Shown here in pieces: positions 1 to 64,000 of a DNA stretch of 64,000 nt. Positions within the stretch are counted from its first letter, which is position 1; every line of letters starts with the position of its first letter. Location of the stretch: positions 3,224,001 to 3,288,000 of the forward strand of contig NZ_RBKX01000001.1 in NCBI RefSeq assembly GCF_003634615.1. The letters are read 5' to 3'. The position numbers and the translations under genes are program-made. This DNA is from Flavobacterium sp. 102. GTDB lineage: Bacteria > Bacteroidota > Bacteroidia > Flavobacteriales > Flavobacteriaceae. The notes beneath the pieces were generated by a model that was not told the origin of the DNA, searched no databases, and saw only the letters and a program-made list of their open reading frames with translations.

Positions 1-1542
1 CGAACGGTAAAGTTGTTTGTGTTCAAAATACATCACCGGATTCGGATCGTTAATCGCTGTGTTCAATAGGCCTTTGGCATCATACGGAAATGCAGGATAA
101 ACGACTTTCAATCCCGGGGTTTTGGTAAACCAAGCTTCATTAGTTTGCGAGTGAAAAGGTCCGGCCTGAGTTCCACCACCACAAGGCATACGCACTACTA
201 CATCAGCTTTCTCATTCCAACGGTAATGTTGTTTGGCCAGAAGATTCACAATCGGATTAAATCCCGTGGAAACAAAATCGGCAAATTGCATTTCTACAAT
301 CGCTTTGTATCCGTTGATTGACAATCCGTTTGCGGCAGAAACCACGGCACTTTCACAGATTGGTGTGTTGCGAACTCTTTCTTTACCAAATTGCGTCACA
401 AAACCATCCGTAATTTTAAAAGCGCCACCATACTCAGCGATGTCTTGACCCATGATAACCAAATTATCATGACGTTCCATTGATTGACGTAAGGCATTTG
501 AAATAGCATCCACGACGCGAATATTCTCAACTGCATCGCGATGATTAAAGACTTCGAACTCATACGGTTCATACATATCATTAAGTTCTTCAGCTAAATC
601 AGCTTCACAATCCGGTTCGGCTATGGTAATCGCCCAATGTTCATCAATTTCTGCTTTAATGGCTTTCTTAATCTTTTCGTCTTCTTCTTCCGAAAGCACA
701 CTTATTTCAAGTAGATAATCTCTGTAATTTGAAATTGGATCTTTAATTGCCCACAGATCCATTAACTCTTGTGGAACGTATTTAGTACCACTTGCTTCTT
801 CATGTCCACGCATTCTAAAAGTCTTAAATTCTAATAAAACCGGACGTGGATTATCAACCATCGACGCTTTTAATGCTGCTATTTTGGTGTATACCTCAAG
901 GATATTATTCCCGTCAATGATATGACTTTCCATACCATAACCAAGTCCTTTATCAGCTAAGTTCTCACAACGATATTGTTCATTCGTGGGTGTCGATAAA
1001 CCATATCCATTATTTTCAATCACAAACAAGACAGGTAATTCCCAAACAGCAGCAATATTCAACGCTTCGTGAAAATCACCTTCAGAAGTGGCTCCTTCTC
1101 CGGTGAAAACCGCAGTAACTTTTCCGTTTTTCTTTAATTTATTAGCCAAAGCAATACCATCAGCCACGCCCATTTGCGGTCCCAAATGCGAAATCATTCC
1201 GATGATTTTGAATTCTTGAGTGCCAAAGTGGAATGAACGATCACGTCCTTTAGTAAAACCGGTTTTCTTGCCTTGCCATTGGGAAAACAAACGGTGTAAC
1301 GGAATGTCTCTTCCGGTAAACACACCCAAGTTTCTGTGCATAGGCAAAATGTATTCGTCTTTGTCTAAAGCGGCAGTAATTCCTACTGAAATGGCTTCCT
1401 GACCAATGCCGGAAAACCATTTAGACACTTTCCCTTGACGCAACAAGATCAGCATTTTTTCTTCTATCAATCTTGGTTTAAGTAGCCTTTTATATAAATC
1501 TAATAATTGTAGGTTGGATAACTCTTTTCTGTCGAAATTCAT
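1..1542 (-). CDS. 2-oxoacid dehydrogenase E1, fused alpha/beta subunits (partial)
   Basis: Thiamine-diphosphate E1 component of a 2-oxoacid dehydrogenase complex, probably the branched-chain type, catalysing oxidative decarboxylation before acyl transfer to E2. My translation from the ATG at 1542 gives 514 residues, and the frame stays open off the left edge, so the C-terminus is missing. The alpha part holds the ThDP-binding motif, here GEG at residues 148-150 with ENN at 176-178 (family form GDG-x24-27-NN). From about residue 340 the protein continues as an E1 beta domain, with [13 protein letters not shown] and later [14 protein letters not shown]. Alpha-beta fusion in one chain is common in Bacteroidetes. 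Substrate (branched-chain versus pyruvate) cannot be settled from the sequence. Confidence 0.93.
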
Positions 1543-1561
1543 CTGGTTTATTTTAGCGTTG

Positions 1562-1569
1562 CAAAAGTA
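1562..1569 (-). promoter_or_regulatory. -7 promoter element for the E1 gene
   Basis: Read on the minus strand this is TACTTTTG, matching the Bacteroidetes -7 consensus TAnnTTTG, 20 bases upstream of the E1 start. No TTG at the expected -33 spacing was found, so the call rests on the -7 element alone. Confidence 0.45.
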
Positions 1570-1662
1570 TAAAAACAGATTTCAATCGTTGTAGTTTTTT
1601 AGGGGAAAGTCAAAGAAATCTATTTGAATGAGTAAAAACTGATACGAGAATTGTTAACAACT

Positions 1663-1697
1663 TTGAACTTTTCTATTCAAAAATTAGTTACATTTGT
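1663..1697 (+). promoter_or_regulatory. Promoter of the 2OG-Fe(II) oxygenase gene
   Basis: TTG at 1663-1665 and TACATTTG at 1690-1697 fit the Bacteroidetes TTG / TAnnTTTG promoter, with a 24-base spacer at the long end of the usual range. The -7 element ends 54 bases before the ATG at 1752. Confidence 0.6.
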
Positions 1698-1751
1698 AGT
1701 TATCGTTGGAGTTTTTCCAACCTGAGTTATTAACAAAAAAGTTTTAGTAGT

Positions 1752-2702
1752 ATGCAACAAATTCCAAGTGTTGACTTACGTGATTTCCTGTCGGATGATC
1801 CGGCACGTAAACAAAAATTTGTAAATGAAATCGGAAAAGCTTACGAAGACATTGGCTTCGTAGCACTAAAAGGTCATTTTCTTGATGACAAACTGGTAAG
1901 TGATTTATACGCCGAAGTGCGTAATTTTTTCAACTTGCCATTGGAAACCAAAGCCAATTATGAAATTCCCGGAATCGGCGGCCAACGTGGTTATGTGTCT
2001 TTTGGAAAAGAACATGCCAAAGGTCGTTCGGCTGGTGATTTAAAAGAATTTTGGCACTTTGGACAATACGTTAGCGAAGGTTCAAAATACGCCAGCGAAT
2101 ATCCTGACAATGTAACCGTTTCTGAATTGCCACACTTCAATGAAGTTGGGAAAGAAGCCTACAGAATGTTAGAAAAAACAGGGGTTTATGTATTGAGAGC
2201 TTTGGCATTGTACATTGGTTTAGACGAATATTATTTTGACAACTATATCAAAGACGGAAACAGTATCTTAAGACCTATTCATTATCCGCCAATTACTGAC
2301 GAACCAAAAGACGGCGCCGTTCGTGCCGCTGCTCACGGTGATATCAACTTGATTACGCTTTTAATGGGCGCTCAAGGTAAAGGATTACAAGTACAAAATC
2401 ACAATGGTGACTGGATTGATGCTATGGCACAACCCGACGAATTGATGATTAATGTAGGTGACATGTTATCACGTCACACCAACAATAAATTGAAATCAAC
2501 GATTCACCAAGTAGTGAATCCGCCAAGAGAATTATGGGGAACCTCTCGTTTTTCTATTCCGTTCTTTATGCATCCCGTTAGCGATATGCCATTAAACTGT
2601 TTAGAAAAATGTATCGATGCCGATCATCCAAAAGGATTTGAAGACATCACCGCCGGTGAATATCTTAACGAAAGACTAGTTGAACTAGGACTTAAAAAGT
2701 AA
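1752..2702 (+). CDS. 2-oxoglutarate/Fe(II)-dependent oxygenase, isopenicillin N synthase-like
   Basis: A 316-residue soluble dioxygenase of the IPNS/2OG-Fe(II) family: N-terminal DIOX_N-type domain, then the jelly-roll core. The iron triad is visible as H195-x-D197 (in AHGDINLITLL) and H252 (in STIHQVV). R266 and S268 form the RxS co-substrate signature. Length matches the family (about 310-350). Substrate is unknown: such genes in Bacteroidetes are usually annotated only by family, and no biosynthetic cluster surrounds this one. It has its own promoter and a terminator just downstream, so it is probably monocistronic. Confidence 0.9.
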   Translation: MQQIPSVDLRDFLSDDPARKQKFVNEIGKAYEDIGFVALKGHFLDDKLVSDLYAEVRNFFNLPLETKANYEIPGIGGQRGYVSFGKEHAKGRSAGDLKEFWHFGQYVSEGSKYASEYPDNVTVSELPHFNEVGKEAYRMLEKTGVYVLRALALYIGLDEYYFDNYIKDGNSILRPIHYPPITDEPKDGAVRAAAHGDINLITLLMGAQGKGLQVQNHNGDWIDAMAQPDELMINVGDMLSRHTNNKLKSTIHQVVNPPRELWGTSRFSIPFFMHPVSDMPLNCLEKCIDADHPKGFEDITAGEYLNERLVELGLKK

Positions 2703-2725
2703 AAAGTTAATTCAATAATTTCATT

Positions 2726-2759
2726 AAAGACATTGAGTTAAACACTTGATGTCTTTTTT
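2726..2759 (+). terminator. Rho-independent terminator after the oxygenase gene
   Basis: Stem AAAGACAT (2726-2733) pairs with ATGTCTTT (2749-2756) and runs into a T tract, 24 bases after the stop codon at 2702. Confidence 0.75.
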
Positions 2760-2783
2760 GGTTTTTTTCGTGTAGCGGGGTAC

Positions 2784-2840
2784 CTAAGTTTCTGAGTGCC
2801 TAAGAAAAGAACTCAGCGATTAAGTCACTCAGTCACTTAG
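2784..2840. repeat. Imperfect inverted repeat in the leader of the SUI1 gene
   Basis: The arm at 2784-2798 (CTAAGTTTCTGAGTG) is complementary to 2826-2840 (CACTCAGTCACTTAG) at 13 of 15 positions. The words CTAAG, CTCAG and CACT recur between and inside the arms. It ends 12 bases before the ATG at 2853, so it would lie in the mRNA leader if transcription starts upstream. Confidence 0.7.
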
Positions 2841-2852
2841 CAACTTAAAAAA

Positions 2853-3185
2853 ATGGACTTACAAGAACAATTAAAAAAACTCTTCCCCGACCACGAACCA
2901 TCAAACGAACCGGAAGCAGTTCGCGAAGAAAATCACGAGCTATTCATTCAGGCAGCGCCCATGATTTGCAAATATGAAAAAAGAAAAGGCAAAGCCACCA
3001 CCATCATCGAAGGTTACGAAGGCAGCGACGAAGATTTTAAAGTCTTAGCCAAAGAAATCAAAACCAAACTCAGTGTGGGCGGTACTTTCAAAGACGGCAC
3101 CATCATTATTCAAGGCGATTATCGCGATAAAATAATGAACCTGCTTAAAGACAAAGGCTTTAAAACCAAACGCGTTGGCGGCTAA
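2853..3185 (+). CDS. SUI1/eIF1-like translation factor (YciH family)
   Basis: A 110-residue protein with the SUI1 fold in its C-terminal two-thirds, including KRKGKATTIIEGYEG and the tail GTFKDGTIIIQGDYRDKIMNLLKDKGFKTKRVGG, typical of bacterial eIF1 homologues of the YciH type. Such proteins bind the small ribosomal subunit and affect initiation fidelity, but the bacterial role is only partly established. The acidic N-terminus (about residues 1-35) is variable in the family. Start chosen because it is the only in-frame ATG before the conserved region. Confidence 0.88.
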   Translation: MDLQEQLKKLFPDHEPSNEPEAVREENHELFIQAAPMICKYEKRKGKATTIIEGYEGSDEDFKVLAKEIKTKLSVGGTFKDGTIIIQGDYRDKIMNLLKDKGFKTKRVGG

Positions 3186-3198
3186 AATAAATTAACAA

Positions 3199-3246
3199 TT
3201 GATAATGGATAACTAATAATTTTCATTGTCAATTATCCATTATCAA
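3199..3246. repeat. Perfect 14-bp inverted repeat upstream of the nucleoside phosphorylase
   Basis: TTGATAATGGATAA at 3199-3212 is exactly complementary to TTATCCATTATCAA at 3233-3246 with a 20-base loop. Flanking partial copies (ACAATTGATAA, CAACTATCAATTAA) extend the pattern to the start codon at 3263. There is no T tract after it in either direction, so it does not look like a simple terminator. Confidence 0.75.
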
Positions 3247-3262
3247 CTATCAATTAAAGAAA

Positions 3263-4129
3263 ATGATACAATCCTCTGAATTAATATTAAATCCCGACGG
3301 CAGCGTTTATCACCTAAACCTAAAGCCGGAACATATTGCCCACGACATCATCTTCGTAGGTGACCAAAACCGTGTAGAAAAAATTACACAGTTCTTTGAC
3401 AGCATTGAATTCTCTACACAAAAACGCGAATTCAAAACCCAAACCGGTTATTTCAAAGGCAAAAAAATGACCGTAATGTCTACCGGAATCGGACCGGACA
3501 ACATTGACATTGTCATGAACGAATTGGATGCTTTAGTCAACATCGATTTAGAAACCCGTAAACCAAAAGAACAGCTAACGTCTTTAAACATTGTCAGAAT
3601 TGGAACTTCGGGTTCATTGCAAGCCGATATTCCTTGTGACAGTTTTGTCATGAGTCGCTTCGGGCTGGGATTAGATAACATGCTTCGCTCCTATTTAATC
3701 GATGATATTTCAGAAAAAGCGATGGAAGAAGCCTTCATCACTCAAACCAATTGGGATGCAAGAAAAGGACGTCCTTATGTCATCGCCTGTTCAGAAACAC
3801 TCGAAAAAAGAATGGAAAGCGATCAAATATTCAAAGGTTTCACAGGAACAGCCGGCGGATTTTACGGACCGCAAGGACGCGTTTTGCGCCTCGAAATTCA
3901 AGATGCCAATTTGAACAGCAAAATGGATCGCTTCGAATTTGAAGGCATCAAAATGACCAACTTAGAAATGGAAACCGGGGCCATTTACGGCTTAGGCAAG
4001 CTTTTAGGTCACGAATGTTTGTCGCTAAACGCCATTATCGCCAACAGAGCAACAGGAACTTTCAGCGAAGATCCATACAAAGCCGTCGATGCGTTGATTG
4101 CCTATGCTTTGAACAAATTGGCAGAATAA
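3263..4129 (+). CDS. Nucleoside phosphorylase (uridine phosphorylase-like)
   Basis: A 288-residue member of the PNP/UDP phosphorylase superfamily, which cleaves nucleosides with phosphate to base and ribose-1-phosphate. Diagnostic stretches are the phosphate-binding start IIFVGDQNRVEKI, the STGIGPDNIDIVMNEL loop, VRIGTSGSLQ, and the C-terminal substrate segment MTNLEMETGAIYGLG (the NxEMExG signature). No signal peptide, so cytosolic. Base preference (uridine versus purine) is not decided here; the sequence resembles flavobacterial proteins annotated simply as nucleoside phosphorylase. Confidence 0.88.
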   Translation: MIQSSELILNPDGSVYHLNLKPEHIAHDIIFVGDQNRVEKITQFFDSIEFSTQKREFKTQTGYFKGKKMTVMSTGIGPDNIDIVMNELDALVNIDLETRKPKEQLTSLNIVRIGTSGSLQADIPCDSFVMSRFGLGLDNMLRSYLIDDISEKAMEEAFITQTNWDARKGRPYVIACSETLEKRMESDQIFKGFTGTAGGFYGPQGRVLRLEIQDANLNSKMDRFEFEGIKMTNLEMETGAIYGLGKLLGHECLSLNAIIANRATGTFSEDPYKAVDALIAYALNKLAE

Positions 4130-4137
4130 ATTTTAGA

Positions 4138-4248
4138 AGCTATTTCCCGCTTTCCGCAGTATCTTTTTTTGTCACATTGAGTGCATCCCGAAGTTTCGGG
4201 AGAAGTGCTTTTCTTAAAAAAAAGGATACTTGCTTCTATCGGGGCTAA
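4138..4248. repeat. Long hairpin, probable interspersed flavobacterial element
   Basis: About 110 bases between two genes that fold on themselves: AGCTATTTCCCGC at the left end, CTATCGGGGCTAA at the right, ATCTTTTTTT (4161-4170) facing the AAAAAAAAGGAT run near 4217-4227, and a perfect inner hairpin TCCCGAA-gt-TTCGGGA (4186-4201). From memory, similar blocks starting with CTATTTCCCGC and ending near ATCGGGGCTAA recur in Flavobacterium intergenic regions. That recollection is unverified. Confidence 0.55.
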
Positions 4249-4258
4249 TTAAAAAAAC

Positions 4259-4801
4259 ATGAATTTAATTTTAGAAACAAATCGTCTTTTACTTCGCCCG
4301 CTCGAACTTTCCGATGCCGAAGCCATGTTTGCCATGGATAAAAATCCGGAAGTACACAAATACCTTTGGCAAACTCCGATACAAAAAATAGACGAAGTCA
4401 TTAAAGTTATCGAATACGTTCGCAGTCAATACGAAAGAAATAATATCGGTCGTTTTGCCACAATTGTAAAAGAAACTAACGAATTCATCGGTTGGACAGG
4501 CATCAAATTTGTCGATGACCATGTAGAAAACGGCAATACCAATTTCTACGATTATGGCTATCGCTTAAACCAAAAATTTTGGGGCAAAGGTTTCGCCACC
4601 GAAGCTTCAATAGCTTGGCTCGACTATGGTTTCAACCAAATGAAAATAGACAAAATGAATGCCTACACGCATTTTGACAACGGTGCTTCCAACCATATTT
4701 TGCAAAAAGTCGGCATGAAATTCATGGAAGACTATCCCGATAAAGACGGCGTCATTTGGAAATGGTGGCAAATGGAAAATCCTGCCATCGCAGATCGATA
4801 G
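4259..4801 (+). CDS. GNAT family N-acetyltransferase (RimJ/RimL-like)
   Basis: A 180-residue acetyl-CoA-dependent acetyltransferase. The N-terminus LILETNRLLLRPLELSDAEAMFAMDKNPEVHKYLW is the usual opening of the RimJ/RimL/SpeG branch. The acetyl-CoA loop is visible as QKFWGKGFATEA (R/QxxGxG/A pattern), and the C-terminal ASNHILQKVGMKF matches motif B. The substrate (protein N-terminus, polyamine or small amine) cannot be inferred. Short GCCC-ttt-GGGC hairpin sequence follows at 4806-4816, without a T tract. Confidence 0.88.
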   Translation: MNLILETNRLLLRPLELSDAEAMFAMDKNPEVHKYLWQTPIQKIDEVIKVIEYVRSQYERNNIGRFATIVKETNEFIGWTGIKFVDDHVENGNTNFYDYGYRLNQKFWGKGFATEASIAWLDYGFNQMKIDKMNAYTHFDNGASNHILQKVGMKFMEDYPDKDGVIWKWWQMENPAIADR

Positions 4802-4870
4802 AAACGCCCTTTGGGCTACAGATACGCTTCGCTTTAGATAGTTAGAAGCTAACAATTAAAGACAAAGTTC

Positions 4871-4917
4871 TATCTAAAAATTAAGAAGTCTAAAAATCTA
4901 ACAATCTAAAAATCTAA
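4871..4917. repeat. Short direct repeats of an AATCTAA word directly before a start codon
   Basis: The words TCTAAAAAT and AATCTAA recur several times in imperfect tandem, ending immediately at the ATG at 4918. AT-rich, with no stable hairpin seen. Confidence 0.55.
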
Positions 4918-5769
4918 ATGAAAACTGTAAAAATAACAGGCGTTCCCGAACATTTTAATTTGCCTTGGCATTTGTGCATCGAAAGCGGTGAGTTTCTCCA
5001 AGCCGGTATCGACTTACAATGGACTGACATTCCGGAAGGCACGGGTAAAATGTGTCAAATGCTACGCGATGGCGAAACCGATATTGCTGTAATTCTGACG
5101 GAAGGCATCGTAAAAGATATTGTTGGAGGAAACCCAAGTTCAATTGTTCAGGTTTATGTGGAAAGTCCGCTAATTTGGGGCATTCATGTGGGTGCTAATT
5201 CATCCTACCAAACTTTAGCCGATTTAGAAAACACCAAAGCAGCAATTTCACGTTATGGTTCCGGCTCGCATTTGATGTCTTATGTCAATGCCAAAAACCA
5301 AAACTGGAACACCGAAACACTACAGTTTGAAATCGTCAACACCATTGACGGCGCGGTTGAAGCATTAACGACTAGTAAAGCCGATTACTTTTTGTGGGAA
5401 CGTTTTATGACCAAACCGTTAGTAGACAAAGGCATTTTTCGTCGCATTGCCGATTGTCCAACACCTTGGCCTTGTTTTGTAATTGCGGTGCGAAATGAAT
5501 TCTTTGAAGACCACTTTCAAACCGTTGATTTGATTTTGGACATCATCAATAACACTACTGCTGATTTTAAAGATATTCCGAGTATTGACAGAACTTTGGC
5601 TTCTAAATACAATCAAAAACTAGAAGATATCCAAGAATGGTTATCGCTTACCAAATGGTCGCAAAAACCTTTGGAAGAAAAAGTGTTAAACAAAATTCAA
5701 AATCAGTTGTTTGACCTCAAAATTATAGATAAAAAAGGTACTTTTGCTGAAATCGTGAAAGCCGTTTAG
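4918..5769 (+). CDS. Substrate-binding protein of the NitT/TauT type, without signal peptide
   Basis: A 283-residue periplasmic-binding-protein fold of the NMT1/SsuA/TauA class: VKITGVPEHFNLPWHLCIESGEFLQAGIDLQWTD is the usual opening, followed by the GTGKMCQMLRDGETDIAVILTEG segment and the ligand-cleft sequence ISRYGSGSHLMSYV. Unusually, the protein starts at the mature domain, with no signal peptide or lipobox, and no ABC permease or ATPase is next to it. It may therefore act in the cytosol as an enzyme or sensor rather than in transport. The next gene starts 17 bases downstream, so co-transcription is likely. Confidence 0.82.
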   Translation: MKTVKITGVPEHFNLPWHLCIESGEFLQAGIDLQWTDIPEGTGKMCQMLRDGETDIAVILTEGIVKDIVGGNPSSIVQVYVESPLIWGIHVGANSSYQTLADLENTKAAISRYGSGSHLMSYVNAKNQNWNTETLQFEIVNTIDGAVEALTTSKADYFLWERFMTKPLVDKGIFRRIADCPTPWPCFVIAVRNEFFEDHFQTVDLILDIINNTTADFKDIPSIDRTLASKYNQKLEDIQEWLSLTKWSQKPLEEKVLNKIQNQLFDLKIIDKKGTFAEIVKAV

Positions 5770-5786
5770 CTTTTACCTTTGGCAAT

Positions 5787-6719
5787 ATGATCAAAATAGG
5801 AAATCTTACTTATCAGCAACTGAAAGAAAAATTCAGGATAAAAAGTCCTTGGGATTTGATTATCATTTTTGTGCTGAACATTCTGATTACCATTCCGATT
5901 TTCATCATCGCCCACAACAATTTCATTACACTTGATTGGGCCAATCACATTGACAGAATCTTACTCTTTATTCTTATTCTTGTCGTTATTCAATTTATCT
6001 TAAGAGCGCTGCGAAGAGTAACCTTGATTTCTGTTATCCTTTATTTTCTCGTTCTTGGCTACGGTAGTTTATTCAGCGATTATGGATTTGAAAGTGTATT
6101 CGAAGACTATCGCACCATGATTTACACCATGAATGATGATCCTTATCCGCAAGACATTATCATCTCAAAACTTTTACCTTTTCCCAATAAGTCCAAAATT
6201 TTAGATGCTATCGAATACCAAAATCCGAAAATAAGAAACTTTGCCATCATGGCTACTGCCAAGCATTTTAAGGACGTAAAAGGATATCATGAGTACTTCA
6301 CCATAATTCAGTCTTTTGCGGTTTTTAAAGAAATCAATTCGAATTGGAATTATGTAAGTGACCCCAAAGGACGCGATTATATTGCCAAAGCAACTGAGTC
6401 ACTACAATATCTTTCCGGTGATTGTGATGACCATTCTATTTTCATGGCGGCTTGCATTAAATCTATTGGCGGAACGACGCGACTCATTCACACCAAAGGA
6501 CATATTTATCCCGAATTGTATATCGGAACCCAAAAAGATTTGGAGAAAATAAACTATGCGATAAAAAAAGTTCTTTTCCCTCTGGAAAGTAAAAACAAAA
6601 CCATCAATTATCATATTGATGAACGAGGTAACATTTGGCTTAACTTAGATTACACCGCCAAATATCCCGGTGGTCCTTTTATGAATGAGGAAATTTTGGG
6701 TGCCTTAACGCTGGAATAA
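5787..6719 (+). CDS. Membrane protein with transglutaminase-like domain
   Basis: A 310-residue protein. Two or three hydrophobic segments lie in the first 100 residues (around LIIIFVLNILITIPIFIIAHN, ILLFILILVVIQFIL, LISVILYFLVLGYGS). The C-terminal half carries a transglutaminase/papain-like core with a plausible triad: C213 (in LSGDCDDHS), H239 (GHIYPEL) and D288 (WLNLDYTAKYPGG). In bacteria such domains are usually proteases or peptide crosslinkers. The actual substrate is unknown. It follows the solitary binding protein closely (17 bases), suggesting a two-gene operon. Confidence 0.75.
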   Translation: MIKIGNLTYQQLKEKFRIKSPWDLIIIFVLNILITIPIFIIAHNNFITLDWANHIDRILLFILILVVIQFILRALRRVTLISVILYFLVLGYGSLFSDYGFESVFEDYRTMIYTMNDDPYPQDIIISKLLPFPNKSKILDAIEYQNPKIRNFAIMATAKHFKDVKGYHEYFTIIQSFAVFKEINSNWNYVSDPKGRDYIAKATESLQYLSGDCDDHSIFMAACIKSIGGTTRLIHTKGHIYPELYIGTQKDLEKINYAIKKVLFPLESKNKTINYHIDERGNIWLNLDYTAKYPGGPFMNEEILGALTLE

Positions 6720-6786
6720 TTCTTCGGGGTTTAACAATTTCTGACTATTTTATTTACTATATTCGTTTCCTATAAAACAAACCATA

Positions 6787-7356
6787 ATGAAAAAATTGCT
6801 TTGCCTATTTCTGTTGATTTCTTTGGGTTCACAAGCCCAAGAAACTACTCCGTTGGACAATAAGAAAAATGAATTCAGAGTCGATGTTTTGTCGGCGCTA
6901 GTTTGGCAAAAAGCCAGTTTGAGTTACGAACGATTCTTTGGCGGCAATTTCTCTACCGGTTTCAATGTCAATTTTTCCGACAGCAAACAGTTGAATGAAG
7001 ATTTTGATAATGGTTACAGAAATAATGTCCCAAAATTTGAATTCAATCCGTATGTGAGATACCAATTGTCTAAAGGCAAAAAAAGTTTCTACTTTGCGGA
7101 AGTATTCGGTTCGTATAATGGTGGAGATTACAAAGAAATTATACGCTTAGAAGATGAAAATTTAAACGGTTATTACACTACCAAAAAATCAGAATACACC
7201 GATTTTGGTTTGGGCGGTGGATTAGGCTATAAAATGTACCTCAAAGACGCTTTTGTCCTGGAATTTTTGGCCGGATTTGGTTCCAACCTAACCAACCGCG
7301 ATGAAAGTCCGGATGTGATTTCAAGAGTTGGATTTAATTTAGGCTACCGATTTTAA
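6787..7356 (+). CDS. Small outer-membrane beta-barrel protein
   Basis: A 189-residue secreted protein: signal peptide MKKLLCLFLLISLGSQAQ (cleavage after QA-Q), then alternating amphipathic strands (RVDVLSALVWQKASLSYERFF, NPYVRYQLSKGKKSFYFAEVFGSYNG, FGLGGGLGYKMYL) ending in an aromatic residue, YRF. This is the pattern of 8-strand outer-membrane barrels, resembling the DUF3575 type. Function unknown. The next gene, a lipoprotein, begins 10 bases later, suggesting a two-gene envelope operon. Confidence 0.75.
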   Translation: MKKLLCLFLLISLGSQAQETTPLDNKKNEFRVDVLSALVWQKASLSYERFFGGNFSTGFNVNFSDSKQLNEDFDNGYRNNVPKFEFNPYVRYQLSKGKKSFYFAEVFGSYNGGDYKEIIRLEDENLNGYYTTKKSEYTDFGLGGGLGYKMYLKDAFVLEFLAGFGSNLTNRDESPDVISRVGFNLGYRF

Positions 7357-7366
7357 TACAGAAAAC

Positions 7367-7957
7367 ATGAAAAAATTATCATACCTCGCTTTACTATTTG
7401 TTGCAGCCTTAATGACCAACTGCGATACCAACGATGACACCTTTTACAAAACCATTTATGTAGAAGGCGGCAATAACATCGTTACTTTTCCACCTCAAAC
7501 GACTTACAATGTTGGTGATTATTTATATGTAAAAGCCGATTTAGCAAGATACATTCCCGAACCGGGAGAAACCAATTTGTTGGATATTTACAGAACAACC
7601 GGAAATGCTCCTCAATTTGTATTTTCTTATGTCATTGAACGAAAAATAAACGCTACCGATTGGGAAGTAGTTACGGTAAATGACAACCAATTAGACATCA
7701 ACGCCGGAGATGCTCAAAATGGCGCTTACGTTTATGCGATTTGCGAATACAACACTGTGGATGAATATTATCGATATGATGTTGGTTTCCCATTATTAAC
7801 CGCCGGAAATTACCGATTAACCTTTGGCTATAACAGTTCGTCTACCAACAGCGTAGAATTGGTTTCACAGAATTCAACAAAAAACCTGATTGTAAATTTA
7901 AATGCCGCCGTGTCTAACCTTGACAGTGGTGGTTATTTTTATTTCAACGTCAATTAA
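7367..7957 (+). CDS. Putative lipoprotein of unknown function
   Basis: A 196-residue protein with a lipoprotein signal peptide (MKKLSYLALLFVAALMTNC, cysteine at residue 19) and an acidic segment DTNDD just after it, as is common for surface-exported Bacteroidetes lipoproteins. The rest is beta-rich with no recognised motif. It sits 10 bases behind the barrel gene. The gene converges on uracil-DNA glycosylase, with one base between stop codons. Confidence 0.7.
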   Translation: MKKLSYLALLFVAALMTNCDTNDDTFYKTIYVEGGNNIVTFPPQTTYNVGDYLYVKADLARYIPEPGETNLLDIYRTTGNAPQFVFSYVIERKINATDWEVVTVNDNQLDINAGDAQNGAYVYAICEYNTVDEYYRYDVGFPLLTAGNYRLTFGYNSSSTNSVELVSQNSTKNLIVNLNAAVSNLDSGGYFYFNVN

Positions 7958-7958
7958 A

Positions 7959-8624
7959 TCACCACTGAATTTCGGCTCTGCCAATACTTTTCAAATAAAC
8001 GTTGGTTTTACTGAAATGTTTGTTGCCAAACCACAATCCGCGATTGGCACTTAATGGTGATGGATGTCCGGTTTCTAAAACATGGTGTTTGTCACGATTA
8101 ATTTTAGCGCCTTTCTTTTTGGCAAATCCGCCCCAAAGTAGAAACACTACGTTTTCTTTTGTATCAGATATTTTTTGAATCACCGCGTCGGTAAAGACTT
8201 CCCAACCCTGATTTTGATGACTTCCGGCTTCACTTTCACGAACCGTTAATGTGGCATTGAGCAATAAAACGCCTTGGTCTGCCCAACGTTCTAAATTGCC
8301 TGAAATGGGAATGGGCAAATCTACATCGACTTGAATTTCTTTAAAAATATTAATCAGCGATGGCGGAAACGAAATCCCATCTGAAACCGAAAAACACAAT
8401 CCATTGGCTTGACCTAAACCATGATACGGATCTTGACCGATGATTACCACTTTGACTTTATCAAACGGACAATGGTCGAAAGCGGAAAAGATTTGAGTTC
8501 CAATGGGGAAACATTTATGATTGGTATACTCGCTTTTGACAAAATCTGTGAGTTGCTTAAAATAAGGTTTTTCAAACTCGTCTGAAAGTTGGTCATGCCA
8601 AGAAGAATGCAATTTGATTAACAT
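7959..8624 (-). CDS. ung: Uracil-DNA glycosylase, family 1
   Basis: Removes uracil from DNA in base-excision repair. The catalytic water-activating motif is GQDPYHG, followed by LLLNATLTVRE and the minor-groove/His motif GHPSPLSANRG, all in the family 1 order. I start at the ATG at 8624, giving 221 residues beginning MLIKLHSSWHDQL. The open frame extends 13 codons further to 8663, but those residues are not family-like and would overlap the divergent promoter region. Confidence 0.95.
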   Translation of the reverse strand: MLIKLHSSWHDQLSDEFEKPYFKQLTDFVKSEYTNHKCFPIGTQIFSAFDHCPFDKVKVVIIGQDPYHGLGQANGLCFSVSDGISFPPSLINIFKEIQVDVDLPIPISGNLERWADQGVLLLNATLTVRESEAGSHQNQGWEVFTDAVIQKISDTKENVVFLLWGGFAKKKGAKINRDKHHVLETGHPSPLSANRGLWFGNKHFSKTNVYLKSIGRAEIQW

Positions 8625-8657
8625 CTCATAAAATTTTACCAAAAATACTATTTTCTG

Positions 8658-8689
8658 TTGCAATATGGATTCTATCCTTTGTAACTTTG
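8658..8689 (+). promoter_or_regulatory. Promoter of mutS2
   Basis: TTG at 8658-8660 and TAACTTTG at 8682-8689 with a 21-base spacer fit the Bacteroidetes consensus. The ATG of mutS2 at 8709 is 19 bases after the -7 element, giving a short leader. Confidence 0.6.
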
Positions 8690-8708
8690 AACCAAAGACA
8701 TTGATTGA

Positions 8709-10877
8709 ATGATATCGATTACAGATAAAACACTAAAGGATTTAGAATTTAATACAATTTTGCAAACCATTTCAGATCGATGTAACACTGAAATTGGCAA
8801 ACAAAAAGCATTGGAAATTGTTCCTTTTAAAAACAAGGAAACCTTGATGAATGCGCTGTTGCAAACGTCGGAATATTTATCCTCATTTACCAACAATAAC
8901 GCCATTCCGAATCACGGCTTTGAGAATATTACCCATGACATCAAATTCTTAGCTATTGAAGATAGTTTTCTGGAAGTTGGTAGTTTCAGAAAAATGGCTA
9001 CGCTTTCGGAAACGGTAAATGTCTTATTGTTATTCTTAAAGAAATTCCACGATTATTATCCAAAGCTCAACGAGAAAGCTTCACAAATTGAGTACACCAA
9101 ATTTATCATCCAAAAAATTGATGAAGTCGTTGACAAATATGGCGAAATCAAAGACAATGCTTCGCCTGATTTAATTAATATTCGCCGAGACATGAATCTA
9201 GTTCGCGGTAAAGTGAACCAAAGTTTTGGTCAGGCATTAAGCCAATACAACGGCTTAGGTTATTTGGATGAAATCAAAGAAAGTTTCGTTGAAAACCGAC
9301 GCGTTTTAGCCGTTTTAGCGATGTACCGTCGAAAGGTGAAAGGTTCCATTTTAGGCAGTTCCAAAACGGGAAGCATTGCTTATATCGAACCCGAAGCGAC
9401 ATTGCGTTATTCACGAGAATTGAGCAATTTGGAATACGAAGAACGAGAAGAAATTACCAAGATTTTAAAGAAGCTATCCAATGACATTCGGCCGTTTATC
9501 GACTTGTTAAAACAATACCAAGATTTTCTGAGTGATATAGATGTGGTTTCGGCAAAAGCCAAATATGCACGTAAAATCAATGCGATTTTGCCGAACATTA
9601 TTGAAGAGAAAAGATTATTTTTCCGAGATGCCTTCCATCCTATTTTGTTTTTGAACAATTTGGAGAAAAAGGAGAAAACCTTTCCGCAAACTATTGAATT
9701 AAACAATAACAGTAGAATTATAGTTATTTCAGGACCGAATGCCGGTGGAAAAACCATTTCGCTCAAAACCGTTGGTTTGCTACAATTGATGTTGCAATGC
9801 GGAATTTTGATACCGGTGCACGAACGCAGCGAAACGTTTTTGTTTGATAGAATTCTGACTGACATTGGAGACAACCAATCGATAGAAAATCATTTGAGCA
9901 CGTATAGTTATCGCTTAAAGAATATGAATTACTTCTTGAAAAAGTGCAACGCCAAAACCTTATTCTTAATAGACGAATTCGGAACCGGTTCCGATCCGGA
10001 ATTGGGCGGTGCTTTGGCAGAAATTTTCTTAGAAGAATTCTACCATCGCGAAGCATTCGGAATTATTACCACGCATTATTCTAATTTGAAGATTTTGGCC
10101 AATGAATTGCCTTTTGCATCGAATGCCAATATGCTTTTCGATGAAAAATCATTGGAACCGATGTATAAGTTGATCTTAGGCCAAGCCGGAAGCTCTTTTA
10201 CTTTTGAAGTCGCCCTGAAAAATGGTATTCCATATGGCTTAATCAATCGCGCCAAAAAGAAAATTGAAGGCGGAAAAGTACGTTTTGACAAAACGATTGC
10301 CACTTTACAAAAAGAACGTTCTAAACTAGAGAAAACCTCGTTAAATCTGAAAGAAGAAGAAACCAAAGCCCGTGAAGAAAGTAAAAAAATGGAAGGCATC
10401 AATGCTAAAATTCAGGATAAATTGGAGCGTTACCAGGAATTGTATGATGCGAATCAGCGTTTGATTTATATGGGACAAAAAGTGGATGATCTTTCGGAGA
10501 AATATTTCAACAACAAAGACAAAAAAGTATTGATTGGCGAGTTATTGAAAATAGTAGAAATCGAAAACTCTAAACGCAAAAAAGCTACCGTTAAAGAGAA
10601 AAAAGAAATTGAAATTATTCAGAAAAAGGTCGTTGAAGAAGTCAAAGTCAAAGTAGAAGAAATTCGTACCGCAAAGAAAGAGAAGAAAATCAAAGCCCAA
10701 AAACAAGAAGCTGAAAAGCCGAAAGTGACTCTAAAAATCGGAGACCGTGTTCGAATGGTTGACGGAAAATCCGTTGGCACTATTGACAAAATTGAGAAAA
10801 ATAAAGCGGTCGTAAATTATGGTATCTTTACTTCGAAAGTGAGTTTGGAACAATTAGAATTTGTACAAGCAAAATAG
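8709..10877 (+). CDS. mutS2: MutS2-type DNA-binding ATPase
   Basis: A 722-residue MutS-family protein lacking the mismatch-recognition domain, as MutS2 does. It has core/lever helices, then the ATPase with Walker A GPNAGGKT (342-349) and Walker B LFLIDEFGTGSD (D422), then a long charged coiled coil (about 520-670). MutS2 acts on recombination intermediates or stalled ribosomes depending on the organism. The C-terminus is a short KOW-like beta segment (LKIGDRVRMVDGKSVGTIDKIEKNKAVVN); I see no Smr nuclease domain, which B. subtilis MutS2 carries. The next gene starts 5 bases after the stop codon, so it is probably co-transcribed. Confidence 0.92.
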   Translation: MISITDKTLKDLEFNTILQTISDRCNTEIGKQKALEIVPFKNKETLMNALLQTSEYLSSFTNNNAIPNHGFENITHDIKFLAIEDSFLEVGSFRKMATLSETVNVLLLFLKKFHDYYPKLNEKASQIEYTKFIIQKIDEVVDKYGEIKDNASPDLINIRRDMNLVRGKVNQSFGQALSQYNGLGYLDEIKESFVENRRVLAVLAMYRRKVKGSILGSSKTGSIAYIEPEATLRYSRELSNLEYEEREEITKILKKLSNDIRPFIDLLKQYQDFLSDIDVVSAKAKYARKINAILPNIIEEKRLFFRDAFHPILFLNNLEKKEKTFPQTIELNNNSRIIVISGPNAGGKTISLKTVGLLQLMLQCGILIPVHERSETFLFDRILTDIGDNQSIENHLSTYSYRLKNMNYFLKKCNAKTLFLIDEFGTGSDPELGGALAEIFLEEFYHREAFGIITTHYSNLKILANELPFASNANMLFDEKSLEPMYKLILGQAGSSFTFEVALKNGIPYGLINRAKKKIEGGKVRFDKTIATLQKERSKLEKTSLNLKEEETKAREESKKMEGINAKIQDKLERYQELYDANQRLIYMGQKVDDLSEKYFNNKDKKVLIGELLKIVEIENSKRKKATVKEKKEIEIIQKKVVEEVKVKVEEIRTAKKEKKIKAQKQEAEKPKVTLKIGDRVRMVDGKSVGTIDKIEKNKAVVNYGIFTSKVSLEQLEFVQAK

Positions 10878-10881
10878 CATC

Positions 10882-11304
10882 ATGGAAATAGCAGACTTAC
10901 CAATAGACAAAAAAATTATTCTCTTTGACGGCGTTTGCAATCTTTGCAATTCGTCCGTACAATATGTGATTAAGCGTGATCCAAAAGATGTTTTCCGTTT
11001 TGTTCCTTTGCAATCAGAATTAGGTTTAAAAATCATAAAACACATTGGCATAGACACGACAAATACTGATAGTATTATCATGTATGAACCCACGAAAGCT
11101 TACTACTATAAATCGGAAGCGGCTTTGAAAATCATAAATGAATTTGGTGGAGTTTACAGCTTGCTTCAAATACTGACTATCTTTCCCAAATTTATTTCAA
11201 ATACTGTTTACGATTATGTTGCCCGAAACCGTTACAAATGGTATGGTAAACAAGAAGCTTGCATGATTCCTACTCCGGAACTCAAGGCCAAATTCTTAGG
11301 ATGA
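10882..11304 (+). CDS. DCC-family thiol-disulphide oxidoreductase-like protein (DUF393)
   Basis: A 140-residue protein with the DCC motif, DGVCNLC, near residue 16-22, and FRFVPLQSELG downstream, typical of the DUF393/YuxK family, whose thioredoxin-like CxxC suggests a redox role. ATG at 10882 is chosen over the TTG at 10861, which lies inside mutS2. No signal peptide. Function in Bacteroidetes is not established. Confidence 0.88.
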   Translation: MEIADLPIDKKIILFDGVCNLCNSSVQYVIKRDPKDVFRFVPLQSELGLKIIKHIGIDTTNTDSIIMYEPTKAYYYKSEAALKIINEFGGVYSLLQILTIFPKFISNTVYDYVARNRYKWYGKQEACMIPTPELKAKFLG

Positions 11305-11336
11305 TATTTATCATAATTTTTGTTGATTTATCAATT

Positions 11337-11344
11337 TAAATTTG
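11337..11344 (+). promoter_or_regulatory. -7 promoter element before a small membrane peptide gene
   Basis: TAAATTTG matches TAnnTTTG, 22 bases before the ATG at 11367. TTG triplets upstream at 11320 and 11323 are spaced slightly short (11-14 bases), so the -33 part is uncertain. Confidence 0.4.
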
Positions 11345-11366
11345 ACAAACCTAAATTCGATAAATC

Positions 11367-11504
11367 ATGACTTCATTAAATTTTTCGCTTTACTCTTGGG
11401 ACAATGGTGCTTTTATCATGATTGGTGTTTTCGCCTTAGTCATCATTGGTATCATTGCAGCTGTCTTCTTTATGATGAATAGTAAGAATAAAAAAAACGA
11501 CTAA
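11367..11504 (+). CDS. 45-residue single-pass membrane peptide
   Basis: A short frame reading MTSLNFSLYSWDNGAFIMIG, then a hydrophobic helix (VFALVIIGIIAAVFFMM) and a basic tail SKNKKND. A -7 element stands upstream and its stop codon is inside a strong terminator hairpin, so it is a complete transcription unit. I do not recognise a family. The W-D-N-G-A-F segment before the helix suggests a periplasmic N-terminus with a cytosolic lysine-rich tail. Confidence 0.6.
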   Translation: MTSLNFSLYSWDNGAFIMIGVFALVIIGIIAAVFFMMNSKNKKND

Positions 11505-11525
11505 GTCTCCTTAGTCGTTTTTTTT
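11491..11525. terminator. Bidirectional terminator
   Basis: AAAAAAACGACTAAG (11491-11505) and CTTAGTCGTTTTTTT (11510-11524) form a perfect stem with a TCTC loop, A tract on one side and T tract on the other. It can end the small membrane peptide gene from the left and the leftward T9SS cargo gene (stop at 11542) from the right. Confidence 0.9.
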
Positions 11526-11541
11526 ATTTAGAAGTGTAAAA

Positions 11542-12618
11542 TTATTGTTTTACAATTTTCTTAGTAGCAGAAACTCCTTCGCTTGAAGTTATTCTCATAA
11601 CATAAACTCCTTGAGACAAATCAGATAAATCAATTTGAATCTCATTGCTATTGTTTGAGATTGTTTTAACAACTCTTCCATTGATATCAGTCATTTCAAC
11701 TTTATTGATTGAATAATCATAAGAAGAAACTTTCACGAAATCATTAGCAGGGTTTGGATAAACTGAAAATGCATTAGCACGGCTAACAACTTCATCAGTT
11801 CCTAATAATGTATCTGTAGAAGAAGCTCTCATCACAAAATTATCAAACAAAGCCTCATCAGCAACTACATTTCCTGTACCGGCGGCAACAACAAAATCCA
11901 TTTCTCCAGGTTGTTTACCTGCAGTTATAACTGGGAAATTTACATTACCATTAAATGTTACATTAAAATCTGGTCCTTTCCATTTAATTTCACCAGTTAC
12001 TGTATTAAAACTAAAACCTAATCTTACCCATGTATTCTCTGTTAAAACTATTTGAGTTGCAGCCGTAGCTCCTAATCCAAAAGAATAAGTACCTGTTCCG
12101 GGAGTTGATGTCCAATGTCCAAAACCTTGAACCATATTTGAGTAATTAACAGTATTAACCACTGCATTACTAGCTATTCCAATTCCTGCCAATACCAGTG
12201 CTGGTGTATCATCACTATAAATATAAACTCTAAACCCATTGAGACTTGTTGATGCACCTAATGGATTAAAATCAAATTCAACTTCAATAATATCATTATC
12301 CTGTGTTCGTCCTGCCCAACTATCAATTAATCCGTCTTTCCACATAAAGCGAGTTCCAGTTGCAGCATTTGATCCAGTTAATTGTAATGATTGTCCATTT
12401 GGATCACCATCAAGACTTATAATTTGATAATTACTGTTGCTTCCATTTGTTCCTCCTGCACCATTAGCCGTAAACCAACCACCTTGTCCAGGTGTAACTC
12501 CTGTTAAATTTGTTCCTATATCACCAAGATTCAATCCTTCAAAATCATCACTTTGAAGCACCTGTGCACTTACAAATGAAGACGATGCAATTAATAAAGA
12601 AAGTAAAAGTTTTTTCAT
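11542..12618 (-). CDS. Secreted protein with T9SS type A C-terminal sorting domain
   Basis: A 358-residue protein with signal peptide MKKLLLSLLIASSSFVSAQ and, in the last 75 or so residues, a type IX secretion sorting domain: NAFSVYPNPANDFVKV, then TDINGRVVKTI, then LSQGVYVMRITSSEG and the terminal KKIVKQ. The middle (about 25-270) is rich in Gly, Asn and Thr, begins DDFEGLNLGDIGTNLTG and looks like a beta-sandwich (concanavalin-like) module, possibly carbohydrate-binding. No catalytic residues recognised. Expected to be exported through the outer membrane by the T9SS and anchored or released. Confidence 0.88.
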   Translation of the reverse strand: MKKLLLSLLIASSSFVSAQVLQSDDFEGLNLGDIGTNLTGVTPGQGGWFTANGAGGTNGSNSNYQIISLDGDPNGQSLQLTGSNAATGTRFMWKDGLIDSWAGRTQDNDIIEVEFDFNPLGASTSLNGFRVYIYSDDTPALVLAGIGIASNAVVNTVNYSNMVQGFGHWTSTPGTGTYSFGLGATAATQIVLTENTWVRLGFSFNTVTGEIKWKGPDFNVTFNGNVNFPVITAGKQPGEMDFVVAAGTGNVVADEALFDNFVMRASSTDTLLGTDEVVSRANAFSVYPNPANDFVKVSSYDYSINKVEMTDINGRVVKTISNNSNEIQIDLSDLSQGVYVMRITSSEGVSATKKIVKQ

Positions 12619-12645
12619 AATTATTATTTTTTAGTTTTAAAAGTC

Positions 12646-12653
12646 CAAATGTA
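12646..12653 (-). promoter_or_regulatory. -7 promoter element for the T9SS cargo gene
   Basis: On the minus strand this reads TACATTTG, a match to TAnnTTTG, 27 bases upstream of the ATG at 12618. No clear -33 TTG. Confidence 0.5.
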
Positions 12654-12680
12654 TAAAGTATTTCCTAAAAGAAATAAACT

Positions 12681-13937
12681 TTAACTATCTTTTTCCCATT
12701 TCCCTACTACAGTCGTGGCGAGAGCATTTCCTAAAACGTTTGTTGCACTTCTGAACATGTCACAAAAATGATCAATTGGAAGTATTAATGCAATTCCTTC
12801 TATTGGAATATCGAACATTCCGCAAGTAGCAGCAACCACCACTAAACTCGCTCTGGGAACACCTGCAATTCCTTTACTGGTAAGCATCAAAACTAATAGC
12901 ATTGTCATTTGGGTTGGTAAATCGAGATGAACACCATAAGCTTGTGCAATAAAAATACTGGCAAAAGTCATGTACATCATGCTTCCATCAAGGTTGAAAG
13001 AATATCCTAACGGCAACATGAATGATACGATTTTATCTTTAACGCCTAATCGTTCTAACTCTTCCGTTAATTTTGGAAAAACAGCTTCACTACTGGTTGT
13101 CCCAAAAGCTATGATTATCGGACCGGTAATTCGTTTTAATAAAGTGGTCATATGTCCTTTTAAGAACAAATAACCTATCAGCAAAAGCACCACCCAAAGC
13201 GATGAAATCCCGACCATAAATGAACCGAAGAATTTAGCATAAGTAATCAACAATTCTTGTAAATCTCTAATAGCAAAAACACCGGCAATAGCGCCAAAAA
13301 CACCTAATGGCGCAAACTTCATCACATAATTTACCATTTTAAGAATAATATGTGAAATGACGTCCAAAACTTTAACAACCGGTTTAGCATGATCACCAAT
13401 AGATGCCGCTGCCAATCCAAAGAAAATAGAGAAAATCACAATTTGAAGAATTTCATTAGTGGCCAATGCCTCAAATACACTTTTAGGAATAATGTGTTCT
13501 ACAAAATTCTGAGTCGAAAAACTTTTGGTTTTATCCGTCACTTCAGTTGCTGTTGAAACATCCACACCGGATAAATTTAAGCCAACGCCGGGCTGTAAAA
13601 TATTAACCCAAAACAATCCTATTAATAAAGATATAAAGGAAGCCGTAAAAAACCAGCCCATGGCCTTTCCTCCTATTCGCCCAACCGATTTTATATCACC
13701 CAGTTTCGCAATTCCAACAACTAAAGTTGTAATCACTAACGGCGCAATAATCATTTGAACCAAACGAATAAAAATGGTGGCCAACATTTTTATTTTATCA
13801 CTGAAATTTTTGGCGAATTCTGTGTCAAAATTATTGTGAATATAAATACCTAGAATTGCTCCAAGAAGCATGGCAATCAGAATTTGAACAGTAAGATTGG
13901 AGAAAAAAGACTTCTTTTGAGTATGGATTGTATTCAT
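12681..13937 (-). CDS. Dicarboxylate/amino acid:cation symporter (DAACS family)
   Basis: A 418-residue polytopic inner-membrane transporter of the GltP/DctA family, driving uptake of glutamate, aspartate or C4-dicarboxylates with H+ or Na+. Family landmarks are the serine-rich re-entrant loop FGTTSSEAVFP (HP1), the TM7-type segment LGYSFNLDGSMMYMTFASIFIAQAYG (NxDG-type motif), and HP2 LMLTSKGIAGVPRASLVVVAATC. Length is typical. Which substrate is carried is not decided by these motifs. Confidence 0.92.
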   Translation of the reverse strand: MNTIHTQKKSFFSNLTVQILIAMLLGAILGIYIHNNFDTEFAKNFSDKIKMLATIFIRLVQMIIAPLVITTLVVGIAKLGDIKSVGRIGGKAMGWFFTASFISLLIGLFWVNILQPGVGLNLSGVDVSTATEVTDKTKSFSTQNFVEHIIPKSVFEALATNEILQIVIFSIFFGLAAASIGDHAKPVVKVLDVISHIILKMVNYVMKFAPLGVFGAIAGVFAIRDLQELLITYAKFFGSFMVGISSLWVVLLLIGYLFLKGHMTTLLKRITGPIIIAFGTTSSEAVFPKLTEELERLGVKDKIVSFMLPLGYSFNLDGSMMYMTFASIFIAQAYGVHLDLPTQMTMLLVLMLTSKGIAGVPRASLVVVAATCGMFDIPIEGIALILPIDHFCDMFRSATNVLGNALATTVVGKWEKDS

Positions 13938-13983
13938 TTTATTCAGGTTTGAGTCTCAGTCTTCAGTCTCTATTTTCAGTTTA
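13938..13983. repeat. Short-word repeat directly upstream of the symporter start
   Basis: On the minus strand the word GACTGA/ACTGAA recurs three times (around 13945-13983) before the ATG at 13937. Imperfect and short, so this is weak on its own, but it matches the placement of other leader repeats in this window. Confidence 0.4.
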
Positions 13984-14021
13984 ATCTAACTGCCAACAAA
14001 TTACTGAATACTGAATACTAT

Positions 14022-15083
14022 TTATAGGTATGTTTTGTTTATCAAATAAAAATCGGCTAACACTAAGGCAGCCATAGCCTCGACTATCGGGACGGCTCTT
14101 GGTACCACACAAGGATCATGTCGGCCTTTGCCTTGTTGTTCTACTATACTATTTTGATTGGTTAGCACTTCTTGTTTTTGGATTAAAGTCGCCACCGGTT
14201 TAAAAGCCACTCTAAAATAAATATCCATACCGTTAGAAATTCCGCCTTGGATTCCGCCGGAAAGATTGGTTCTCGTTGTACCATCTTCGTTGTATAAATC
14301 ATTGTGTTCACTGCCTTTCATTCTCGCACCACAAAATCCGCTGCCAAATTCAAACCCTTTCACCGCATTAATAGATAACATGGCTTTGCCTAATTCGGCA
14401 TGAAGCTTATCAAACACGGGTTCACCCAAACCTATGGGCACATTTTGAATCACACAAGTAATGGTGCCACCAACAGTGTCGCCTTCTTTACGGATTTCTT
14501 TGATGTAATTTTCCATTTGCTCCGCTGTCGCCAAATCCGGACAACGAACGGCATTGCTTTCTGTTAAAGAAAAATCTAAATCCTGATAAGGTTTGTCAAT
14601 AAAAATATCACCTACAGAAGATACAAAAGCATTGATTTTTATAGCACTTAAAACCTGTTTAGCAATAGCGCCGGCTACAACACGACAAGCAGTTTCCCTG
14701 GCCGAACTTCTTCCACCACCGCGATAATCTCGAATGCCGTATTTTTTCTCATAAACATAATCGGCATGACTTGGTCGGTAACTATCTTTAATGTGTGAGT
14801 AATCGTCTGATTTTTGGTTGGTGTTGGGAACGATAAAACCTATGGGTGTTCCTGTCGTTTTACCTTCAAAAATTCCGGAAAGAAATTGCACTTCATCTTC
14901 TTCTTTTCTTTGGGTCACTATAGTGGACTGACCCGGTTTTCTGCGTTGCATTTCGAGTTGGATTGCCTCCATATCAATTGTCATTCCGGGAGGACAACCA
15001 TCAATAACTCCGCCAAGTGCTTCACCGTGAGACTCTCCAAAAGTAGTTAATCTGAAAAGTGTTCCGTAACTGTTTCCGGCCAT
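14022..15083 (-). CDS. aroC: Chorismate synthase
   Basis: Last step of the shikimate pathway: converts 5-enolpyruvylshikimate-3-phosphate to chorismate with reduced FMN. The 353-residue protein begins [33 protein letters not shown], which holds signature 1 (GESHG). Further on are [21 protein letters not shown] and the C-terminal [18 protein letters not shown]. It supplies chorismate to the tryptophan operon encoded about 36 kb away in this window. No aro neighbours. Confidence 0.97.
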
Positions 15084-15099
15084 TATTCAATGTTTTAAA

Positions 15100-15107
15100 C
15101 AAATATA
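15100..15107 (-). promoter_or_regulatory. -7 promoter element for aroC
   Basis: Minus-strand TATATTTG, matching TAnnTTTG, 16 bases upstream of the aroC ATG at 15083. No TTG at the right distance was seen. Confidence 0.45.
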
Positions 15108-15219
15108 GTTTTTTGAAATTATTTACCGAAATTTGATATGAGATTATTTGATATTTAGGAAAATCGAAATTCTATAACTTTTAACAGATATTATGTAAAC
15201 CCTTAACAAATTAAACACC

Positions 15220-15227
15220 TACCTTTG
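15220..15227 (+). promoter_or_regulatory. -7 promoter element for the porin-like gene
   Basis: TACCTTTG matches TAnnTTTG. It leaves a leader of roughly 60 bases before the ATG at 15296. Confidence 0.5.
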
Positions 15228-15295
15228 TTTTAGTAGAATTGTTACTACAATTTCGATTTTATTCTTTAACAAAAACAAAAATTAATTCAAGAATT

Positions 15296-15787
15296 ATGAA
15301 AAAATTATTTCTAAGTGCCTTGATGCTAGTAGGATTAGCATTCAGCACACAAGCTCAAGACATTTCAAAGAATGCATTAGGATTGCGTTTAGGAGACAAT
15401 GATGGTTTTGGTGGTGAGATATCATACCAAAGAGGTTTAGGAAGCAATAATCGTTTGGAATTAGACTTAGGCTGGAGAAACAGTAAAAATGTTGATGCTT
15501 TCAAATTGGTTGGTTTGTACCAATGGGTTTGGAATATTGATGGTGGTTTTAATTGGTACGCCGGTGTAGGTGGTGGTATCGGAAGCTGGAGTTATGACCA
15601 AGGTGGTTTTAGCGATAGCGGAACAATCCTTTTGGCTGCCGGAGATATTGGTATAGAATACAACTTCAAAGAAGCGCCAATTCAAATATCTTTAGATTTC
15701 AGACCTGAGATTTATTTCAACTCTGACGATTACAGAGAAGATAGTTTTGGTCCGGACATCGCTTTAGGTATTCGTTACAAATGGTAA
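15296..15787 (+). CDS. Porin-family outer-membrane protein
   Basis: A 163-residue protein starting MKKLFLSALMLVGLAFSTQAQ (signal peptide), followed by beta-strand repeats such as NRLELDLGWRNSKNVDAFKLVGLYQWVW, FNWYAGVGGGIGSW and LDFRPEIYF, ending with GIRYKW. This is a small (about 8-strand) barrel. I use the ATG at 15296 rather than an upstream TTG at 15239, because the signal peptide begins there. Specific role unknown. It has its own promoter and terminator. Confidence 0.82.
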   Translation: MKKLFLSALMLVGLAFSTQAQDISKNALGLRLGDNDGFGGEISYQRGLGSNNRLELDLGWRNSKNVDAFKLVGLYQWVWNIDGGFNWYAGVGGGIGSWSYDQGGFSDSGTILLAAGDIGIEYNFKEAPIQISLDFRPEIYFNSDDYREDSFGPDIALGIRYKW

Positions 15788-15804
15788 TCCATATTACGTA
15801 ATAT

Positions 15805-15836
15805 AAAAAATCCCACCTTAATCGGTGGGATTTTTT
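15805..15836. terminator. Bidirectional terminator
   Basis: AAAAAATCCCACC (from 15805) pairs with GGTGGGATTTTTT (to 15836) around a TTAATC loop. It sits between the convergent porin-like gene and the leftward lipoprotein gene, and can serve both. Confidence 0.88.
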
Positions 15837-16260
15837 ATTTAATCACTATTGGTTTCTTCGAATTGATCTTGATAATCGTATAAGGAAAAGAAATATTCTC
15901 GTCGGCTAAATCCGGTTCAGTGCTCTTTTGAGTGTCTTTGACATAGACTTCAATATTAGTAGCGGTTTCAATTACTTTTTCCACTTTAATTCTGTTGTAA
16001 CTTTCCTTTGTTGGTCCCGAGTTCAGAATAATAAAATTACTGTTGGTCGTATCGTCCTTGCTTATTTTTTTACGCAAAGTTTCATCTCCTAATAACATCA
16101 TGATTTCCTTTGGCTCAGTCAAAATTTCATAAAATTTGATGTTAGCACCGCCATCGTCATTAGTGGTTAATACTTCATACAATTGTTTGCTTACCGGTGC
16201 TTTCGTAGAAGAACAAGAAGCTAAAAACAATACTAAAAGGGCCGGAATTACTTTTCTCAT
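15835..16260 (-). CDS. Putative lipoprotein of unknown function
   Basis: A 141-residue protein with lipobox signal MRKVIPALLVLFLASC (Cys 16) followed by SSTKAPVSKQLYEVLTTND. The rest has no recognised domain. Its ATG overlaps the bshA stop codon by 4 bases, so the two genes are translationally coupled on the minus strand. Confidence 0.7.
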   Translation of the reverse strand: MRKVIPALLVLFLASCSSTKAPVSKQLYEVLTTNDDGGANIKFYEILTEPKEIMMLLGDETLRKKISKDDTTNSNFIILNSGPTKESYNRIKVEKVIETATNIEVYVKDTQKSTEPDLADENISFPYTIIKINSKKPIVIK

Positions 16261-17390
16261 TTGGTGTCATTTATGGCTTGAAGGTACAGATTTTCATATA
16301 ACGGAAGTATTTTTTTGATATCAAATTGTTTGGCTACATCTAAAGCATTGGCTCTAAACTGACTTAAAGTTTCGTCGTTAGCCAATATTTTCAAAGCATT
16401 TTCGGCCATATGGTCTACATCGCCAACATTACTCAGGTAACCTGAAACACCATCAAAATTCACTTCAGGCAAACCACCGGAATTGCTCGATATTACCGGA
16501 ACGCTCCATGCCATTGCTTCCAAAGCAGCCAAACCAAAACTCTCAGTTTCTGACGGTAGTAAAAACAAATCGGAAAAAGATAAAATTTGGTCAATTTCGT
16601 TACTGTTGCCAAAGAAAATCACTTTGTCTTGAATACCCAATTCTTCACACAATTGCTCCGCTTTGGCTTTTTCAGGACCATCGCCCACCATCATTAGCTT
16701 GGCCGGTATTTTTTGTTGGATTTTATAAAAAATCTTAATGATATCCGGAATGCGTTTTACCCTTCGGAAGTTACTGATGTGTGTCACGATTCGCTCTTCC
16801 TTTTTCGCCATGACCGAGCGCTGACAAGAGATTAAACTCTCGTTGCGTATTTTATCCAACTCAATAAAATTGGGAATCACGTGAATTTCCTTTTTTATAT
16901 TGAAATGTTTATGCGTATCGTCTTTCAAACTTTGGGAAACCGAAGTCACTATGTCCGATTTATTGATACTGAAAGCGACTGCCGTTTTATATACCGGATG
17001 ATTGCCTACCAAAGTAATATCGGTTCCGTGCAATGTGGTCACCATGGGAATCTTGATGCCTTCACTTTTCAACATTTGCTTGGCCATATAACCGGCATAC
17101 GCATGTGGAATGGCATAATGCACGTGTAACAATTCGATTTTGTATAATTTCACCATATCAACCAACTTACTGGACAGCGCCAATTCATAAGGTTGGTAAT
17201 GAAACAACGGATATTCAGGAACGTTTACTTCGTGGTAATGCACATTTGGATTTAAAAGCGCCAAACGCACCGGTTGTCTGTAGGTTATAAAATGGATTTC
17301 GTGACCGCGATGGGCCAATTCCAGTCCGAGTTCTGTGGCAACGACACCGGAACCTCCAAATGTAGGATAACAAACTATTGCTATTTTCAT
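16257..17390 (-). CDS. bshA: N-acetyl-alpha-D-glucosaminyl L-malate synthase
   Basis: GT4-family glycosyltransferase making GlcNAc-malate, the first step of bacillithiol synthesis. The 377-residue sequence opens MKIAIVCYPTFGGSGVVATELGLELAHRGHEIHFITY, the BshA signature with its GGSGVVATELG donor loop, and contains HVHYAIPHAYAGYMAKQML, TTLHGTDITLVG and the E-x7-E nucleotide-sugar motif ETESFGLAALEAMAWSVPV. Bacillithiol is made by some Bacteroidetes as well as Firmicutes; bshB and bshC are not in this window. A lipoprotein gene is coupled downstream. Confidence 0.93.
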   Translation of the reverse strand: MKIAIVCYPTFGGSGVVATELGLELAHRGHEIHFITYRQPVRLALLNPNVHYHEVNVPEYPLFHYQPYELALSSKLVDMVKLYKIELLHVHYAIPHAYAGYMAKQMLKSEGIKIPMVTTLHGTDITLVGNHPVYKTAVAFSINKSDIVTSVSQSLKDDTHKHFNIKKEIHVIPNFIELDKIRNESLISCQRSVMAKKEERIVTHISNFRRVKRIPDIIKIFYKIQQKIPAKLMMVGDGPEKAKAEQLCEELGIQDKVIFFGNSNEIDQILSFSDLFLLPSETESFGLAALEAMAWSVPVISSNSGGLPEVNFDGVSGYLSNVGDVDHMAENALKILANDETLSQFRANALDVAKQFDIKKILPLYENLYLQAINDTK

Positions 17391-17575
17391 ACTGTGTTTT
17401 TCGTATCACGAAATTAAGGAAAAATAAAGCGCTTTATCCCTAAGGACTGTTAAAATGATTTTCAAATAAAAACGCTGCTTTGACTGCTTGTGGTATTTTT
17501 AGTATATTAGCTAAGGAAATGGAATGGATATACTACCTAATTAAGCTACCATTTTCATAACTTATACATTTAAAA

Positions 17576-17971
17576 ATGAAATATCTAAAAATATTGGTCT
17601 TCCTCCTTTTTGCTTTCACCACTACTAACGCTGTAGCCCAAAAAACTAGTGCAGAAAAGATATTGGGTTGTTGGACTTTTAAAAAAATAGAATTTAATGG
17701 CAAATATGATTTTTCAGAAGAGCTGATTCTGCAAACTCAAAACACTGTGGTGTGTTTTAATGCTAATGGAAAATTCATTACAACCAATGCTAAAAAGAGC
17801 TCTGAACCCATTAATGGCAGTTACAAAATTGCTGACGATGGAAAAACATTAAGTCAAAAAAGAGATTTGTCGGACGAAGGTTTTGATGAGGATGCTGAAA
17901 TTGAATTTCTGAATGATGAGAATCTTATTTTTAAACTTGAATTCGGAACTATGTATTTTGAGCGAAAATAA
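17576..17971 (+). CDS. Secreted lipocalin-like protein
   Basis: A 131-residue protein with signal peptide MKYLKILVFLLFAFTTTNAVAQ, then KILGCWTFKKIEF, the W-containing opening of lipocalin-like (DUF4488/lipocalin_5-type) small beta-barrels. Strands NTVVCFNANGKFITTNA, GSYKIADDGKTLSQ and EIEFLNDENLIFKLEF follow. No partner gene. The function and ligand are unknown. Confidence 0.65.
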   Translation: MKYLKILVFLLFAFTTTNAVAQKTSAEKILGCWTFKKIEFNGKYDFSEELILQTQNTVVCFNANGKFITTNAKKSSEPINGSYKIADDGKTLSQKRDLSDEGFDEDAEIEFLNDENLIFKLEFGTMYFERK

Positions 17972-18284
17972 AAACCGAAGTTAACAACCGTTTACATCAA
18001 TTTCCTTTCTTCGGATTTAGCTTATTCTCCCAAATAAAATTCTCATATTCCTACAAAAATTAAAACCATCTGCATCAGTCGTCAAAATGATGCTGATGAA
18101 TTGATCAACTGAGCCTGATGAGTTGGACAAATGATGCTGATGAATTGAACAACTCATCAGGTACTTCCTGAAGCCTTGTATTTACTAGTGTTCCCAAAGG
18201 TAAAAATGGCTTTTTCCAAATTAACAGTCGGCCTTTTCGATTTTGGTATTTTGTAGGAAGAATTTTGGCGGTTTCAGCCTACTA
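17972..18284. other. Gene-free stretch between a lipocalin-like gene and the GH3 gene
   Basis: About 313 bases with no open frame that I trust. It holds the 22-bp-period array at 18085-18161. I see nothing identifiable on either side of the array: no promoter match and no terminator with a T tract. Confidence 0.6.
18085..18161. repeat. 22-bp-period degenerate tandem array with inverted repeat
   Basis: Three and a half units of 22 bases begin at 18085, 18107, 18129 and 18151. The first and third share ATGATGCTGATGAATTGA exactly (18087-18104 and 18131-18148). The second is a variant with CCTGATGAGTTG (18114-18125), which is perfectly complementary to CAACTCATCAGG (18150-18161), so the array can also fold. 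Confidence 0.75.
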
Positions 18285-21200
18285 TTATTTCTCCATAATC
18301 GCTTCCTGAATCACTTTCTGAATGTCTTCTCGGATGTTTTCTTTTGAAAGTGTGTTGGGCAAATTTGAATCCGGGAAAGTTCTGTTGGATAAGAAGATGT
18401 AAACGATTTCTGTTTCAGGATCAGCCCAAGCAATGGTTCCCGTAAAACCGGTATGGCCAAAACTCGACATCGAAACACAACCACAAGTTGGTCCGGCGCC
18501 ATTAATCTGCGGTTTGTCAAATCCTAAACCACGACGGTTGCCTTCGGCACAATAATGACAAGTATTAAAGGTGTCAAAAGTTTGCGTAGAGAAATATTGA
18601 ACGTTACCGTAACTTCCTTTTTGAAGGTACATTTGCATCATTTTGGCCACATCCAACGAATTCGAGAAAATCCCGGCATGTCCGCCTACTCCATTTTCCA
18701 TCGCCGCTTCCATATCGTGAACATAGCCTTGAATGGTATCGTGACGGAAATAAGAATCGATTTCAGTTGGCGCAATCACACTTTTGTCAAACTTCTGCAA
18801 AGGATTGTATAAAGTGTTATTCATTCCTAAAGTCTTGTAGAAATTGTCGTAAGTCAATCGGTCTAAAGATTTTCCGGTGGCTTTCTCTAAATATTTTTTG
18901 AGGATGATAAATGTAAAATCACTGTATTTGTATTCCTTTTTGTCCATTAATGGGCTGTTGATGATTTGTTTCATGATGCTGTCATGGTAATCATCACGTA
19001 GGTACAAACTATCGGAAACTCTTTCGGTAAATCCGGCAGTATATATTTTTCGATAGTATTTTTCCATTGGTTTTTTATCGGCATCAACTGTAGCTTTATA
19101 GAACGGAATCCACGCTTGCATTCTGCCGTAGTGTGACATCAACTCTTTGAAAGTCATGTGTTGCTTATTGGAACCTTTAAACTCAGGCAACATTTCGTCA
19201 AGCTTTGTTTCTAAAGTTACTCTTTGATGGTCGTATAGTTGCATGACGTTAGGCAATGTCGCTACCATTTTGGTCAAAGAAGCCACATCATACAAATCGG
19301 TATTCTTGACTCTGGTTTTGTTTTCATAAGTATGGTGACCAAAAGATTTTTGGTAAATGACTTTGCCTTTACGAGCTACCAAAACCTGCACTCCAGGTGT
19401 CATTTTACCGTCTATGGCTTTGTTGGCTATCTTTTCGATTTGGTTCAATTTTTCTGAACTCATGCCAACATTTTCCGGTGTACTGAAACCCAAACGATCC
19501 AATTTGTCTGTGGCAAAACCATCGCCGGCTTTGAAAGTGCTATTGATGGAAACCGGTAACATTCCTTTAGCAGCTATAGCACCAAAAATCAACTCGGCTG
19601 AAACTTCTTGAGCAATATCCCCATTCTGATAAGAAACAATTACGCCTTCGATTTCCTCAAAATTTACAATTCTGGAAAGCGAATAAGGTTTGGCAAAACA
19701 ATCGATAATCACTTTCTTTTTGGCAGCAATAGAGTCGATCAATTGTAATTCAGGAACCGTCAATTCAGGCGAACGCCACCAAGATTTATCCGATTTGTGG
19801 TAACCAATGATTACCATTTCATAATCGGTTAGTTTGGTCATCAACGAATCTAAATTAGCATCAGCGACTTCGGTAACTTCAGTATATTTTTTCAACGTAG
19901 AAACAAAAGAGCTGTTGGTATCATCACCTAGTTTCACGTAAGCAATCTTTTGGTTTAGATTTCTAATCGGCAATACACCATCATTTTTCACTACGGTAAC
20001 GGCATTTTCATACAGTTCGTATTGCAAACTTTCATTCGATTTCGGATTCAAATCTTTGGCTAAGTTGATTCCTTCTACCGGTTCGTATTTGCTTAAACCA
20101 GCTTTGAATTTGTAACGTAAAATCTTCTTCACTGATTCCGCCAAACGACTTTCAGAGATAATACTATCTTGGTAAGCTACGCAGATTTTCTCTACAGCCA
20201 GCGGTACGTTTTCGGCAAAAAGGAGAACATCATTTCCGGCTAAAAAAGCTTCTAAGTCGATATCTCCCGGTTTTTTGAAATTACTGGCGCCTTTCATATT
20301 CAAGGCATCGGTAAAAATCAAACCATCAAAAGCCAATTCTTTTTTGAGTAAATCAGTAACTACAGGCTGTGAAATAGAGGTTGGATAATTCTCTCTCGGC
20401 TCCAAACTTGGCACATTCAAATGCGCTACCATAACTGAAACCAAACCTTCATCAAACATTCTCTTATAAGGATACAACTCTACTTTTTTAATGTGTTCCA
20501 AAGTTGCATTGACTACCGGCAAAGCGTGATGCGAATCGGTTGAAGTATCGCCATGACCGGGAAAATGTTTTCCGGTCGAAAAAATACCTTGTCCTTGTAC
20601 GCCTTTCATTAAAGCGATGGCATGTTCGGTTACATTGACTTTGTTTTCGCCAAAAGAACGATAACCTATAATAGGATTTTTAGGATTAGTATTGATGTCT
20701 AAAACCGGTGCGAAATTGAAATGCACACCCATTCTTTTACTTTCTTTGCCCATGGCCACACCAACTTTCTCTACCAATTTCAAATCTCGAATAGCGCCTA
20801 ATGTCATATTGAAAGGATAACGAAAAGTAGAATCCAAACGCATGCTCATTCCCCATTCGGCATCAATTCCGATGAACAAAGGCACTTTGGCTAAGGATTG
20901 GTATTGGTTGCTGAGTCGAGACTGGCGTTTTGGTCCGCCTTGAAAGAAAATCAAACCACCGATTCTATAATCGCGCACCAACTTTTCGATTTCGGCTACA
21001 TGCGCTGCATCTTTGTTAGAATAAGCGGCCACCATAAACAATTGTCCCACTTTTTCTTCAAAAGTAAATTGATTGTAGATACTGTCAACCCATTTAGTTT
21101 CAGCTTCGGTTTCAGGGAAAAAGTTTTTTCGTTCGGTTTGAACATAGGAAACACTATCTTGATCCGGAATCGCTGTTTCGGTCTTAACCAAAGGCACATT

Positions 21201-21287
21201 GGTCTTATTACTTTTGGTGGAAGAACAATTGGTTACCAAAAATAACAGTGCCGCGAATAAGCCTATTCTGAACAAAAAATATTTCAT
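18285..21287 (-). CDS. Lipoprotein with GH3 N-acetylhexosaminidase-like and serine beta-lactamase-like domains
   Basis: A 1000-residue envelope enzyme. Start at the ATG at 21287 gives the lipoprotein signal MKYFLFRIGLFAALLFLVTNC. Residues about 60-420 are glycoside hydrolase family 3 of the NagZ type: KHFPGHGDTSTDSHHALPVV (catalytic His/Asp loop) and LIFTDALNMKGAS (Asp nucleophile). A central GH3-C-like linker follows. The last 380 or so residues are a serine hydrolase of the beta-lactamase/PBP fold, with SLTK (SxxK), YSD and HTGFTG in place of KTG. Together these fit peptidoglycan or muropeptide trimming at the cell surface. Last gene of the leftward envelope run. Confidence 0.9.
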   Translation of the reverse strand: MKYFLFRIGLFAALLFLVTNCSSTKSNKTNVPLVKTETAIPDQDSVSYVQTERKNFFPETEAETKWVDSIYNQFTFEEKVGQLFMVAAYSNKDAAHVAEIEKLVRDYRIGGLIFFQGGPKRQSRLSNQYQSLAKVPLFIGIDAEWGMSMRLDSTFRYPFNMTLGAIRDLKLVEKVGVAMGKESKRMGVHFNFAPVLDINTNPKNPIIGYRSFGENKVNVTEHAIALMKGVQGQGIFSTGKHFPGHGDTSTDSHHALPVVNATLEHIKKVELYPYKRMFDEGLVSVMVAHLNVPSLEPRENYPTSISQPVVTDLLKKELAFDGLIFTDALNMKGASNFKKPGDIDLEAFLAGNDVLLFAENVPLAVEKICVAYQDSIISESRLAESVKKILRYKFKAGLSKYEPVEGINLAKDLNPKSNESLQYELYENAVTVVKNDGVLPIRNLNQKIAYVKLGDDTNSSFVSTLKKYTEVTEVADANLDSLMTKLTDYEMVIIGYHKSDKSWWRSPELTVPELQLIDSIAAKKKVIIDCFAKPYSLSRIVNFEEIEGVIVSYQNGDIAQEVSAELIFGAIAAKGMLPVSINSTFKAGDGFATDKLDRLGFSTPENVGMSSEKLNQIEKIANKAIDGKMTPGVQVLVARKGKVIYQKSFGHHTYENKTRVKNTDLYDVASLTKMVATLPNVMQLYDHQRVTLETKLDEMLPEFKGSNKQHMTFKELMSHYGRMQAWIPFYKATVDADKKPMEKYYRKIYTAGFTERVSDSLYLRDDYHDSIMKQIINSPLMDKKEYKYSDFTFIILKKYLEKATGKSLDRLTYDNFYKTLGMNNTLYNPLQKFDKSVIAPTEIDSYFRHDTIQGYVHDMEAAMENGVGGHAGIFSNSLDVAKMMQMYLQKGSYGNVQYFSTQTFDTFNTCHYCAEGNRRGLGFDKPQINGAGPTCGCVSMSSFGHTGFTGTIAWADPETEIVYIFLSNRTFPDSNLPNTLSKENIREDIQKVIQEAIMEK

Positions 21288-21297
21288 TAAATAAAGT

Positions 21298-21780
21298 TTA
21301 AAAGAAACGACTGTGCCAACTTTCGCCAGCCGGAACTTCCCAATTGTCGTTGAATTCTTCAATAGAATTGACTAAATTATTGAAAACAATAGTATTGGCA
21401 GTTACTGCTTTCTCTTTGGCCATTCGTTTGAAATCAATCAGCGATTTGTGGGCGATGTGTTCACCGTTTTTGAACGTTACGTTCATTTTATCAAGTAAAT
21501 CTACTCCATATTTTTGTTCTAAACTTTGGATAAAAGCTACCGATGAATCAATGGAACAACCTGTCGCTTGTTGCACTTCTTGATTTACGGCAAAAATGAC
21601 AAATCGGTTGTATTTTAATAAATAAGAAGCTTCCAAACCGGTTCCGTGAGCAGACCAATTTTCGACAAATGCTTTGATATCATTCTCGATTTCGGTCATC
21701 TCGTCGTCTGAAAATTTGCGATTGGATTGGTAAATCCAAATTTTGGAATCTTCGGGTAAATTTTCAAATGGAACGTACAT
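21298..21780 (-). CDS. Conserved Bacteroidetes protein of unknown function
   Basis: A 160-residue soluble protein beginning MYVPFENLPEDSKIWIYQSNRKFSDDEM, with CSIDSSVAFIQSLEQKYGVDLLDKMNVTF in the middle and ending ESWHSRFF. From memory, relatives in Flavobacteria are often labelled ABC transporter ATPase, but there is no Walker A, Walker B or ABC signature here, so that name should not be used. The next gene (GH3/serine hydrolase) starts 10 bases on, so they are in one transcript. Confidence 0.75.
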   Translation of the reverse strand: MYVPFENLPEDSKIWIYQSNRKFSDDEMTEIENDIKAFVENWSAHGTGLEASYLLKYNRFVIFAVNQEVQQATGCSIDSSVAFIQSLEQKYGVDLLDKMNVTFKNGEHIAHKSLIDFKRMAKEKAVTANTIVFNNLVNSIEEFNDNWEVPAGESWHSRFF

Positions 21781-21782
21781 GG

Positions 21783-21813
21783 GAATTGTGAATTATAAAT
21801 TATGAATTACGAA
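21783..21813. repeat. AT-rich short-word repeat before a start codon
   Basis: GAATTATAAATTATGAATTACGAATTATAAAT-type words repeat in imperfect tandem just upstream (minus strand) of the ATG at 21780 and just after the stop codon of the preceding gene. Confidence 0.5.
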
Positions 21814-22605
21814 TTATAAATCTTGAGCGTTAGCAATTAATTCAGCGATGTCCATTACTTTGACATTGGCTTCTTTTTCTTTGGCTTTGACACCATCAGT
21901 CATCATTGTGTTACAAAACGGACAACCTGCTGCAATGATTTCCGGTTGGGTTTCTAAAGCGTCTTCCGTTCTTTCGATGTTGACCTCTTTGTTTCCGGGT
22001 TCGGCATCTTTGAACATTTGGGCACCACCGGCACCACAACACAAACCATTGGCACGAGAACGCTTCATTTCGACCAATTCAGCATCCAATTTTTGGATTA
22101 AATCCCTTGGCGCTTCATAGATATTATTGGCACGACCTAAATAACAAGGATCATGAAATGTGATGCGTTTGCCTTTAAATTGTCCGCCTTCGATGGTTAA
22201 TCTACCGGAATCTAATAATGATTTCAGAAACTCAGTATGGTGAATCACTTCGTAAGTTCCGCCCAATTCAGGATATTCGTTTTTTAAAGTATTAAAACAA
22301 TGCGGGCAAGCCGTTACGATTTTTTTTGCTTCGTAAGCATTCAAAACCTCGATGTTCATCATGGCTTGCATTTGGAACAAAAACTCATTTCCGGCGCGTT
22401 TAGCCGGATCGCCTGTACAACTTTCTTCGGTTCCCAAAACGGCAAACTCAACATTAGCACGGTTTAAAATACGCACAAATGCTTTGGTAATCTTTTTTGC
22501 TCTGTCATCAAAACTGCCGGCGCAACCTACCCAAAATAACACTTCGGGTTGTTTGCCTTGAGCCATCATTTCTGCCATTGTTGGCACGTTTAATACTTCT
22601 GACAT
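21814..22605 (-). CDS. HdrB/LutA-like iron-sulphur protein with two cysteine-rich CCG domains
   Basis: A 263-residue protein with duplicated cysteine-rich motifs of the heterodisulphide reductase B / LutA / GlcF type: VGCAGSFDDRAKK and CTGDPAKRAGNEF with TACPHCFNTL in the first half, then HDPCYLGRANNIYEAPRDLI, NGLCCGAGGAQMF and AGCPFCNTMM in the second. The CCG pattern binds iron-sulphur clusters used in electron transfer. Its natural partner is the membrane ferredoxin-type protein encoded upstream (23271-24578). The donor and acceptor are unknown. Confidence 0.85.
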   Translation of the reverse strand: MSEVLNVPTMAEMMAQGKQPEVLFWVGCAGSFDDRAKKITKAFVRILNRANVEFAVLGTEESCTGDPAKRAGNEFLFQMQAMMNIEVLNAYEAKKIVTACPHCFNTLKNEYPELGGTYEVIHHTEFLKSLLDSGRLTIEGGQFKGKRITFHDPCYLGRANNIYEAPRDLIQKLDAELVEMKRSRANGLCCGAGGAQMFKDAEPGNKEVNIERTEDALETQPEIIAAGCPFCNTMMTDGVKAKEKEANVKVMDIAELIANAQDL

Positions 22606-22626
22606 TTTTTTATGTTTATTTGTTTG

Positions 22627-22685
22627 TTCGGTTATTTGGTTATTCGGTTAAACATTTTAAATAACCAAATCCACAAATAACCGAA
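22627..22685. repeat. Perfect 12-bp inverted repeat upstream of the CCG protein gene
   Basis: TTCGGTTATTTG (22627-22638) is complementary to CAAATAACCGAA (22674-22685). A second nested pair, TGGTTATT (22637-22644) and AATAACCA (22660-22667), makes a long hairpin. No T tract. Confidence 0.7.
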
Positions 22686-22689
22686 TCAT

Positions 22690-23136
22690 TTACTCATGGT
22701 GCTCGTCGTCGAACACTTGAATGGTTACTTCTTTGTCTACTAAATCGGTGAATTTTCCTCTGTATCGGGTGGCTTTTACCAAGTGATTGTCAATCCAGTG
22801 GTAGTTTCCGCCGCGTGGTTTTCCGAACAAGATTCCGTGGTATTTGAAACCGTGTTTTTTTAACCAAATCTCAGTATATTCTCTGTGTGCTTCTGTACGC
22901 GATGTAAAGAAAAATATAATATGTCCTTCATCGAACCATTTGTTTAAAGTGACTAAAGCATCCGGATAAACCTCTGCTGTCAGCATTCTTTCAGGCTCTT
23001 CATTTGGGATATCGTCACAAACGGTTCCGTCGATATCAATTAGGTAATTCTTAATTCCTTCAGGTAAAATAGGACTTAAATGCTGTCCGTTTTCAGTGAT
23101 GCTTTGCAAGTTTTTGTCAATGTCTTCCGCTTTCAT
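22690..23136 (-). CDS. HAD-superfamily phosphatase-like protein
   Basis: A 148-residue HAD-like protein: motif I DIDGTVCDD (Asp nucleophile and acid/base Asp), motif II FFTSRTEAHREYTEIWLKKHGFKYHGILFGKPRGGNYHWIDNH, the last part serving as motif III/IV with D-N. The short cap and overall form resemble small sugar-phosphate or nucleotide phosphatases. From memory, relatives are sometimes called phosphoheptose isomerase, which the HAD motifs do not support. Lies between the two iron-sulphur genes on the same strand. Confidence 0.72.
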   Translation of the reverse strand: MKAEDIDKNLQSITENGQHLSPILPEGIKNYLIDIDGTVCDDIPNEEPERMLTAEVYPDALVTLNKWFDEGHIIFFFTSRTEAHREYTEIWLKKHGFKYHGILFGKPRGGNYHWIDNHLVKATRYRGKFTDLVDKEVTIQVFDDEHHE

Positions 23137-23270
23137 TTTTTTACTTTTAATAATGTTTCAAATTCATTCGACAAATCCTCAAGCCTCACAATTATGAGAA
23201 TTTATCAGGGTTATAATGGATGCAATAAATTACATCCTAATTCAGACGCGATAAACGCATCAATATTTGT

Positions 23271-24578
23271 TTATACTTCGTCTTTCCAGTTTAATCGGTC
23301 TTGTTGGTTGTATTGCCAAGGCGCACCGTTGTTTTCGATATTAGTCATCATCGCGTTTAATGATTGCGGCGCTGCACTTTGCTCCATTACTAAATACCTT
23401 CTCATATCCATGATGATGGATAACGGGCTGATATTAACCGGACATTCTTCTACGCAAGCGTTACAAGATGTACACGCCCAAAGTTCTTCGGGAGTGATGT
23501 AATCATTTAACAACGATTTGTTATCGGGTACAAAAACCCCTTTATTAGCATCGATATTTTTCCCTACTTCTTCCAAACGGTCACGCGTATCCATCATGAT
23601 TTTACGGGGCGACAATTTCTTTCCGGTTTGATTCGCCGGACAAGATGAAGTACAACGACCGCATTCGGTACAAGTATAAGCATTCAAAAGTTGCACCCAA
23701 TTCAAATCTTGCACATCGGAAGCACCAAACTTACTCGGCACCGCGTTTTCATCCAACGGTTGCGCGGCAAAAGGATCAGCATTTGGATCCATCATTAGTT
23801 TCACTTCTTTGGTAACACTTTCTAAATTGTCGAATTTGCCTTTGGCATTTAAATCGGCGAAATACGTATTTGGAAATGCTAAAAGAATGTGCAAATGTTT
23901 AGAATAATATAAATAGTTCAAGAAAATCAAGATTCCAATAATATGCAACCACCAAGCGGCTCTTTCAATTATTTCCACTTGAACAATTGATAAAGAACTA
24001 AACCATGGATTAATGTATTGTGAAATGATATTCCCTGAATTTGTCGCTTGAAATGACAAATCGGTAGCATTCATGATTAAAAACAACGACATCAACACGA
24101 TTTCGAAATAAAGGATTGTATCGGCATCTTTCTTTGGGGCGCCTTTCAAATCGGAACTCGTGAATCTTTTTAATTTGATTACATTTCTACGAATCCAAAA
24201 CGCCACGACTGCTACTAAAACCAATACGGCTAACACTTCAAACGAACCAATTAAAACACCATAGAATCCACCTAAGAAGGAGAAAACTCGGTGTGTTCCA
24301 AACAAACCGTCGATGATAATTTCTAAAACTTCTAAGTTGATAATTACGAAACCAACATAAACAATGATGTGCAAAAATCCCGCGATTGGTCTTTTCACCA
24401 TTTTGGATTGCCCTAAAGCAATCATTGCCATATTTCTCCAACGGTCTGAAGGATTATCGGTGCGATTGACATCATGTCCCAAGTTGATATTGCGTGTTAG
24501 TTTTTTTACGTTTTTGGCAAAAAAACCAATTCCCGCAATGAGAATGATAGCAAAAAGTATGTTGTCAATATACATCAT
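23271..24578 (-). CDS. Membrane-bound 4Fe-4S dicluster protein (HdrC-like)
   Basis: A 435-residue protein with an N-terminal membrane domain of about five helices (for example NILFAIILIAGIGFF, VLIGSFEVLAVLVLVAVVAFW, WLHIIGILIFLNYLYY) resembling NarI-type quinone-linked domains, and a C-terminal ferredoxin part with two motifs, CTECGRCTSSCP (near residue 302) and CTSCNACVEECP (near 370). It likely passes electrons between the membrane and the CCG protein encoded downstream. Starts 10 bases after the MCE gene ends. Confidence 0.85.
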   Translation of the reverse strand: MMYIDNILFAIILIAGIGFFAKNVKKLTRNINLGHDVNRTDNPSDRWRNMAMIALGQSKMVKRPIAGFLHIIVYVGFVIINLEVLEIIIDGLFGTHRVFSFLGGFYGVLIGSFEVLAVLVLVAVVAFWIRRNVIKLKRFTSSDLKGAPKKDADTILYFEIVLMSLFLIMNATDLSFQATNSGNIISQYINPWFSSLSIVQVEIIERAAWWLHIIGILIFLNYLYYSKHLHILLAFPNTYFADLNAKGKFDNLESVTKEVKLMMDPNADPFAAQPLDENAVPSKFGASDVQDLNWVQLLNAYTCTECGRCTSSCPANQTGKKLSPRKIMMDTRDRLEEVGKNIDANKGVFVPDNKSLLNDYITPEELWACTSCNACVEECPVNISPLSIIMDMRRYLVMEQSAAPQSLNAMMTNIENNGAPWQYNQQDRLNWKDEV

Positions 24579-24588
24579 GGCTTAGATT

Positions 24589-25545
24589 TTACTTTTTATT
24601 GATGGTGTCGTTTACTGGTGCTTTGTACGGTTTGTTTTTCTTTCCAAACAAAGAAACATTTACATATCTTGTTGGGTTCAAACGCAAATCTTGTAAAAGC
24701 AATTCGAGTTCTTTAGAGCTTTTGGCGAAATTATTATACAAAGCTTCATCTTTGGCTAATTTGCCTAAAGTTCCTTTTCCTGCTTCCATATCAGCCATGA
24801 TTTTATCAACACTGGCTAATGTTTTCTCAAGGTTTTTAACTGTTTGTCCTATATTGGCTTTCGCCAAAGAATCAGACATGGTTTTTAAATTAGCGGATGT
24901 TTTGTCAAAATTGGATACCGTTGAAGCAATTTTAGTCTTGTTTTCTGCCAACATTTGATTCACACTGGTCGAAGCTTGTTTGAATTCAGCCAAAGTTGCA
25001 TTTAGGTTTTCTAAACTGCTCCTTAAATTCTGTTTGGTTTTTTCATCCAATACTTGGTTTACGCTGACCAACATGGTGTTGGCGTTTTGCAACACTTTAT
25101 CGAGTTTTTCTTTAATGGGTTTGATTTGATTCGAAACTTCCTCTGTCAAACCCAATTTGTTGGCCGACTTGAAAAAATCACCGGAAACGGCTATTTCTGA
25201 GGTTTCTGTATTGGGTAAAATAGCGATTTGTTTTCCGCCGATTGGTCCGGGAGAATACAATTCTGCCACACTGTTTTTAGGGATTTTAAAATCGCCGTTG
25301 ATTTGCAATTCTACCAAGGAAGTCCAGTCTTTCTGTAATTCGATAGAATTTACTTTACCAACGACTAATCCGTTAATAACAACCGGTGAAGAAGTCGCCA
25401 ATCCGTCAACATTACTATATTTCACATAATATTTATGGTAGCTTGACAACAAGTCTCTTCCTTTTAAGAAACTATAACCCCAAATGAACAATAAAATAGA
25501 AGCAATAACTAAAATTGCCGTCTTGATTTCTCTAGTGATTTTCAA
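24589..25545 (-). CDS. MCE/MlaD-family lipid transport protein
   Basis: A 318-residue protein: an N-terminal transmembrane anchor (AILVIASILLFIWGYSFLKG), the single MCE domain (about 35-125, with YSNVDGLATSSPVVINGLVVGKVNSI and the SPGPIGGKQIAI loop), then a long helical tail (about 140-285). It belongs to the MlaD-type substrate-binding proteins that bridge phospholipids across the periplasm. MlaE and MlaF partners are not in this window. The operon context is peptidoglycan amidases upstream and redox proteins downstream. Confidence 0.9.
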   Translation of the reverse strand: MKITREIKTAILVIASILLFIWGYSFLKGRDLLSSYHKYYVKYSNVDGLATSSPVVINGLVVGKVNSIELQKDWTSLVELQINGDFKIPKNSVAELYSPGPIGGKQIAILPNTETSEIAVSGDFFKSANKLGLTEEVSNQIKPIKEKLDKVLQNANTMLVSVNQVLDEKTKQNLRSSLENLNATLAEFKQASTSVNQMLAENKTKIASTVSNFDKTSANLKTMSDSLAKANIGQTVKNLEKTLASVDKIMADMEAGKGTLGKLAKDEALYNNFAKSSKELELLLQDLRLNPTRYVNVSLFGKKNKPYKAPVNDTINKK

Positions 25546-25596
25546 TGCTAATTGTTTTTTGGCAAAGTTAAAATAAAATACTAAAACTACTTATTA

Positions 25597-26748
25597 TTAT
25601 TGCTTTAATGCTTCTTGCACTGAAACTTTTTTTCCGTTTTTGAAGGCGATTACAAAAGCTGATGTAAAACCTTTGGCTTTGGCTTCGGCCAATAATCTTT
25701 TAGCTTCGTCATAACTAGTGGTTTCTCCATACATGTATTTGTATAAAGAACCTTCGCTTGAAACCGAGATATTGTTTAACCCTTTGAAATTACTTGGTAC
25801 CGTTTCTAATTTGGTACCACTGGCTGATAGTTGCACTTTGAATGTGGCTACGCCGGAATTTACAACAACTTCAGGTTTTGGCTCTACCTTTTTGATTTCC
25901 GGATTTTTCACGACCGGTTTTGTCGTTGCCTGTGAATCAATTTTTACCGTTTCGATTTTTTGAGAAGGTTTAACATCCTCAGCATCACCTGAACCGTAAA
26001 ACTCTTTTTTGTAATTGATAATGGCATTGGCTATGGCTTCAGCATATTCATTTTGTCCTGCTTCAGAATCTAATCTTGCGCCTTCTGCCGGATTGGAAAT
26101 AAAGCCCATTTCTATCAATACTCTTGGCATGTAAGCTTTGTGCAATACCATAAATGGCGCTTGTTTAACTCCCCGGCTTTTACTGCTGACATCGTCTATA
26201 AAATGGCTCTGGATTTTTCCGGCTAAAGCAATACTGTTTTCCAAATATTCTTCCTGCATTATAGTCAAGCCAATCATGCTCTCAGGAGATTTTGGATCAT
26301 AACCCTTATACTTTTGTTGGTAATCTTTCTCCATCGTGATTACTTCATTCTCTTTCTTTGCTGCTTCAAGATTGGAAGCATTTTTCGACATACCCATTAC
26401 ATAGGTTTCAGAACCACAGGCGGCCGAATTTTTGTTGGCATTACAATGAATGGAAACAAAAATATTAGCATCAGCTCTGTTGGCGATATTGGCGCGCTCA
26501 ATCAAATCGACAAAAGTGTCATTCTTTCTCGTGTAAATCACTTCTATCCCGGATTTGCTTTCTAAAATCTTCCCGACTTTAAGCACTACTGCCAAAGCAA
26601 TTTTCTTTTCTATATGTCCGTTGTAAACCGCACCAAAATCATGATCGCCGTGACCGGCATCAAGTGCTACTTTAAATTGACCCGATTGGGCAAAGGCCAA
26701 ATTGGAAATAAATAATAAAATCGTACCTACTAACGTAATTCCTTTCAT
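25597..26748 (-). CDS. N-acetylmuramoyl-L-alanine amidase (Amidase_3) with C-terminal SPOR-like region
   Basis: Zinc amidase that cuts the lactyl-peptide bond in peptidoglycan. From the ATG at 26748 it has a signal peptide (MKGITLVGTILLFISNLAFAQ), then Amidase_3 with zinc ligands in ALDAGHGDHDFGA and IFVSIHCNANKN, the E in IEKKIAL, and the catalytic Glu segment RVLIEMGFISNP. The last 80 or so residues (FKVQLSASGTKLETVPSNFKGLNN...) look like a SPOR-type fold. The upstream TTG at 26766 is rejected as start. It is a paralogue of the next upstream gene. Confidence 0.9.
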   Translation of the reverse strand: MKGITLVGTILLFISNLAFAQSGQFKVALDAGHGDHDFGAVYNGHIEKKIALAVVLKVGKILESKSGIEVIYTRKNDTFVDLIERANIANRADANIFVSIHCNANKNSAACGSETYVMGMSKNASNLEAAKKENEVITMEKDYQQKYKGYDPKSPESMIGLTIMQEEYLENSIALAGKIQSHFIDDVSSKSRGVKQAPFMVLHKAYMPRVLIEMGFISNPAEGARLDSEAGQNEYAEAIANAIINYKKEFYGSGDAEDVKPSQKIETVKIDSQATTKPVVKNPEIKKVEPKPEVVVNSGVATFKVQLSASGTKLETVPSNFKGLNNISVSSEGSLYKYMYGETTSYDEAKRLLAEAKAKGFTSAFVIAFKNGKKVSVQEALKQ

Positions 26749-26779
26749 TGGTTTTATCAATTTCAAAATATCTAATAAA

Positions 26780-27901
26780 TTATTTTATGGCTGCCGTTTT
26801 TCCGTTTACAGTGGTAACAATAAACGCATCAGCAAAGCCATTTCTTTTGGCAATTTCATTTAACTTTTTGGCTTCCTCTAGACCGGAGCAACTTCCGTAA
26901 AAATACTTATATAAACTATTTTCAAAGGTAAATGAAATATTTTTCAGCCCTTTAAAATCGGACGAAGTGATGTCTCTTTTTTTGGAAGTCGCAAACAATT
27001 GGATTTTATACAATCCTTCTTTTGAATCAGCAGTTGAATTTTCTTCTGTCTTAATTGCAATTGTTTCTTTTACTTCCTTTACATCGGGCATATCCAAATA
27101 CTTTGCATTCTCATTATTATTGTAGGCTTCATTTAAGTACTCTTTTTTATACTTTATGATAGCGTCTGCGATTTGTCTCGCCATTTTATTTTGGCCTTCA
27201 TCTGAATTTAAAAACTCACCTTCTTCTTTATTAGACAAAAAACCCAATTCAATTAAAACACTTGGCATGTAAGCCGCATCCAAAACCCATAAAGGTTGCT
27301 GTTTCACACCTCTAGATTTGCGTTCTAAATTATGGGTGAAATTATCCTGAATCTTCGTTGCTAAATCGATGCTGCTATTCAAGTTTTCTTCTTGCATCAT
27401 CGTCAAGCCAATCAACGACTCTGGTTTTTTCGGGTCAAATCCTTGATAGGTTTCTTTGTAATTGTCTTCTAATAAAATAACAGAGTTTTCGCTTTTGGCT
27501 ACTTCTAAGTTCATACCACTGCGAGACAAACCCATCACAAAAGTTTCTGTTCCTGCAGGCGTCTGATTGGCCACCGAATTACAATGGATTGAAACAAAAA
27601 GGTTGGCGTTGGCTTTGTTAGCCACTTTGGGTCTATTCACAAGCTCTATAAAAACATCTGTTGTACGCGTGTAAATTATCTTGATATTCTTATCGTTTTC
27701 TAACAGTTTACCCACTTTCAAAGTGGTTTTAAGTGCGATTTCTTTTTCTACAAAACCATGGTAAGAATTGCCGGGATCTTTTCCGCCATGACCGGCATCT
27801 AGTATCACTGTGAATGCTTTATTGGTTTGTGACCATGCCAAACTACAAACGAACAACATCGAAACCATCGAGAAAAGAATGTTCTTATTATTTAATTTCA
27901 T
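26780..27901 (-). CDS. N-acetylmuramoyl-L-alanine amidase (Amidase_3), paralogue
   Basis: A 373-residue paralogue of the following gene with the same order: signal peptide (MKLNNKNILFSMVSMLFVCSLAWSQ), Amidase_3 with VILDAGHGGKDPG, FVEKEIALK, LFVSIHCNS and VLIELGFLSN, then a C-terminal SPOR-like segment starting YKIQLFATSKKRDITSSDFKGLKN. The two proteins share long stretches such as GLTMMQEE and SRGVKQ, so a tandem duplication is likely. The promoter must lie in the 72-base divergent gap before lptD. Confidence 0.9.
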   Translation of the reverse strand: MKLNNKNILFSMVSMLFVCSLAWSQTNKAFTVILDAGHGGKDPGNSYHGFVEKEIALKTTLKVGKLLENDKNIKIIYTRTTDVFIELVNRPKVANKANANLFVSIHCNSVANQTPAGTETFVMGLSRSGMNLEVAKSENSVILLEDNYKETYQGFDPKKPESLIGLTMMQEENLNSSIDLATKIQDNFTHNLERKSRGVKQQPLWVLDAAYMPSVLIELGFLSNKEEGEFLNSDEGQNKMARQIADAIIKYKKEYLNEAYNNNENAKYLDMPDVKEVKETIAIKTEENSTADSKEGLYKIQLFATSKKRDITSSDFKGLKNISFTFENSLYKYFYGSCSGLEEAKKLNEIAKRNGFADAFIVTTVNGKTAAIK

Positions 27902-27972
27902 TTGTAAAAGTTAATTTTAATTAAAACCCGGCGGTCATAAATGTAATATTTACCTATTTTTGACCGAAAATA

Positions 27973-30702
27973 TTGTTTAAGTTTGCCACGTCAAAAACCA
28001 AGCCATATTTCTACAAAAATAGCATTAAACCTTTGCAAAGAAACTTATTTAATATCGTTTTTTTAACAATTTTCCTAACATTGGGAAACGCGAAAACATA
28101 TTCACAAGATTTACCTCCAAAAAGCAATCCTTTCCCGGCTAAAAACCAGACAGATAGCACTAAAATTGAATTAAAAGACTTGACCAAAGTGATTGATTCA
28201 ACTAAAAAAGACAGTATAAAACCTAAGAAAGCGCTATTAGATGGTAAAATCAGAAGGAAAGCACTCGATTATGAGAAGTTAGACCAAAAGAAAAAAACAA
28301 TCACGCTTTACAACAAAGCCGAAGTTTATTATCAAGATATCGAATTGAAATCGGGTATCATTGTCATTGATTACCAAAAAGATGAAGTTTACGCCGGAAG
28401 AATCAAAGATTCGCTAGGCAATCTTTCCCAAAGACCGGTTTTTAAACAAGGTGCTAATGAGGTTGAACCGGATTCTATTCGCTTTAATTTAAAAACCAAA
28501 AAAGCTTTGGTCTGGAATTCAAGAAGTCAGCAAGGTGAAATGAACATCAAAGCTGCGATTACCAAAAAGGAAAACGACTCTGTCTACTTTATGAAAGGTG
28601 CTCGTTTTACCACCGCCAAAGACATTGACAATCCTGAGTATTATTTCCAGACCGACCGAGTAAAACTGGTTCCCGGGAAAAAAGTTGTGGTGGGCATCAC
28701 CAATATGGTAATTGCCGATGTGCCAACGCCAATTGCGTTACCGTTTGCCTTTTTCCCAATGTCTGACAAAGCGCGTTCGGGTTTGATTATTCCAACCTAT
28801 AACGACAGTAATACTCGTGGTTTTTCGCTACAAAATGGCGGTTATTATTTTGCCTTGAGTGAGAATTACGACTTAGCGATTTTAGGCGATTATTATACCA
28901 ACGGTAGTTATGGTTTTCGATTTGAATCGTCTTATGCCAAAAAATATAAGTTCCTCGGAAATGTGAACATTCGATTTGAAAATTTAATCCAAAGCGAAAG
29001 AGGTTATCCCGACTATTCTAGAGCCAACAATTATAACATTCAATGGTCACACTCTAAAGACGGAAAGTCGAATCCGAACTCAAGATTTTCTGCTTCGGTA
29101 AACTTAGGAAGTAGTCAGTATTTCCGCCAATCTTTAAATCAGATGAACGTGAGTTCAGGGTTGAATAATACTTTGAGTTCTTCGATTTCGTATTCTAAGA
29201 CCTTCAATTCCGTTCCGCAAGTCAACCTCTCATTGACTGCAACCCATTCGCAAAATACCAATACGGAACAAATCAATATGACTTTGCCTACTTTGCAATT
29301 GAGTGTCGATAGGATTTTCCCGTTTGCGCCAAAAGAAGGTATCAAAAAAGGATTTTTCAAAAACATCAATCTACAATATAACCTAAGAGGTGAAAACAGA
29401 ATTGAAACCACTGATTCACTTTTCTTCAAATCTGAAATGTTCCGCGATGCTAAAGTAGGTTTCCAACACAGTATTCCGTTGAGTACCAACTTTAAAATTT
29501 TCAAATACTTTAGTGCTTCTACTTCGGTGAATTATAATGAGGTTTGGTATTTAAAAACCATCAGAAAAGAATATGACGCCAATACAAATGAAGTAGTTGA
29601 CACAGACATTCAAGGGTTTGATGCTTTTAGAACCTATTCGTTTTCTGCAGGTCTAGGAACTACGATTTACGGAACTTTTAATTTTGGCGAAAATAAAAAA
29701 ATTCAAGCGATTCGCCATGTCATGAGACCCAACGTTTCTTACAGTTACACGCCGAGTTTTGAGAAATATTATGACACCTATGATCCGAATGGCAGCGGCA
29801 CAATGCTAAAAGAGTACACCCGTTTTGATGGCGGTATTTTTGGTGCACCGGGGAAAAATATGTCAAACAACGTTGGCTTTAACCTGAGTAATACTTTTGA
29901 AGCTAAAGTAACCGATAAAGATTCAACCGCAACAGAACCCAAGAAAGTCATGTTGCTAAACAACCTGAATTTCTCAACCAGTTATGATATCACAGCCGAT
30001 TCCTTGCGCTGGTCACCAATGCGTGTTAGTGGTGGAACACAGATACTGAATCAGAAGATGAATATCAATTTTGCCGCAACGCTTGATCCGTATGCCATTA
30101 ACAATTCAGGACAAAGAATCGATACTTGGAATATTGACAATGGCGGAAGTTTGTTCAGAATGACGAGTGCCAATATGACTTTGAACTACTCTTTTTCGAG
30201 CAAAGACATGAATGGTGATAAAGAGAAGAAAAACGAACAAGGGAAACGAAATGGTGGTCGCGAAGATGACTTATTTGGAACCAATACCGATTTGAGTGAC
30301 CGACGCCAGAGCCAATTTGAGGAAGATGATGGCGAAGAAAAACCACCAACAGAGTTTTTTAAATATGAATTGCCTTGGGACATGACTTTAGCCTATTCCC
30401 TAACCTATTCTAATAACAACCGAGAACAAGAAATCACCGGAAATTCGGTAATGATTTCGATGAATACCGATTTGACGCCTAAATGGAAAATTGGGGTATC
30501 TACGGGTTACGACTTTGTACAAAGAGGTGTGACTTTTACCCAATTCAGATTTGAAAGAGATTTGCTGAGTTGGCGTATGGATTTCAACTGGGTTCCTTTT
30601 GGTGACAGTGCCTATTGGGGATTCTTTATCGGAATCAAATCGGGTGTGTTGAGCGATATCAAATGGGATAAACGTTCGCTTCCGGATAGAACTTTGAGAT
30701 AG
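27973..30702 (+). CDS. lptD: LPS-assembly protein LptD-like (OstA family)
   Basis: Outer-membrane protein of about 900 residues placing lipopolysaccharide in the outer leaflet. After an N-terminal signal region (QRNLFNIVFLTIFLTLGNAKTYSQ), the OstA-like part (about 75-250, with KAEVYYQDIELKSGIIVIDYQKDEVYA) precedes the LptD barrel, which ends DIKWDKRSLPDRTLR. There is no in-frame ATG before the signal: the upstream candidates are TTG codons at 27973 and 28033, and two -7-like motifs (27954-27961 and 27978-27985) lie nearby. I keep 27973, but 28033 would give a conventional signal peptide. Confidence 0.85.
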   Translation: MFKFATSKTKPYFYKNSIKPLQRNLFNIVFLTIFLTLGNAKTYSQDLPPKSNPFPAKNQTDSTKIELKDLTKVIDSTKKDSIKPKKALLDGKIRRKALDYEKLDQKKKTITLYNKAEVYYQDIELKSGIIVIDYQKDEVYAGRIKDSLGNLSQRPVFKQGANEVEPDSIRFNLKTKKALVWNSRSQQGEMNIKAAITKKENDSVYFMKGARFTTAKDIDNPEYYFQTDRVKLVPGKKVVVGITNMVIADVPTPIALPFAFFPMSDKARSGLIIPTYNDSNTRGFSLQNGGYYFALSENYDLAILGDYYTNGSYGFRFESSYAKKYKFLGNVNIRFENLIQSERGYPDYSRANNYNIQWSHSKDGKSNPNSRFSASVNLGSSQYFRQSLNQMNVSSGLNNTLSSSISYSKTFNSVPQVNLSLTATHSQNTNTEQINMTLPTLQLSVDRIFPFAPKEGIKKGFFKNINLQYNLRGENRIETTDSLFFKSEMFRDAKVGFQHSIPLSTNFKIFKYFSASTSVNYNEVWYLKTIRKEYDANTNEVVDTDIQGFDAFRTYSFSAGLGTTIYGTFNFGENKKIQAIRHVMRPNVSYSYTPSFEKYYDTYDPNGSGTMLKEYTRFDGGIFGAPGKNMSNNVGFNLSNTFEAKVTDKDSTATEPKKVMLLNNLNFSTSYDITADSLRWSPMRVSGGTQILNQKMNINFAATLDPYAINNSGQRIDTWNIDNGGSLFRMTSANMTLNYSFSSKDMNGDKEKKNEQGKRNGGREDDLFGTNTDLSDRRQSQFEEDDGEEKPPTEFFKYELPWDMTLAYSLTYSNNNREQEITGNSVMISMNTDLTPKWKIGVSTGYDFVQRGVTFTQFRFERDLLSWRMDFNWVPFGDSAYWGFFIGIKSGVLSDIKWDKRSLPDRTLR

Positions 30703-30729
30703 ATTTCAGAACGCAGATACAATAACATC

Positions 30730-31110
30730 ATGAAAAAAATCATTTTTACAGACAAAGCGCCGGCGCCTATTGGACCTTACAACCAAGCGGTTTTAGTGGG
30801 CAATACTTTATACACTTCAGGACAAATTGCCTTGAATCCGACTACGATGGAATTGGTTTTAGACGATATCGAAACCGAAACCAAACAAGTGATGGAGAAC
30901 ATGAAAGCGGTCTTAGCAGCGGCTGATATGACTTTTGACCATGTGGTAAAAACAACCATTTTTATTATGGACATGGGTGATTTTGCCCGAATCAATTCGG
31001 TTTACGGCAGTTACTTTAATGAAGCTACTGCTCCGGCGAGAGAAACGGTTCAAGTAGCCGGTTTACCCAAAGGCGTGAATGTGGAGATTTCGATGACAGC
31101 GATTAAATAG
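30730..31110 (+). CDS. ridA: RidA family enamine/imine deaminase
   Basis: A 126-residue member of the YjgF/YER057c/UK114 family, which hydrolyses reactive 2-aminoacrylate and other enamines. It opens MKKIIFTDKAPAPIGPYNQAVLVGNTLYTSGQIALNPTTMELV and ends with the substrate-binding segment APARETVQVAGLPKGVNVEISMTAIK, which contains the conserved Arg. It sits 27 bases after lptD on the same strand and may be co-transcribed. This is the last core gene before an accessory stretch. Confidence 0.92.
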   Translation: MKKIIFTDKAPAPIGPYNQAVLVGNTLYTSGQIALNPTTMELVLDDIETETKQVMENMKAVLAAADMTFDHVVKTTIFIMDMGDFARINSVYGSYFNEATAPARETVQVAGLPKGVNVEISMTAIK

Positions 31111-31216
31111 AAGGCAGAAGGCAGAAAGCAACAGATTCAAAATAGACGAATCCTTTATTGTGCAAACGATGAAGGATTTTTTTTGACCCAAAAAACCAAC
31201 TTTTCATCATTTTCAA

Positions 31217-31405
31217 GCCTTCGCAGCCATCAAACGAGCTTCGGACTCGAGCAAGAAAGCTTCGGACTCTCACAAATAAGTTTCGAACTGTGGCAGAAAT
31301 GCTTCGGACTCCAACAAATGAACTTCGGAAGACCACAAACGCATTGCGGACATCCATTTTTTATCTTCTGACTGTCGCAAACGAATATCGGACTCCCGAA
31401 AAACA
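31217..31405. repeat. 21-bp-period degenerate tandem array (about nine units)
   Basis: Units start at 31217, 31238, 31259, 31280, 31301, 31322, 31343, 31364 and 31385. The consensus core is GCTTCGGACTC, then three variable bases, then CAAA. Units 2, 3 and 5 carry the core exactly; the others diverge. There are no spacers, so it is a tandem array rather than a CRISPR. Confidence 0.8.
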
Positions 31406-31434
31406 ATAAAGGAATGATAAGTATAGAATTTTTA

Positions 31435-31442
31435 TATATTTG
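31435..31442 (+). promoter_or_regulatory. -7 promoter element upstream of an accessory gene
   Basis: TATATTTG matches TAnnTTTG and lies in the block TTTTTATATATTTGA, which also precedes the genes at 58549 and 60475. No good -33 TTG is present. Confidence 0.45.
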
Positions 31443-31505
31443 AGAAAAACTTATTTGGGTTTAGTACTTATTGATAAGTTAGGGGCAAGTTTAAACACGT
31501 AATAC

Positions 31506-32066
31506 TTGAAAAGAAAATTTGAAATACTAGACGGTTTACCTGCACATGGAGATATGTACATTTCAATTCCCGAAAATGGTTACAAACAATTTTCAGAAGG
31601 ATTGGCAGTAAAGTTCATTAGAAAAGATAATAGTGAATGGGTTGGTAATTTTGAAAGAGGAAATTCTCAATTAAGGTTTGCTTCTGAAATAAAAGATAGT
31701 ACAAACATTCTAATTATTGCTTTTGGAATTTGTTACATTATCGATATTGAAAATGTAAAACCAATCATTGAATTTGGACTTGACTATAAAGAGGTTTTTG
31801 AATATAAAAATCTTTTTGTTTTGATTGGCGAGTGTTCTATCTCAGTGGTAGAAGATATTGATAAAATTAACCATTTTGAGCACTTATGTTTCGATGGAAT
31901 TACTAATGTAGAGTTAGGTGATGGAATTTTAAGAGGTGTACTAAATGAGTTTTGTCAATCTACAAAAGGTCTTGATAAGAGCAATTTCACTCTAAACCTT
32001 GAAACATTCGATTTTAATGAAACTCCACAAATCGTGTTAAACAAAAAGTGGTGGAAAATTTGGTAA
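31506..32066 (+). CDS. Hypothetical protein of unknown function
   Basis: A 186-residue protein if the TTG at 31506 is used; the first in-frame ATG (31554, MYISIPENG) would give 170. I do not recognise a family. It is acidic, contains no signal peptide or membrane segment, has beta-like segments (VKFIRKDNSEWVGNFERGNSQLRFA, NILIIAFGICYIIDIENVKPIIEFGLDYKEVF), and ends with a basic aromatic tail KKWWKIW. It lies next to a Fic-domain gene and is followed by an attC-like motif, so it may be cassette-borne. A role as an immunity protein is only speculation. Confidence 0.55.
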   Translation: MKRKFEILDGLPAHGDMYISIPENGYKQFSEGLAVKFIRKDNSEWVGNFERGNSQLRFASEIKDSTNILIIAFGICYIIDIENVKPIIEFGLDYKEVFEYKNLFVLIGECSISVVEDIDKINHFEHLCFDGITNVELGDGILRGVLNEFCQSTKGLDKSNFTLNLETFDFNETPQIVLNKKWWKIW

Positions 32067-32075
32067 AAACATGCT

Positions 32076-32192
32076 GCTAACAGCCGTTTGCAGCAACTGC
32101 TCGCTTGGGCTTTTCCCGAATTCTCCTTGGCTCCGAAGCATCCATAATTAATCTCCGTACCGAGATCGTGATTACAATCCACGACGTTGGCA
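32076..32192. other. attC-like intergenic element
   Basis: The left end, GCTAACAGCCGTTTGCAGCA (from 32076), begins 10 bases after a stop codon. GTTGGC at 32187-32192 can pair with GCTAAC using one G-U pair. The block between is richer in G and C than its neighbours and contains the near-palindrome TCTCCGTACCGAGA. This layout resembles an integron attC site, but the R' and R'' cores do not match the textbook consensus exactly, and no integrase is in the window. Confidence 0.35.
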
Positions 32193-32223
32193 ACAATAAT
32201 TTTGAACGCTCACGGAAAAAACC

Positions 32224-32231
32224 TATCTTTG
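32224..32231 (+). promoter_or_regulatory. -7 promoter element for the Fic gene
   Basis: TATCTTTG matches TAnnTTTG, only 10 bases before the first ATG (32242), so the message may be nearly leaderless or begin translation at the second ATG (32254). Confidence 0.4.
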
Positions 32232-32241
32232 ATACTATCAA

Positions 32242-33207
32242 ATGATATTATCAATGAAACCGCCTTACGACATTACTCCGAAAATTTTAAAACTAATAAG
32301 TTCGATTTCAGAGAAAATTGGAGCTGTTAATGCTAATTATCTTAGTAAGCAATCTCCACAACTTCGCAAACAGAATAGAATTAAAACAATTCATTCCTCT
32401 TTGAAAATTGAAGGCAATACATTAACGGAAGAACAAATCACAGCATTAATTGAAAACAAAAGAGTGATTGGACCAGAAAAAGATGTTTTAGAAGTTTTAA
32501 ATGCTATCAAAGTGTATGAAAGATTAGAAAGCTATAAATTCTCTTCCGACAAGAGCTTTTTAAAAGCGCATCTCAAATTAATGAATGGATTAATTGAAAG
32601 TGCCGGAAAATATAGGACGCAAGGTGTTGGAATAATTAAAGGAACAAAGATTGAACACATCGCACCACCTTTTGAAAATATTCCATATCTAATGAAAGAT
32701 TTGTTTGAGTATCTGAAAGATTCAGAAGAATTGACCTTAATAAAAAGCTGTGTGTTTCATTACGAAATGGAATTTATTCACCCATTTTTAGATGGAAATG
32801 GAAGAATGGGAAGACTTTGGCAAACTTTGATTCTAATGGCTGAATATCCGGTTTTTGAATTTTTACCCTTCGAGAATTTAATCAGCAAAACTCAGGATGA
32901 ATATTATAAATCTTTAGCTTTAAGTGACAAGTCCGGAAAGTCAACTGTCTTTATTGAATATATGCTGGGTGTTATTGATAAGTCACTGGAAAGCTTACTC
33001 AATTACAATAATAGGGTTTTAAAAGATATTGATCGTTTGGAATATTTTTTAAACCTAGGCATAAAAGAGTTTAACCGAAAAGACTACATGAACATATTTA
33101 AAGATTTGTCATCTGCAACGGCAAGCAGAGATTTGAAAAAAGGAATTGAAATGACTATGTTTGAAAGTATTGGGAATCTCAACAAAACTAAATATATAGT
33201 AAAATAA
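32242..33207 (+). CDS. Fic family protein (AMPylation-type)
   Basis: A 321-residue Fic protein. The catalytic motif HPFLDGNGRMGR occupies residues 180-191 (family HPFx[D/E]GN[G/K]R, H180 catalytic). An N-terminal inhibitory helix is visible as S53-LKI-E57-G58, fitting [S/T]xxxE[G/N], whose Glu blocks ATP binding, as in class II Fic proteins. Residues about 255-320 look like a winged-helix tail (KDYMNIFKDLSSATASRDLKKGIEMTMFESI). Substrate unknown. It is bounded by attC-like motifs on both sides, suggesting a mobile unit. Confidence 0.92.
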   Translation: MILSMKPPYDITPKILKLISSISEKIGAVNANYLSKQSPQLRKQNRIKTIHSSLKIEGNTLTEEQITALIENKRVIGPEKDVLEVLNAIKVYERLESYKFSSDKSFLKAHLKLMNGLIESAGKYRTQGVGIIKGTKIEHIAPPFENIPYLMKDLFEYLKDSEELTLIKSCVFHYEMEFIHPFLDGNGRMGRLWQTLILMAEYPVFEFLPFENLISKTQDEYYKSLALSDKSGKSTVFIEYMLGVIDKSLESLLNYNNRVLKDIDRLEYFLNLGIKEFNRKDYMNIFKDLSSATASRDLKKGIEMTMFESIGNLNKTKYIVK

Positions 33208-33215
33208 TTACTGTT

Positions 33216-33236
33216 GCTAATATCCGTTTTACGCAA
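33216..33236. repeat. Copy B of the GCTAA..CCGTTT 3-prime motif
   Basis: GCTAATATCCGTTTTACGCA begins 9 bases after the Fic stop codon and aligns with the left end of the 32076 element (GCTAACAGCCGTTTGCAGCA). TTGC and GCAA flank it and can pair. Confidence 0.45.
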
Positions 33237-33242
33237 TTACCT

Positions 33243-33617
33243 TCACTTCACCTCATCCAATCCCAACAATAACAATTGCGCTGTCGCTTCGTTTGTGGCT
33301 AAAGGTATATTGTGTACATCGCAAATTCTAATCAGCATGTTGATATCCGGTTCGTGCGGATGGCTCGAGTTGGGGTCTTTGAAGAATAAGACCATTTTGG
33401 TTTTGCCTTCGGCTACACGTGCCGCAATTTGAGCATCGCCGCCCATTGGTCCCGAAAGCATTCGCTTTACTTTGATGCCCACGGCTTCTACTTTTCCACC
33501 GGTTGTTCCGGTAGCTATGAGTTTGATGTTTTCTTTTTGCAATAGGTCTTTGTTCTTATTGATGAACTGAACCATATCGGCTTTTTTTCCATCATGTGCT
33601 ATAATAGCTATTTCCAT
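33243..33617 (-). CDS. mgsA: Methylglyoxal synthase
   Basis: Converts dihydroxyacetone phosphate to methylglyoxal and phosphate, a bypass of lower glycolysis under phosphate limitation. The 124-residue protein opens MEIAIIAHDGKKADMV and has the family active-site segments IATGTTGG, SGPMGGDAQIAARV and FFKDPNSSHPHEPDINMLIRICDVHNIPLATN. ATG at 33617 is used; an upstream TTG at 33638 adds seven unlike residues. It lies downstream of gapA, pfkA and a sugar kinase on the same strand. Confidence 0.93.
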   Translation of the reverse strand: MEIAIIAHDGKKADMVQFINKNKDLLQKENIKLIATGTTGGKVEAVGIKVKRMLSGPMGGDAQIAARVAEGKTKMVLFFKDPNSSHPHEPDINMLIRICDVHNIPLATNEATAQLLLLGLDEVK

Positions 33618-33651
33618 AGAGATTGTATTTTGGTGCAATTTAGAATTTTAA

Positions 33652-33685
33652 CCGCAAAGGTCACTGGGTTTTACGCAGAGGACGC
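33652..33685. repeat. ACGCAAAG-type word repeat in the mgsA leader
   Basis: Words close to ACCGCAAAG, TTTACGCAGAG and GACGCAAA follow each other between the upstream terminator and the mgsA ATG. Confidence 0.45.
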
Positions 33686-33716
33686 AAAAAAAACCTCAAA
33701 ATGAATTATTCTGAGG
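33686..33716 (-). terminator. Terminator of the sugar kinase gene
   Basis: On the minus strand CCTCA..TGAGG (33712-33716 with 33694-33698) forms a hairpin followed by eight T residues, 10 bases after the kinase stop codon. Confidence 0.75.
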
Positions 33717-33725
33717 CTTTTAATA

Positions 33726-34577
33726 TTATTTATTTAAGATGTGATACGCAATCAAACCGTCTATTGGTCTTCGGAGTACGTTGCCTATTTTGATGTCGTA
33801 TTTGGCTAAAGTTTGTTCCAACTCGTCTTTCAAATAAAATGCTATTGAACCCACGAAATGCACCGGAACGTCTTTGCAATTGTCAAACTGCATGATGTAG
33901 TTTTTGACAAAAGATTTCAATTCCTTTTTGATGATTTTTTTGCAAAAAGGATTGTCTTTGTGCTTGATAATAAACTTAGCGAAAGTCGCTAAATACGCGT
34001 TTGGATTGGCTTCTTTGTATAAATTAGATTTGATATAATCTGCATCTAAATTGTATTCTTCTTCAAATTCTTTGGCCAAATCTGTCGGCATACTATTAAA
34101 ATAATACCCGCGAAGTAAATGCCTGCCAAAACGGTTTCCGGAACCGTCATCCATAGCAATATAGCCTAAGGACTGTACTTTTTGGTGCAACACTTTCCCA
34201 TCAAAAAAACTACAGTTAGAACCCGTTCCTAAAATACAAACAATTGCTTGCTCGTCTTTGGGCGTCGTAGCATAAACTGCAGCGTAAGTATCTTCATGAA
34301 CCGAAACTACAGCATTTTTAAAATATTCTTCAAACACTTTGGTTAGGAAGTTTTTCATCCTGTCGGTACCGCAACCGGCGCCATAAAAGAACAAATGCGT
34401 GGCTTTATCCTTATTGTGTTCGATATCAAACTTATCATCGAGACGGGCAATCACTTCTTCTTTGTCTAATACTTCAGGGTTGAGGCCTAAAGTTTGGGTC
34501 GTGAAAAGCACTTTTCCGTTGTCATCAATTGCAATCCAATCGGCTTTGGTCGAGCCACTGTCAACTAATAATTTCAT
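33726..34577 (-). CDS. N-acetylglucosamine kinase-like (BadF/BadG ATPase family)
   Basis: A 283-residue actin-like fold kinase: phosphate-1 motif LLVDSGSTKADWIAIDDNGK at the N-terminus, IVCILGTGSNCSFFDGK as phosphate-2 and the DDGSGNRFGRHLLRGYY loop. This is the BadF/BadG/BcrA/BcrD ATPase class, in which flavobacterial members are usually annotated as GlcNAc kinases. Such a kinase would recycle amino sugars from peptidoglycan or chitin. Not confirmed for substrate. It has its own terminator downstream; gapA is upstream on the same strand. Confidence 0.8.
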   Translation of the reverse strand: MKLLVDSGSTKADWIAIDDNGKVLFTTQTLGLNPEVLDKEEVIARLDDKFDIEHNKDKATHLFFYGAGCGTDRMKNFLTKVFEEYFKNAVVSVHEDTYAAVYATTPKDEQAIVCILGTGSNCSFFDGKVLHQKVQSLGYIAMDDGSGNRFGRHLLRGYYFNSMPTDLAKEFEEEYNLDADYIKSNLYKEANPNAYLATFAKFIIKHKDNPFCKKIIKKELKSFVKNYIMQFDNCKDVPVHFVGSIAFYLKDELEQTLAKYDIKIGNVLRRPIDGLIAYHILNK

Positions 34578-34581
34578 AATT

Positions 34582-34612
34582 AATTAGGAATTACGAATTA
34601 GGGATTACGAAT
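34582..34612. repeat. GGAATTACGAATTA word repeat before the kinase start
   Basis: GGAATTACGAATTA and GGGATTACGAAT follow in tandem, between the gapA terminator and the ATG at 34577. Confidence 0.45.
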
Positions 34613-34673
34613 CTGAAGTTGAATTCAAATTATAAAACTTAATTCTTTTATTATCTTGGTTTAGTTTAGGTAT

Positions 34674-34709
34674 AAAAAATCCCGCCATCAGCAAAGATAG
34701 CGGGATTTT
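34674..34709 (-). terminator. Terminator of gapA
   Basis: AATCCCGC..ATC (34678-34689) pairs with GAT.GCGGGATT (34696-34707), and on the minus strand a T tract follows. It starts about 10 bases past the gapA stop codon. Confidence 0.85.
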
Positions 34710-34718
34710 GTCATTTAA

Positions 34719-35835
<1,117 letters not shown>

Positions 35836-35838
35836 CTT

Positions 35839-36825
35839 CTAAGTGGACATAATATCGGACACTCTCAACAACTCTCTATCGATTTCACAATGTCCTTTGA
35901 TGGCTTGTTCCAAAGGGGTTAACGCTACTTTATCGGCTAACAAACCAACCATAAAATTGGTTTTGCCTTCGAGTAAAGATTCGACTGCTTTTACGCCCAA
36001 TCTTGACGCCAAAACTCGGTCGAAACAAGATGGTGCGCCACCGCGTTGCATGTGACCCAACACCGAAACTCTTACGTCATATTCCGGCAAATTGGCTTCT
36101 ACGTAATCTTTTAGTTCGAATACGTTCTTTCCTATTTTATCACCTTCAGCAATCACGACTATACTCGATGATTTCCCTGAGGCCTTACTTTTCTTTAAAG
36201 AATCCAACAAACGTTCTAATCCTAAATCTTCTTCTGGAATCAAAATCTCTTCTGCTCCTGCTCCGATTCCGGCATTTAGCGCGATGTGACCGGCATCTCT
36301 TCCCATTACTTCGACAAAGAAAAGTCGGTTATGAGAACTCGCAGTATCACGAATTTTATCGATTACTTCCACTACAGTATTCAAAGCGGTATCATAGCCT
36401 AAAGTATGACTAGTTCCGAAAATATCGTTGTCAATCGTACCCGGAATTCCCATCACCGGAAAGTCAAATTCATTATTAAAAACTTCGGCACCGGTAAAAG
36501 AACCGTCACCGCCGATAACCACCAAAGCGTCAACGCCGGCGTTTACAAGATTTTGATGGGCTTTTTGTCGGCCTTCAACCGTCATGAATTCTTTTGAACG
36601 CGCTGATTTTAAAATAGTCCCGCCTTTGTTTACAATATTGTTTACACTACGCGGACCCATTTCTTTAAAATCGCCTTCAATCATTCCTTGATAACCTCTG
36701 TAAATCCCTATACACTCAATTTGGTGATAGGCACAAGTTCTTACAACAGAACGGATGGCTGCATTCATTCCCGGAGAATCTCCACCGGAAGTTAGTACGC
36801 CAATTTTTTTTATGCTTTTAGACAT
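35839..36825 (-). CDS. pfkA: ATP-dependent 6-phosphofructokinase
   Basis: Phosphorylates fructose-6-phosphate in glycolysis. The 328-residue protein begins MSKSIKKIGVLTSGGDSPGMNAAIRSVVR. Other family sites are GGDGSFTGAEVF, GIPGTIDNDIFGTSHTLGYDTALNTVVEVID (catalytic IDND region) and VEVMGRDAGHIALNAGIGAGAEEILIPEED, ending in GHMQRGGAPSCFDRVLASRLG. ATG at 36825 is preferred over the TTG at 36855. Confidence 0.96.
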   Translation of the reverse strand: MSKSIKKIGVLTSGGDSPGMNAAIRSVVRTCAYHQIECIGIYRGYQGMIEGDFKEMGPRSVNNIVNKGGTILKSARSKEFMTVEGRQKAHQNLVNAGVDALVVIGGDGSFTGAEVFNNEFDFPVMGIPGTIDNDIFGTSHTLGYDTALNTVVEVIDKIRDTASSHNRLFFVEVMGRDAGHIALNAGIGAGAEEILIPEEDLGLERLLDSLKKSKASGKSSSIVVIAEGDKIGKNVFELKDYVEANLPEYDVRVSVLGHMQRGGAPSCFDRVLASRLGVKAVESLLEGKTNFMVGLLADKVALTPLEQAIKGHCEIDRELLRVSDIMST

Positions 36826-36967
36826 TTTTATCTGATTAAAATGTAAAATTAGCAAAGATGAAGTAGTTTCTCGCCCATATTATTAATATATTAATAAAAC
36901 AGGTGGAATTCAATCGTTTTCGTTGATAAGTTTTTCGCTAGCTCTAGTAGAGAGGGGAAATCAAAGG

Positions 36968-39900
36968 CTAATCCTCAGTAGGAATAGCTTCTTTATTTTG
37001 GACCGGTGTTGGTTTTTTCTTGTCCTTGTCCGACTTCATTCGAATACCATCAGGAAACATTTCTGAATCTTGATCGGCGTGGTTTTGGGTTTTGGCGCGA
37101 TCAATTTTGGCGTTTTTAAAAATCTTGTTGATTAGTTCTTTCATGGTATCAAAATCGACTTCATAGGACATTCCGATGCCTTGTGTATAGCCAATACCTT
37201 GACCTATATAAGTTATATCGTTTTCTTTATTGAATACCCTTAAATTGAGCGTTCCGTCATCGTTTACTCTGTATTGCACTTCAACATCACCAACGATTGC
37301 GGTTTCAGAAATACCACCAACCGGCACACCTACTTTTCCGTTTACGGTAATTCGGTCATTGATTTTGGAAGAAACGGTAACTCCAAATCTGGCGTCAGTT
37401 TCTTGACCGGTTCCGGTTCTGTCTGACACTACATATTCCGGTGCAATAGAGATTTTATCATCATCACCCGAAAAAATATCTTTGAAAAGACTACTCGCTT
37501 TTTCAAACAAATTGTTAGACAATTGGTTTTGATTTACACCTTCTTGACTCAAGAAGCTACCGGTAGAAAGTAAGTACAACGCTTGTGTCTGACGTTTATC
37601 TTTATCATCTAATTGGTATTGGATTTCAGATTTCAGGGAACTTGCCACTGTTGGGAAATTAATATTAAAATCAGGTTCCGGATTGGCCAGATTACCTTTA
37701 ACCGCAATAACCACTTCCACATCCACTTTCTTATTGAACGATGGATTGTCAATCAACACCGCAGGATTGGCTGAAGTTTCGTAAACGGCTTCCAAATTGA
37801 GCGTTGCTGCCATTGGATCACCGAGCCAGTTGATGGAACTTCCTTTTTTTACATTGAATTTTTTATCAATTATTCCACCGTATTTAAAATTATATTCCCC
37901 TTCTAAAGCGATGAAATCTCCAAACATTTGGAATTTTCCGGTAGTATTAATTCTAAAAAGCAATGTTCCGTAACCTTTGCCTTTCATTCCGTGTCCGGAA
38001 TTTCTATCCAAAATCACTTCGATATCAGCGTTTTTATTAATTTCAAAATTGAAGTCTAATTCCAGACCGTTGTACTTTTTATTTTGGGCAATCTTATCAT
38101 TTCCTTTATTGGCTTTTTCGGCCGGAGTTATAAAATGAATAAAACTATTTTCTTCCACAGATTCCGCTTCGTTGATTGGGATTTTAATATCTGTTCCTTT
38201 GGCCGATTCCGCATTCACCGTAATCATCAAACCATCCGTTGGTCCTTTTATAGAAGCTGAACCATCCATAAAAGCCATTCCGTAGTAGGCCGCATCTTCA
38301 GAATCTTTGGTATTTAATGCCAAAAGGCGTTCGGTATTAATTGCCAAATCCAATTGCCAATCGCCAAATTGTTTGTGCTTGATAAAACCACTAATGTTTC
38401 CTTTGGTATCAAATTCGGTATCAGTTATAGTCGTTTCCCGGATGATAAACTTGTTTTCGGTTACATCAACAATCGAATTATTGACAAACTGATAATCGGT
38501 ATTTAAGTAAGGAATCTTCAATCCGGCCTCATTAATGTACAATCGTCCATTGTAATCCAAGCTATTTACATTGCCGTCAATTCGGGCATTACCGGTCGCA
38601 AATCCGCGAATGTTGGTAATAACATCTCCTCCTATTTTACTTAAAACGCCTAAATTGAACTTATCAAAACTCAAATCAACATCTAACAAAGTCTGACCAT
38701 CTGCAATTTCTATACTACCATCTGCATTAAAAGAATCAACATTCTCATTTTCCAAATTGGAATCCAAATAGAATTTGGTCAACGTTTCATCTCCTTTAAT
38801 ATCTAAACTTAAATTTCCTAAAGCAATTCCGTTAACCGATAAACTGTCAATTTTCAGCATGGACGTAGGCTGAAAAATGGTATTGGTTTGCTTGAAATTA
38901 ACTTTTCCATTCAAATTACCATCAAAGCTGAATTTCTCCACATCGGGTGTGACTTTATTCAAATTGACATTGTTGAATGTGAGTTCCAAATCTTTGTTTT
39001 GCTTGCCATTTATCAAACCTATAAAGTTGATTTTTTGATTCTCATGCGAAATAACAAAGTCCTCAAATGAAAAATTGGACATCTTTTTGTCAAAGACAAT
39101 TTTGTTGCTTTGGTCATCTTCTTCCTCATTCAAAAACCACAAATAATCTTTGAACTGCAATTCCGATTTTCCAAAACCAACAACATTATTATTTTCACTG
39201 TTAATGGTGTGGTAAAAGTTCAAATTGTAAAAATCAAGCCCTTTTTTGCCGCCTTTAAATTCGGTTCTGAAATGTAAAGTATCTTTAGAAAAAGTATTAA
39301 TCATACTAAAATCCCGAATCTTGTAGTGCTTGGTTTTAATAGAATCCATTTGTACGTAGGCGCCATATAAAGGATTTTTATTGTCCACTTGAACCAATAC
39401 ATTCTCAAAAGTATTTTCGTAAGCTGTGATTTTAGGCGAATTGAAATTCAGATTAAAATTCTTGGTATCAGAAGCAATATTTCCTTTTAAATTTGTATTT
39501 GGTCCTAAAGTAATATCGGGATTAAAAATTTCAATGATTTTACTGTTAATGGCAAAATTGAATTTCAAATATTGATTAGGCAAAACCTTATTAGACTTAT
39601 AATTGGAATAAAAACTTCCTAAGGAATTCTCTATCATTTTTTGCACTTGATTTAACTTGTATTTTCCAACCACAGAACCTTCAATAGCTTCGGGAGCATT
39701 AATGGTTATGTCTCTTTCTCCTGTAACATCAAAACTTGAATTTAGTTCTAAGTAATCTAAAAAATAAATGTCTTTTTTGTTTTGATAAGAGGAATTGGTC
39801 AACACTAAATTTCCTCTCAGATTGTCAAGCGAACTTCCGGTAGCATTTACCACAATATCACCTCTAAAAACGGAAATGGAGTCTTTGATAAAATTCAGTT

Positions 39901-41491
39901 TTACTAAATTAGCATAGTCAATTTTGGAATGAAAATCATAGATATTTTCCTTTTCGGACAAATCGACAGTTCCGTCAAAATCCATAAACAAGTTGGGGTC
40001 ATTCACATTGACTTTTCCTTTGAAAATGGGTTGTTTAAAAGAGCCGTCTACTAAAATTTTAGTGTAGTTATAACCATTATAGTTCACTTGAAAAACATCT
40101 CCAATGAATGAAGTGTTCAGGTATTTTTGGGTAAATCCTTTTCCGCTAATCTCTAAATCAAGACTCACTTTCCCAATACTATTGTCATTAATCAAACTAC
40201 CAACATCAAAATTATCCAGTATAACATATCCGTTATACTTAGCATTGTCAATGTTATTGAGGTCAGACATTTGTAAATCCGATTCAACCAAACCCAAAGC
40301 CGTGTTCATCACAAAATCGGCATTAAGATATTCTTGGGTTACTTCAGCGGTTCCGACAAAGTGAAATTGACCTAACTTCTGCAAAGAGGTTGGTAATTTT
40401 TTCCCGAGTATATTAGGCAACAGTTTGGTTAAATCATTGTAATTAGAAGATATTTTATCAAAATCTCCTTTCATATAAAATGATCCCGGTGCACGAGGAA
40501 AAAGGTTTTTGAAATTGACATCACCTTTAATAATTGAATTTTTACGGTCACGCAAATACATGTTCGTAGCATAAAAATCATTCATCGTTCCTTTGATTTT
40601 TGTATTCAAATAGAACTTTTGATTTTTATCTAATTCTTTGTAAAAATAACGGATATCATTCGTTGATAAAGTCGCGCTGTCAATGGCTACTTCAAATTTC
40701 ACTTTGTTGTTAAAATCACTAAAATCTCGATTGTCTCTATTGTATTTCAATACAACTTCTCCCTTCAAATAAGATTCAGGAGTTCTGACTTCCAGCTTTT
40801 CTAACCTAATATTTTTCTTGGTGTAAGTAAAATTAGCCAACAAATTATCAATCTTAGCACCGCGATGGTCATGAAAATTCATCTTTGCGATATTGACGGT
40901 CACATCCGGTCCGCTGATTTTAAAATGCTGCAAGTGGGCATTCAATTTAGTGAAATCAACATCTTTAGGATTAATGCGATTTTCATCAATCATCGTAAAT
41001 CGGCTGTTTTTCAAAAAAATGTTTTTTGAGGTCATGAGAAACTTACCGCTGCTTTTTTTGCCATCATCAAAAGCCGCTATAAACAAATCTAAGTTGGTTT
41101 CCTTTTCTTTCTTATAGGTTTTAATTTGAAGGTAAAATTGATCTAATTCCAAATCTCCAAAAAGTAACTTCCCATTAATCAACTTATTCAAGTCGAGAAT
41201 ACTGGTTTTAATACGCTTAGAATAAATCAAAGTATCGTTGTGATGGTCTAAAACGATTACCGTTTTCAGCTTAACACCGCCAAAAAAAGTAATGGCTACT
41301 TTATCAATATAAATTTTGGTTCCATAATCTTCATTGAGTTGATCGGTAGCATAAGTAGCGATTTTCGTCTGAACATAAGGCAAGGACAAGGCAATAACAA
41401 CCGACAGCAAAAGCAATAGCAGCACAGCAATGGTGCGCAAAACAATCTTTCTGACTTTTTTTAATTTGCTATCTTTTTTATTTTTTTCCAA
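36968..41491 (-). CDS. TamB-like translocation/assembly module protein
   Basis: A 1507-residue envelope protein with one N-terminal transmembrane helix (about 12-35, VRKIVLRTIAVLLLLLLSVVIALSLPYV) and a very long repetitive beta-helix region of AsmA/YdbH/TamB type: many GxxNFKN..., LDxxFDKF... and DLxLAIN segments. The C-terminal 400 or so residues fit the TamB (DUF490) domain, ending with KVGVPVGGISETAIVGDVEVQYRVND. It probably moves lipids between membranes or helps outer-membrane assembly. Divergent from tsaD, with about 100 bases between the two starts. Confidence 0.87.
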   Translation of the reverse strand: MEKNKKDSKLKKVRKIVLRTIAVLLLLLLSVVIALSLPYVQTKIATYATDQLNEDYGTKIYIDKVAITFFGGVKLKTVIVLDHHNDTLIYSKRIKTSILDLNKLINGKLLFGDLELDQFYLQIKTYKKEKETNLDLFIAAFDDGKKSSGKFLMTSKNIFLKNSRFTMIDENRINPKDVDFTKLNAHLQHFKISGPDVTVNIAKMNFHDHRGAKIDNLLANFTYTKKNIRLEKLEVRTPESYLKGEVVLKYNRDNRDFSDFNNKVKFEVAIDSATLSTNDIRYFYKELDKNQKFYLNTKIKGTMNDFYATNMYLRDRKNSIIKGDVNFKNLFPRAPGSFYMKGDFDKISSNYNDLTKLLPNILGKKLPTSLQKLGQFHFVGTAEVTQEYLNADFVMNTALGLVESDLQMSDLNNIDNAKYNGYVILDNFDVGSLINDNSIGKVSLDLEISGKGFTQKYLNTSFIGDVFQVNYNGYNYTKILVDGSFKQPIFKGKVNVNDPNLFMDFDGTVDLSEKENIYDFHSKIDYANLVKLNFIKDSISVFRGDIVVNATGSSLDNLRGNLVLTNSSYQNKKDIYFLDYLELNSSFDVTGERDITINAPEAIEGSVVGKYKLNQVQKMIENSLGSFYSNYKSNKVLPNQYLKFNFAINSKIIEIFNPDITLGPNTNLKGNIASDTKNFNLNFNSPKITAYENTFENVLVQVDNKNPLYGAYVQMDSIKTKHYKIRDFSMINTFSKDTLHFRTEFKGGKKGLDFYNLNFYHTINSENNNVVGFGKSELQFKDYLWFLNEEEDDQSNKIVFDKKMSNFSFEDFVISHENQKINFIGLINGKQNKDLELTFNNVNLNKVTPDVEKFSFDGNLNGKVNFKQTNTIFQPTSMLKIDSLSVNGIALGNLSLDIKGDETLTKFYLDSNLENENVDSFNADGSIEIADGQTLLDVDLSFDKFNLGVLSKIGGDVITNIRGFATGNARIDGNVNSLDYNGRLYINEAGLKIPYLNTDYQFVNNSIVDVTENKFIIRETTITDTEFDTKGNISGFIKHKQFGDWQLDLAINTERLLALNTKDSEDAAYYGMAFMDGSASIKGPTDGLMITVNAESAKGTDIKIPINEAESVEENSFIHFITPAEKANKGNDKIAQNKKYNGLELDFNFEINKNADIEVILDRNSGHGMKGKGYGTLLFRINTTGKFQMFGDFIALEGEYNFKYGGIIDKKFNVKKGSSINWLGDPMAATLNLEAVYETSANPAVLIDNPSFNKKVDVEVVIAVKGNLANPEPDFNINFPTVASSLKSEIQYQLDDKDKRQTQALYLLSTGSFLSQEGVNQNQLSNNLFEKASSLFKDIFSGDDDKISIAPEYVVSDRTGTGQETDARFGVTVSSKINDRITVNGKVGVPVGGISETAIVGDVEVQYRVNDDGTLNLRVFNKENDITYIGQGIGYTQGIGMSYEVDFDTMKELINKIFKNAKIDRAKTQNHADQDSEMFPDGIRMKSDKDKKKPTPVQNKEAIPTED

Positions 41492-41589
41492 ATGGTGTAT
41501 GACTTAGGAAAGAAAATTACCTTTGCAAAAAAATTGTTTTTCGATTTTTTTGTAGGCTTGTCAAATATAAATCAAAATTTGTGCCTTTT

Positions 41590-42612
41590 ATGCATACTGA
41601 AGAAGTTTTTATTCTGGCTATTGAAAGTTCGTGCGATGATACCGCAGCGGCCGTTTTGCGTGGTGACAAGGTGCTATCCAATGTCGTTGCCCGACAAAGT
41701 ATTCACGAAGAATATGGCGGTGTCGTTCCTGAATTAGCCTCGAGAGCGCACCAACAGAACATCGTTCCCGTGATTGATGTCGCTTTAAAAAAAGCCAATG
41801 TGACCAAAGAACAGCTGTCAGCCATTGCTTTTACCCAAGGTCCGGGATTGATGGGTTCACTTTTGGTAGGTTCTTCTTTCGCAAAATCCTTGTCGATGGC
41901 GTTGAATATTCCGTTGATTGCCGTGAACCATATGCATGCGCATATTTTGGCTCATTTTATTGACGAAGAAGGTTTTGACAAACCGACATTTCCTTTTTTG
42001 GCGTTGACCATTTCGGGTGGCCATACCCAAATTGTAAAAGTAAATGGCTTTTTCAATATGGAAATCATAGGAGAAACTACCGATGACGCTGTGGGAGAAG
42101 CATTCGACAAAACCGCTAAAATATTAGGCTTGCCTTATCCGGGCGGACCATTGATAGACCAATTTGCCAAAGAAGGCGATCCTAAAAAATTCCCTTTTAC
42201 CAAACCTAAAGTGGATGGATTAGACTTCAGTTTCTCCGGTTTGAAAACGCAAATTCTGTATTTTGTTCAGAAAAATGTATTGGCAAACCCAAATTTCATT
42301 GAGGAAAACAAGTATGATATTTGTGCTTCAGTGCAAAATGTGATTATCGAAATTTTGATGGACAAATTGAAATTGGCTGTCGCCGAAACCGGAATCAATC
42401 AAATCGCGATTGGCGGCGGTGTTTCGGCAAACTCCGGAATCCGTACAACATTAAAAGCGGCCGAAGGAAAATATGGATGGAAAACCTTTATCCCAAAATT
42501 TGAATACACGACCGACAATGCCGCCATGATAGGTATTGTGGGCTACCAAAAATATTTACACGACAAATTTACCGATTCGACTGTCGTTTCTAAAGCAAGA
42601 ATCGAGTTTTAA
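41590..42612 (+). CDS. tsaD: tRNA N6-adenosine threonylcarbamoyltransferase
   Basis: Makes the t6A37 modification of ANN-decoding tRNAs with TsaB and TsaE. The 340-residue ASKHA protein begins MHTEEVFILAIESSCDDTAAAVL. The metal-binding NHMHAHILAHF (HxxxH), the FLALTISGGHTQIV segment and VGEAFDKTAKILGLPYPGG are all present. ATG at 41590 is preferred to the GTG at 41581. It is followed in the same direction by rsmE 3 bases later, so the two are co-transcribed. Confidence 0.96.
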   Translation: MHTEEVFILAIESSCDDTAAAVLRGDKVLSNVVARQSIHEEYGGVVPELASRAHQQNIVPVIDVALKKANVTKEQLSAIAFTQGPGLMGSLLVGSSFAKSLSMALNIPLIAVNHMHAHILAHFIDEEGFDKPTFPFLALTISGGHTQIVKVNGFFNMEIIGETTDDAVGEAFDKTAKILGLPYPGGPLIDQFAKEGDPKKFPFTKPKVDGLDFSFSGLKTQILYFVQKNVLANPNFIEENKYDICASVQNVIIEILMDKLKLAVAETGINQIAIGGGVSANSGIRTTLKAAEGKYGWKTFIPKFEYTTDNAAMIGIVGYQKYLHDKFTDSTVVSKARIEF

Positions 42613-42615
42613 ACT

Positions 42616-43326
42616 ATGCAATTATTCTATAATCCGTCAATCAGCGAAACAGCGACTTCTTTTGTTTTTGACAAAGAAGAAAGCAAGCATATCATCAAAG
42701 TCTTGCGAAAAAAAGAAGGCGATACTTTATTGGTCACCAATGGATTTGGGTTTTTATTTACTACAGAAATTTCAATTGCATCTGACAATAAATGCACAGT
42801 CAAAATCAATTCGTTTGAGCAACACGAAAAGCCTAAATTTCAATTGCATTTGGCTGTGGCACCAACCAAAATGAACGAACGCTACGAATGGTTTTTAGAA
42901 AAAGCGACTGAAATCGGTATTCAAGAAATCACACCAATTATCTGCGAACATTCGGAACGAAAAATAATTAAGACCGATAGATTTCAGAAGATTTTGGAAA
43001 GTGCAATGAAACAATCTTTGCATTATTATTTGCCCAAATTAAACGAACTAGTCCCTTTTAAGGAGTTTCTAAAAAAGGAAAACAACAGCCAGAAATTCAT
43101 CGCCCATTGCGAAGAAACCGATAAAAAATCATTGAAAAATGAATTGAAAACCAACGAAGATGTAACCATACTCATTGGTCCAGAAGGCGATTTTTCTGTT
43201 AAAGAAATAGAATTGGCACTTGAGCATCATTATATTCCTGTATCTTTGGGTCAAACAAGGTTGAGAACTGAGACTGCTGCTATTGTAGCTTGTCATTCGG
43301 TGGTATTTAAGAATGAAAATAATTGA
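42616..43326 (+). CDS. rsmE: 16S rRNA (uracil1498-N3)-methyltransferase
   Basis: SPOUT-class methyltransferase, 236 residues. The N-terminus MQLFYNPSISETATSFVFDKEESKHIIKVLRKKEGD is the RsmE PUA-like opening. LHLAVAPTKMNERYEWFLEKATEIGIQEITPI, IGPEGDFSVKEI and the knot LGQTRLRTETAAIVACHSV are the SAM-binding region. Follows tsaD by 3 bases. Its stop codon (43324-43326) overlaps the first copy of a heptamer repeat. Confidence 0.95.
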   Translation: MQLFYNPSISETATSFVFDKEESKHIIKVLRKKEGDTLLVTNGFGFLFTTEISIASDNKCTVKINSFEQHEKPKFQLHLAVAPTKMNERYEWFLEKATEIGIQEITPIICEHSERKIIKTDRFQKILESAMKQSLHYYLPKLNELVPFKEFLKKENNSQKFIAHCEETDKKSLKNELKTNEDVTILIGPEGDFSVKEIELALEHHYIPVSLGQTRLRTETAAIVACHSVVFKNENN

Positions 43327-43385
43327 TAATTGATAATTGATAATTGATAATTGATAATTGATAATTGATAATTGATAATTGATAA
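43323..43385. repeat. Nine exact tandem copies of the heptamer TTGATAA
   Basis: Positions 43323-43385 are 63 bases, exactly nine uninterrupted repeats of TTGATAA, starting inside the rsmE stop region and ending 17 bases before the ATG of the next gene. Every copy offers the TTG of the Bacteroidetes -33 element. Confidence 0.95.
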
Positions 43386-43402
43386 ATAATGATTTTTAGT
43401 TT

Positions 43403-44041
43403 ATGAAAAGACTTTTTTTTCTTTTTCTCGTTATTACTTCAACTGGTTTTTCCCAAGAAATAGCCCTTTTAAAATATAATGGCGGCGGCGATTGGTATGC
43501 CAATCCTACTTCATTACCTAATTTGATTAAATACTCTAATCAAACAATCAATACTAACATCAAAGCCAAACCGGCAACCGTTGAACCCGGAAGTCCTGAT
43601 ATTTTTGGTTATCCATTTGTACACATGACAGGTCATGGTAATGTTGTTTTCAGCGATGCCGAGATTGTAAACTTGAGAAACTACTTGCTCTCCGGTGGAT
43701 TTTTGCATGCTGATGACAATTATGGTATGGACCAATACATTCGCAGAGAAATCAAACGCATTTTCCCTAATAACGATTTAATTGAAATTCCGGCCAATCA
43801 TGCCATTTTTCAAAAGCCTAATGTTTTTGCTACAGGTTTACCCAAAATCCACGAGCACGATAACAAACGCCCGCAAGCTTTTGGTATTTTTATAGACAAT
43901 CGCTTGGTGTTGTTGTATACTTATGAATGCGACTTAGGTGATGGTTGGGAAGATCCTGAAGTTCACAACAATCCTAAAGAAGTACGTGAAAAAGCACTGA
44001 AAATGGGCGCTAATATTTTAAATTACATTTTTAATCATTAA
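43403..44041 (+). CDS. DUF4159 secreted protein
   Basis: A 212-residue protein with signal peptide MKRLFFLFLVITSTGFSQ and a DUF4159 fold: ALLKYNGGGDWYANPTSLPNLIKYSNQTI, FGYPFVHMTGHGNVVFSDAEIVNLRNYLLSGGFLHADDNYGMDQYIRREIKRIFP and WEDPEVHNNPKEVREKALKMGANILNYIF. Relatives form a glutamine-amidotransferase-like fold of unknown role. The adjacent AI-2E permease gene begins 3 bases later, so they are in one operon. Confidence 0.85.
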   Translation: MKRLFFLFLVITSTGFSQEIALLKYNGGGDWYANPTSLPNLIKYSNQTINTNIKAKPATVEPGSPDIFGYPFVHMTGHGNVVFSDAEIVNLRNYLLSGGFLHADDNYGMDQYIRREIKRIFPNNDLIEIPANHAIFQKPNVFATGLPKIHEHDNKRPQAFGIFIDNRLVLLYTYECDLGDGWEDPEVHNNPKEVREKALKMGANILNYIFNH

Positions 44042-44044
44042 ACC

Positions 44045-45136
44045 ATGATGACTTCAAAAACTATTGCCATTGGAATTATAAAAGCTGTTGGAATTATAGT
44101 TTTAGCCGCTTTGGCACTGTATTTTTTATACCAAATTCAGTCCGTAATTATTTATTTAGTCGTTGCTTTTATTTTAACCCTAATTGGAAATCCGATACTC
44201 GACTTTTTCAAAAGAAGACTAAAATTCAACCACATCTTTGCTACGATTGCTACCTTAACCATTTTCGTCCTGCTTATTTTTGGCTTAATCTCAATGTTTA
44301 TTCCACTAATTTTAGCACAAGGTGAAAATTTATCGCTTTTAAATACTACCGCGATTGAAAAAAGCACTCTTGAATTAATCAATAAAATAGCCATTTTTCT
44401 TGACAGCCATGGTATTGATTCCTCTCGCCTTTTTAAAGAAGCGAACATCAGTTCTAAGTTGAATTTCAATTTCATTCCTAATTTGTTCAACAGCATCATC
44501 ACCACCATTAGCAATTTCGGAATCGGATTGGCCTCGGTCCTATTCATTACTTTTTTCTTTCTTAAAGACCGTTTGGTATTCATCATGAGTGCCAAAGATT
44601 TAATGCCGGATGCGCAAGAAGACAAAATCTTAAATTCATTACACAAAATCAATCATTTGTTATCACGCTATTTCATTGGACTGCTGTTACAATTGTTAAT
44701 CGTATTCATTTTATACTTAATTGTATTGCTGATTTTTGGAGTAGATAATGCCTTGCTTATCGCTTTTTTATGCGCTATTCTGAATATTGTTCCTTACATC
44801 GGACCGCTGATTGCTTCAGTTGTTGCCGCAATTTTAACCATGTTGGGCAACTTAGGCGGTGATTTTCAAAGCCAAATTCTGCCTTTGACGCTTTATGTAA
44901 TGATTGGTTTTTGGATAGTCCAATTAATCGACAACAATGTTTCTTCCCCGATGATTTTCTCTCAAAGTGTCAGTTCACATCCTTTGGAAATTTTTCTCGT
45001 CGTATTGATTACAGGCTTCCTTTTTGGAATAGTTGGGATGATTGTTGCCATACCTTTTTACACTATACTAAAGGTTTTTGGCAAAGAATTTTTTCCCGAA
45101 AACAAAATCATCAAATTGTTAACCAAAAACATTTAG
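44045..45136 (+). CDS. AI-2E family transporter (YdgG/TqsA-like permease)
   Basis: A 363-residue polytopic membrane protein with about eight helices (AVGIIVLAALALYFLYQI, IFATIATLTIFVLLIFGLISMFIPLILA, LLLQLLIVFILYLIVLLIFGV, IAFLCAILNIVPYIGPLIASVVAAILTMLG, ILPLTLYVMIGFWIVQLIDNN). The PxxGPL motif, as IVPYIGPLIASV, is typical. Family members export autoinducer-2 or sodium/other ions, so the substrate is open. Operon neighbour of the DUF4159 protein upstream and a methyltransferase 1 base downstream. Confidence 0.88.
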   Translation: MMTSKTIAIGIIKAVGIIVLAALALYFLYQIQSVIIYLVVAFILTLIGNPILDFFKRRLKFNHIFATIATLTIFVLLIFGLISMFIPLILAQGENLSLLNTTAIEKSTLELINKIAIFLDSHGIDSSRLFKEANISSKLNFNFIPNLFNSIITTISNFGIGLASVLFITFFFLKDRLVFIMSAKDLMPDAQEDKILNSLHKINHLLSRYFIGLLLQLLIVFILYLIVLLIFGVDNALLIAFLCAILNIVPYIGPLIASVVAAILTMLGNLGGDFQSQILPLTLYVMIGFWIVQLIDNNVSSPMIFSQSVSSHPLEIFLVVLITGFLFGIVGMIVAIPFYTILKVFGKEFFPENKIIKLLTKNI

Positions 45137-45137
45137 T

Positions 45138-46316
45138 ATGGATCAATCCATATTGACTGAAGAAATTCAAAGTTTTATCCATAACAATATTGAAGCCGAT
45201 ATCAATCAATTAGCGCTTCAAAAGAATAAATTTCCTAATACAGATTGGACTTCCATTTTAAATCAAATTGCGGCAAAACAAAAGGCAAAAACCAAATTAC
45301 CAACTTGGTTCAACACTGCAAATATCCTTTATCCTTCTAAGATTTCTGTAGAACAAACTTCTTCCGAAAGAACAGCTGAATACAAATCACAATTGGTTTC
45401 CGGCAAAAGTCTAATCGATTTGAGCGGTGGTTTTGGCGTAGATGATTTTTATTTTGCCCAAAAAGTGAAACAAGTTGTTCATTGTGAAATCAACGAAGCC
45501 TTGTCTGACATTGTAAAACACAATTTTGAACAACTGAAAGCGTCCAATATTGAATGCTTTTCAGGCGATAGTTATGAAATTCTAAAAAGCAGGAACGAAA
45601 AACCGGATTGGATTTACATCGATCCGTCGAGAAGAAATGATGCCAAAGGCAAGGTGTTTATGCTTACAGATTGCCTTCCGAATGTGCCAGAAAATCTCGA
45701 TTTTTATTTTGGCTTTGCCCCCAATATCATGATTAAAACGGCGCCTTTATTGGACATAACCGCCGGATTGTCGGAATTAAAAAATGTAAAAGCGATTCAT
45801 ATCGTTGCTTTGGAAAATGAAGTCAAAGAATTGCTTTGGGTTTTAGAGAAAGATTATACCAAAACCATCAAAATGGTTACGGCTAATCTTCTGAAAAATG
45901 AAACTCAAGAGTTAAGATTTGAGCTCGATGCAGAAAACCAAGCCCATTTTGGTTTACCCCAAAAATTTTTATACGAACCCAATGCGGCCATCATGAAATC
46001 TGGCGGATTTGACGTGGTTTCGAGTCAGTTTAAACTTGACAAGTTGCACCATCATTCGCACTTGTATACTTCGGAAGCCTTAATTGATTTTCCCGGTCGC
46101 CGTTTTGAAATTCAGCAAGTCATTGGTTACAATAAAAACGAAATGAAACCATTCCTGGAAAATCAAAAAGCCAATATCACCACGAGAAACTTTCCTGATT
46201 CGGTCGAAAACATTCGCAAAAAATGGAAAATCAAAGATGGTGGAAATTTGTATTGTTTTTTCACAACTGATGTGAATAATAATAAAATAGTTTTACTTTG
46301 CAGCAAATTATCATAA
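45138..46316 (+). CDS. Class I SAM-dependent methyltransferase with THUMP-like C-terminus
   Basis: A 392-residue RNA-methyltransferase-like protein. The SAM motif is LIDLSGGFGVDDFYFAQKVKQVVHCEINEALSDIV (residues about 94-130). The family motif after it is DWIYIDPSRRNDAKGKVFML (DPxRR). C-terminal residues (about 300-392) form a THUMP-like segment. Flavobacterial relatives are described as THUMP-like domain methyltransferases of unknown target. It starts one base after the AI-2E gene. Confidence 0.82.
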   Translation: MDQSILTEEIQSFIHNNIEADINQLALQKNKFPNTDWTSILNQIAAKQKAKTKLPTWFNTANILYPSKISVEQTSSERTAEYKSQLVSGKSLIDLSGGFGVDDFYFAQKVKQVVHCEINEALSDIVKHNFEQLKASNIECFSGDSYEILKSRNEKPDWIYIDPSRRNDAKGKVFMLTDCLPNVPENLDFYFGFAPNIMIKTAPLLDITAGLSELKNVKAIHIVALENEVKELLWVLEKDYTKTIKMVTANLLKNETQELRFELDAENQAHFGLPQKFLYEPNAAIMKSGGFDVVSSQFKLDKLHHHSHLYTSEALIDFPGRRFEIQQVIGYNKNEMKPFLENQKANITTRNFPDSVENIRKKWKIKDGGNLYCFFTTDVNNNKIVLLCSKLS

Positions 46317-46320
46317 ACCC

Positions 46321-46890
46321 ATGAACAATCTGATTTTAGCTTTATTTTTACTTTTAAATATTACGGCATTTGCCCAAAAACCTTGTGAAATTGACAATGA
46401 TATTAAAGATAGTTTAGGCACCTATAAATCAACCAAACAATACATTATTTTTGAAAGAAGTTTTGCCGGCAACTCAACCGATATTTTCTTTTCTCTATCC
46501 AATGACAATGGGATTCTTGGGCTTGAAATACAAATTTTACAACGCAGTCAAGACTTTATCAAAGCCATTTGTTTTGACGCTGGTTCCAAAATCTATTTAC
46601 AGCTCAACAATGGTAAAATCGTGACGTTATTGTATGCCGGAAAAGATACTTGTGGTAATTTGTTGCGCGATGAAAACAATAGCAACAACCGAATCACCAC
46701 CGGTAATTTTGTGTTTTCTAAAGAAAATTTTGAAGCGTTGAAAACATCACCGGTTACTTTTATGAGAATAAAATATGCGGGAGAAACCATAGATTATCCC
46801 TACCGAACTGCGTTTGTTTCCGAACTGGATAAAAAAGTTTATGAACCGGAAGGTTACTTCATAAACTTCTTAAAGTGTGTTGAAAATTAA
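46321..46890 (+). CDS. Secreted protein of unknown function
   Basis: A 189-residue protein with signal peptide MNNLILALFLLLNITAFAQ. The mature part contains CEIDNDIKDSLGTYKSTKQYIIFERSF, then beta-rich segments and VTFMRIKYAGETIDYPYRTAFV near the end. I do not recognise a family. Follows the methyltransferase by 4 bases and overlaps the 3-prime end of the convergent dipeptidase gene by 4 bases. Confidence 0.65.
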   Translation: MNNLILALFLLLNITAFAQKPCEIDNDIKDSLGTYKSTKQYIIFERSFAGNSTDIFFSLSNDNGILGLEIQILQRSQDFIKAICFDAGSKIYLQLNNGKIVTLLYAGKDTCGNLLRDENNSNNRITTGNFVFSKENFEALKTSPVTFMRIKYAGETIDYPYRTAFVSELDKKVYEPEGYFINFLKCVEN

Positions 46891-47573
46891 TCTTCGCAAC
46901 GCCATTTTTGATTAGACACTTTATCGTCCGAACTGTTATTCAAATTGTAATGCCACCATTCTGAATCGAAAGATTTGAAGTTGTGTTGGAGCATGATTTC
47001 CTTTAAAAACTTACGATTGGCCAAAATTTCTTCGGAAAGATTTAGGTAATTGTGACTGGCTTCTTCACCAAAAAAATCAAAAAGAGTTCCCATATTCAAT
47101 TCAATTCCAAGTGAATCGACTAAAGTGATGTCAACCGCACCGCCTTTGTTGTGAATCGAACCCTTTTTCGGATTGGCCACATAGGTCGGATTGGGAACAA
47201 TTTGCCACATCTTTTTTTGAATTGCAATCGGACGATAACAATCGTATAATTTTATTTTAAAACCTTTGGCTAAAAAAGTTTTGTTGGCTTCCAATAAAGA
47301 TTTAACGGTTTTTACCCGTAAAAAACATTCGCCACACGGATAAACCTTTTCTTTTAGAAAATTGTCCGAAGTCGCATATTTCATCTCAAAAACAAAATCG
47401 TTGCTGTAATTCTTTAAGTTGACAAAAGCATTGTCGTTGGTTTCTTTGGTAATGTCTAATAAAATAGGTGACTTTTTGGCATCGAGATAAGTTGACTTAC
47501 AAGACACGAGCGTGAGCGAACTGGCGAAGCAAATCAAAACGCAAATCATCAACAAAAATGACACTTTTTTCAT
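46887..47573 (-). CDS. D-alanyl-D-alanine dipeptidase, VanX-like lipoprotein
   Basis: Zinc peptidase of family M15D, 228 residues, with a lipoprotein-type signal (MKKVSFLLMICVLICFASSLTLVSC). Catalytic sites: KLYDCYRPIAIQKKMW, SIHNKGGAVDITL (SxHxxGxAxD, zinc ligands) and EWWHYN (ExxWH). Breaks D-Ala-D-Ala from peptidoglycan turnover; in this context a recycling function is more likely than vancomycin resistance, because vanH and vanA are absent. It follows NDH-2 by 3 bases on the same strand. Confidence 0.9.
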   Translation of the reverse strand: MKKVSFLLMICVLICFASSLTLVSCKSTYLDAKKSPILLDITKETNDNAFVNLKNYSNDFVFEMKYATSDNFLKEKVYPCGECFLRVKTVKSLLEANKTFLAKGFKIKLYDCYRPIAIQKKMWQIVPNPTYVANPKKGSIHNKGGAVDITLVDSLGIELNMGTLFDFFGEEASHNYLNLSEEILANRKFLKEIMLQHNFKSFDSEWWHYNLNNSSDDKVSNQKWRCED

Positions 47574-47576
47574 CGG

Positions 47577-48881
47577 CTATATTTCATCACTGGTAAACGT
47601 TGTAAAACTTCTTTTTTTATAAGGACGCACAATCAATCGGCCTTCACGATCAAAACGAATGTAATTGTAAACCCAATTGGTGAAAACTACCGCTTTGTTT
47701 TTGAATCCGATTAGAGAAAATAAATGCACAAACATCCAAACAAACCAAGCAAACACGCCGCTGAAATGATAGTTAGGTAAATCGACTACGGCCAAATTTC
47801 TACCAATTGTCGCCATTGAGCCTTTATCGTTGTATTCAAACGGTTTCATGATTCTGCCAGCAATCAATTGCACCAAATTATCGCCCAACAATTTTCCTTG
47901 CTGCATTGCCGGTTGTGCCATCATTGGATGGCCTTGAGGATATTCCTTGGTTTCCATAGAAGCGATATCGCCTATGGCAAAAATATTGTCATAACCTTTT
48001 ACTTGATTGAATTCGTTTACCCGAATGCGTTCTACTCTTTCCACTAAAGATTTGGCATCCAAACCACGAATGGCAGCACCTTGCACTCCGGCTGTCCAAA
48101 TCACTGTTGCCGTTTCAAAAGCTAAATCGGTGTTGGTAGAAACTGTTCTTCCGTCATAATTGGTGACACGAATGTTTTTCCAAACTTTAACGCCTAATGC
48201 TGTAAGGAATTTTTCCGCTTCAACAGAGGATTTTTCACTCATCGTGTTCAGCACTCGGTCGTCACTTTGAATTAAGTTGATTTCCATTTTGGAAATGTCC
48301 AAATCGGGATAATCTTTTTGGAGTATGGCTTTTTTCATCTCTGCTAAAGCTCCGGCAAGTTCTACACCTGTTGGTCCGGCTCCGACTAAAACAAAATTGA
48401 TTAATAAGTTTTTTTCCGTTTCGTCTTTCAATAAAACCGCTTGTTCAAAATTCTCTAAAATTAAACTGCGAATGTTCAAGGATTGCGGAATGGTTTTCAT
48501 CGACATCGAATTGCGTTCGATTTCTTTGTTGCCAAAATAATTGGTTTTAGAACCGGTGGCAATTACCAAGTAATCATAATGTAAATCGCCTATTTCGGAA
48601 ATTACTTTTTGTTCTTTGGTATCAATTTCTTTGACAGAAGTTAGTCGAAAGTAAAAATCATCATATTCCTGAATCACTTTCCGAATCGGATAAGCAATAG
48701 AACCTGCTTCTAAACCACCTGTCGCCACTTGGTACAGTAAAGGTTGGAATGTATGGTAATTGTGTTTGTCCAACAAAACGACTTGGACATTTTTATTTCT
48801 GAGCTTTTTAGCCAATGCAATACCGGCAAAACCGCCACCAATAATGACGACACGAGGTTTATTTGACGCTGGAATATTCAT
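47577..48881 (-). CDS. Type II NADH dehydrogenase (NDH-2)-like FAD oxidoreductase
   Basis: A 434-residue flavoprotein that probably passes electrons from NADH to quinone without pumping. The FAD motif is PRVVIIGGGFAGIALAKKL. Other landmarks are YHTFQPLLYQVATGGLE, the NAD-site VLVGAGPTGVELAGALAEMK and FAIGDIASMETKEYPQGHPMMAQPAMQQG. A C-terminal hydrophobic segment (FAWFVWMFVHLFSLIGFKNKAVVF) fits membrane attachment. ATG at 48881 is used; it lies 2 bases after the rhodanese stop codon. Confidence 0.9.
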   Translation of the reverse strand: MNIPASNKPRVVIIGGGFAGIALAKKLRNKNVQVVLLDKHNYHTFQPLLYQVATGGLEAGSIAYPIRKVIQEYDDFYFRLTSVKEIDTKEQKVISEIGDLHYDYLVIATGSKTNYFGNKEIERNSMSMKTIPQSLNIRSLILENFEQAVLLKDETEKNLLINFVLVGAGPTGVELAGALAEMKKAILQKDYPDLDISKMEINLIQSDDRVLNTMSEKSSVEAEKFLTALGVKVWKNIRVTNYDGRTVSTNTDLAFETATVIWTAGVQGAAIRGLDAKSLVERVERIRVNEFNQVKGYDNIFAIGDIASMETKEYPQGHPMMAQPAMQQGKLLGDNLVQLIAGRIMKPFEYNDKGSMATIGRNLAVVDLPNYHFSGVFAWFVWMFVHLFSLIGFKNKAVVFTNWVYNYIRFDREGRLIVRPYKKRSFTTFTSDEI

Positions 48882-48883
48882 GA

Positions 48884-49204
48884 TTAACCTTCTGTAGAAA
48901 AAGCCACATCGCCTTTCCAATTCATAAAACCGCCATCGAGGTTAAAAGTGTTTTCAAAACCCATTTGGTTCATAATCTGACAAGCTTGAGCACTTCTGGC
49001 TCCGGCTTTGCAATACACATAGTAATTTTTAGATTTATCTAATTCATCTACAGCATAAATAAATCCTTGACCTTTATAAATATCTATATTAATCGCTTTG
49101 GGAATAAACCCTTCGCTGCATTCATCAGGTGTTCTTACGTCTAAAATTACGGCATTCTGATCTCTGTCTAATTGTGCTTTCCAGTCTTGTTGTGATAAAT
49201 TCAT
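48884..49204 (-). CDS. Rhodanese-like domain protein
   Basis: A 106-residue single-domain rhodanese: ILDVRTPDECSEGFIPKAINIDIYKG (CH2-type opening) and the active-site loop YVYCKAGARSAQACQIM, where the Cys of CKAGAR carries the persulphide. Ends LDGGFMNWKGDVAFSTEG. Probably a sulphur carrier or a regulatory module. First gene of a rhodanese-NDH-2-VanX operon, and divergent from marR. Confidence 0.9.
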   Translation of the reverse strand: MNLSQQDWKAQLDRDQNAVILDVRTPDECSEGFIPKAINIDIYKGQGFIYAVDELDKSKNYYVYCKAGARSAQACQIMNQMGFENTFNLDGGFMNWKGDVAFSTEG

Positions 49205-49223
49205 GTGATTCTTTTTTGATTAA

Positions 49224-49256
49224 CAAATATACTTTATTTAATGACTTAAAATTCAA
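49224..49256 (-). promoter_or_regulatory. Promoter of the rhodanese operon
   Basis: Minus-strand TATATTTG (49231-49224) and TTG (49256-49254) with a 22-base spacer fit the Bacteroidetes promoter. The -7 lies 19 bases before the ATG at 49204. Confidence 0.65.
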
Positions 49257-49314
49257 TGTAAAAACCCTAATCTACTCCCTTACTTTAAATTTTAACAAAA
49301 AAATAACGAAACAC

Positions 49315-49326
49315 TTGTATATACAA
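49315..49326. promoter_or_regulatory. MarR operator candidate 1
   Basis: TTGTATATACAA, a perfect 12-base palindrome. Its first TTG doubles as the -33 element of the marR promoter. Confidence 0.6.
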
Positions 49327-49347
49327 ATATAAAATACTTTACATTTG
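49315..49347 (+). promoter_or_regulatory. Promoter of the marR-nitroreductase-yceI operon
   Basis: TTG (49315-49317) and TACATTTG (49340-49347) with a 22-base spacer. The -7 element overlaps palindrome 2, so binding there should repress transcription. Confidence 0.65.
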
Positions 49348-49356
49348 TACCTACAA
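49345..49356. promoter_or_regulatory. MarR operator candidate 2
   Basis: TTGTACCTACAA shares the TTGTAnnTACAA frame with candidate 1 and sits 30 bases (centre to centre) from it, at the -7 element. The palindrome extends to TTTGTA/TACAAA. Confidence 0.6.
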
Positions 49357-49359
49357 ATA

Positions 49360-49371
49360 TTACAATTGTAA
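49360..49371. promoter_or_regulatory. Third palindrome next to the marR start codon
   Basis: TTACAATTGTAA, perfect, two bases before the ATG at 49374. It has a different centre from the other two, so it may be a weaker site or chance. Confidence 0.4.
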
Positions 49372-49373
49372 TT

Positions 49374-49832
49374 ATGAGAATTGAGGAAGTTATAAAATCG
49401 ACCGTTGCCTTAGATGATGCCAAAAAAGTCATTCTAAATATCATGTACACTCAAAATGTGATCAGCGATAAATTCAACGAGATTTTAAAACCTTATGATT
49501 TATCTGGCGAACAATATAATGTTTTGAGAATTTTACGCGGTCAAAAAGGAAATCCGGCCAACATGTGTGTCATTCAAGAACGCATGATTGCCAAAAACAG
49601 CAACACTACCCGATTGATTGATAAATTATTACTAAAAGATTTTGTCACTCGTGAAGTTTGCCCGGATAATCGAAGAAAAATTGAAGTTTCAATTACCCAA
49701 AAAGGTTTAACCGTTTTAACCGAATTAGATCCAAAAGTAAAAGAACATGAACAACTATTTGCCGCCAATTTAACCCAAGAAGAATTAGAACAACTGAATA
49801 CCTTGTTAGAAAAATACAGAAAAATTAAATAA
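49374..49832 (+). CDS. MarR family transcriptional regulator
   Basis: A 152-residue winged-helix repressor: helix SDKFNEILKPYDLSGEQYNVLRILRGQKGNPANMCVIQERMIAKNSNTTRLIDKLLLKDFVTREVCPDNRRKIEVSITQKGLTVLTEL, which is the MarR DNA-binding core (D-R-R wing). Dimer helices at both ends. It is the first gene of an operon with a nitroreductase and YceI and stands behind a promoter bearing two palindromes, so autoregulation is expected. Confidence 0.92.
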   Translation: MRIEEVIKSTVALDDAKKVILNIMYTQNVISDKFNEILKPYDLSGEQYNVLRILRGQKGNPANMCVIQERMIAKNSNTTRLIDKLLLKDFVTREVCPDNRRKIEVSITQKGLTVLTELDPKVKEHEQLFAANLTQEELEQLNTLLEKYRKIK

Positions 49833-49837
49833 CAGCT

Positions 49838-50470
49838 ATGAATAACTTTATAAAAAACGCTAATTGGCGTTACGCCACCAAAAAATTTGATGCTACCAAA
49901 AAAGTATCAAACGAAGATTTAGAAATTCTAAAAGAAGCTGTTCGCTTGAGCGCTTCTTCTTATGGATTGCAACCGTACAAAGTAATTTTTGTGGAAAACC
50001 CTGAAGTAAGAGCAAAATTACAACCCGTAGCTTGGGGACAATCTCAAATTGTAGAAGCTTCTCACCTGTTAGTGTTTGCTAACATTACTGATTTTGGTGA
50101 TGCTCAAATTGACGCTCACATCAATAATATAGCCGTTACCCGAGGTCTACCATCAGCCTCCTTAAAAGGTTACGGTGATTTCATGAAATCAAAAATCACT
50201 ACACTTCCGATAGAAAACAGAAATGTTTGGACGGCTAAGCAAACTTACATCGCCTTAACTAATTTATTGAATGCGGCAGCAGAATTAGGGATTGATGTTA
50301 CCCCAATGGAAGGTTTTGAACCGGAAAAGTTCAATGAAATTTTAGGACTCGAAAAATTAGGTCTAAACGCATCATTAGTAGCAACCATCGGCTACCGTCA
50401 TTCTGAAGATGACACTCAAAACTACGCCAAAGTGCGTAAATCAAACGAAGAATTATTTATCAATTTATAA
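49838..50470 (+). CDS. Nitroreductase-family NAD(P)H-dependent oxidoreductase
   Basis: A 210-residue FMN flavoprotein of the NfsB/YdgI type. ANWRYATKKFDATKKVSNEDLEILKEAVRLSASSYGLQPYKVIFVENPEVR is the family opening, with the FMN-binding R-x-S-x3-x-QP segment (RLSASSYGLQP). ANLLNAAAELGIDVTPMEGFEPEKFNEILGL is the C-terminal region. Likely reduces quinones or nitro compounds. Lies 5 bases after marR, so its expression is probably controlled by MarR. Confidence 0.92.
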   Translation: MNNFIKNANWRYATKKFDATKKVSNEDLEILKEAVRLSASSYGLQPYKVIFVENPEVRAKLQPVAWGQSQIVEASHLLVFANITDFGDAQIDAHINNIAVTRGLPSASLKGYGDFMKSKITTLPIENRNVWTAKQTYIALTNLLNAAAELGIDVTPMEGFEPEKFNEILGLEKLGLNASLVATIGYRHSEDDTQNYAKVRKSNEELFINL

Positions 50471-50494
50471 TCTATAACTAAAATTAATTTACAA

Positions 50495-51058
50495 ATGAAA
50501 AACTTAAAAACAATTGCGATTGCCTTATTAGTAGCTTTCGGGACGACAGCAGCTACAGCTCAAAACAAGAAGATTGATGCTTCTAAAAGTACTATCAACT
50601 GGGTTGGTAAAAAAGTAACCGGTGAACACAGCGGAACTATCAACTTTCAAGAAGGTATGTTGATTTTCAAAGGCAAAAAAGTAACCGGTGGAAACTTCAC
50701 TGTTGATATGACTTCTATAAATACAACCGATTTAAGCGGAGAATGGAAACAAAAATTAGACGGTCACTTAAAAGCAGATGATTTTTTTGGTACTGAAAAA
50801 TTCAAAACAGCTACTTTAAAATTTACTACAATCGCTGACAAAGGAAACGGTTTGTACACCGTTACTGCCGATTTAACAATCAAAGGCATTACAAACCCTG
50901 TAACATTTGATTTGACTGTAAAAGGAAACACAGCTTCAACCAAGTTAACTATTGACAGAACTAAATATGACATCAAATATGGTTCAAAAAGTTTCTTTGA
51001 CGTAGGTGACAAAGCTATTTATGACGATTTCGAATTGGCTATCAGCTTACAATTCTAA
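50495..51058 (+). CDS. YceI-family secreted lipid-binding protein
   Basis: A 187-residue protein with signal peptide MKNLKTIAIALLVAFGTTAATAQ and the YceI beta-barrel: STINWVGKKVTGEHSGTINFQEGMLIFKGKKVTGGNFTVDMTSINTTDLSGEWKQKLDGHLKADDFFGTEKFKTATLKFTTI. YceI proteins bind isoprenoid quinones or amphiphilic lipids in the periplasm. Operon partner of marR and the nitroreductase; it is followed by a terminator at 51084. Confidence 0.93.
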   Translation: MKNLKTIAIALLVAFGTTAATAQNKKIDASKSTINWVGKKVTGEHSGTINFQEGMLIFKGKKVTGGNFTVDMTSINTTDLSGEWKQKLDGHLKADDFFGTEKFKTATLKFTTIADKGNGLYTVTADLTIKGITNPVTFDLTVKGNTASTKLTIDRTKYDIKYGSKSFFDVGDKAIYDDFELAISLQF

Positions 51059-51083
51059 ACTGGGAATCATTGCTATGAAATCA

Positions 51084-51115
51084 AAACCTCGGAAAAATTT
51101 TCGAGGTTTTTTTAT
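51084..51115 (+). terminator. Terminator of the marR operon
   Basis: AAAACCTCG (51084-51092) pairs with CGAGGTTTT (51102-51110) and is followed by a T tract, 26 bases after the yceI stop codon. Confidence 0.88.
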
Positions 51116-51123
51116 TTTTATGT

Positions 51124-51153
51124 TTGAAATCTAAAAACACTTACCTACATTTG
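51124..51153 (+). promoter_or_regulatory. Promoter of the trp operon
   Basis: TTG (51124-51126) and TACATTTG (51146-51153), 19-base spacer, an excellent match to the Bacteroidetes promoter. Transcription should start near 51158-51162, just before the trp leader peptide. Confidence 0.8.
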
Positions 51154-51172
51154 TTTCATACAAAAAAAGAAA

Positions 51173-51229
51173 ATGAACAACATTTTAAACAATACTTGGT
51201 GGTGGAATAGTTTACGTCGAACGTCGTGA
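51173..51229 (+). CDS. trpL: trp operon leader peptide
   Basis: An 18-codon frame, ATG at 51173 and TGA at 51227-51229, encoding MNNILNNTWWWNSLRRTS. Three consecutive Trp codons (TGGTGGTGG, 51197-51205) are the hallmark of a Trp-responsive attenuator. It lies 20 bases behind a strong promoter match and before the terminator hairpin at 51270. Too short for ordinary gene prediction, so it is easily missed. Confidence 0.88.
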   Translation: MNNILNNTWWWNSLRRTS

Positions 51230-51290
51230 AATAGTCTACTATGAGTATATTTTAAAATCTAAATATCCGAAAAGGCTTGTCATTCACGAC
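51223..51290 (+). promoter_or_regulatory. Candidate antiterminator pairing of the trp attenuator
   Basis: GTCGTGAA at 51223-51230 (the leader stop region) is exactly complementary to TTCACGAC at 51283-51290 (loop plus start of the terminator 3-prime arm). These 8 pairs exclude the base of the terminator hairpin. A small competing hairpin ACGT-cga-ACGT (51214-51224) overlaps the upstream arm. Pairing assignment is inference from complementarity. Confidence 0.6.
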
Positions 51291-51303
51291 AAGCCTTTTT
51301 TTT
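51270..51303 (+). terminator. trp attenuator terminator
   Basis: AAAAGGCTTGTC (51270-51281) and GACAAGCCTTTT (51288-51299) form a perfect 12-base-pair stem with a six-base loop, followed by a T tract to 51303, and then trpE at 51321. Placing a perfect terminator between a promoter and trpE is only sensible as an attenuator. Confidence 0.9.
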
Positions 51304-51320
51304 ATGCTAAAAATTGAACT

Positions 51321-52715
51321 ATGAAAATTTATCAACTCCATACCAACTTCAAACAAATCCTTGCCGATACGATTACTCCGGTGAGTATTTATTTGAAAAT
51401 CAGAGACAAATTCCCAAACAGCATTTTGCTAGAAAGTAGTGATTATCACACAGCCGACAACAGTTTCTCCTACATCTGTTGCAATCCAATCGCTTCCATC
51501 AAACTGGAAAATAATAGTATGACAAAAACCTTTCCCGACGGAATTTCAGAAGAAACAGCTATTTCTATTAATACTAATCTTCCAAAAGTGATTGAAGATT
51601 TTGCTTCTCAATTTCAACCCGAAAAGAACAACTTTAAGTTCATCAACAACGGTTTGTTTGGTTATATCAGTTACGATGCGGTACAGTATTTCGAGAAAAT
51701 TGAGATTACCAAGAAAGCCCATGACTTATCCATTCCCGAATTGTATTACGCCGTATACCAAAACATTATTGCCATCAACCATTTCAAAAACGAAGCGTAT
51801 ATCTTTTGCCATAGCATTGACAACACCAATAACATCAAGGAAATCGAACAATTACTGCAAACCAAAACCTTCGCGAGTTACTCTTTTACTAAAGAAGGCG
51901 AAGCTATTTCTAATTTAACCGATGTAGAATTCAAAACCAATGTGGCTTTAGCCAAAAAACACTGTCATCGCGGCGATGTGTTCCAATTGGTTTTATCAAG
52001 ACGATTTTCGCAAGCGTTTAAAGGCGACGAATTCAATGTTTACAGAGCACTTCGCAATATCAATCCCTCGCCCTATTTGTTCTTTTTTGACTATGGAAAC
52101 TTCAAGATTTTTGGGTCTTCGCCCGAAGCGCAACTCGTTATCAAAAACAACCACGCCGAAATCCACCCGATTGCCGGAACTTTCAAGCGAACCGGCAATG
52201 ACGAGCAAGACGCTAATTTGGCCAAAAAACTATCCGAAGACGCCAAAGAAAACAGCGAACATGTCATGTTAGTCGATTTAGCCCGAAATGATTTAAGCCG
52301 AAATTGTACCGAAGTCAAAGTTGAGAAATACAAAGAAGTGCAATTCTTTTCACACGTCATTCACCTCGTTTCTAAAGTCACCGGAAAATTAACCGGAAGT
52401 TCTATGAAACTGGTTGCTAATACCTTTCCGGCTGGTACTTTAAGCGGTGCTCCAAAACACAAAGCGATGCAATTGATCGAAAGTATTGAGACTACCAACC
52501 GAACTTTTTACGGTGGCGCGATAGGTTTTATGGACTTTGAAGGCAACTTCAATCACGCAATCATGATTCGGACTTTTTTGAGTAAAAACCACCAACTGCA
52601 TTACCAAGCCGGTGCCGGAATCGTAGAAAGTTCAACCGAAGAAAACGAAATGCAGGAAGTTTATAATAAATTGGGCGCACTAAACAAAGCGCTGGAATTA
52701 GCAGAAACCATTTAA
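51321..52715 (+). CDS. trpE: Anthranilate synthase component I
   Basis: First committed step of tryptophan synthesis, chorismate plus ammonia to anthranilate, 464 residues. The LLESSDY motif (feedback region, usual LLES) is near residue 37. The catalytic domain has DVFQLVLSRRFSQAF, SPEAQLVI, HPIAGTFKRTGNDEQD, DLARNDLSRNC and the MKLVANTFPAGTLSGAPKHKAMQLIE stretch. Regulated by the attenuator 18 bases upstream of its start. Followed by trpG after 9 bases. Confidence 0.97.
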   Translation: MKIYQLHTNFKQILADTITPVSIYLKIRDKFPNSILLESSDYHTADNSFSYICCNPIASIKLENNSMTKTFPDGISEETAISINTNLPKVIEDFASQFQPEKNNFKFINNGLFGYISYDAVQYFEKIEITKKAHDLSIPELYYAVYQNIIAINHFKNEAYIFCHSIDNTNNIKEIEQLLQTKTFASYSFTKEGEAISNLTDVEFKTNVALAKKHCHRGDVFQLVLSRRFSQAFKGDEFNVYRALRNINPSPYLFFFDYGNFKIFGSSPEAQLVIKNNHAEIHPIAGTFKRTGNDEQDANLAKKLSEDAKENSEHVMLVDLARNDLSRNCTEVKVEKYKEVQFFSHVIHLVSKVTGKLTGSSMKLVANTFPAGTLSGAPKHKAMQLIESIETTNRTFYGGAIGFMDFEGNFNHAIMIRTFLSKNHQLHYQAGAGIVESSTEENEMQEVYNKLGALNKALELAETI

Positions 52716-52724
52716 CTTTACAAC

Positions 52725-53291
52725 ATGAAAATAGCCGTTATCGACAACTACGACAGTTTCACCTACAATTTGGTTCATTATCTCGAAGATTTGGACGGAA
52801 AAGTAACTGTTTTCCGCAACGACGAGTTAGAACTGGAAGAACTCGAATCATTCGATAAAATCTTGCTGTCACCTGGTCCCGGAATTCCCAACGAAGCCGG
52901 ATTATTGAAGCTAATCATCGCTAAATATGCTTCAAGCAAAAGTATTCTAGGCGTTTGTTTAGGTCAACAAGCCATCGGAGAAGTTTTTGGCGGAAGCCTG
53001 ACGAATCTAGACAAGGTCTATCACGGCGTAGCGACCAAAGTAAACCAAACGGTTACTGACGAATCACTATTTAATGATTTACCTGCCGAATTTGAAGTCG
53101 GGCGCTATCATTCTTGGGTGGTCAATACCAATGATTTTCCGGAAGTTTTAGAAATCACTTCTACAGATGATAATGGCGAAATTATGTCTTTGCGCCATAA
53201 AACCTTTGACGTAAAAGGCGTGCAATTCCACCCCGAAAGCGTGCTCACGCCTCACGGAAAAACCATTTTAAAAAACTGGCTTATCGCTTAG
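52725..53291 (+). CDS. trpG: Anthranilate synthase component II (glutamine amidotransferase)
   Basis: Supplies ammonia from glutamine to TrpE; 188 residues. Class I amidotransferase with IDNYDSFTYNLVHYLEDL at the N-terminus, nucleophile in ILGVCLGQQAIGEVFGG (Cys 84 or so), RYHSWVV and the catalytic His-Glu pair in VQFHPESVLT. Not fused to TrpE or TrpD. Confidence 0.97.
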   Translation: MKIAVIDNYDSFTYNLVHYLEDLDGKVTVFRNDELELEELESFDKILLSPGPGIPNEAGLLKLIIAKYASSKSILGVCLGQQAIGEVFGGSLTNLDKVYHGVATKVNQTVTDESLFNDLPAEFEVGRYHSWVVNTNDFPEVLEITSTDDNGEIMSLRHKTFDVKGVQFHPESVLTPHGKTILKNWLIA

Positions 53292-53309
53292 TTTGCTGTC
53301 TGCTCAACG

Positions 53310-53335
53310 TCGACGGTAAACTTTTACGCTGTCGA
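53310..53335 (+). other. Hairpin in the trpG-trpD gap
   Basis: TCGAC-g-GTAAA (53310-53320) and TTTAC-gct-GTCGA (53323-53335) form two five-base stems in the only sizeable gap (73 bases) of the operon. There is no T tract, so a terminator is unlikely. It may slow processing or decay of the message. Confidence 0.5.
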
Positions 53336-53364
53336 TTGTCGGCAGTTCACTAAAACTAAGTATC

Positions 53365-54363
53365 ATGAAAACCATCTTAAACCGATTAATCAATCACGAA
53401 ACCCTAACTGCAGCAGAAGCCAAAACCGTTTTGGTTAACATCTCTTCAGGGCAATACAATCCGAGTCAAATTGCGTCATTCCTAACGGTTTATATGATGC
53501 GAAACATCACCATCGAAGAGCTTTCCGGCTTTCGCGAAGCACTATTAGAGCTTTGCATCGCCATTGACTTTTCTGCCTACAATACCATCGATTTGTGCGG
53601 AACCGGCGGCGATGGGAAAGATACCTTCAACATCTCAACTTTAGCGTCATTTGTCACAGCCGGTGCCGGAATTCAGGTTGCCAAACACGGTAACTACGGC
53701 GTTTCGTCTATTTCGGGATCAAGTAATGTTATGGAAACCTTGGGCGTAAAATTCAGTAACGAGAGCAGCTTTTTAACCAAATGCTTAGAAGAGGCGAATA
53801 TCGCAATCCTACACGCACCGTTATTCCATCCGGCGATGAAAAACGTTGGGCCGATTCGAAAAGAATTAGGCGTCAAAACCTTCTTTAACATGCTCGGACC
53901 CATGGTGAATCCATCATTTCCCAAAAACCAATTGGTGGGCGTTTTTAGTTTGGAACTCGCACGCATGTATGCTTATTTGTACCAAAACACTGCGGTTAAC
54001 TATTCAATTCTGCATGCTTTAGACGGCTATGATGAGATTTCGTTAACCGCTGAAGCTAAAATCATTACCAAATCTACGGAAAGTATGGTCAATGCTAATG
54101 ATTTCAACTTATCCAAACTAGCTTTCGAAGACATCAAAGGCGGAACTACCATCGAAAAATCAGCCCATATCTTTATGCAAATCATCTCAGGAAACGGTAC
54201 CGAAGCCCAGCAAAATGTGGTTTGTGCTAATGCCGCTCTGGCGATAGCAACGGTTGAAAACACCAGTCTTTTAAACGCTTTCGCAAAAGCTAAAGAAAGT
54301 TTACAGTCCGGAAAAGCCTTAGAGAAATTGCAAAAACTCCAACAAATCAGTCAAGCATCATGA
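53365..54363 (+). CDS. trpD: Anthranilate phosphoribosyltransferase
   Basis: Joins anthranilate to PRPP; 332 residues. Diagnostic CGTGGDGKDTFNISTLASFVTAGAGIQVAKHGNYGVSSISGSSNVMETLG is the PRPP/Mg site. HPAMKNVGPIRKELGVKTFFNMLGPMVNP follows. Its stop codon overlaps the trpC ATG by four bases (ATGA). Confidence 0.97.
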   Translation: MKTILNRLINHETLTAAEAKTVLVNISSGQYNPSQIASFLTVYMMRNITIEELSGFREALLELCIAIDFSAYNTIDLCGTGGDGKDTFNISTLASFVTAGAGIQVAKHGNYGVSSISGSSNVMETLGVKFSNESSFLTKCLEEANIAILHAPLFHPAMKNVGPIRKELGVKTFFNMLGPMVNPSFPKNQLVGVFSLELARMYAYLYQNTAVNYSILHALDGYDEISLTAEAKIITKSTESMVNANDFNLSKLAFEDIKGGTTIEKSAHIFMQIISGNGTEAQQNVVCANAALAIATVENTSLLNAFAKAKESLQSGKALEKLQKLQQISQAS

Positions 54364-55145
54364 ACCTACTAGAACAAATCATAACAAGCAAAAAAAGAGA
54401 AGTAGCTTTAAAGAAAAGTGTGATTTCTACCAATCAATTGGAGAATACGGCTTTATTCAATGCTAAAACCAATTCGTTAAGCAAATCAATCATTAACTTA
54501 CCTTTTGGAATTATCGCCGAACACAAACGCCGTTCACCTTCGAAAGCGACAATCAATCACAATTTGTCTGTGGAAGAAGTGGTAAAAGGCTATGAAAACG
54601 CCGGCGCAAGTGGGATTTCGGTTTTGACAGACAGTCAGTACTTTGGTGGATCTTTAGACGATTTACTTTTGGCGAAGGCCTCAGTAAACACACCGCTATT
54701 GCGCAAAGAATTCATCATCGATGAGTACCAAATTTTAGAAGCCAAAGCCAATGGTGCCGATGCTATTTTACTGATTGCCTCTGTTTTGACCAAAGCCGAA
54801 ATCAAATCATTATCAGAGTTTGCTCATTCTATTGCTTTGGAAGTACTATTGGAGGTACACAATCTGGAGGAATTGGAGAAAAGCATTATGCCGAGTCTTG
54901 ATATCATTGGCGTGAATAATAGAAATCTCAAGACATTCGAAGTGAGTTTGCAGACCAGCATTGATTTGGTTACCCAAATCCCAAATGACTTTGTTAAGAT
55001 TTCTGAAAGTGGTTTGACAACAACTGATGACATACGATTGCTAAAAAGCTACGGATTTCAAGGCTTTCTAATCGGAGAAAACTTTATGAAAACGGATGAT
55101 CCCGGTGCGGCTTTGGAACAATTCATCAATCAATTGAAAGCGTAA
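54360..55145 (+). CDS. trpC: Indole-3-glycerol phosphate synthase
   Basis: Ring closure to indole-3-glycerol phosphate; 261 residues, TIM barrel. LPFGIIAEHKRRSPSKATINH carries the catalytic Glu/Lys, LLRKEFIIDEYQILEAKANGADAILLIASVL and DIIGVNNRNLKTFEV are the later strands, and KISESGLTTTDDIRLLKSYGFQGFLIGENFMK ends the barrel. Not fused to TrpF, unlike in enteric bacteria. Overlaps trpD by four and trpF by one base. Confidence 0.97.
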   Translation: MNLLEQIITSKKREVALKKSVISTNQLENTALFNAKTNSLSKSIINLPFGIIAEHKRRSPSKATINHNLSVEEVVKGYENAGASGISVLTDSQYFGGSLDDLLLAKASVNTPLLRKEFIIDEYQILEAKANGADAILLIASVLTKAEIKSLSEFAHSIALEVLLEVHNLEELEKSIMPSLDIIGVNNRNLKTFEVSLQTSIDLVTQIPNDFVKISESGLTTTDDIRLLKSYGFQGFLIGENFMKTDDPGAALEQFINQLKA

Positions 55146-55777
55146 TGGAAACAAAAATCAAAATATGCGGCATGAAGTTTCCTGAAAACATTATGGAAAT
55201 AGCAGCAGTACAACCTGACTATTTAGGCTTTATTTTCTACGATAAATCGCCGAGAAACTTTGAAAATGAAATCCCTGAATTGAAAAAGGCGATCCAAAAA
55301 GTAGGCGTTTTCGTCAATGCTACTTTGGAATATATTATGGAAAAAGTTCACCAGAACAATTTGGATTTAGTACAATTACACGGTGAAGAAAGTCCGGAAC
55401 TTTGCCATCTATTACAACAAAGAAAGCTTAAAGTGATAAAATCGTTTAATGTAGACAACCAATTTAATTTTAATAGTTTAAGCATTTATTACAATTACTG
55501 CAACTACTTTTTATTCGACACCAAAGGCAAGTTATACGGAGGCAACGGAACCGCATTCGATTGGCGTATTTTGGAAAGGTATTATTTAAACAAGCCTTAC
55601 TTTCTCAGTGGCGGCATTGGTCAAGAAAGCCTAAGCGATTTAAAAACATTCTTCCAAAAAGACTATGCTAAGAAATGCCTAGCCATCGACCTCAACAGTC
55701 GATTCGAGATTGAACCCGGATTAAAAGAATCGATAGCTCTAAAAACATTCATTCAAAATTTAAAACAACAACCATGA
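55145..55777 (+). CDS. trpF: Phosphoribosylanthranilate isomerase
   Basis: Amadori rearrangement of phosphoribosylanthranilate; 210 residues. [36 protein letters not shown] opens the barrel with the catalytic Cys, [35 protein letters not shown] follows, and the [19 protein letters not shown] segment holds the catalytic Asp. The C-terminal SGGIGQE and [13 protein letters not shown] match the family. Overlaps trpB by four bases. Confidence 0.96.
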
Positions 55778-56961
55778 AATCAAGATACAGTGTCAACGAA
55801 AAAGGCTTCTACGGCGAATTTGGCGGTGCTTTTATCCCCGAAATGCTCTACCCAAATGTGGAAAAATTGCGCCGGCAGTATTTAAAAATCTCATCCGAAC
55901 CTTCTTTTCAAGACGAATTTAAAGCACTTCTAAAGGATTATGTCGGTCGCCCTACTCCGTTATACTATGCTGAGCGACTTTCGGGACAATTCGGCGCTAA
56001 AATCTACCTTAAACGCGAAGACTTGTGTCACACCGGCGCACACAAAATCAACAACACGATAGGACAAATCATTTTAGCCAAGCGATTGGGCAAAACCCGA
56101 ATTATAGCCGAAACCGGCGCGGGCCAACACGGCGTTGCCACGGCAACGGTTTGTGCGTTAATGGACTTGCGATGTATTGTGTATATGGGAGAAGTCGATA
56201 TCGAACGCCAAGCACCGAATGTGGCGCGCATGAAAATGCTCGGCGCCGAAGTTCGTCCGGCGAGTTCCGGGTCTAAAACCCTGAAAGACGCTACCAATGA
56301 AGCCATTCGCGATTGGATTAGCAATCCCGAAGATACGTTTTATATTATCGGTTCTGTAGTTGGCCCACATCCTTATCCCGACATGGTCGCGCGGTTCCAA
56401 AGCGTGATTTCAGAAGAGATTAAAAGTCAGTTACTCGAAAAAGAAAACCGTAAAAACCCTGATTACATCATCGCCTGTATTGGAGGCGGAAGCAATGCTG
56501 CCGGGGCTTTCTATCACTTTTTAGATGAAAAAAGCGTAAAGTTGATTGCCGTGGAAGCTGCCGGAAAAGGTGTTGATTCCGGCGAAAGTGCCGCTACTTC
56601 AGTCTTGGGCAAAATAGGCATTATTCACGGAAGCAAGACTTTGTTGATGCAAACGAATGATGGCCAAATCACCGAACCCTACTCTATTTCAGCGGGATTG
56701 GATTATCCCGGCGTTGGCCCGATGCACGCTAATTTGCACCAAACCCAAAGAGCAGAATTTATTGCCATTACTGACGATGAAGCGATGCAAGCCGGAATCG
56801 AATTAGCCCAAACCGAAGGCATCATTCCGGCGATAGAAAGCGCTCATGCTTTTGCCGTTTTGAAGCATAAAAAATTCCTACCAAATGATGTGGTGGTTAT
56901 CAATTTATCCGGTCGTGGCGACAAAGACTTGAATACTTATATTAACTATTTTAAATTGTAG
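55774..56961 (+). CDS. trpB: Tryptophan synthase beta chain
   Basis: PLP enzyme condensing indole and serine; 395 residues. The PLP lysine is in [20 protein letters not shown] (HK), [28 protein letters not shown] is next, and [15 protein letters not shown] is the phosphate-binding loop. Ends [12 protein letters not shown]. Classic TrpB1 type, always paired with TrpA. Two bases separate its stop codon from the trpA start. Confidence 0.98.
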
Positions 56962-56963
56962 AA

Positions 56964-57725
56964 ATGAATCGTATCCAACATAAATTATCAAACGAAAAAA
57001 AAATACTATCTATCTATTTTACAGCAGGATTTCCTATGTTAAACGATACTAAAAGTTTAATAGAGAAATTAGCTAAAAACAACGTTGACATGATAGAAAT
57101 CGGACTGCCTTTCAGCGATTCTTTAGCCGATGGTCCTACCATACAAGCAAGCTCTACGCAAGCATTAAAAAATGGCATGACAACAACTATTCTTTTTGAG
57201 CAATTAAAAGACATCCGAAGCACGATTGATATCCCGCTGATCATTATGGGTTATTTTAATCCCATGCTACAATTTGGCGTAGAACATTTCTTGAAAAACT
57301 GTCAAGAAACCGGTATCGATGGTTTAATCATCCCTGATTTACCGCTTGAAATCTACCTTTCAGAATACAAAGAACTGTTTGACGCCTATGGCATTGCAAT
57401 GATTTTCTTGATTACACCACAAACTTCTGAGGAAAGAATTCGATTGATCGATGCCAATTCGAATTCGTTTATCTACATGGTCAGCAGTGCGAGTGTAACG
57501 GGAAGCAGAGATAGTTTTGACAAAAATCAGCTCGCGTATTTTGAGAGAATTGCGGCTATGAAGTTGAAAAATCCTCAAATTATCGGATTCGGAATTAGCA
57601 ATAAAAGGACGTCTGAACAAGCTATTAAGCATCAAAAAGGCGCCATTATCGGAAGCAGTTTTATACAATATATCTCGGAAAACGGAATTAACAATATTGA
57701 AAATTTCATCCGAAATATACTTTAG
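56964..57725 (+). CDS. trpA: Tryptophan synthase alpha chain
   Basis: Cleaves indole-3-glycerol phosphate to indole for TrpB; 253 residues, TIM barrel. Catalytic Glu and Asp lie in NVDMIEIGLPFSDSLADGPTIQASSTQAL; this has Ser where most homologues have Pro in FSDP. GYFNPMLQFGVEHFLKNCQETGIDGLIIPDLPLE, VSSASVTGSR and GFGISNKRTSEQA complete the barrel. Last gene of the operon. Confidence 0.96.
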   Translation: MNRIQHKLSNEKKILSIYFTAGFPMLNDTKSLIEKLAKNNVDMIEIGLPFSDSLADGPTIQASSTQALKNGMTTTILFEQLKDIRSTIDIPLIIMGYFNPMLQFGVEHFLKNCQETGIDGLIIPDLPLEIYLSEYKELFDAYGIAMIFLITPQTSEERIRLIDANSNSFIYMVSSASVTGSRDSFDKNQLAYFERIAAMKLKNPQIIGFGISNKRTSEQAIKHQKGAIIGSSFIQYISENGINNIENFIRNIL

Positions 57726-57853
57726 ATAAATAATCATATAGCTCTGAAAAACAATTTTTTAAATAGTCAGCATAGATTTTACTTATAATGGCTTATTTGA
57801 AACTACCACCGCCCTACTTATTAAGCTAATCACTTAGTTATTAACAATTTGTA

Positions 57854-57882
57854 TTGTTTCTGAAAACAATTTGCTAAATTTG
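57854..57882 (+). promoter_or_regulatory. Promoter of the 116-residue protein gene
   Basis: TTG (57854-57856) and TAAATTTG (57875-57882), 18-base spacer. The gene ATG at 57923 follows after 40 bases. Confidence 0.65.
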
Positions 57883-57922
57883 ATTTAATACTGTCAAAAA
57901 CAACCAACAAAACCAAATTATC

Positions 57923-58273
57923 ATGGGACTATTTAACAACCGAGAAAAGAAACTCATTGAGGAACTTCACCAAAAAAGCGAAAGCCACCACAAAGAGATC
58001 AGCAAAGAAATTGAGGACCTGTTAGAAGACCTAACTACTGAGTATGACGAGAACCAAGAAGTAGTAAGTGAGTTCTCTTATTTTGTAGAAGAACTGCAAA
58101 CCAAGTTAAGCCCGGAAGATGCGCAACGACTCCAAGACTTCACCTCTCGCCTAACGAAAGTAAAGCGATGCGCTAAGAAAGGCGTTGAAGCCATGCGCGA
58201 ACTAGCACGAGACCAACGAAAGATTAGCCGGGAAACCAGTTTAGAATATCAAGAATATTATTATATGCGATAA
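57923..58273 (+). CDS. Small charged helical protein of unknown function
   Basis: A 116-residue protein, almost wholly helical and highly charged: MGLFNNREKKLIEELHQKSESHHKEISKEIEDLLEDLTTEYDENQEVVSEFSYFVEELQTKLSPEDAQRLQDFTSRLTKVKRCAKKGVEAMRELARDQRKISRETSLEYQEYYYMR. The first 70 residues suit a coiled coil, the middle KVKRCAKKG is basic, and there is one Cys. No signal peptide or membrane segment. I do not recognise a family. It has its own promoter and terminator. Confidence 0.65.
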   Translation: MGLFNNREKKLIEELHQKSESHHKEISKEIEDLLEDLTTEYDENQEVVSEFSYFVEELQTKLSPEDAQRLQDFTSRLTKVKRCAKKGVEAMRELARDQRKISRETSLEYQEYYYMR

Positions 58274-58276
58274 TGT

Positions 58277-58305
58277 AAAGCCTCTTTTTTAAGGGGCTTT
58301 TTTTC
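58277..58305 (+). terminator. Terminator of the 116-residue protein gene
   Basis: AAAGCC (58277-58282) with GGCTTT (58295-58300) plus further pairing in CTTTTTTAAG, followed by a T tract to 58304. It starts four bases after the stop codon. Confidence 0.8.
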
Positions 58306-58330
58306 TTTTGGTTTGCTTGTAGGTTGGGTT

Positions 58331-58364
58331 TTGTAGTGATTTTGTACTCTTTTTTATATATTTG
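58331..58364 (+). promoter_or_regulatory. Promoter-like block upstream of the SRPBCC gene
   Basis: TTG (58331-58333) and TATATTTG (58357-58364) with a 23-base spacer. The element sits in a TTTTTATATATTTGA block that also occurs upstream of 31506 and 60475. The ATG (58549) is far away, so a second promoter may exist. Confidence 0.45.
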
Positions 58365-58548
58365 ATATGGGAGAAAGTAAGCTTCTTGCCTGCATATTGA
58401 TAATGAAAAGGTAGATATATCTGTAAGCTATTTAAACATCACTTTACAGAAAGACCTTGCAGGCATTTGGCAGACTGCGGAAAACAACATAAGTTAATAA
58501 ATATGGAAATATCGAACTGATTTAAACTTTTTAAAAATAAAGGAAGCC

Positions 58549-59007
58549 ATGCAAAAATTACAATTTAAAAAAGAAATAAACGCATCAGCTCAAAAAGTAT
58601 ATGAAACGATGCTGGGCTTAAAGAACAAAGCCACTTACGAATATTGGACAGCAACTTTTAACCCTACTTCCAGTTACGAGGGTAGCTGGAACAAAGGAAG
58701 CAAAATACTTTTTGTGGGGACAGATGAAAATGGTAAAAAAGGAGGAATGGTTTCTGAAATTGTAGAACACAAGCCTGCCCATTTTATTTCCATTCGGCAT
58801 TACGGATTTTTGGACGGAGATACCGAAGTAACCACAGGTGAACAAGTAGAAAAATGGGCAGGCGGACACGAAAATTACAGCTTTCACGAACATAATGGCA
58901 TTACAACAATTACTGTGGAGATGGATAGTATTGATGACTATTTGGAGTACTTCAATAACACTTATCCAAAAGCATTGGAAAAATTAAAAGAAATTTCAGA
59001 ACAGTAA
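58549..59007 (+). CDS. SRPBCC-domain protein (AHSA1-like)
   Basis: A 152-residue START/SRPBCC fold protein: LQFKKEINASAQKVYETMLGLKNKATYEYWTATFNPTSSYEGSWNKGSKILFVGTDENGKKGGMVSEIVEHKPAHFISIRHYGFLDGDTEV is the usual AHSA1-like hydrophobic-pocket fold. Ligand unknown. It is followed by a GCTAAC-type motif at 59041, as at three other accessory genes. No signal peptide. Confidence 0.85.
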   Translation: MQKLQFKKEINASAQKVYETMLGLKNKATYEYWTATFNPTSSYEGSWNKGSKILFVGTDENGKKGGMVSEIVEHKPAHFISIRHYGFLDGDTEVTTGEQVEKWAGGHENYSFHEHNGITTITVEMDSIDDYLEYFNNTYPKALEKLKEISEQ

Positions 59008-59040
59008 AAAGAACAATTGATACTGATAATAAAACTACAC

Positions 59041-59066
59041 CTAACAGCCGTTCGCAAGCAACTGTT
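59041..59066. repeat. Copy C of the CTAACAGCCGTT 3-prime motif
   Basis: CTAACAGCCGTTCGCAAGCA begins 33 bases after the SRPBCC stop codon and matches GCTAACAGCCGTTTGCAGCA at 32076 closely, followed by the same ACTG. Confidence 0.5.
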
Positions 59067-59118
59067 CCAACCTTTCATCCATCAACAACCTTAAACCCAA
59101 ACTTAACTCACAACAAAA

Positions 59119-60102
59119 ATGACACTTAAAATGCGACATATAATCATAGCGTTGTTTTTTTCGCTTTTCGGCACTATTTTGTTTGCACAAAATTCTCAGA
59201 CAGACTACATCAAGAAAGACAGTATAATTATTATTGAAAAACAGCCCGATAAAGGATTTTACAACGATTATATTCTATTTATTCCGAAAGGAACTAAACT
59301 GAACAAAAAGACATTCCTACTTGTAGAACCTAACAACACGGGTAAATTAACAGACAGCATTGAAATTCATAAAAAACATGCTATCGACTTAGCCTCTGTA
59401 AGTTCCGTAGGGAATAATATCTCTACTGAGTTAAGAATACCTTTACTCGTCCCCATTTTTCCAAGACCGGCATCAAAACCATTGACTTATACCCACGCCT
59501 TAGACAGAGATGTTATACTAGAACAATCAACCAATTTGAAACGACTCGACTTGCAGTTGTTGGAAATGATAAATGATTCCAAAAAAGTTTTAAAGGCATT
59601 GCAAATTGAAGTAGAAGATAAATTTTTTATGAGCGGTTTTTCAGCTTCTGCGACTTTTACCAATCGTTTTTCATTTTTACATCCTAACAAAATACAAGCA
59701 TTAGCCATCGGTGGGTTTAACGGAGAACTAATGCTTCCGCAAAATGAAATCAACGGCAATAAACTCAACTATCCGCTGGGAACGAATGATTATGAAAAAA
59801 TAGTCCAGCAAAAATTTGACTTTAAAACCTACCAATCAATTCCTCAAATGATCTACATGGGTGCATTAGATGATAACGATGCGGTGCAATTTGATGATGC
59901 ATACAGCAAAAAAGAACGAAAAATAATCAATGACAACATCGGGGCAACCGTACAAAAAAGATATGTAGCCTGTCAAGATTTCTATTTGAAGTCTAACATC
60001 AATGTCACCTTTAAAACATATGAAAATGTGGGACACTGGACTACCTCAAATATGAATCTGGAAGTTATTAAATTCTTCTTAGGCCAAATGAATGCAAAAT
60101 AG
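59119..60102 (+). CDS. Secreted alpha/beta hydrolase (esterase-like)
   Basis: A 327-residue protein with signal peptide MTLKMRHIIIALFFSLFGTILFAQ (M5 is also a possible start). The hydrolase core has GFSASATFTNRFSFLHPNKIQALAIGGFNGELMLP (nucleophile elbow GFSAS), the acid in MGALDDNDAVQF and the His in ENVGHWT. It resembles PHB-depolymerase/esterase-like secreted hydrolases. Substrate unknown. Followed 9 bases later by a GCTAAC-type motif. Confidence 0.82.
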   Translation: MTLKMRHIIIALFFSLFGTILFAQNSQTDYIKKDSIIIIEKQPDKGFYNDYILFIPKGTKLNKKTFLLVEPNNTGKLTDSIEIHKKHAIDLASVSSVGNNISTELRIPLLVPIFPRPASKPLTYTHALDRDVILEQSTNLKRLDLQLLEMINDSKKVLKALQIEVEDKFFMSGFSASATFTNRFSFLHPNKIQALAIGGFNGELMLPQNEINGNKLNYPLGTNDYEKIVQQKFDFKTYQSIPQMIYMGALDDNDAVQFDDAYSKKERKIINDNIGATVQKRYVACQDFYLKSNINVTFKTYENVGHWTTSNMNLEVIKFFLGQMNAK

Positions 60103-60474
60103 AAAACTACCGCTAACCACAGTTTCAAGTAATAACCCATTCTGTCTTCCTAAACCAAAAAAACTACTACCTAGAAGTTTAACTATCTCTAGAATTGAAT
60201 AACATCCTACTACTTCATCCCCGGAAAGGTTTTAATCTTCACCCGAAAAGTATTTTTGTAATTTCAACAAGCTTTTTCACTCAAAATCCTCTAACACCAA
60301 AGTGAGCCTCTTTCCCATCACTTCCAATCTCCTTCCCACAACTCTCCTAACAACATTCATTTTAAGTTAATTTTTTGATGAAATAACTCTCTTTTTATAT
60401 ATTTGAAAAATAGATAATTTTTAAAAAAAAGCAGAATTCAAGTACACAATCAACTCAAATACAGTCATAAAATA
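60103..60474. other. Gene-free stretch with motif D and a promoter-like block
   Basis: About 372 bases. GCTAACCACAGTTTCAAG (from 60112) is the fourth copy of the post-gene motif, though weaker. The remaining stretch to 60370 is AT-rich with no trusted frame or hairpin. The promoter-like block sits at its end. Confidence 0.5.
60375..60405 (+). promoter_or_regulatory. Promoter upstream of the secreted repeat-protein cluster
   Basis: TTG (60375-60377) and TATATTTG (60398-60405), 20-base spacer. The -7 is inside TTTTTATATATTTGA, the same block as before 31506 and 58549. ATG at 60475 follows after about 70 bases. Confidence 0.6.
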
Positions 60475-61905
60475 ATGAAATCAAGAAATCTATTAAAACT
60501 GTCACTTTTGTTTATTGGAATCTTATTATCCGGTAACTTCATTTTTGCGCAAACCAAGACAGAAAAAGAAACTTTAAGCATTGATACGGACCATGCTGCT
60601 ATAACCATGGAAGCTAAAAAAGTTGGTTCTTATCTAGAAGTAAGAGTGTATAACAATCACAATATTACTTATAACATAACCTTTTCTACTGAGGTAACCT
60701 TAAGAGGAAACAAAGGTGAGATAACGAAAACACTCCAAACATCCGGCGAAGTAGCACCTAACAAAAGTAATTATGCTTATGCCCATATTGGCGAAGCTGA
60801 TCCGGCCACTACTACTTATTTCTCCTTAGAAAATGCTAGAAATATTAATTTCTCCGCAAAACCCATCAATACACAAGCAGCGCAAGAAAGCACCACTAAC
60901 AATCATCAAAACACTAACACCACCACCACAGCCAACAGCGACCCAAGACCCGGAGCCAATGCATCAGTACAAGAACTGGCCGCCTGGCAAAAAAGACAAT
61001 ATGCTAACACCTCCAGAACTTCAAACAATACAAGTCAAAATAATTATACTAGTAACAACACTGCTACATCTACCCAAAACACCTCAAACAACGGAGTAAC
61101 CCAAGCAGACCTTAATGATTTATTAGAACGAAACAGACAAGAAAGCAACAGAATTTTAGGCCTGTCTCCCTCTACTGCCAATAAAACAGCAGAACAAACA
61201 GCCGGTGACGGAATAATGGGAATAGCTGATGCCTGGGTCAAATCTCGACAAGAACGAGAAGAACGGGAAGAACGTGAAGAAGAAAAAAAACGCATAAGAG
61301 CAGAAAACGAAAGAATTGAAAGAGATGAAAGGCTAAGAAAAATCAGCAACCGAAGTATCATTATCAATAAATACCAACCCAAAGAAATCCCACTATCTTC
61401 CAGGGAAAAAGCTCCTAAGCTCTTTTACTTTATCTATGCCTTTGATAACGCTAATTTAAACCAAGAATATGGTGCCGCGGTTTATGTGTCTAACGTATTC
61501 GAAATAGGCACTTTTAATGATGGAACCAGAGCTTATACCTCAACCGTCAAAAAAGAAATTGAATTCCTAACCAAATACACCGAAACACTACATGGTTATT
61601 ATTACACCGCCGATGAAGCCGAGAAGCTCCGTCAGTCTTTTATTTCTTTGCTGCAAGATAATGGTGTAGCCATTTACAATATTAGCTACAAAGGAAAGCC
61701 AAGCACTAAAAAAGACAATGCAAACTCGGAAACCAATAAAAAACCCGACTCCAAATATGGAAAATCCATTATTATAAACGACCAAAATTTAGCTCCGGCA
61801 AAAATAAACACTTCTAAACCAACAGAAGTACCAAAAAGAAACATCGAAAAAGCAGAAGAAGAAAAGAAAAAAAGCAAATACGGTAAAACCATTAAAATAG
61901 AGTAA
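60475..61905 (+). CDS. Large secreted protein of unknown function
   Basis: A 476-residue protein with signal peptide MKSRNLLKLSLLFIGILLSGNFIFAQ. The first part (about 27-140) resembles a beta-sandwich (ITMEAKKVGSYLEVRVYNNHNITYNITFSTEVTLRGNKGEI). It is followed by a low-complexity Asn/Thr/Gln linker (about 140-235), a charged helix rich in Glu and Arg (about 255-290), and a C-terminal domain (about 305-410, with FIYAFDNANLNQEYGAAVYVSNVFEIGTF). The tail has SKYGKSI and SKYGKTI as a short repeat. No known family recognised. Two bases separate it from the Sel1 gene, so they are one operon. Confidence 0.7.
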   Translation: MKSRNLLKLSLLFIGILLSGNFIFAQTKTEKETLSIDTDHAAITMEAKKVGSYLEVRVYNNHNITYNITFSTEVTLRGNKGEITKTLQTSGEVAPNKSNYAYAHIGEADPATTTYFSLENARNINFSAKPINTQAAQESTTNNHQNTNTTTTANSDPRPGANASVQELAAWQKRQYANTSRTSNNTSQNNYTSNNTATSTQNTSNNGVTQADLNDLLERNRQESNRILGLSPSTANKTAEQTAGDGIMGIADAWVKSRQEREEREEREEEKKRIRAENERIERDERLRKISNRSIIINKYQPKEIPLSSREKAPKLFYFIYAFDNANLNQEYGAAVYVSNVFEIGTFNDGTRAYTSTVKKEIEFLTKYTETLHGYYYTADEAEKLRQSFISLLQDNGVAIYNISYKGKPSTKKDNANSETNKKPDSKYGKSIIINDQNLAPAKINTSKPTEVPKRNIEKAEEEKKKSKYGKTIKIE

Positions 61906-61907
61906 TC

Positions 61908-63299
61908 ATGAAACAATTAATTATATTTTTTTTAGTTTGTTGCAATCTAGTAACTTTCGCTCAAGGCGGTGCTCTGGCAGACCTTAAATTTGAAGAAGTC
62001 GAAATAGCCTTCAACAAACAAGATTATGAAACCACAATTAAAAAACTAGATGAGTTTGATAAGGTTTTTGGCTCGGTTACTTCAAAGTCTTTGTATTTGA
62101 GAATTGTTTCGCAGGACATCATACACGATTATTATGATATTAAATCTCCAATTCTTATAAATCTCAGTAAAAATACGAATGCTTATTTAAAAGCGTTTCA
62201 GGACGGCGAATTAGACGATAGGTATAGAGAGGTTTATGCGATATCTGAAAGAGTGAGTAAAGCTTTAGAAGTAAAAAAATGGAAAGAAGCTTCTGAATAT
62301 TTAAAAGGTGTGAACGCGTATGACAGGAAAGCCTATGACGAAGCCATTAACTGGTTTAAAAAAGCAGAGCTAAACGGAAACCTTGCTGCAAAACATCATA
62401 TTGGTTTAATTCAGTACACTCAAAAAAACGAAAAGGAAGCAATTGAGTACTACTATAAAGCTGCCAATGCTGGATACACGCCTGCAATGAGGATTATAGC
62501 TCGTATTTTAAATAGAGGAATTGATGGCATTCTAGTTAAAAGCCAAAGAGAATCATTAGAATGGTTTTTAAAAGCCGCTGAGAATGGCGATTCGGAAGCA
62601 AATTATTACGTAGGGGCAATGTACTATTATGGCGAAGGTGCTGAAATTAATAAACCAGAAGCTTATAAATGGTATTTAAAGGCAACCTATAAGGGTAATG
62701 CTGACGCAATGGAAGCGATTGCAATGCAATATCATTCAGGCCAAGGAGTAACTCAGGATTTTGAAAAAGCTATGTATTGGTATAAAAAAGCACTAGATAA
62801 AGGTAAAACGCCTTACAATAATATTGGTGCACTTTACTATAGTGGTAGCGGCGTTTCTAAAGATTATGCTGTAGCATTAAGTTGGTATGCAAAAGCGGCA
62901 AACGCTGGCGACATGAGAGCATCAAATAATGTTGGGGAAATGTATTTAAATGGAGAAGGTGTTGAAAAAAATTATGACGAAGCGTTGAATTGGTTTAAAA
63001 AAGCACTTGAGAGCAACTCAACGGAACATAAGGAAAGAGCTAAAAAAGGAATAGGAACCTGTTATTATGAACTTGGGAATGATTTTTTTAATAAGCATGA
63101 TTATACAAACGCCCTTGAGAATTATAAAAATGCTTTTTCATATGATAAAATAAGTGCTAAATATAAAATTGCCGAAATGTATCGTAATGGTTTTGGCGTT
63201 GAAAAAAATAAAAAGACCGCAAAAGAATGGGAAAATAAAATGGGTACAAAAATGGAAATGACAAATTCTTTAATGGAGAGCCTAATTAAAAAAGATTAA
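61908..63299 (+). CDS. Secreted Sel1-repeat protein
   Basis: A 463-residue protein with signal peptide MKQLIIFFLVCCNLVTFAQ, an N-terminal domain (about 20-130, beginning GALADLKFEEVEIAFNKQDYETTIKKLDEFDKVFG) and at least five Sel1/TPR-like repeats of about 36 residues (ANYYVGAMYYYGEGAEINKPEAYKWYLKATYKGNADA and similar). Sel1 repeats form a scaffold for protein binding. The N-terminal domain is shared with the following protein, but the repeats are not. Same operon as the gene before. Confidence 0.85.
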   Translation: MKQLIIFFLVCCNLVTFAQGGALADLKFEEVEIAFNKQDYETTIKKLDEFDKVFGSVTSKSLYLRIVSQDIIHDYYDIKSPILINLSKNTNAYLKAFQDGELDDRYREVYAISERVSKALEVKKWKEASEYLKGVNAYDRKAYDEAINWFKKAELNGNLAAKHHIGLIQYTQKNEKEAIEYYYKAANAGYTPAMRIIARILNRGIDGILVKSQRESLEWFLKAAENGDSEANYYVGAMYYYGEGAEINKPEAYKWYLKATYKGNADAMEAIAMQYHSGQGVTQDFEKAMYWYKKALDKGKTPYNNIGALYYSGSGVSKDYAVALSWYAKAANAGDMRASNNVGEMYLNGEGVEKNYDEALNWFKKALESNSTEHKERAKKGIGTCYYELGNDFFNKHDYTNALENYKNAFSYDKISAKYKIAEMYRNGFGVEKNKKTAKEWENKMGTKMEMTNSLMESLIKKD

Positions 63300-63326
63300 A
63301 TTTCGGTATACCTTTAAAATTAAATC

Positions 63327-64000
63327 ATGAAAAATATAGCTAGTACAATATTTTTATTCCTATCCATCTTAACTTTCGCACAAGAAAGCGCCTTAGCCGA
63401 TCTTAAATTCGAAGAAGCAGAAATAGCCTTCAACAACAAAAACTACTCCTTAGCCCTTAACAAAGTAGACGAGTTTGATAAACTACTCGGAACCATTTCA
63501 GATAAATCATTATACATCAGAATCATCTCTTTGCGCAAATTGTTCAATGACCAAAAACTCTGGGAAGACAAAGCGCAATCAGCATTACTCTTCTCACTCC
63601 AAAAATACACGGCTGCTTATGTAAATCAGGTGACCGATTTAGACGACAGATACCGCGAAGTATATGACATAAGCCAAGAATTAAAATTTCTTCCTAAAAC
63701 CGAAGCAGACTATAAAGTCGGCTTGCTAGATCTCAATATAGCCTCCGGAGAATACTTCGCAAAAGTTAAAAATGCAACTTGCGAATACTATAAAAACAAC
63801 AATAGAAAAATGATTTATGAATGGAAAGGAGTTTGCGAAAACGGCTTTGTTTCGGGTGATGGTATTCTAACGGGTTACTACTTAGGCACCAAAGAAGTGT
63901 CTTATCAGTACACTGGAAAAATGAAAGAAGGAAAAGAAAATGGCATCGGTACAGCATTTTGGTATAACTACGAACAAGGGCAAGCGAAGTACGAAGGAAA
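63327..64000 (+). CDS. Secreted MORN-like repeat protein (partial)
   Basis: My translation from the ATG at 63327 is open to the right edge, at least 224 residues. It has a signal peptide (MKNIASTIFLFLSILTFAQ) followed by ESALADLKFEEAEIAFNNKNYSLALNKVDEFDKLLG, close to the start of the preceding protein. The C-terminal part is MORN-like: VCENGFVSGDGILTGYYLGTK, then YTGKMKEGKENGIGTAFWYN, cut at the edge. It follows the Sel1 gene by 27 bases and is probably in the same operon. Confidence 0.8.
   Translation, partial: MKNIASTIFLFLSILTFAQESALADLKFEEAEIAFNNKNYSLALNKVDEFDKLLGTISDKSLYIRIISLRKLFNDQKLWEDKAQSALLFSLQKYTAAYVNQVTDLDDRYREVYDISQELKFLPKTEADYKVGLLDLNIASGEYFAKVKNATCEYYKNNNRKMIYEWKGVCENGFVSGDGILTGYYLGTKEVSYQYTGKMKEGKENGIGTAFWYNYEQGQAKYEG

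Follow-up and report, generated by a model that had tools for sequence, protein, structure and literature searches.

The trp operon of Flavobacterium sp. 102 (trpEGDCFBA) is very probably controlled by ribosome-mediated transcription attenuation through its leader, a member of the RNA family Bacteroid-trp, and a response to tryptophan is predicted. Such control had been proposed in a sequence-only reading of this DNA, and it is supported here by the Trp codons, the arm-target pairing, the position of the leader stop and the terminator, which are conserved and, where changed, co-vary. Judged from the sequence and its comparison with relatives, all parts of the attenuator are present and conserved, and the antiterminator arm co-varies with its target. 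The leader is a new copy of a known family, i.e. the element, its place and its presumed role are already in print, while the tested antiterminator helix, the frame-independent arm and the hypothesis that the arm captures the terminator loop ('loop capture') are new here.

The leader, its RNA family and the trp operon

All coordinates refer to the window, i.e. the whole stretch of 64 000 nt that was analysed, and the features lie on the plus strand unless stated otherwise. Downstream of the leader, Pfam profiles identify a complete trp operon that extends from 51321 to 57725 and comprises, in this order, trpE (51321-52715; PF04715 and PF00425), trpG (52725-53291; PF00117), trpD (53365-54363; PF02885 and PF00591), trpC (54360-55145; PF00218), trpF (55145-55777; PF00697), trpB (55774-56961; PF00291), which sits between trpF and trpA, and trpA (56964-57725; PF00290). 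Upstream of the leader lies a YceI-like gene with its own terminator-like hairpin at 51083-51110.

The leader peptide MNNILNNTWWWNSLRRTS is encoded by an ORF of 18 codons (51173-51229) with three consecutive Trp (TGG) codons at 51197-51205 and the stop codon TGA at 51227-51229; here the sequence-only reading was right to the base. In the minimum-energy fold, hairpin 1 (51182-51258) encloses the Trp codons and would hold the antiterminator arm when no ribosome is present. This arm, GUCGUGAA (51223-51230), is identified by sequence, co-variation and folding, and the leader stop lies within it, the overlap that had been described. As DNA it reads GTCGTGAA and is exactly complementary to TTCACGAC at 51283-51290, confirming the eight-base pairing claimed earlier. 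The target, in RNA UUCACGAC, is recognised from sequence and co-variation and comprises five loop bases of the intrinsic terminator and the three bases with which its 3' arm begins. This terminator was also present as claimed (51270-51299), with arms at 51270-51281 and 51288-51299 forming a perfect 12 bp hairpin with a 6-nt loop, followed by a T tract to about 51303; besides sequence and comparison, it was found by a terminator scan, which gave two terminator-like sites in 50900-51400 vs 0.2 expected, one of them (51269-51300) ahead of trpE. The region 51150-51310 folds at -43.4 kcal/mol (z -5.47), which none of 200 shuffles equalled. The exact arm-terminator pattern occurs once in the genome, as does the match to the RNA family.

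That match, to RF01692 (Bacteroid-trp), covers the leader, hairpin 1 and the 5' arm of the terminator (51153-51281). With 75.5 bits it lies above the cut-off of 49, it spans model positions 1-131 of 131 in cmscan, and its E value is 1.4e-9 when 801 bases are searched and 1.1e-7 when the whole window is; the other marks of the family, i.e. a place upstream of Trp genes and tandem Trp codons in a short ORF, are present as well. The leader therefore shares with the family both the full-model match and the place before a trp operon. The printed consensus structure contains hairpin 1, while the model stops in the 5' half of the terminator and its structure line holds neither a terminator nor an antiterminator pair, so that the pairs tested here lie outside the model. 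At gathering thresholds, a scan of the whole window with Rfam gave nothing beyond this match and a Flavo-1 RNA (RF01705) elsewhere, at 4139-4250 on the minus strand (45.9 bits, just above its cut-off of 42). The trpB motif, Atu_C9, GibS and other Rfam names remained below their gathering scores and were disregarded.

How widely such a leader had been described in Bacteroidetes was left open by the sequence-only reading; the answer is Rfam RF01692, which has been in print since 2010. According to the accessible parts of the respective papers, a table of Weinberg et al. 2010 (PMC2864571) gives Bacteroid-trp as probably cis-regulatory in Bacteroidetes, a copy upstream of the trp operon of F. psychrophilum was likened to the E. 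coli attenuator (2019, PMC6414381), and a 2021 transcriptome of that species provided strong indications of attenuation by leader peptides ahead of amino-acid operons (PMC9723704). The F. psychrophilum copy is the same element in the same genus and receives a bare mention in the accessible text of PMC6414381, which presents neither a measurement nor an analysis of its helices. The accessible parts of PMC7366714, PMC4833913, PMC8079631 and PMC1262725 contained nothing on the element, and no experiment on it was found in a literature coverage that lay outside most subscription journals and supplements.

Regarding transcription and translation starts, the consensus promoter claimed by the sequence-only reading did not hold up: the E. 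coli-type match before the leader reaches 9 of 12 positions and is at chance level, with three such sites on both strands vs 2.2 expected, and was therefore rejected. At 51123-51153 there is a box TTTG-N19-TACATTTG, which we take to be a candidate promoter of the Bacteroidota type. By itself this box is not rare (7 in the window vs 4.76 expected); its candidacy is supported by TAnnTTTG, which 159 of 167 non-redundant leaders have in the 75 nt preceding their leader start, against 10.7 expected from shuffled sequences; 137 of the 159 also have TTG 14-25 nt further upstream. In these 167 leaders the last 12 nt before the leader start are A-rich, and a Shine-Dalgarno-like motif is found within the last 16 nt in only five.

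Conservation and co-variation among relatives

When loci were picked by TrpE alone, using no leader feature, each of the best 80 of 490 had TGGTGGTGG, TCGTGA and TCACGAC in the 450 bases that precede trpE, and the run of three Trp codons was likewise kept in 80/80. The nearest TrpE relatives among these are Flavobacterium, and 75 of the best 80 of 490 carry this name in their title, so that the conservation shows persistence more than independence. One record with the same kind of leader and a TrpE 85 % identical is titled a Bifidobacterium breve MAG (L038, CALPIE020000103.1), and is probably mislabelled or a contaminated bin.

Genome counts with RF01692 (E <= 0.001, samples partly overlapping) are lower bounds, since 8 to 62 candidates were scored per genome under stricter filters. 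Matches were found in at least 208 of 299 genomes of the same family, and in at least 42 of a phylum-wide draw of 395, these 42 again belonging for the most part to the same family. In three other families of the class at least 35/59, 15/41 and 4/41 genomes had a match, and in another order at least 7/99. A few distant leaders are followed by a gene that was, by eye, trpB-like (L134, L276 and L278) or trpD-like (L270-L272), suggesting that tryptophan is still the theme there.

For the comparison of leaders, 271 of 278 loci were parsed, reduced to 167 non-redundant ones by shared 8-mers and aligned with MAFFT. An alignment of this kind had been suggested by the sequence-only reading, and it bears out the expected conservation: besides the Trp run before trpE, the pairs of arm and target and of the terminator are kept. 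The Trp run has three codons in 153 leaders and two in 14; as the parser demanded tandem Trp, only the third codon is informative. Over the eight arm-target pairs, 1157 of 1323 cells (87.5 %) were standard, compared with a mean of 1116.4 (sd 4.0, maximum 1129) in 500 shuffles that ignored descent, and registers slid by 1-3 gave 19.8-52.0 %. The core of the arm (51224-51229) pairs in 151-165 of 167 leaders, while the outer pairs are loose, i.e. 51223:51290 was standard in 103/167 and 51230:51283 in 87/154. Both sides changed at 51228:51285 (G-C 133, A-U 25, G-U 6; n=167) and at 51230:51283 (A-U 42, G-C 29, G-U 10; n=154). The former exchange tracks the arm word, UCGUAA arms going with targets such as CUUACG or CUUGCG and UCGUGA arms mostly with UCACGA; in two leaders (L204 and L226) a GUCGCAA arm faces a UUGCGAC target.

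Swapping partners between leaders gave the same picture. Native arms and targets pair at -8.15 kcal/mol vs -7.11 (sd 0.09) for permuted ones over all 167 leaders, at -5.88 vs -4.68 in 40 distant leaders and at -8.87 vs -8.60 in the 127 others, which are mostly Flavobacteriaceae, with none of 500 permutations as good in each case, descent being ignored throughout. A contiguous helix of fewer than six pairs was seen in 24/167 leaders with the target window set to the loop and three bases, and part of these short helices is due to a shortened target window; three leaders (L218, L270 and L271) have 3-4 pairs and no convincing helix. In the terminator, 1935 of 1996 cells were standard (shuffle mean 1844.8). 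The apex of hairpin 1 was rejected as a conserved helix: with 653 of 979 cells pairing (66.7 %) it exceeds its shuffles (mean 602.5, sd 4.3); sliding the register by -3, however, still gives 62.3 % and more changes on both sides.

In a distant family, the leader carries GGCAGCCUC, which can pair with the terminator 5' arm. In L222 it is GGCAGCC that meets GGGUUGCC of this arm, a much more stable pairing (-15.3 kcal/mol) than that of arm and target, and L223 and L272, judged by eye, have the same words. These three leaders can thus form what appears to be a different antiterminator within the same RNA family, and the alternative pairing of L222 implies that the attenuator design is not uniform across the phylum.

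The arm is kept throughout, irrespective of its frame relative to the leader frame (127, 26 and 14 of 167 leaders in the three frames); as far as these sequences tell, it is an RNA word and not a string of codons. The leader stop lies inside the arm at the same offset in 108/167; counted from the arm start, it falls between -12 and +18 nt in 160/167, stops being frequent in AT-rich DNA, and further away (+23 to +38) in seven. The distance from the first parsed TGG to the start of the arm is 20-30 nt in all 167 leaders and 26 nt in 107 of them. The ribosome footprint usually reaches about 12-15 nt beyond the A site; therefore, a ribosome on any of the Trp codons would free the arm, and one at the stop would cover it.

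Folding states, proposed mechanism and rival explanations

Growing transcripts were folded with ViennaRNA, the start points representing assumed ribosome coverage. With no ribosome (folding from 51158), the apex of hairpin 1 formed at 0.96, the antiterminator stayed at 0.00 and the terminator rose as it was made. With the ribosome on the Trp codons (from 51213), the antiterminator reached 0.96-0.97 at ends 51290-51293, and the terminator took over from 51295. With the ribosome at the stop (from 51241, everything to 51240 being covered) the antiterminator was at 0.00. These models recover three states, and the computed switch has the right sign for ribosome-controlled attenuation. Once the transcript is complete, with ends at 51299-51303, the terminator prevails whatever the state (0.96-0.99); as the complete hairpin is always the stablest, antitermination must be kinetic. 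The antiterminator directly blocks only three of the 12 terminator pairs, and the computed folds predict the two structures, which are conserved in relatives, to be mutually exclusive. The segment 51218-51290 folds moderately better than its shuffles (z -2.23, 6/200 as good).

We propose the following course of events. Without a ribosome, hairpin 1 would close over the Trp codons and lock the arm, and the terminator would form. With ample Trp-tRNA, the ribosome would reach the UGA inside the arm and cover the latter, again allowing the terminator to form. When Trp-tRNA is scarce, the ribosome would halt on UGG-UGG-UGG and open hairpin 1, so that the arm, 20-26 nt downstream of the Trp codons, would be free to pair with the loop and the first three 3'-arm bases of the terminator as these emerge. 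With its loop captured, the terminator hairpin could not nucleate, and RNA polymerase would continue into trpE. The stalling, the tryptophan response and the kinetic antitermination are the steps that we infer.

Two other explanations of the leader have to be considered. The hairpin might be a constitutive terminator, the ORF and the pairing being by-products and trpE being reached by readthrough or from another promoter. Indeed, no computed state of the full-length transcript has a structure more stable than the terminator, but it would have to be explained why the Trp run, the arm and the target are kept together before trpE in all of the best 80 of 490 loci and why arm and target co-vary; moreover, the upstream gene already has a terminator of its own. 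We therefore regard this explanation as very unlikely. The structured leader before trpE would also suit a sensor of a protein or metabolite, such as a TRAP-like system or a tryptophan riboswitch, in place of a sensor of the ribosome. What speaks against it is an ORF with consecutive Trp codons that does not keep a fixed frame with respect to the arm behind it, as well as the window's only gathering-level Rfam matches, i.e. RF01692 and Flavo-1. In addition, the genome of Flavobacterium sp. 102 gave no profile match to TRAP (PF02081), for which the control Bacillus subtilis was positive, nor to TrpR (PF01371), for which the control genomes were positive; control of the trp operon by either was thus rejected, and the profile search saw no other tryptophan regulators of these kinds in this genome. 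Such a sensor is the most improbable of the readings considered.

A further proposal refines attenuation by the ribosome and makes the antiterminator bipartite, i.e. the bases AGUCU at 51233-51237 would take AGGCU of the terminator 5' arm (51273-51277) before the arm takes the loop and the 3' arm. This accessory pairing stands at 0.90 in the stalled-ribosome folds at ends 51287-51293, and could, in these models, act earlier than the arm-target pairing. Over the 167 leaders the complementarity of AGUCU is -5.20 vs -4.55 (sd 0.11) for shuffled downstream segments, but permuted partners were as good in 15/300 cases overall, 21/300 in the 40 distant leaders and 168/300 in the 127 others. The pairing is suggestive, and we consider a bipartite antiterminator possible but rather unlikely.

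Returning to attenuation by the ribosome, the enteric logic that the sequence-only reading had seen in this leader holds for the role of the ribosome and fails for the target of the antiterminator. Shared with the E. coli trp attenuator are the Trp codons, an arm covered by the terminating ribosome and three mutually exclusive pairings. The E. coli antiterminator pairs with the terminator 5' arm, whereas the target here is the loop together with the first bases of the 3' arm; likewise unlike in E. coli, the stop codon lies inside the antiterminator arm and leaders rarely show a Shine-Dalgarno-like motif. RNA polymerase has a footprint of about 14 nt, from which we infer that the target would leave the enzyme only when the latter is at or near the U tract. 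This timing would be the least ordinary feature of the leader. As far as the accessible text of PMC1262725 goes, trp attenuators of Actinobacteria likewise combine two or three successive UGG codons with alternative hairpins ahead of trp operons, but with conserved gGCC-rGCy-GGCC triples, the UCGUGA arm being a feature of the Bacteroidota side. It is tempting to speculate, if with rather more doubt than confidence, that the trp leaders of Bacteroidota represent a separate attenuator design, loop capture, in which an RNA word of the stop region traps the loop of the terminator and the first bases of its 3' arm as they leave the polymerase, antitermination being decided on the U tract, i.e. later than in enterics, in leaders that lack a Shine-Dalgarno motif.

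A histidine leader and the wider meaning

Flavobacterium sp. 102 also has a leader peptide with a run of His codons, MNTIIAQLHHHHSCNQAS, followed by a terminator before hisG (locus L279; hisG itself at 878778-879242 of contig C1, in contig numbering, minus strand). A His-codon run before hisG is also present in 24 of 29 relatives' loci (L281-L309), hisG itself having been found in 123/149 genomes. In all 25 His leaders, preset patterns located an arm NNNNRGCG close to the leader stop and the word CGYYTGAG in the terminator, so that much of their pairing is built into the search. The bases that the patterns leave free pair in 21-25 of the 25 leaders, one pair being A-U in 12, G-U in nine and G-C in four. 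Loop capture was entertained by eye for the His leader as well, based on a 9 bp match of the segment after the stop with the terminator loop, and dropped because the pairing common to its relatives, CUCARGCG with CGUYUGAG, involves the end of the terminator 5' arm and the loop. No Rfam match at gathering cut-offs was obtained in the four loci searched, and no report of histidine leaders under the term 'Flavobacteri-' was found in the literature covered, most subscription journals lying outside it.

The present analysis ties a catalogued RNA family, little studied in the literature covered, to a concrete, testable mechanism, naming the eight bases that would compete and the place of the ribosome for each outcome. 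Natural variants, i.e. arms with UGA or UAA and the GCAA/UUGC swaps, already test the arm-target part of this mechanism. Should loop capture be true, the timing of antitermination would differ from the textbook case. Finally, the His leader in this genome and in 24/29 relatives' loci suggests that attenuation is a usual control of the amino-acid operons of the family.
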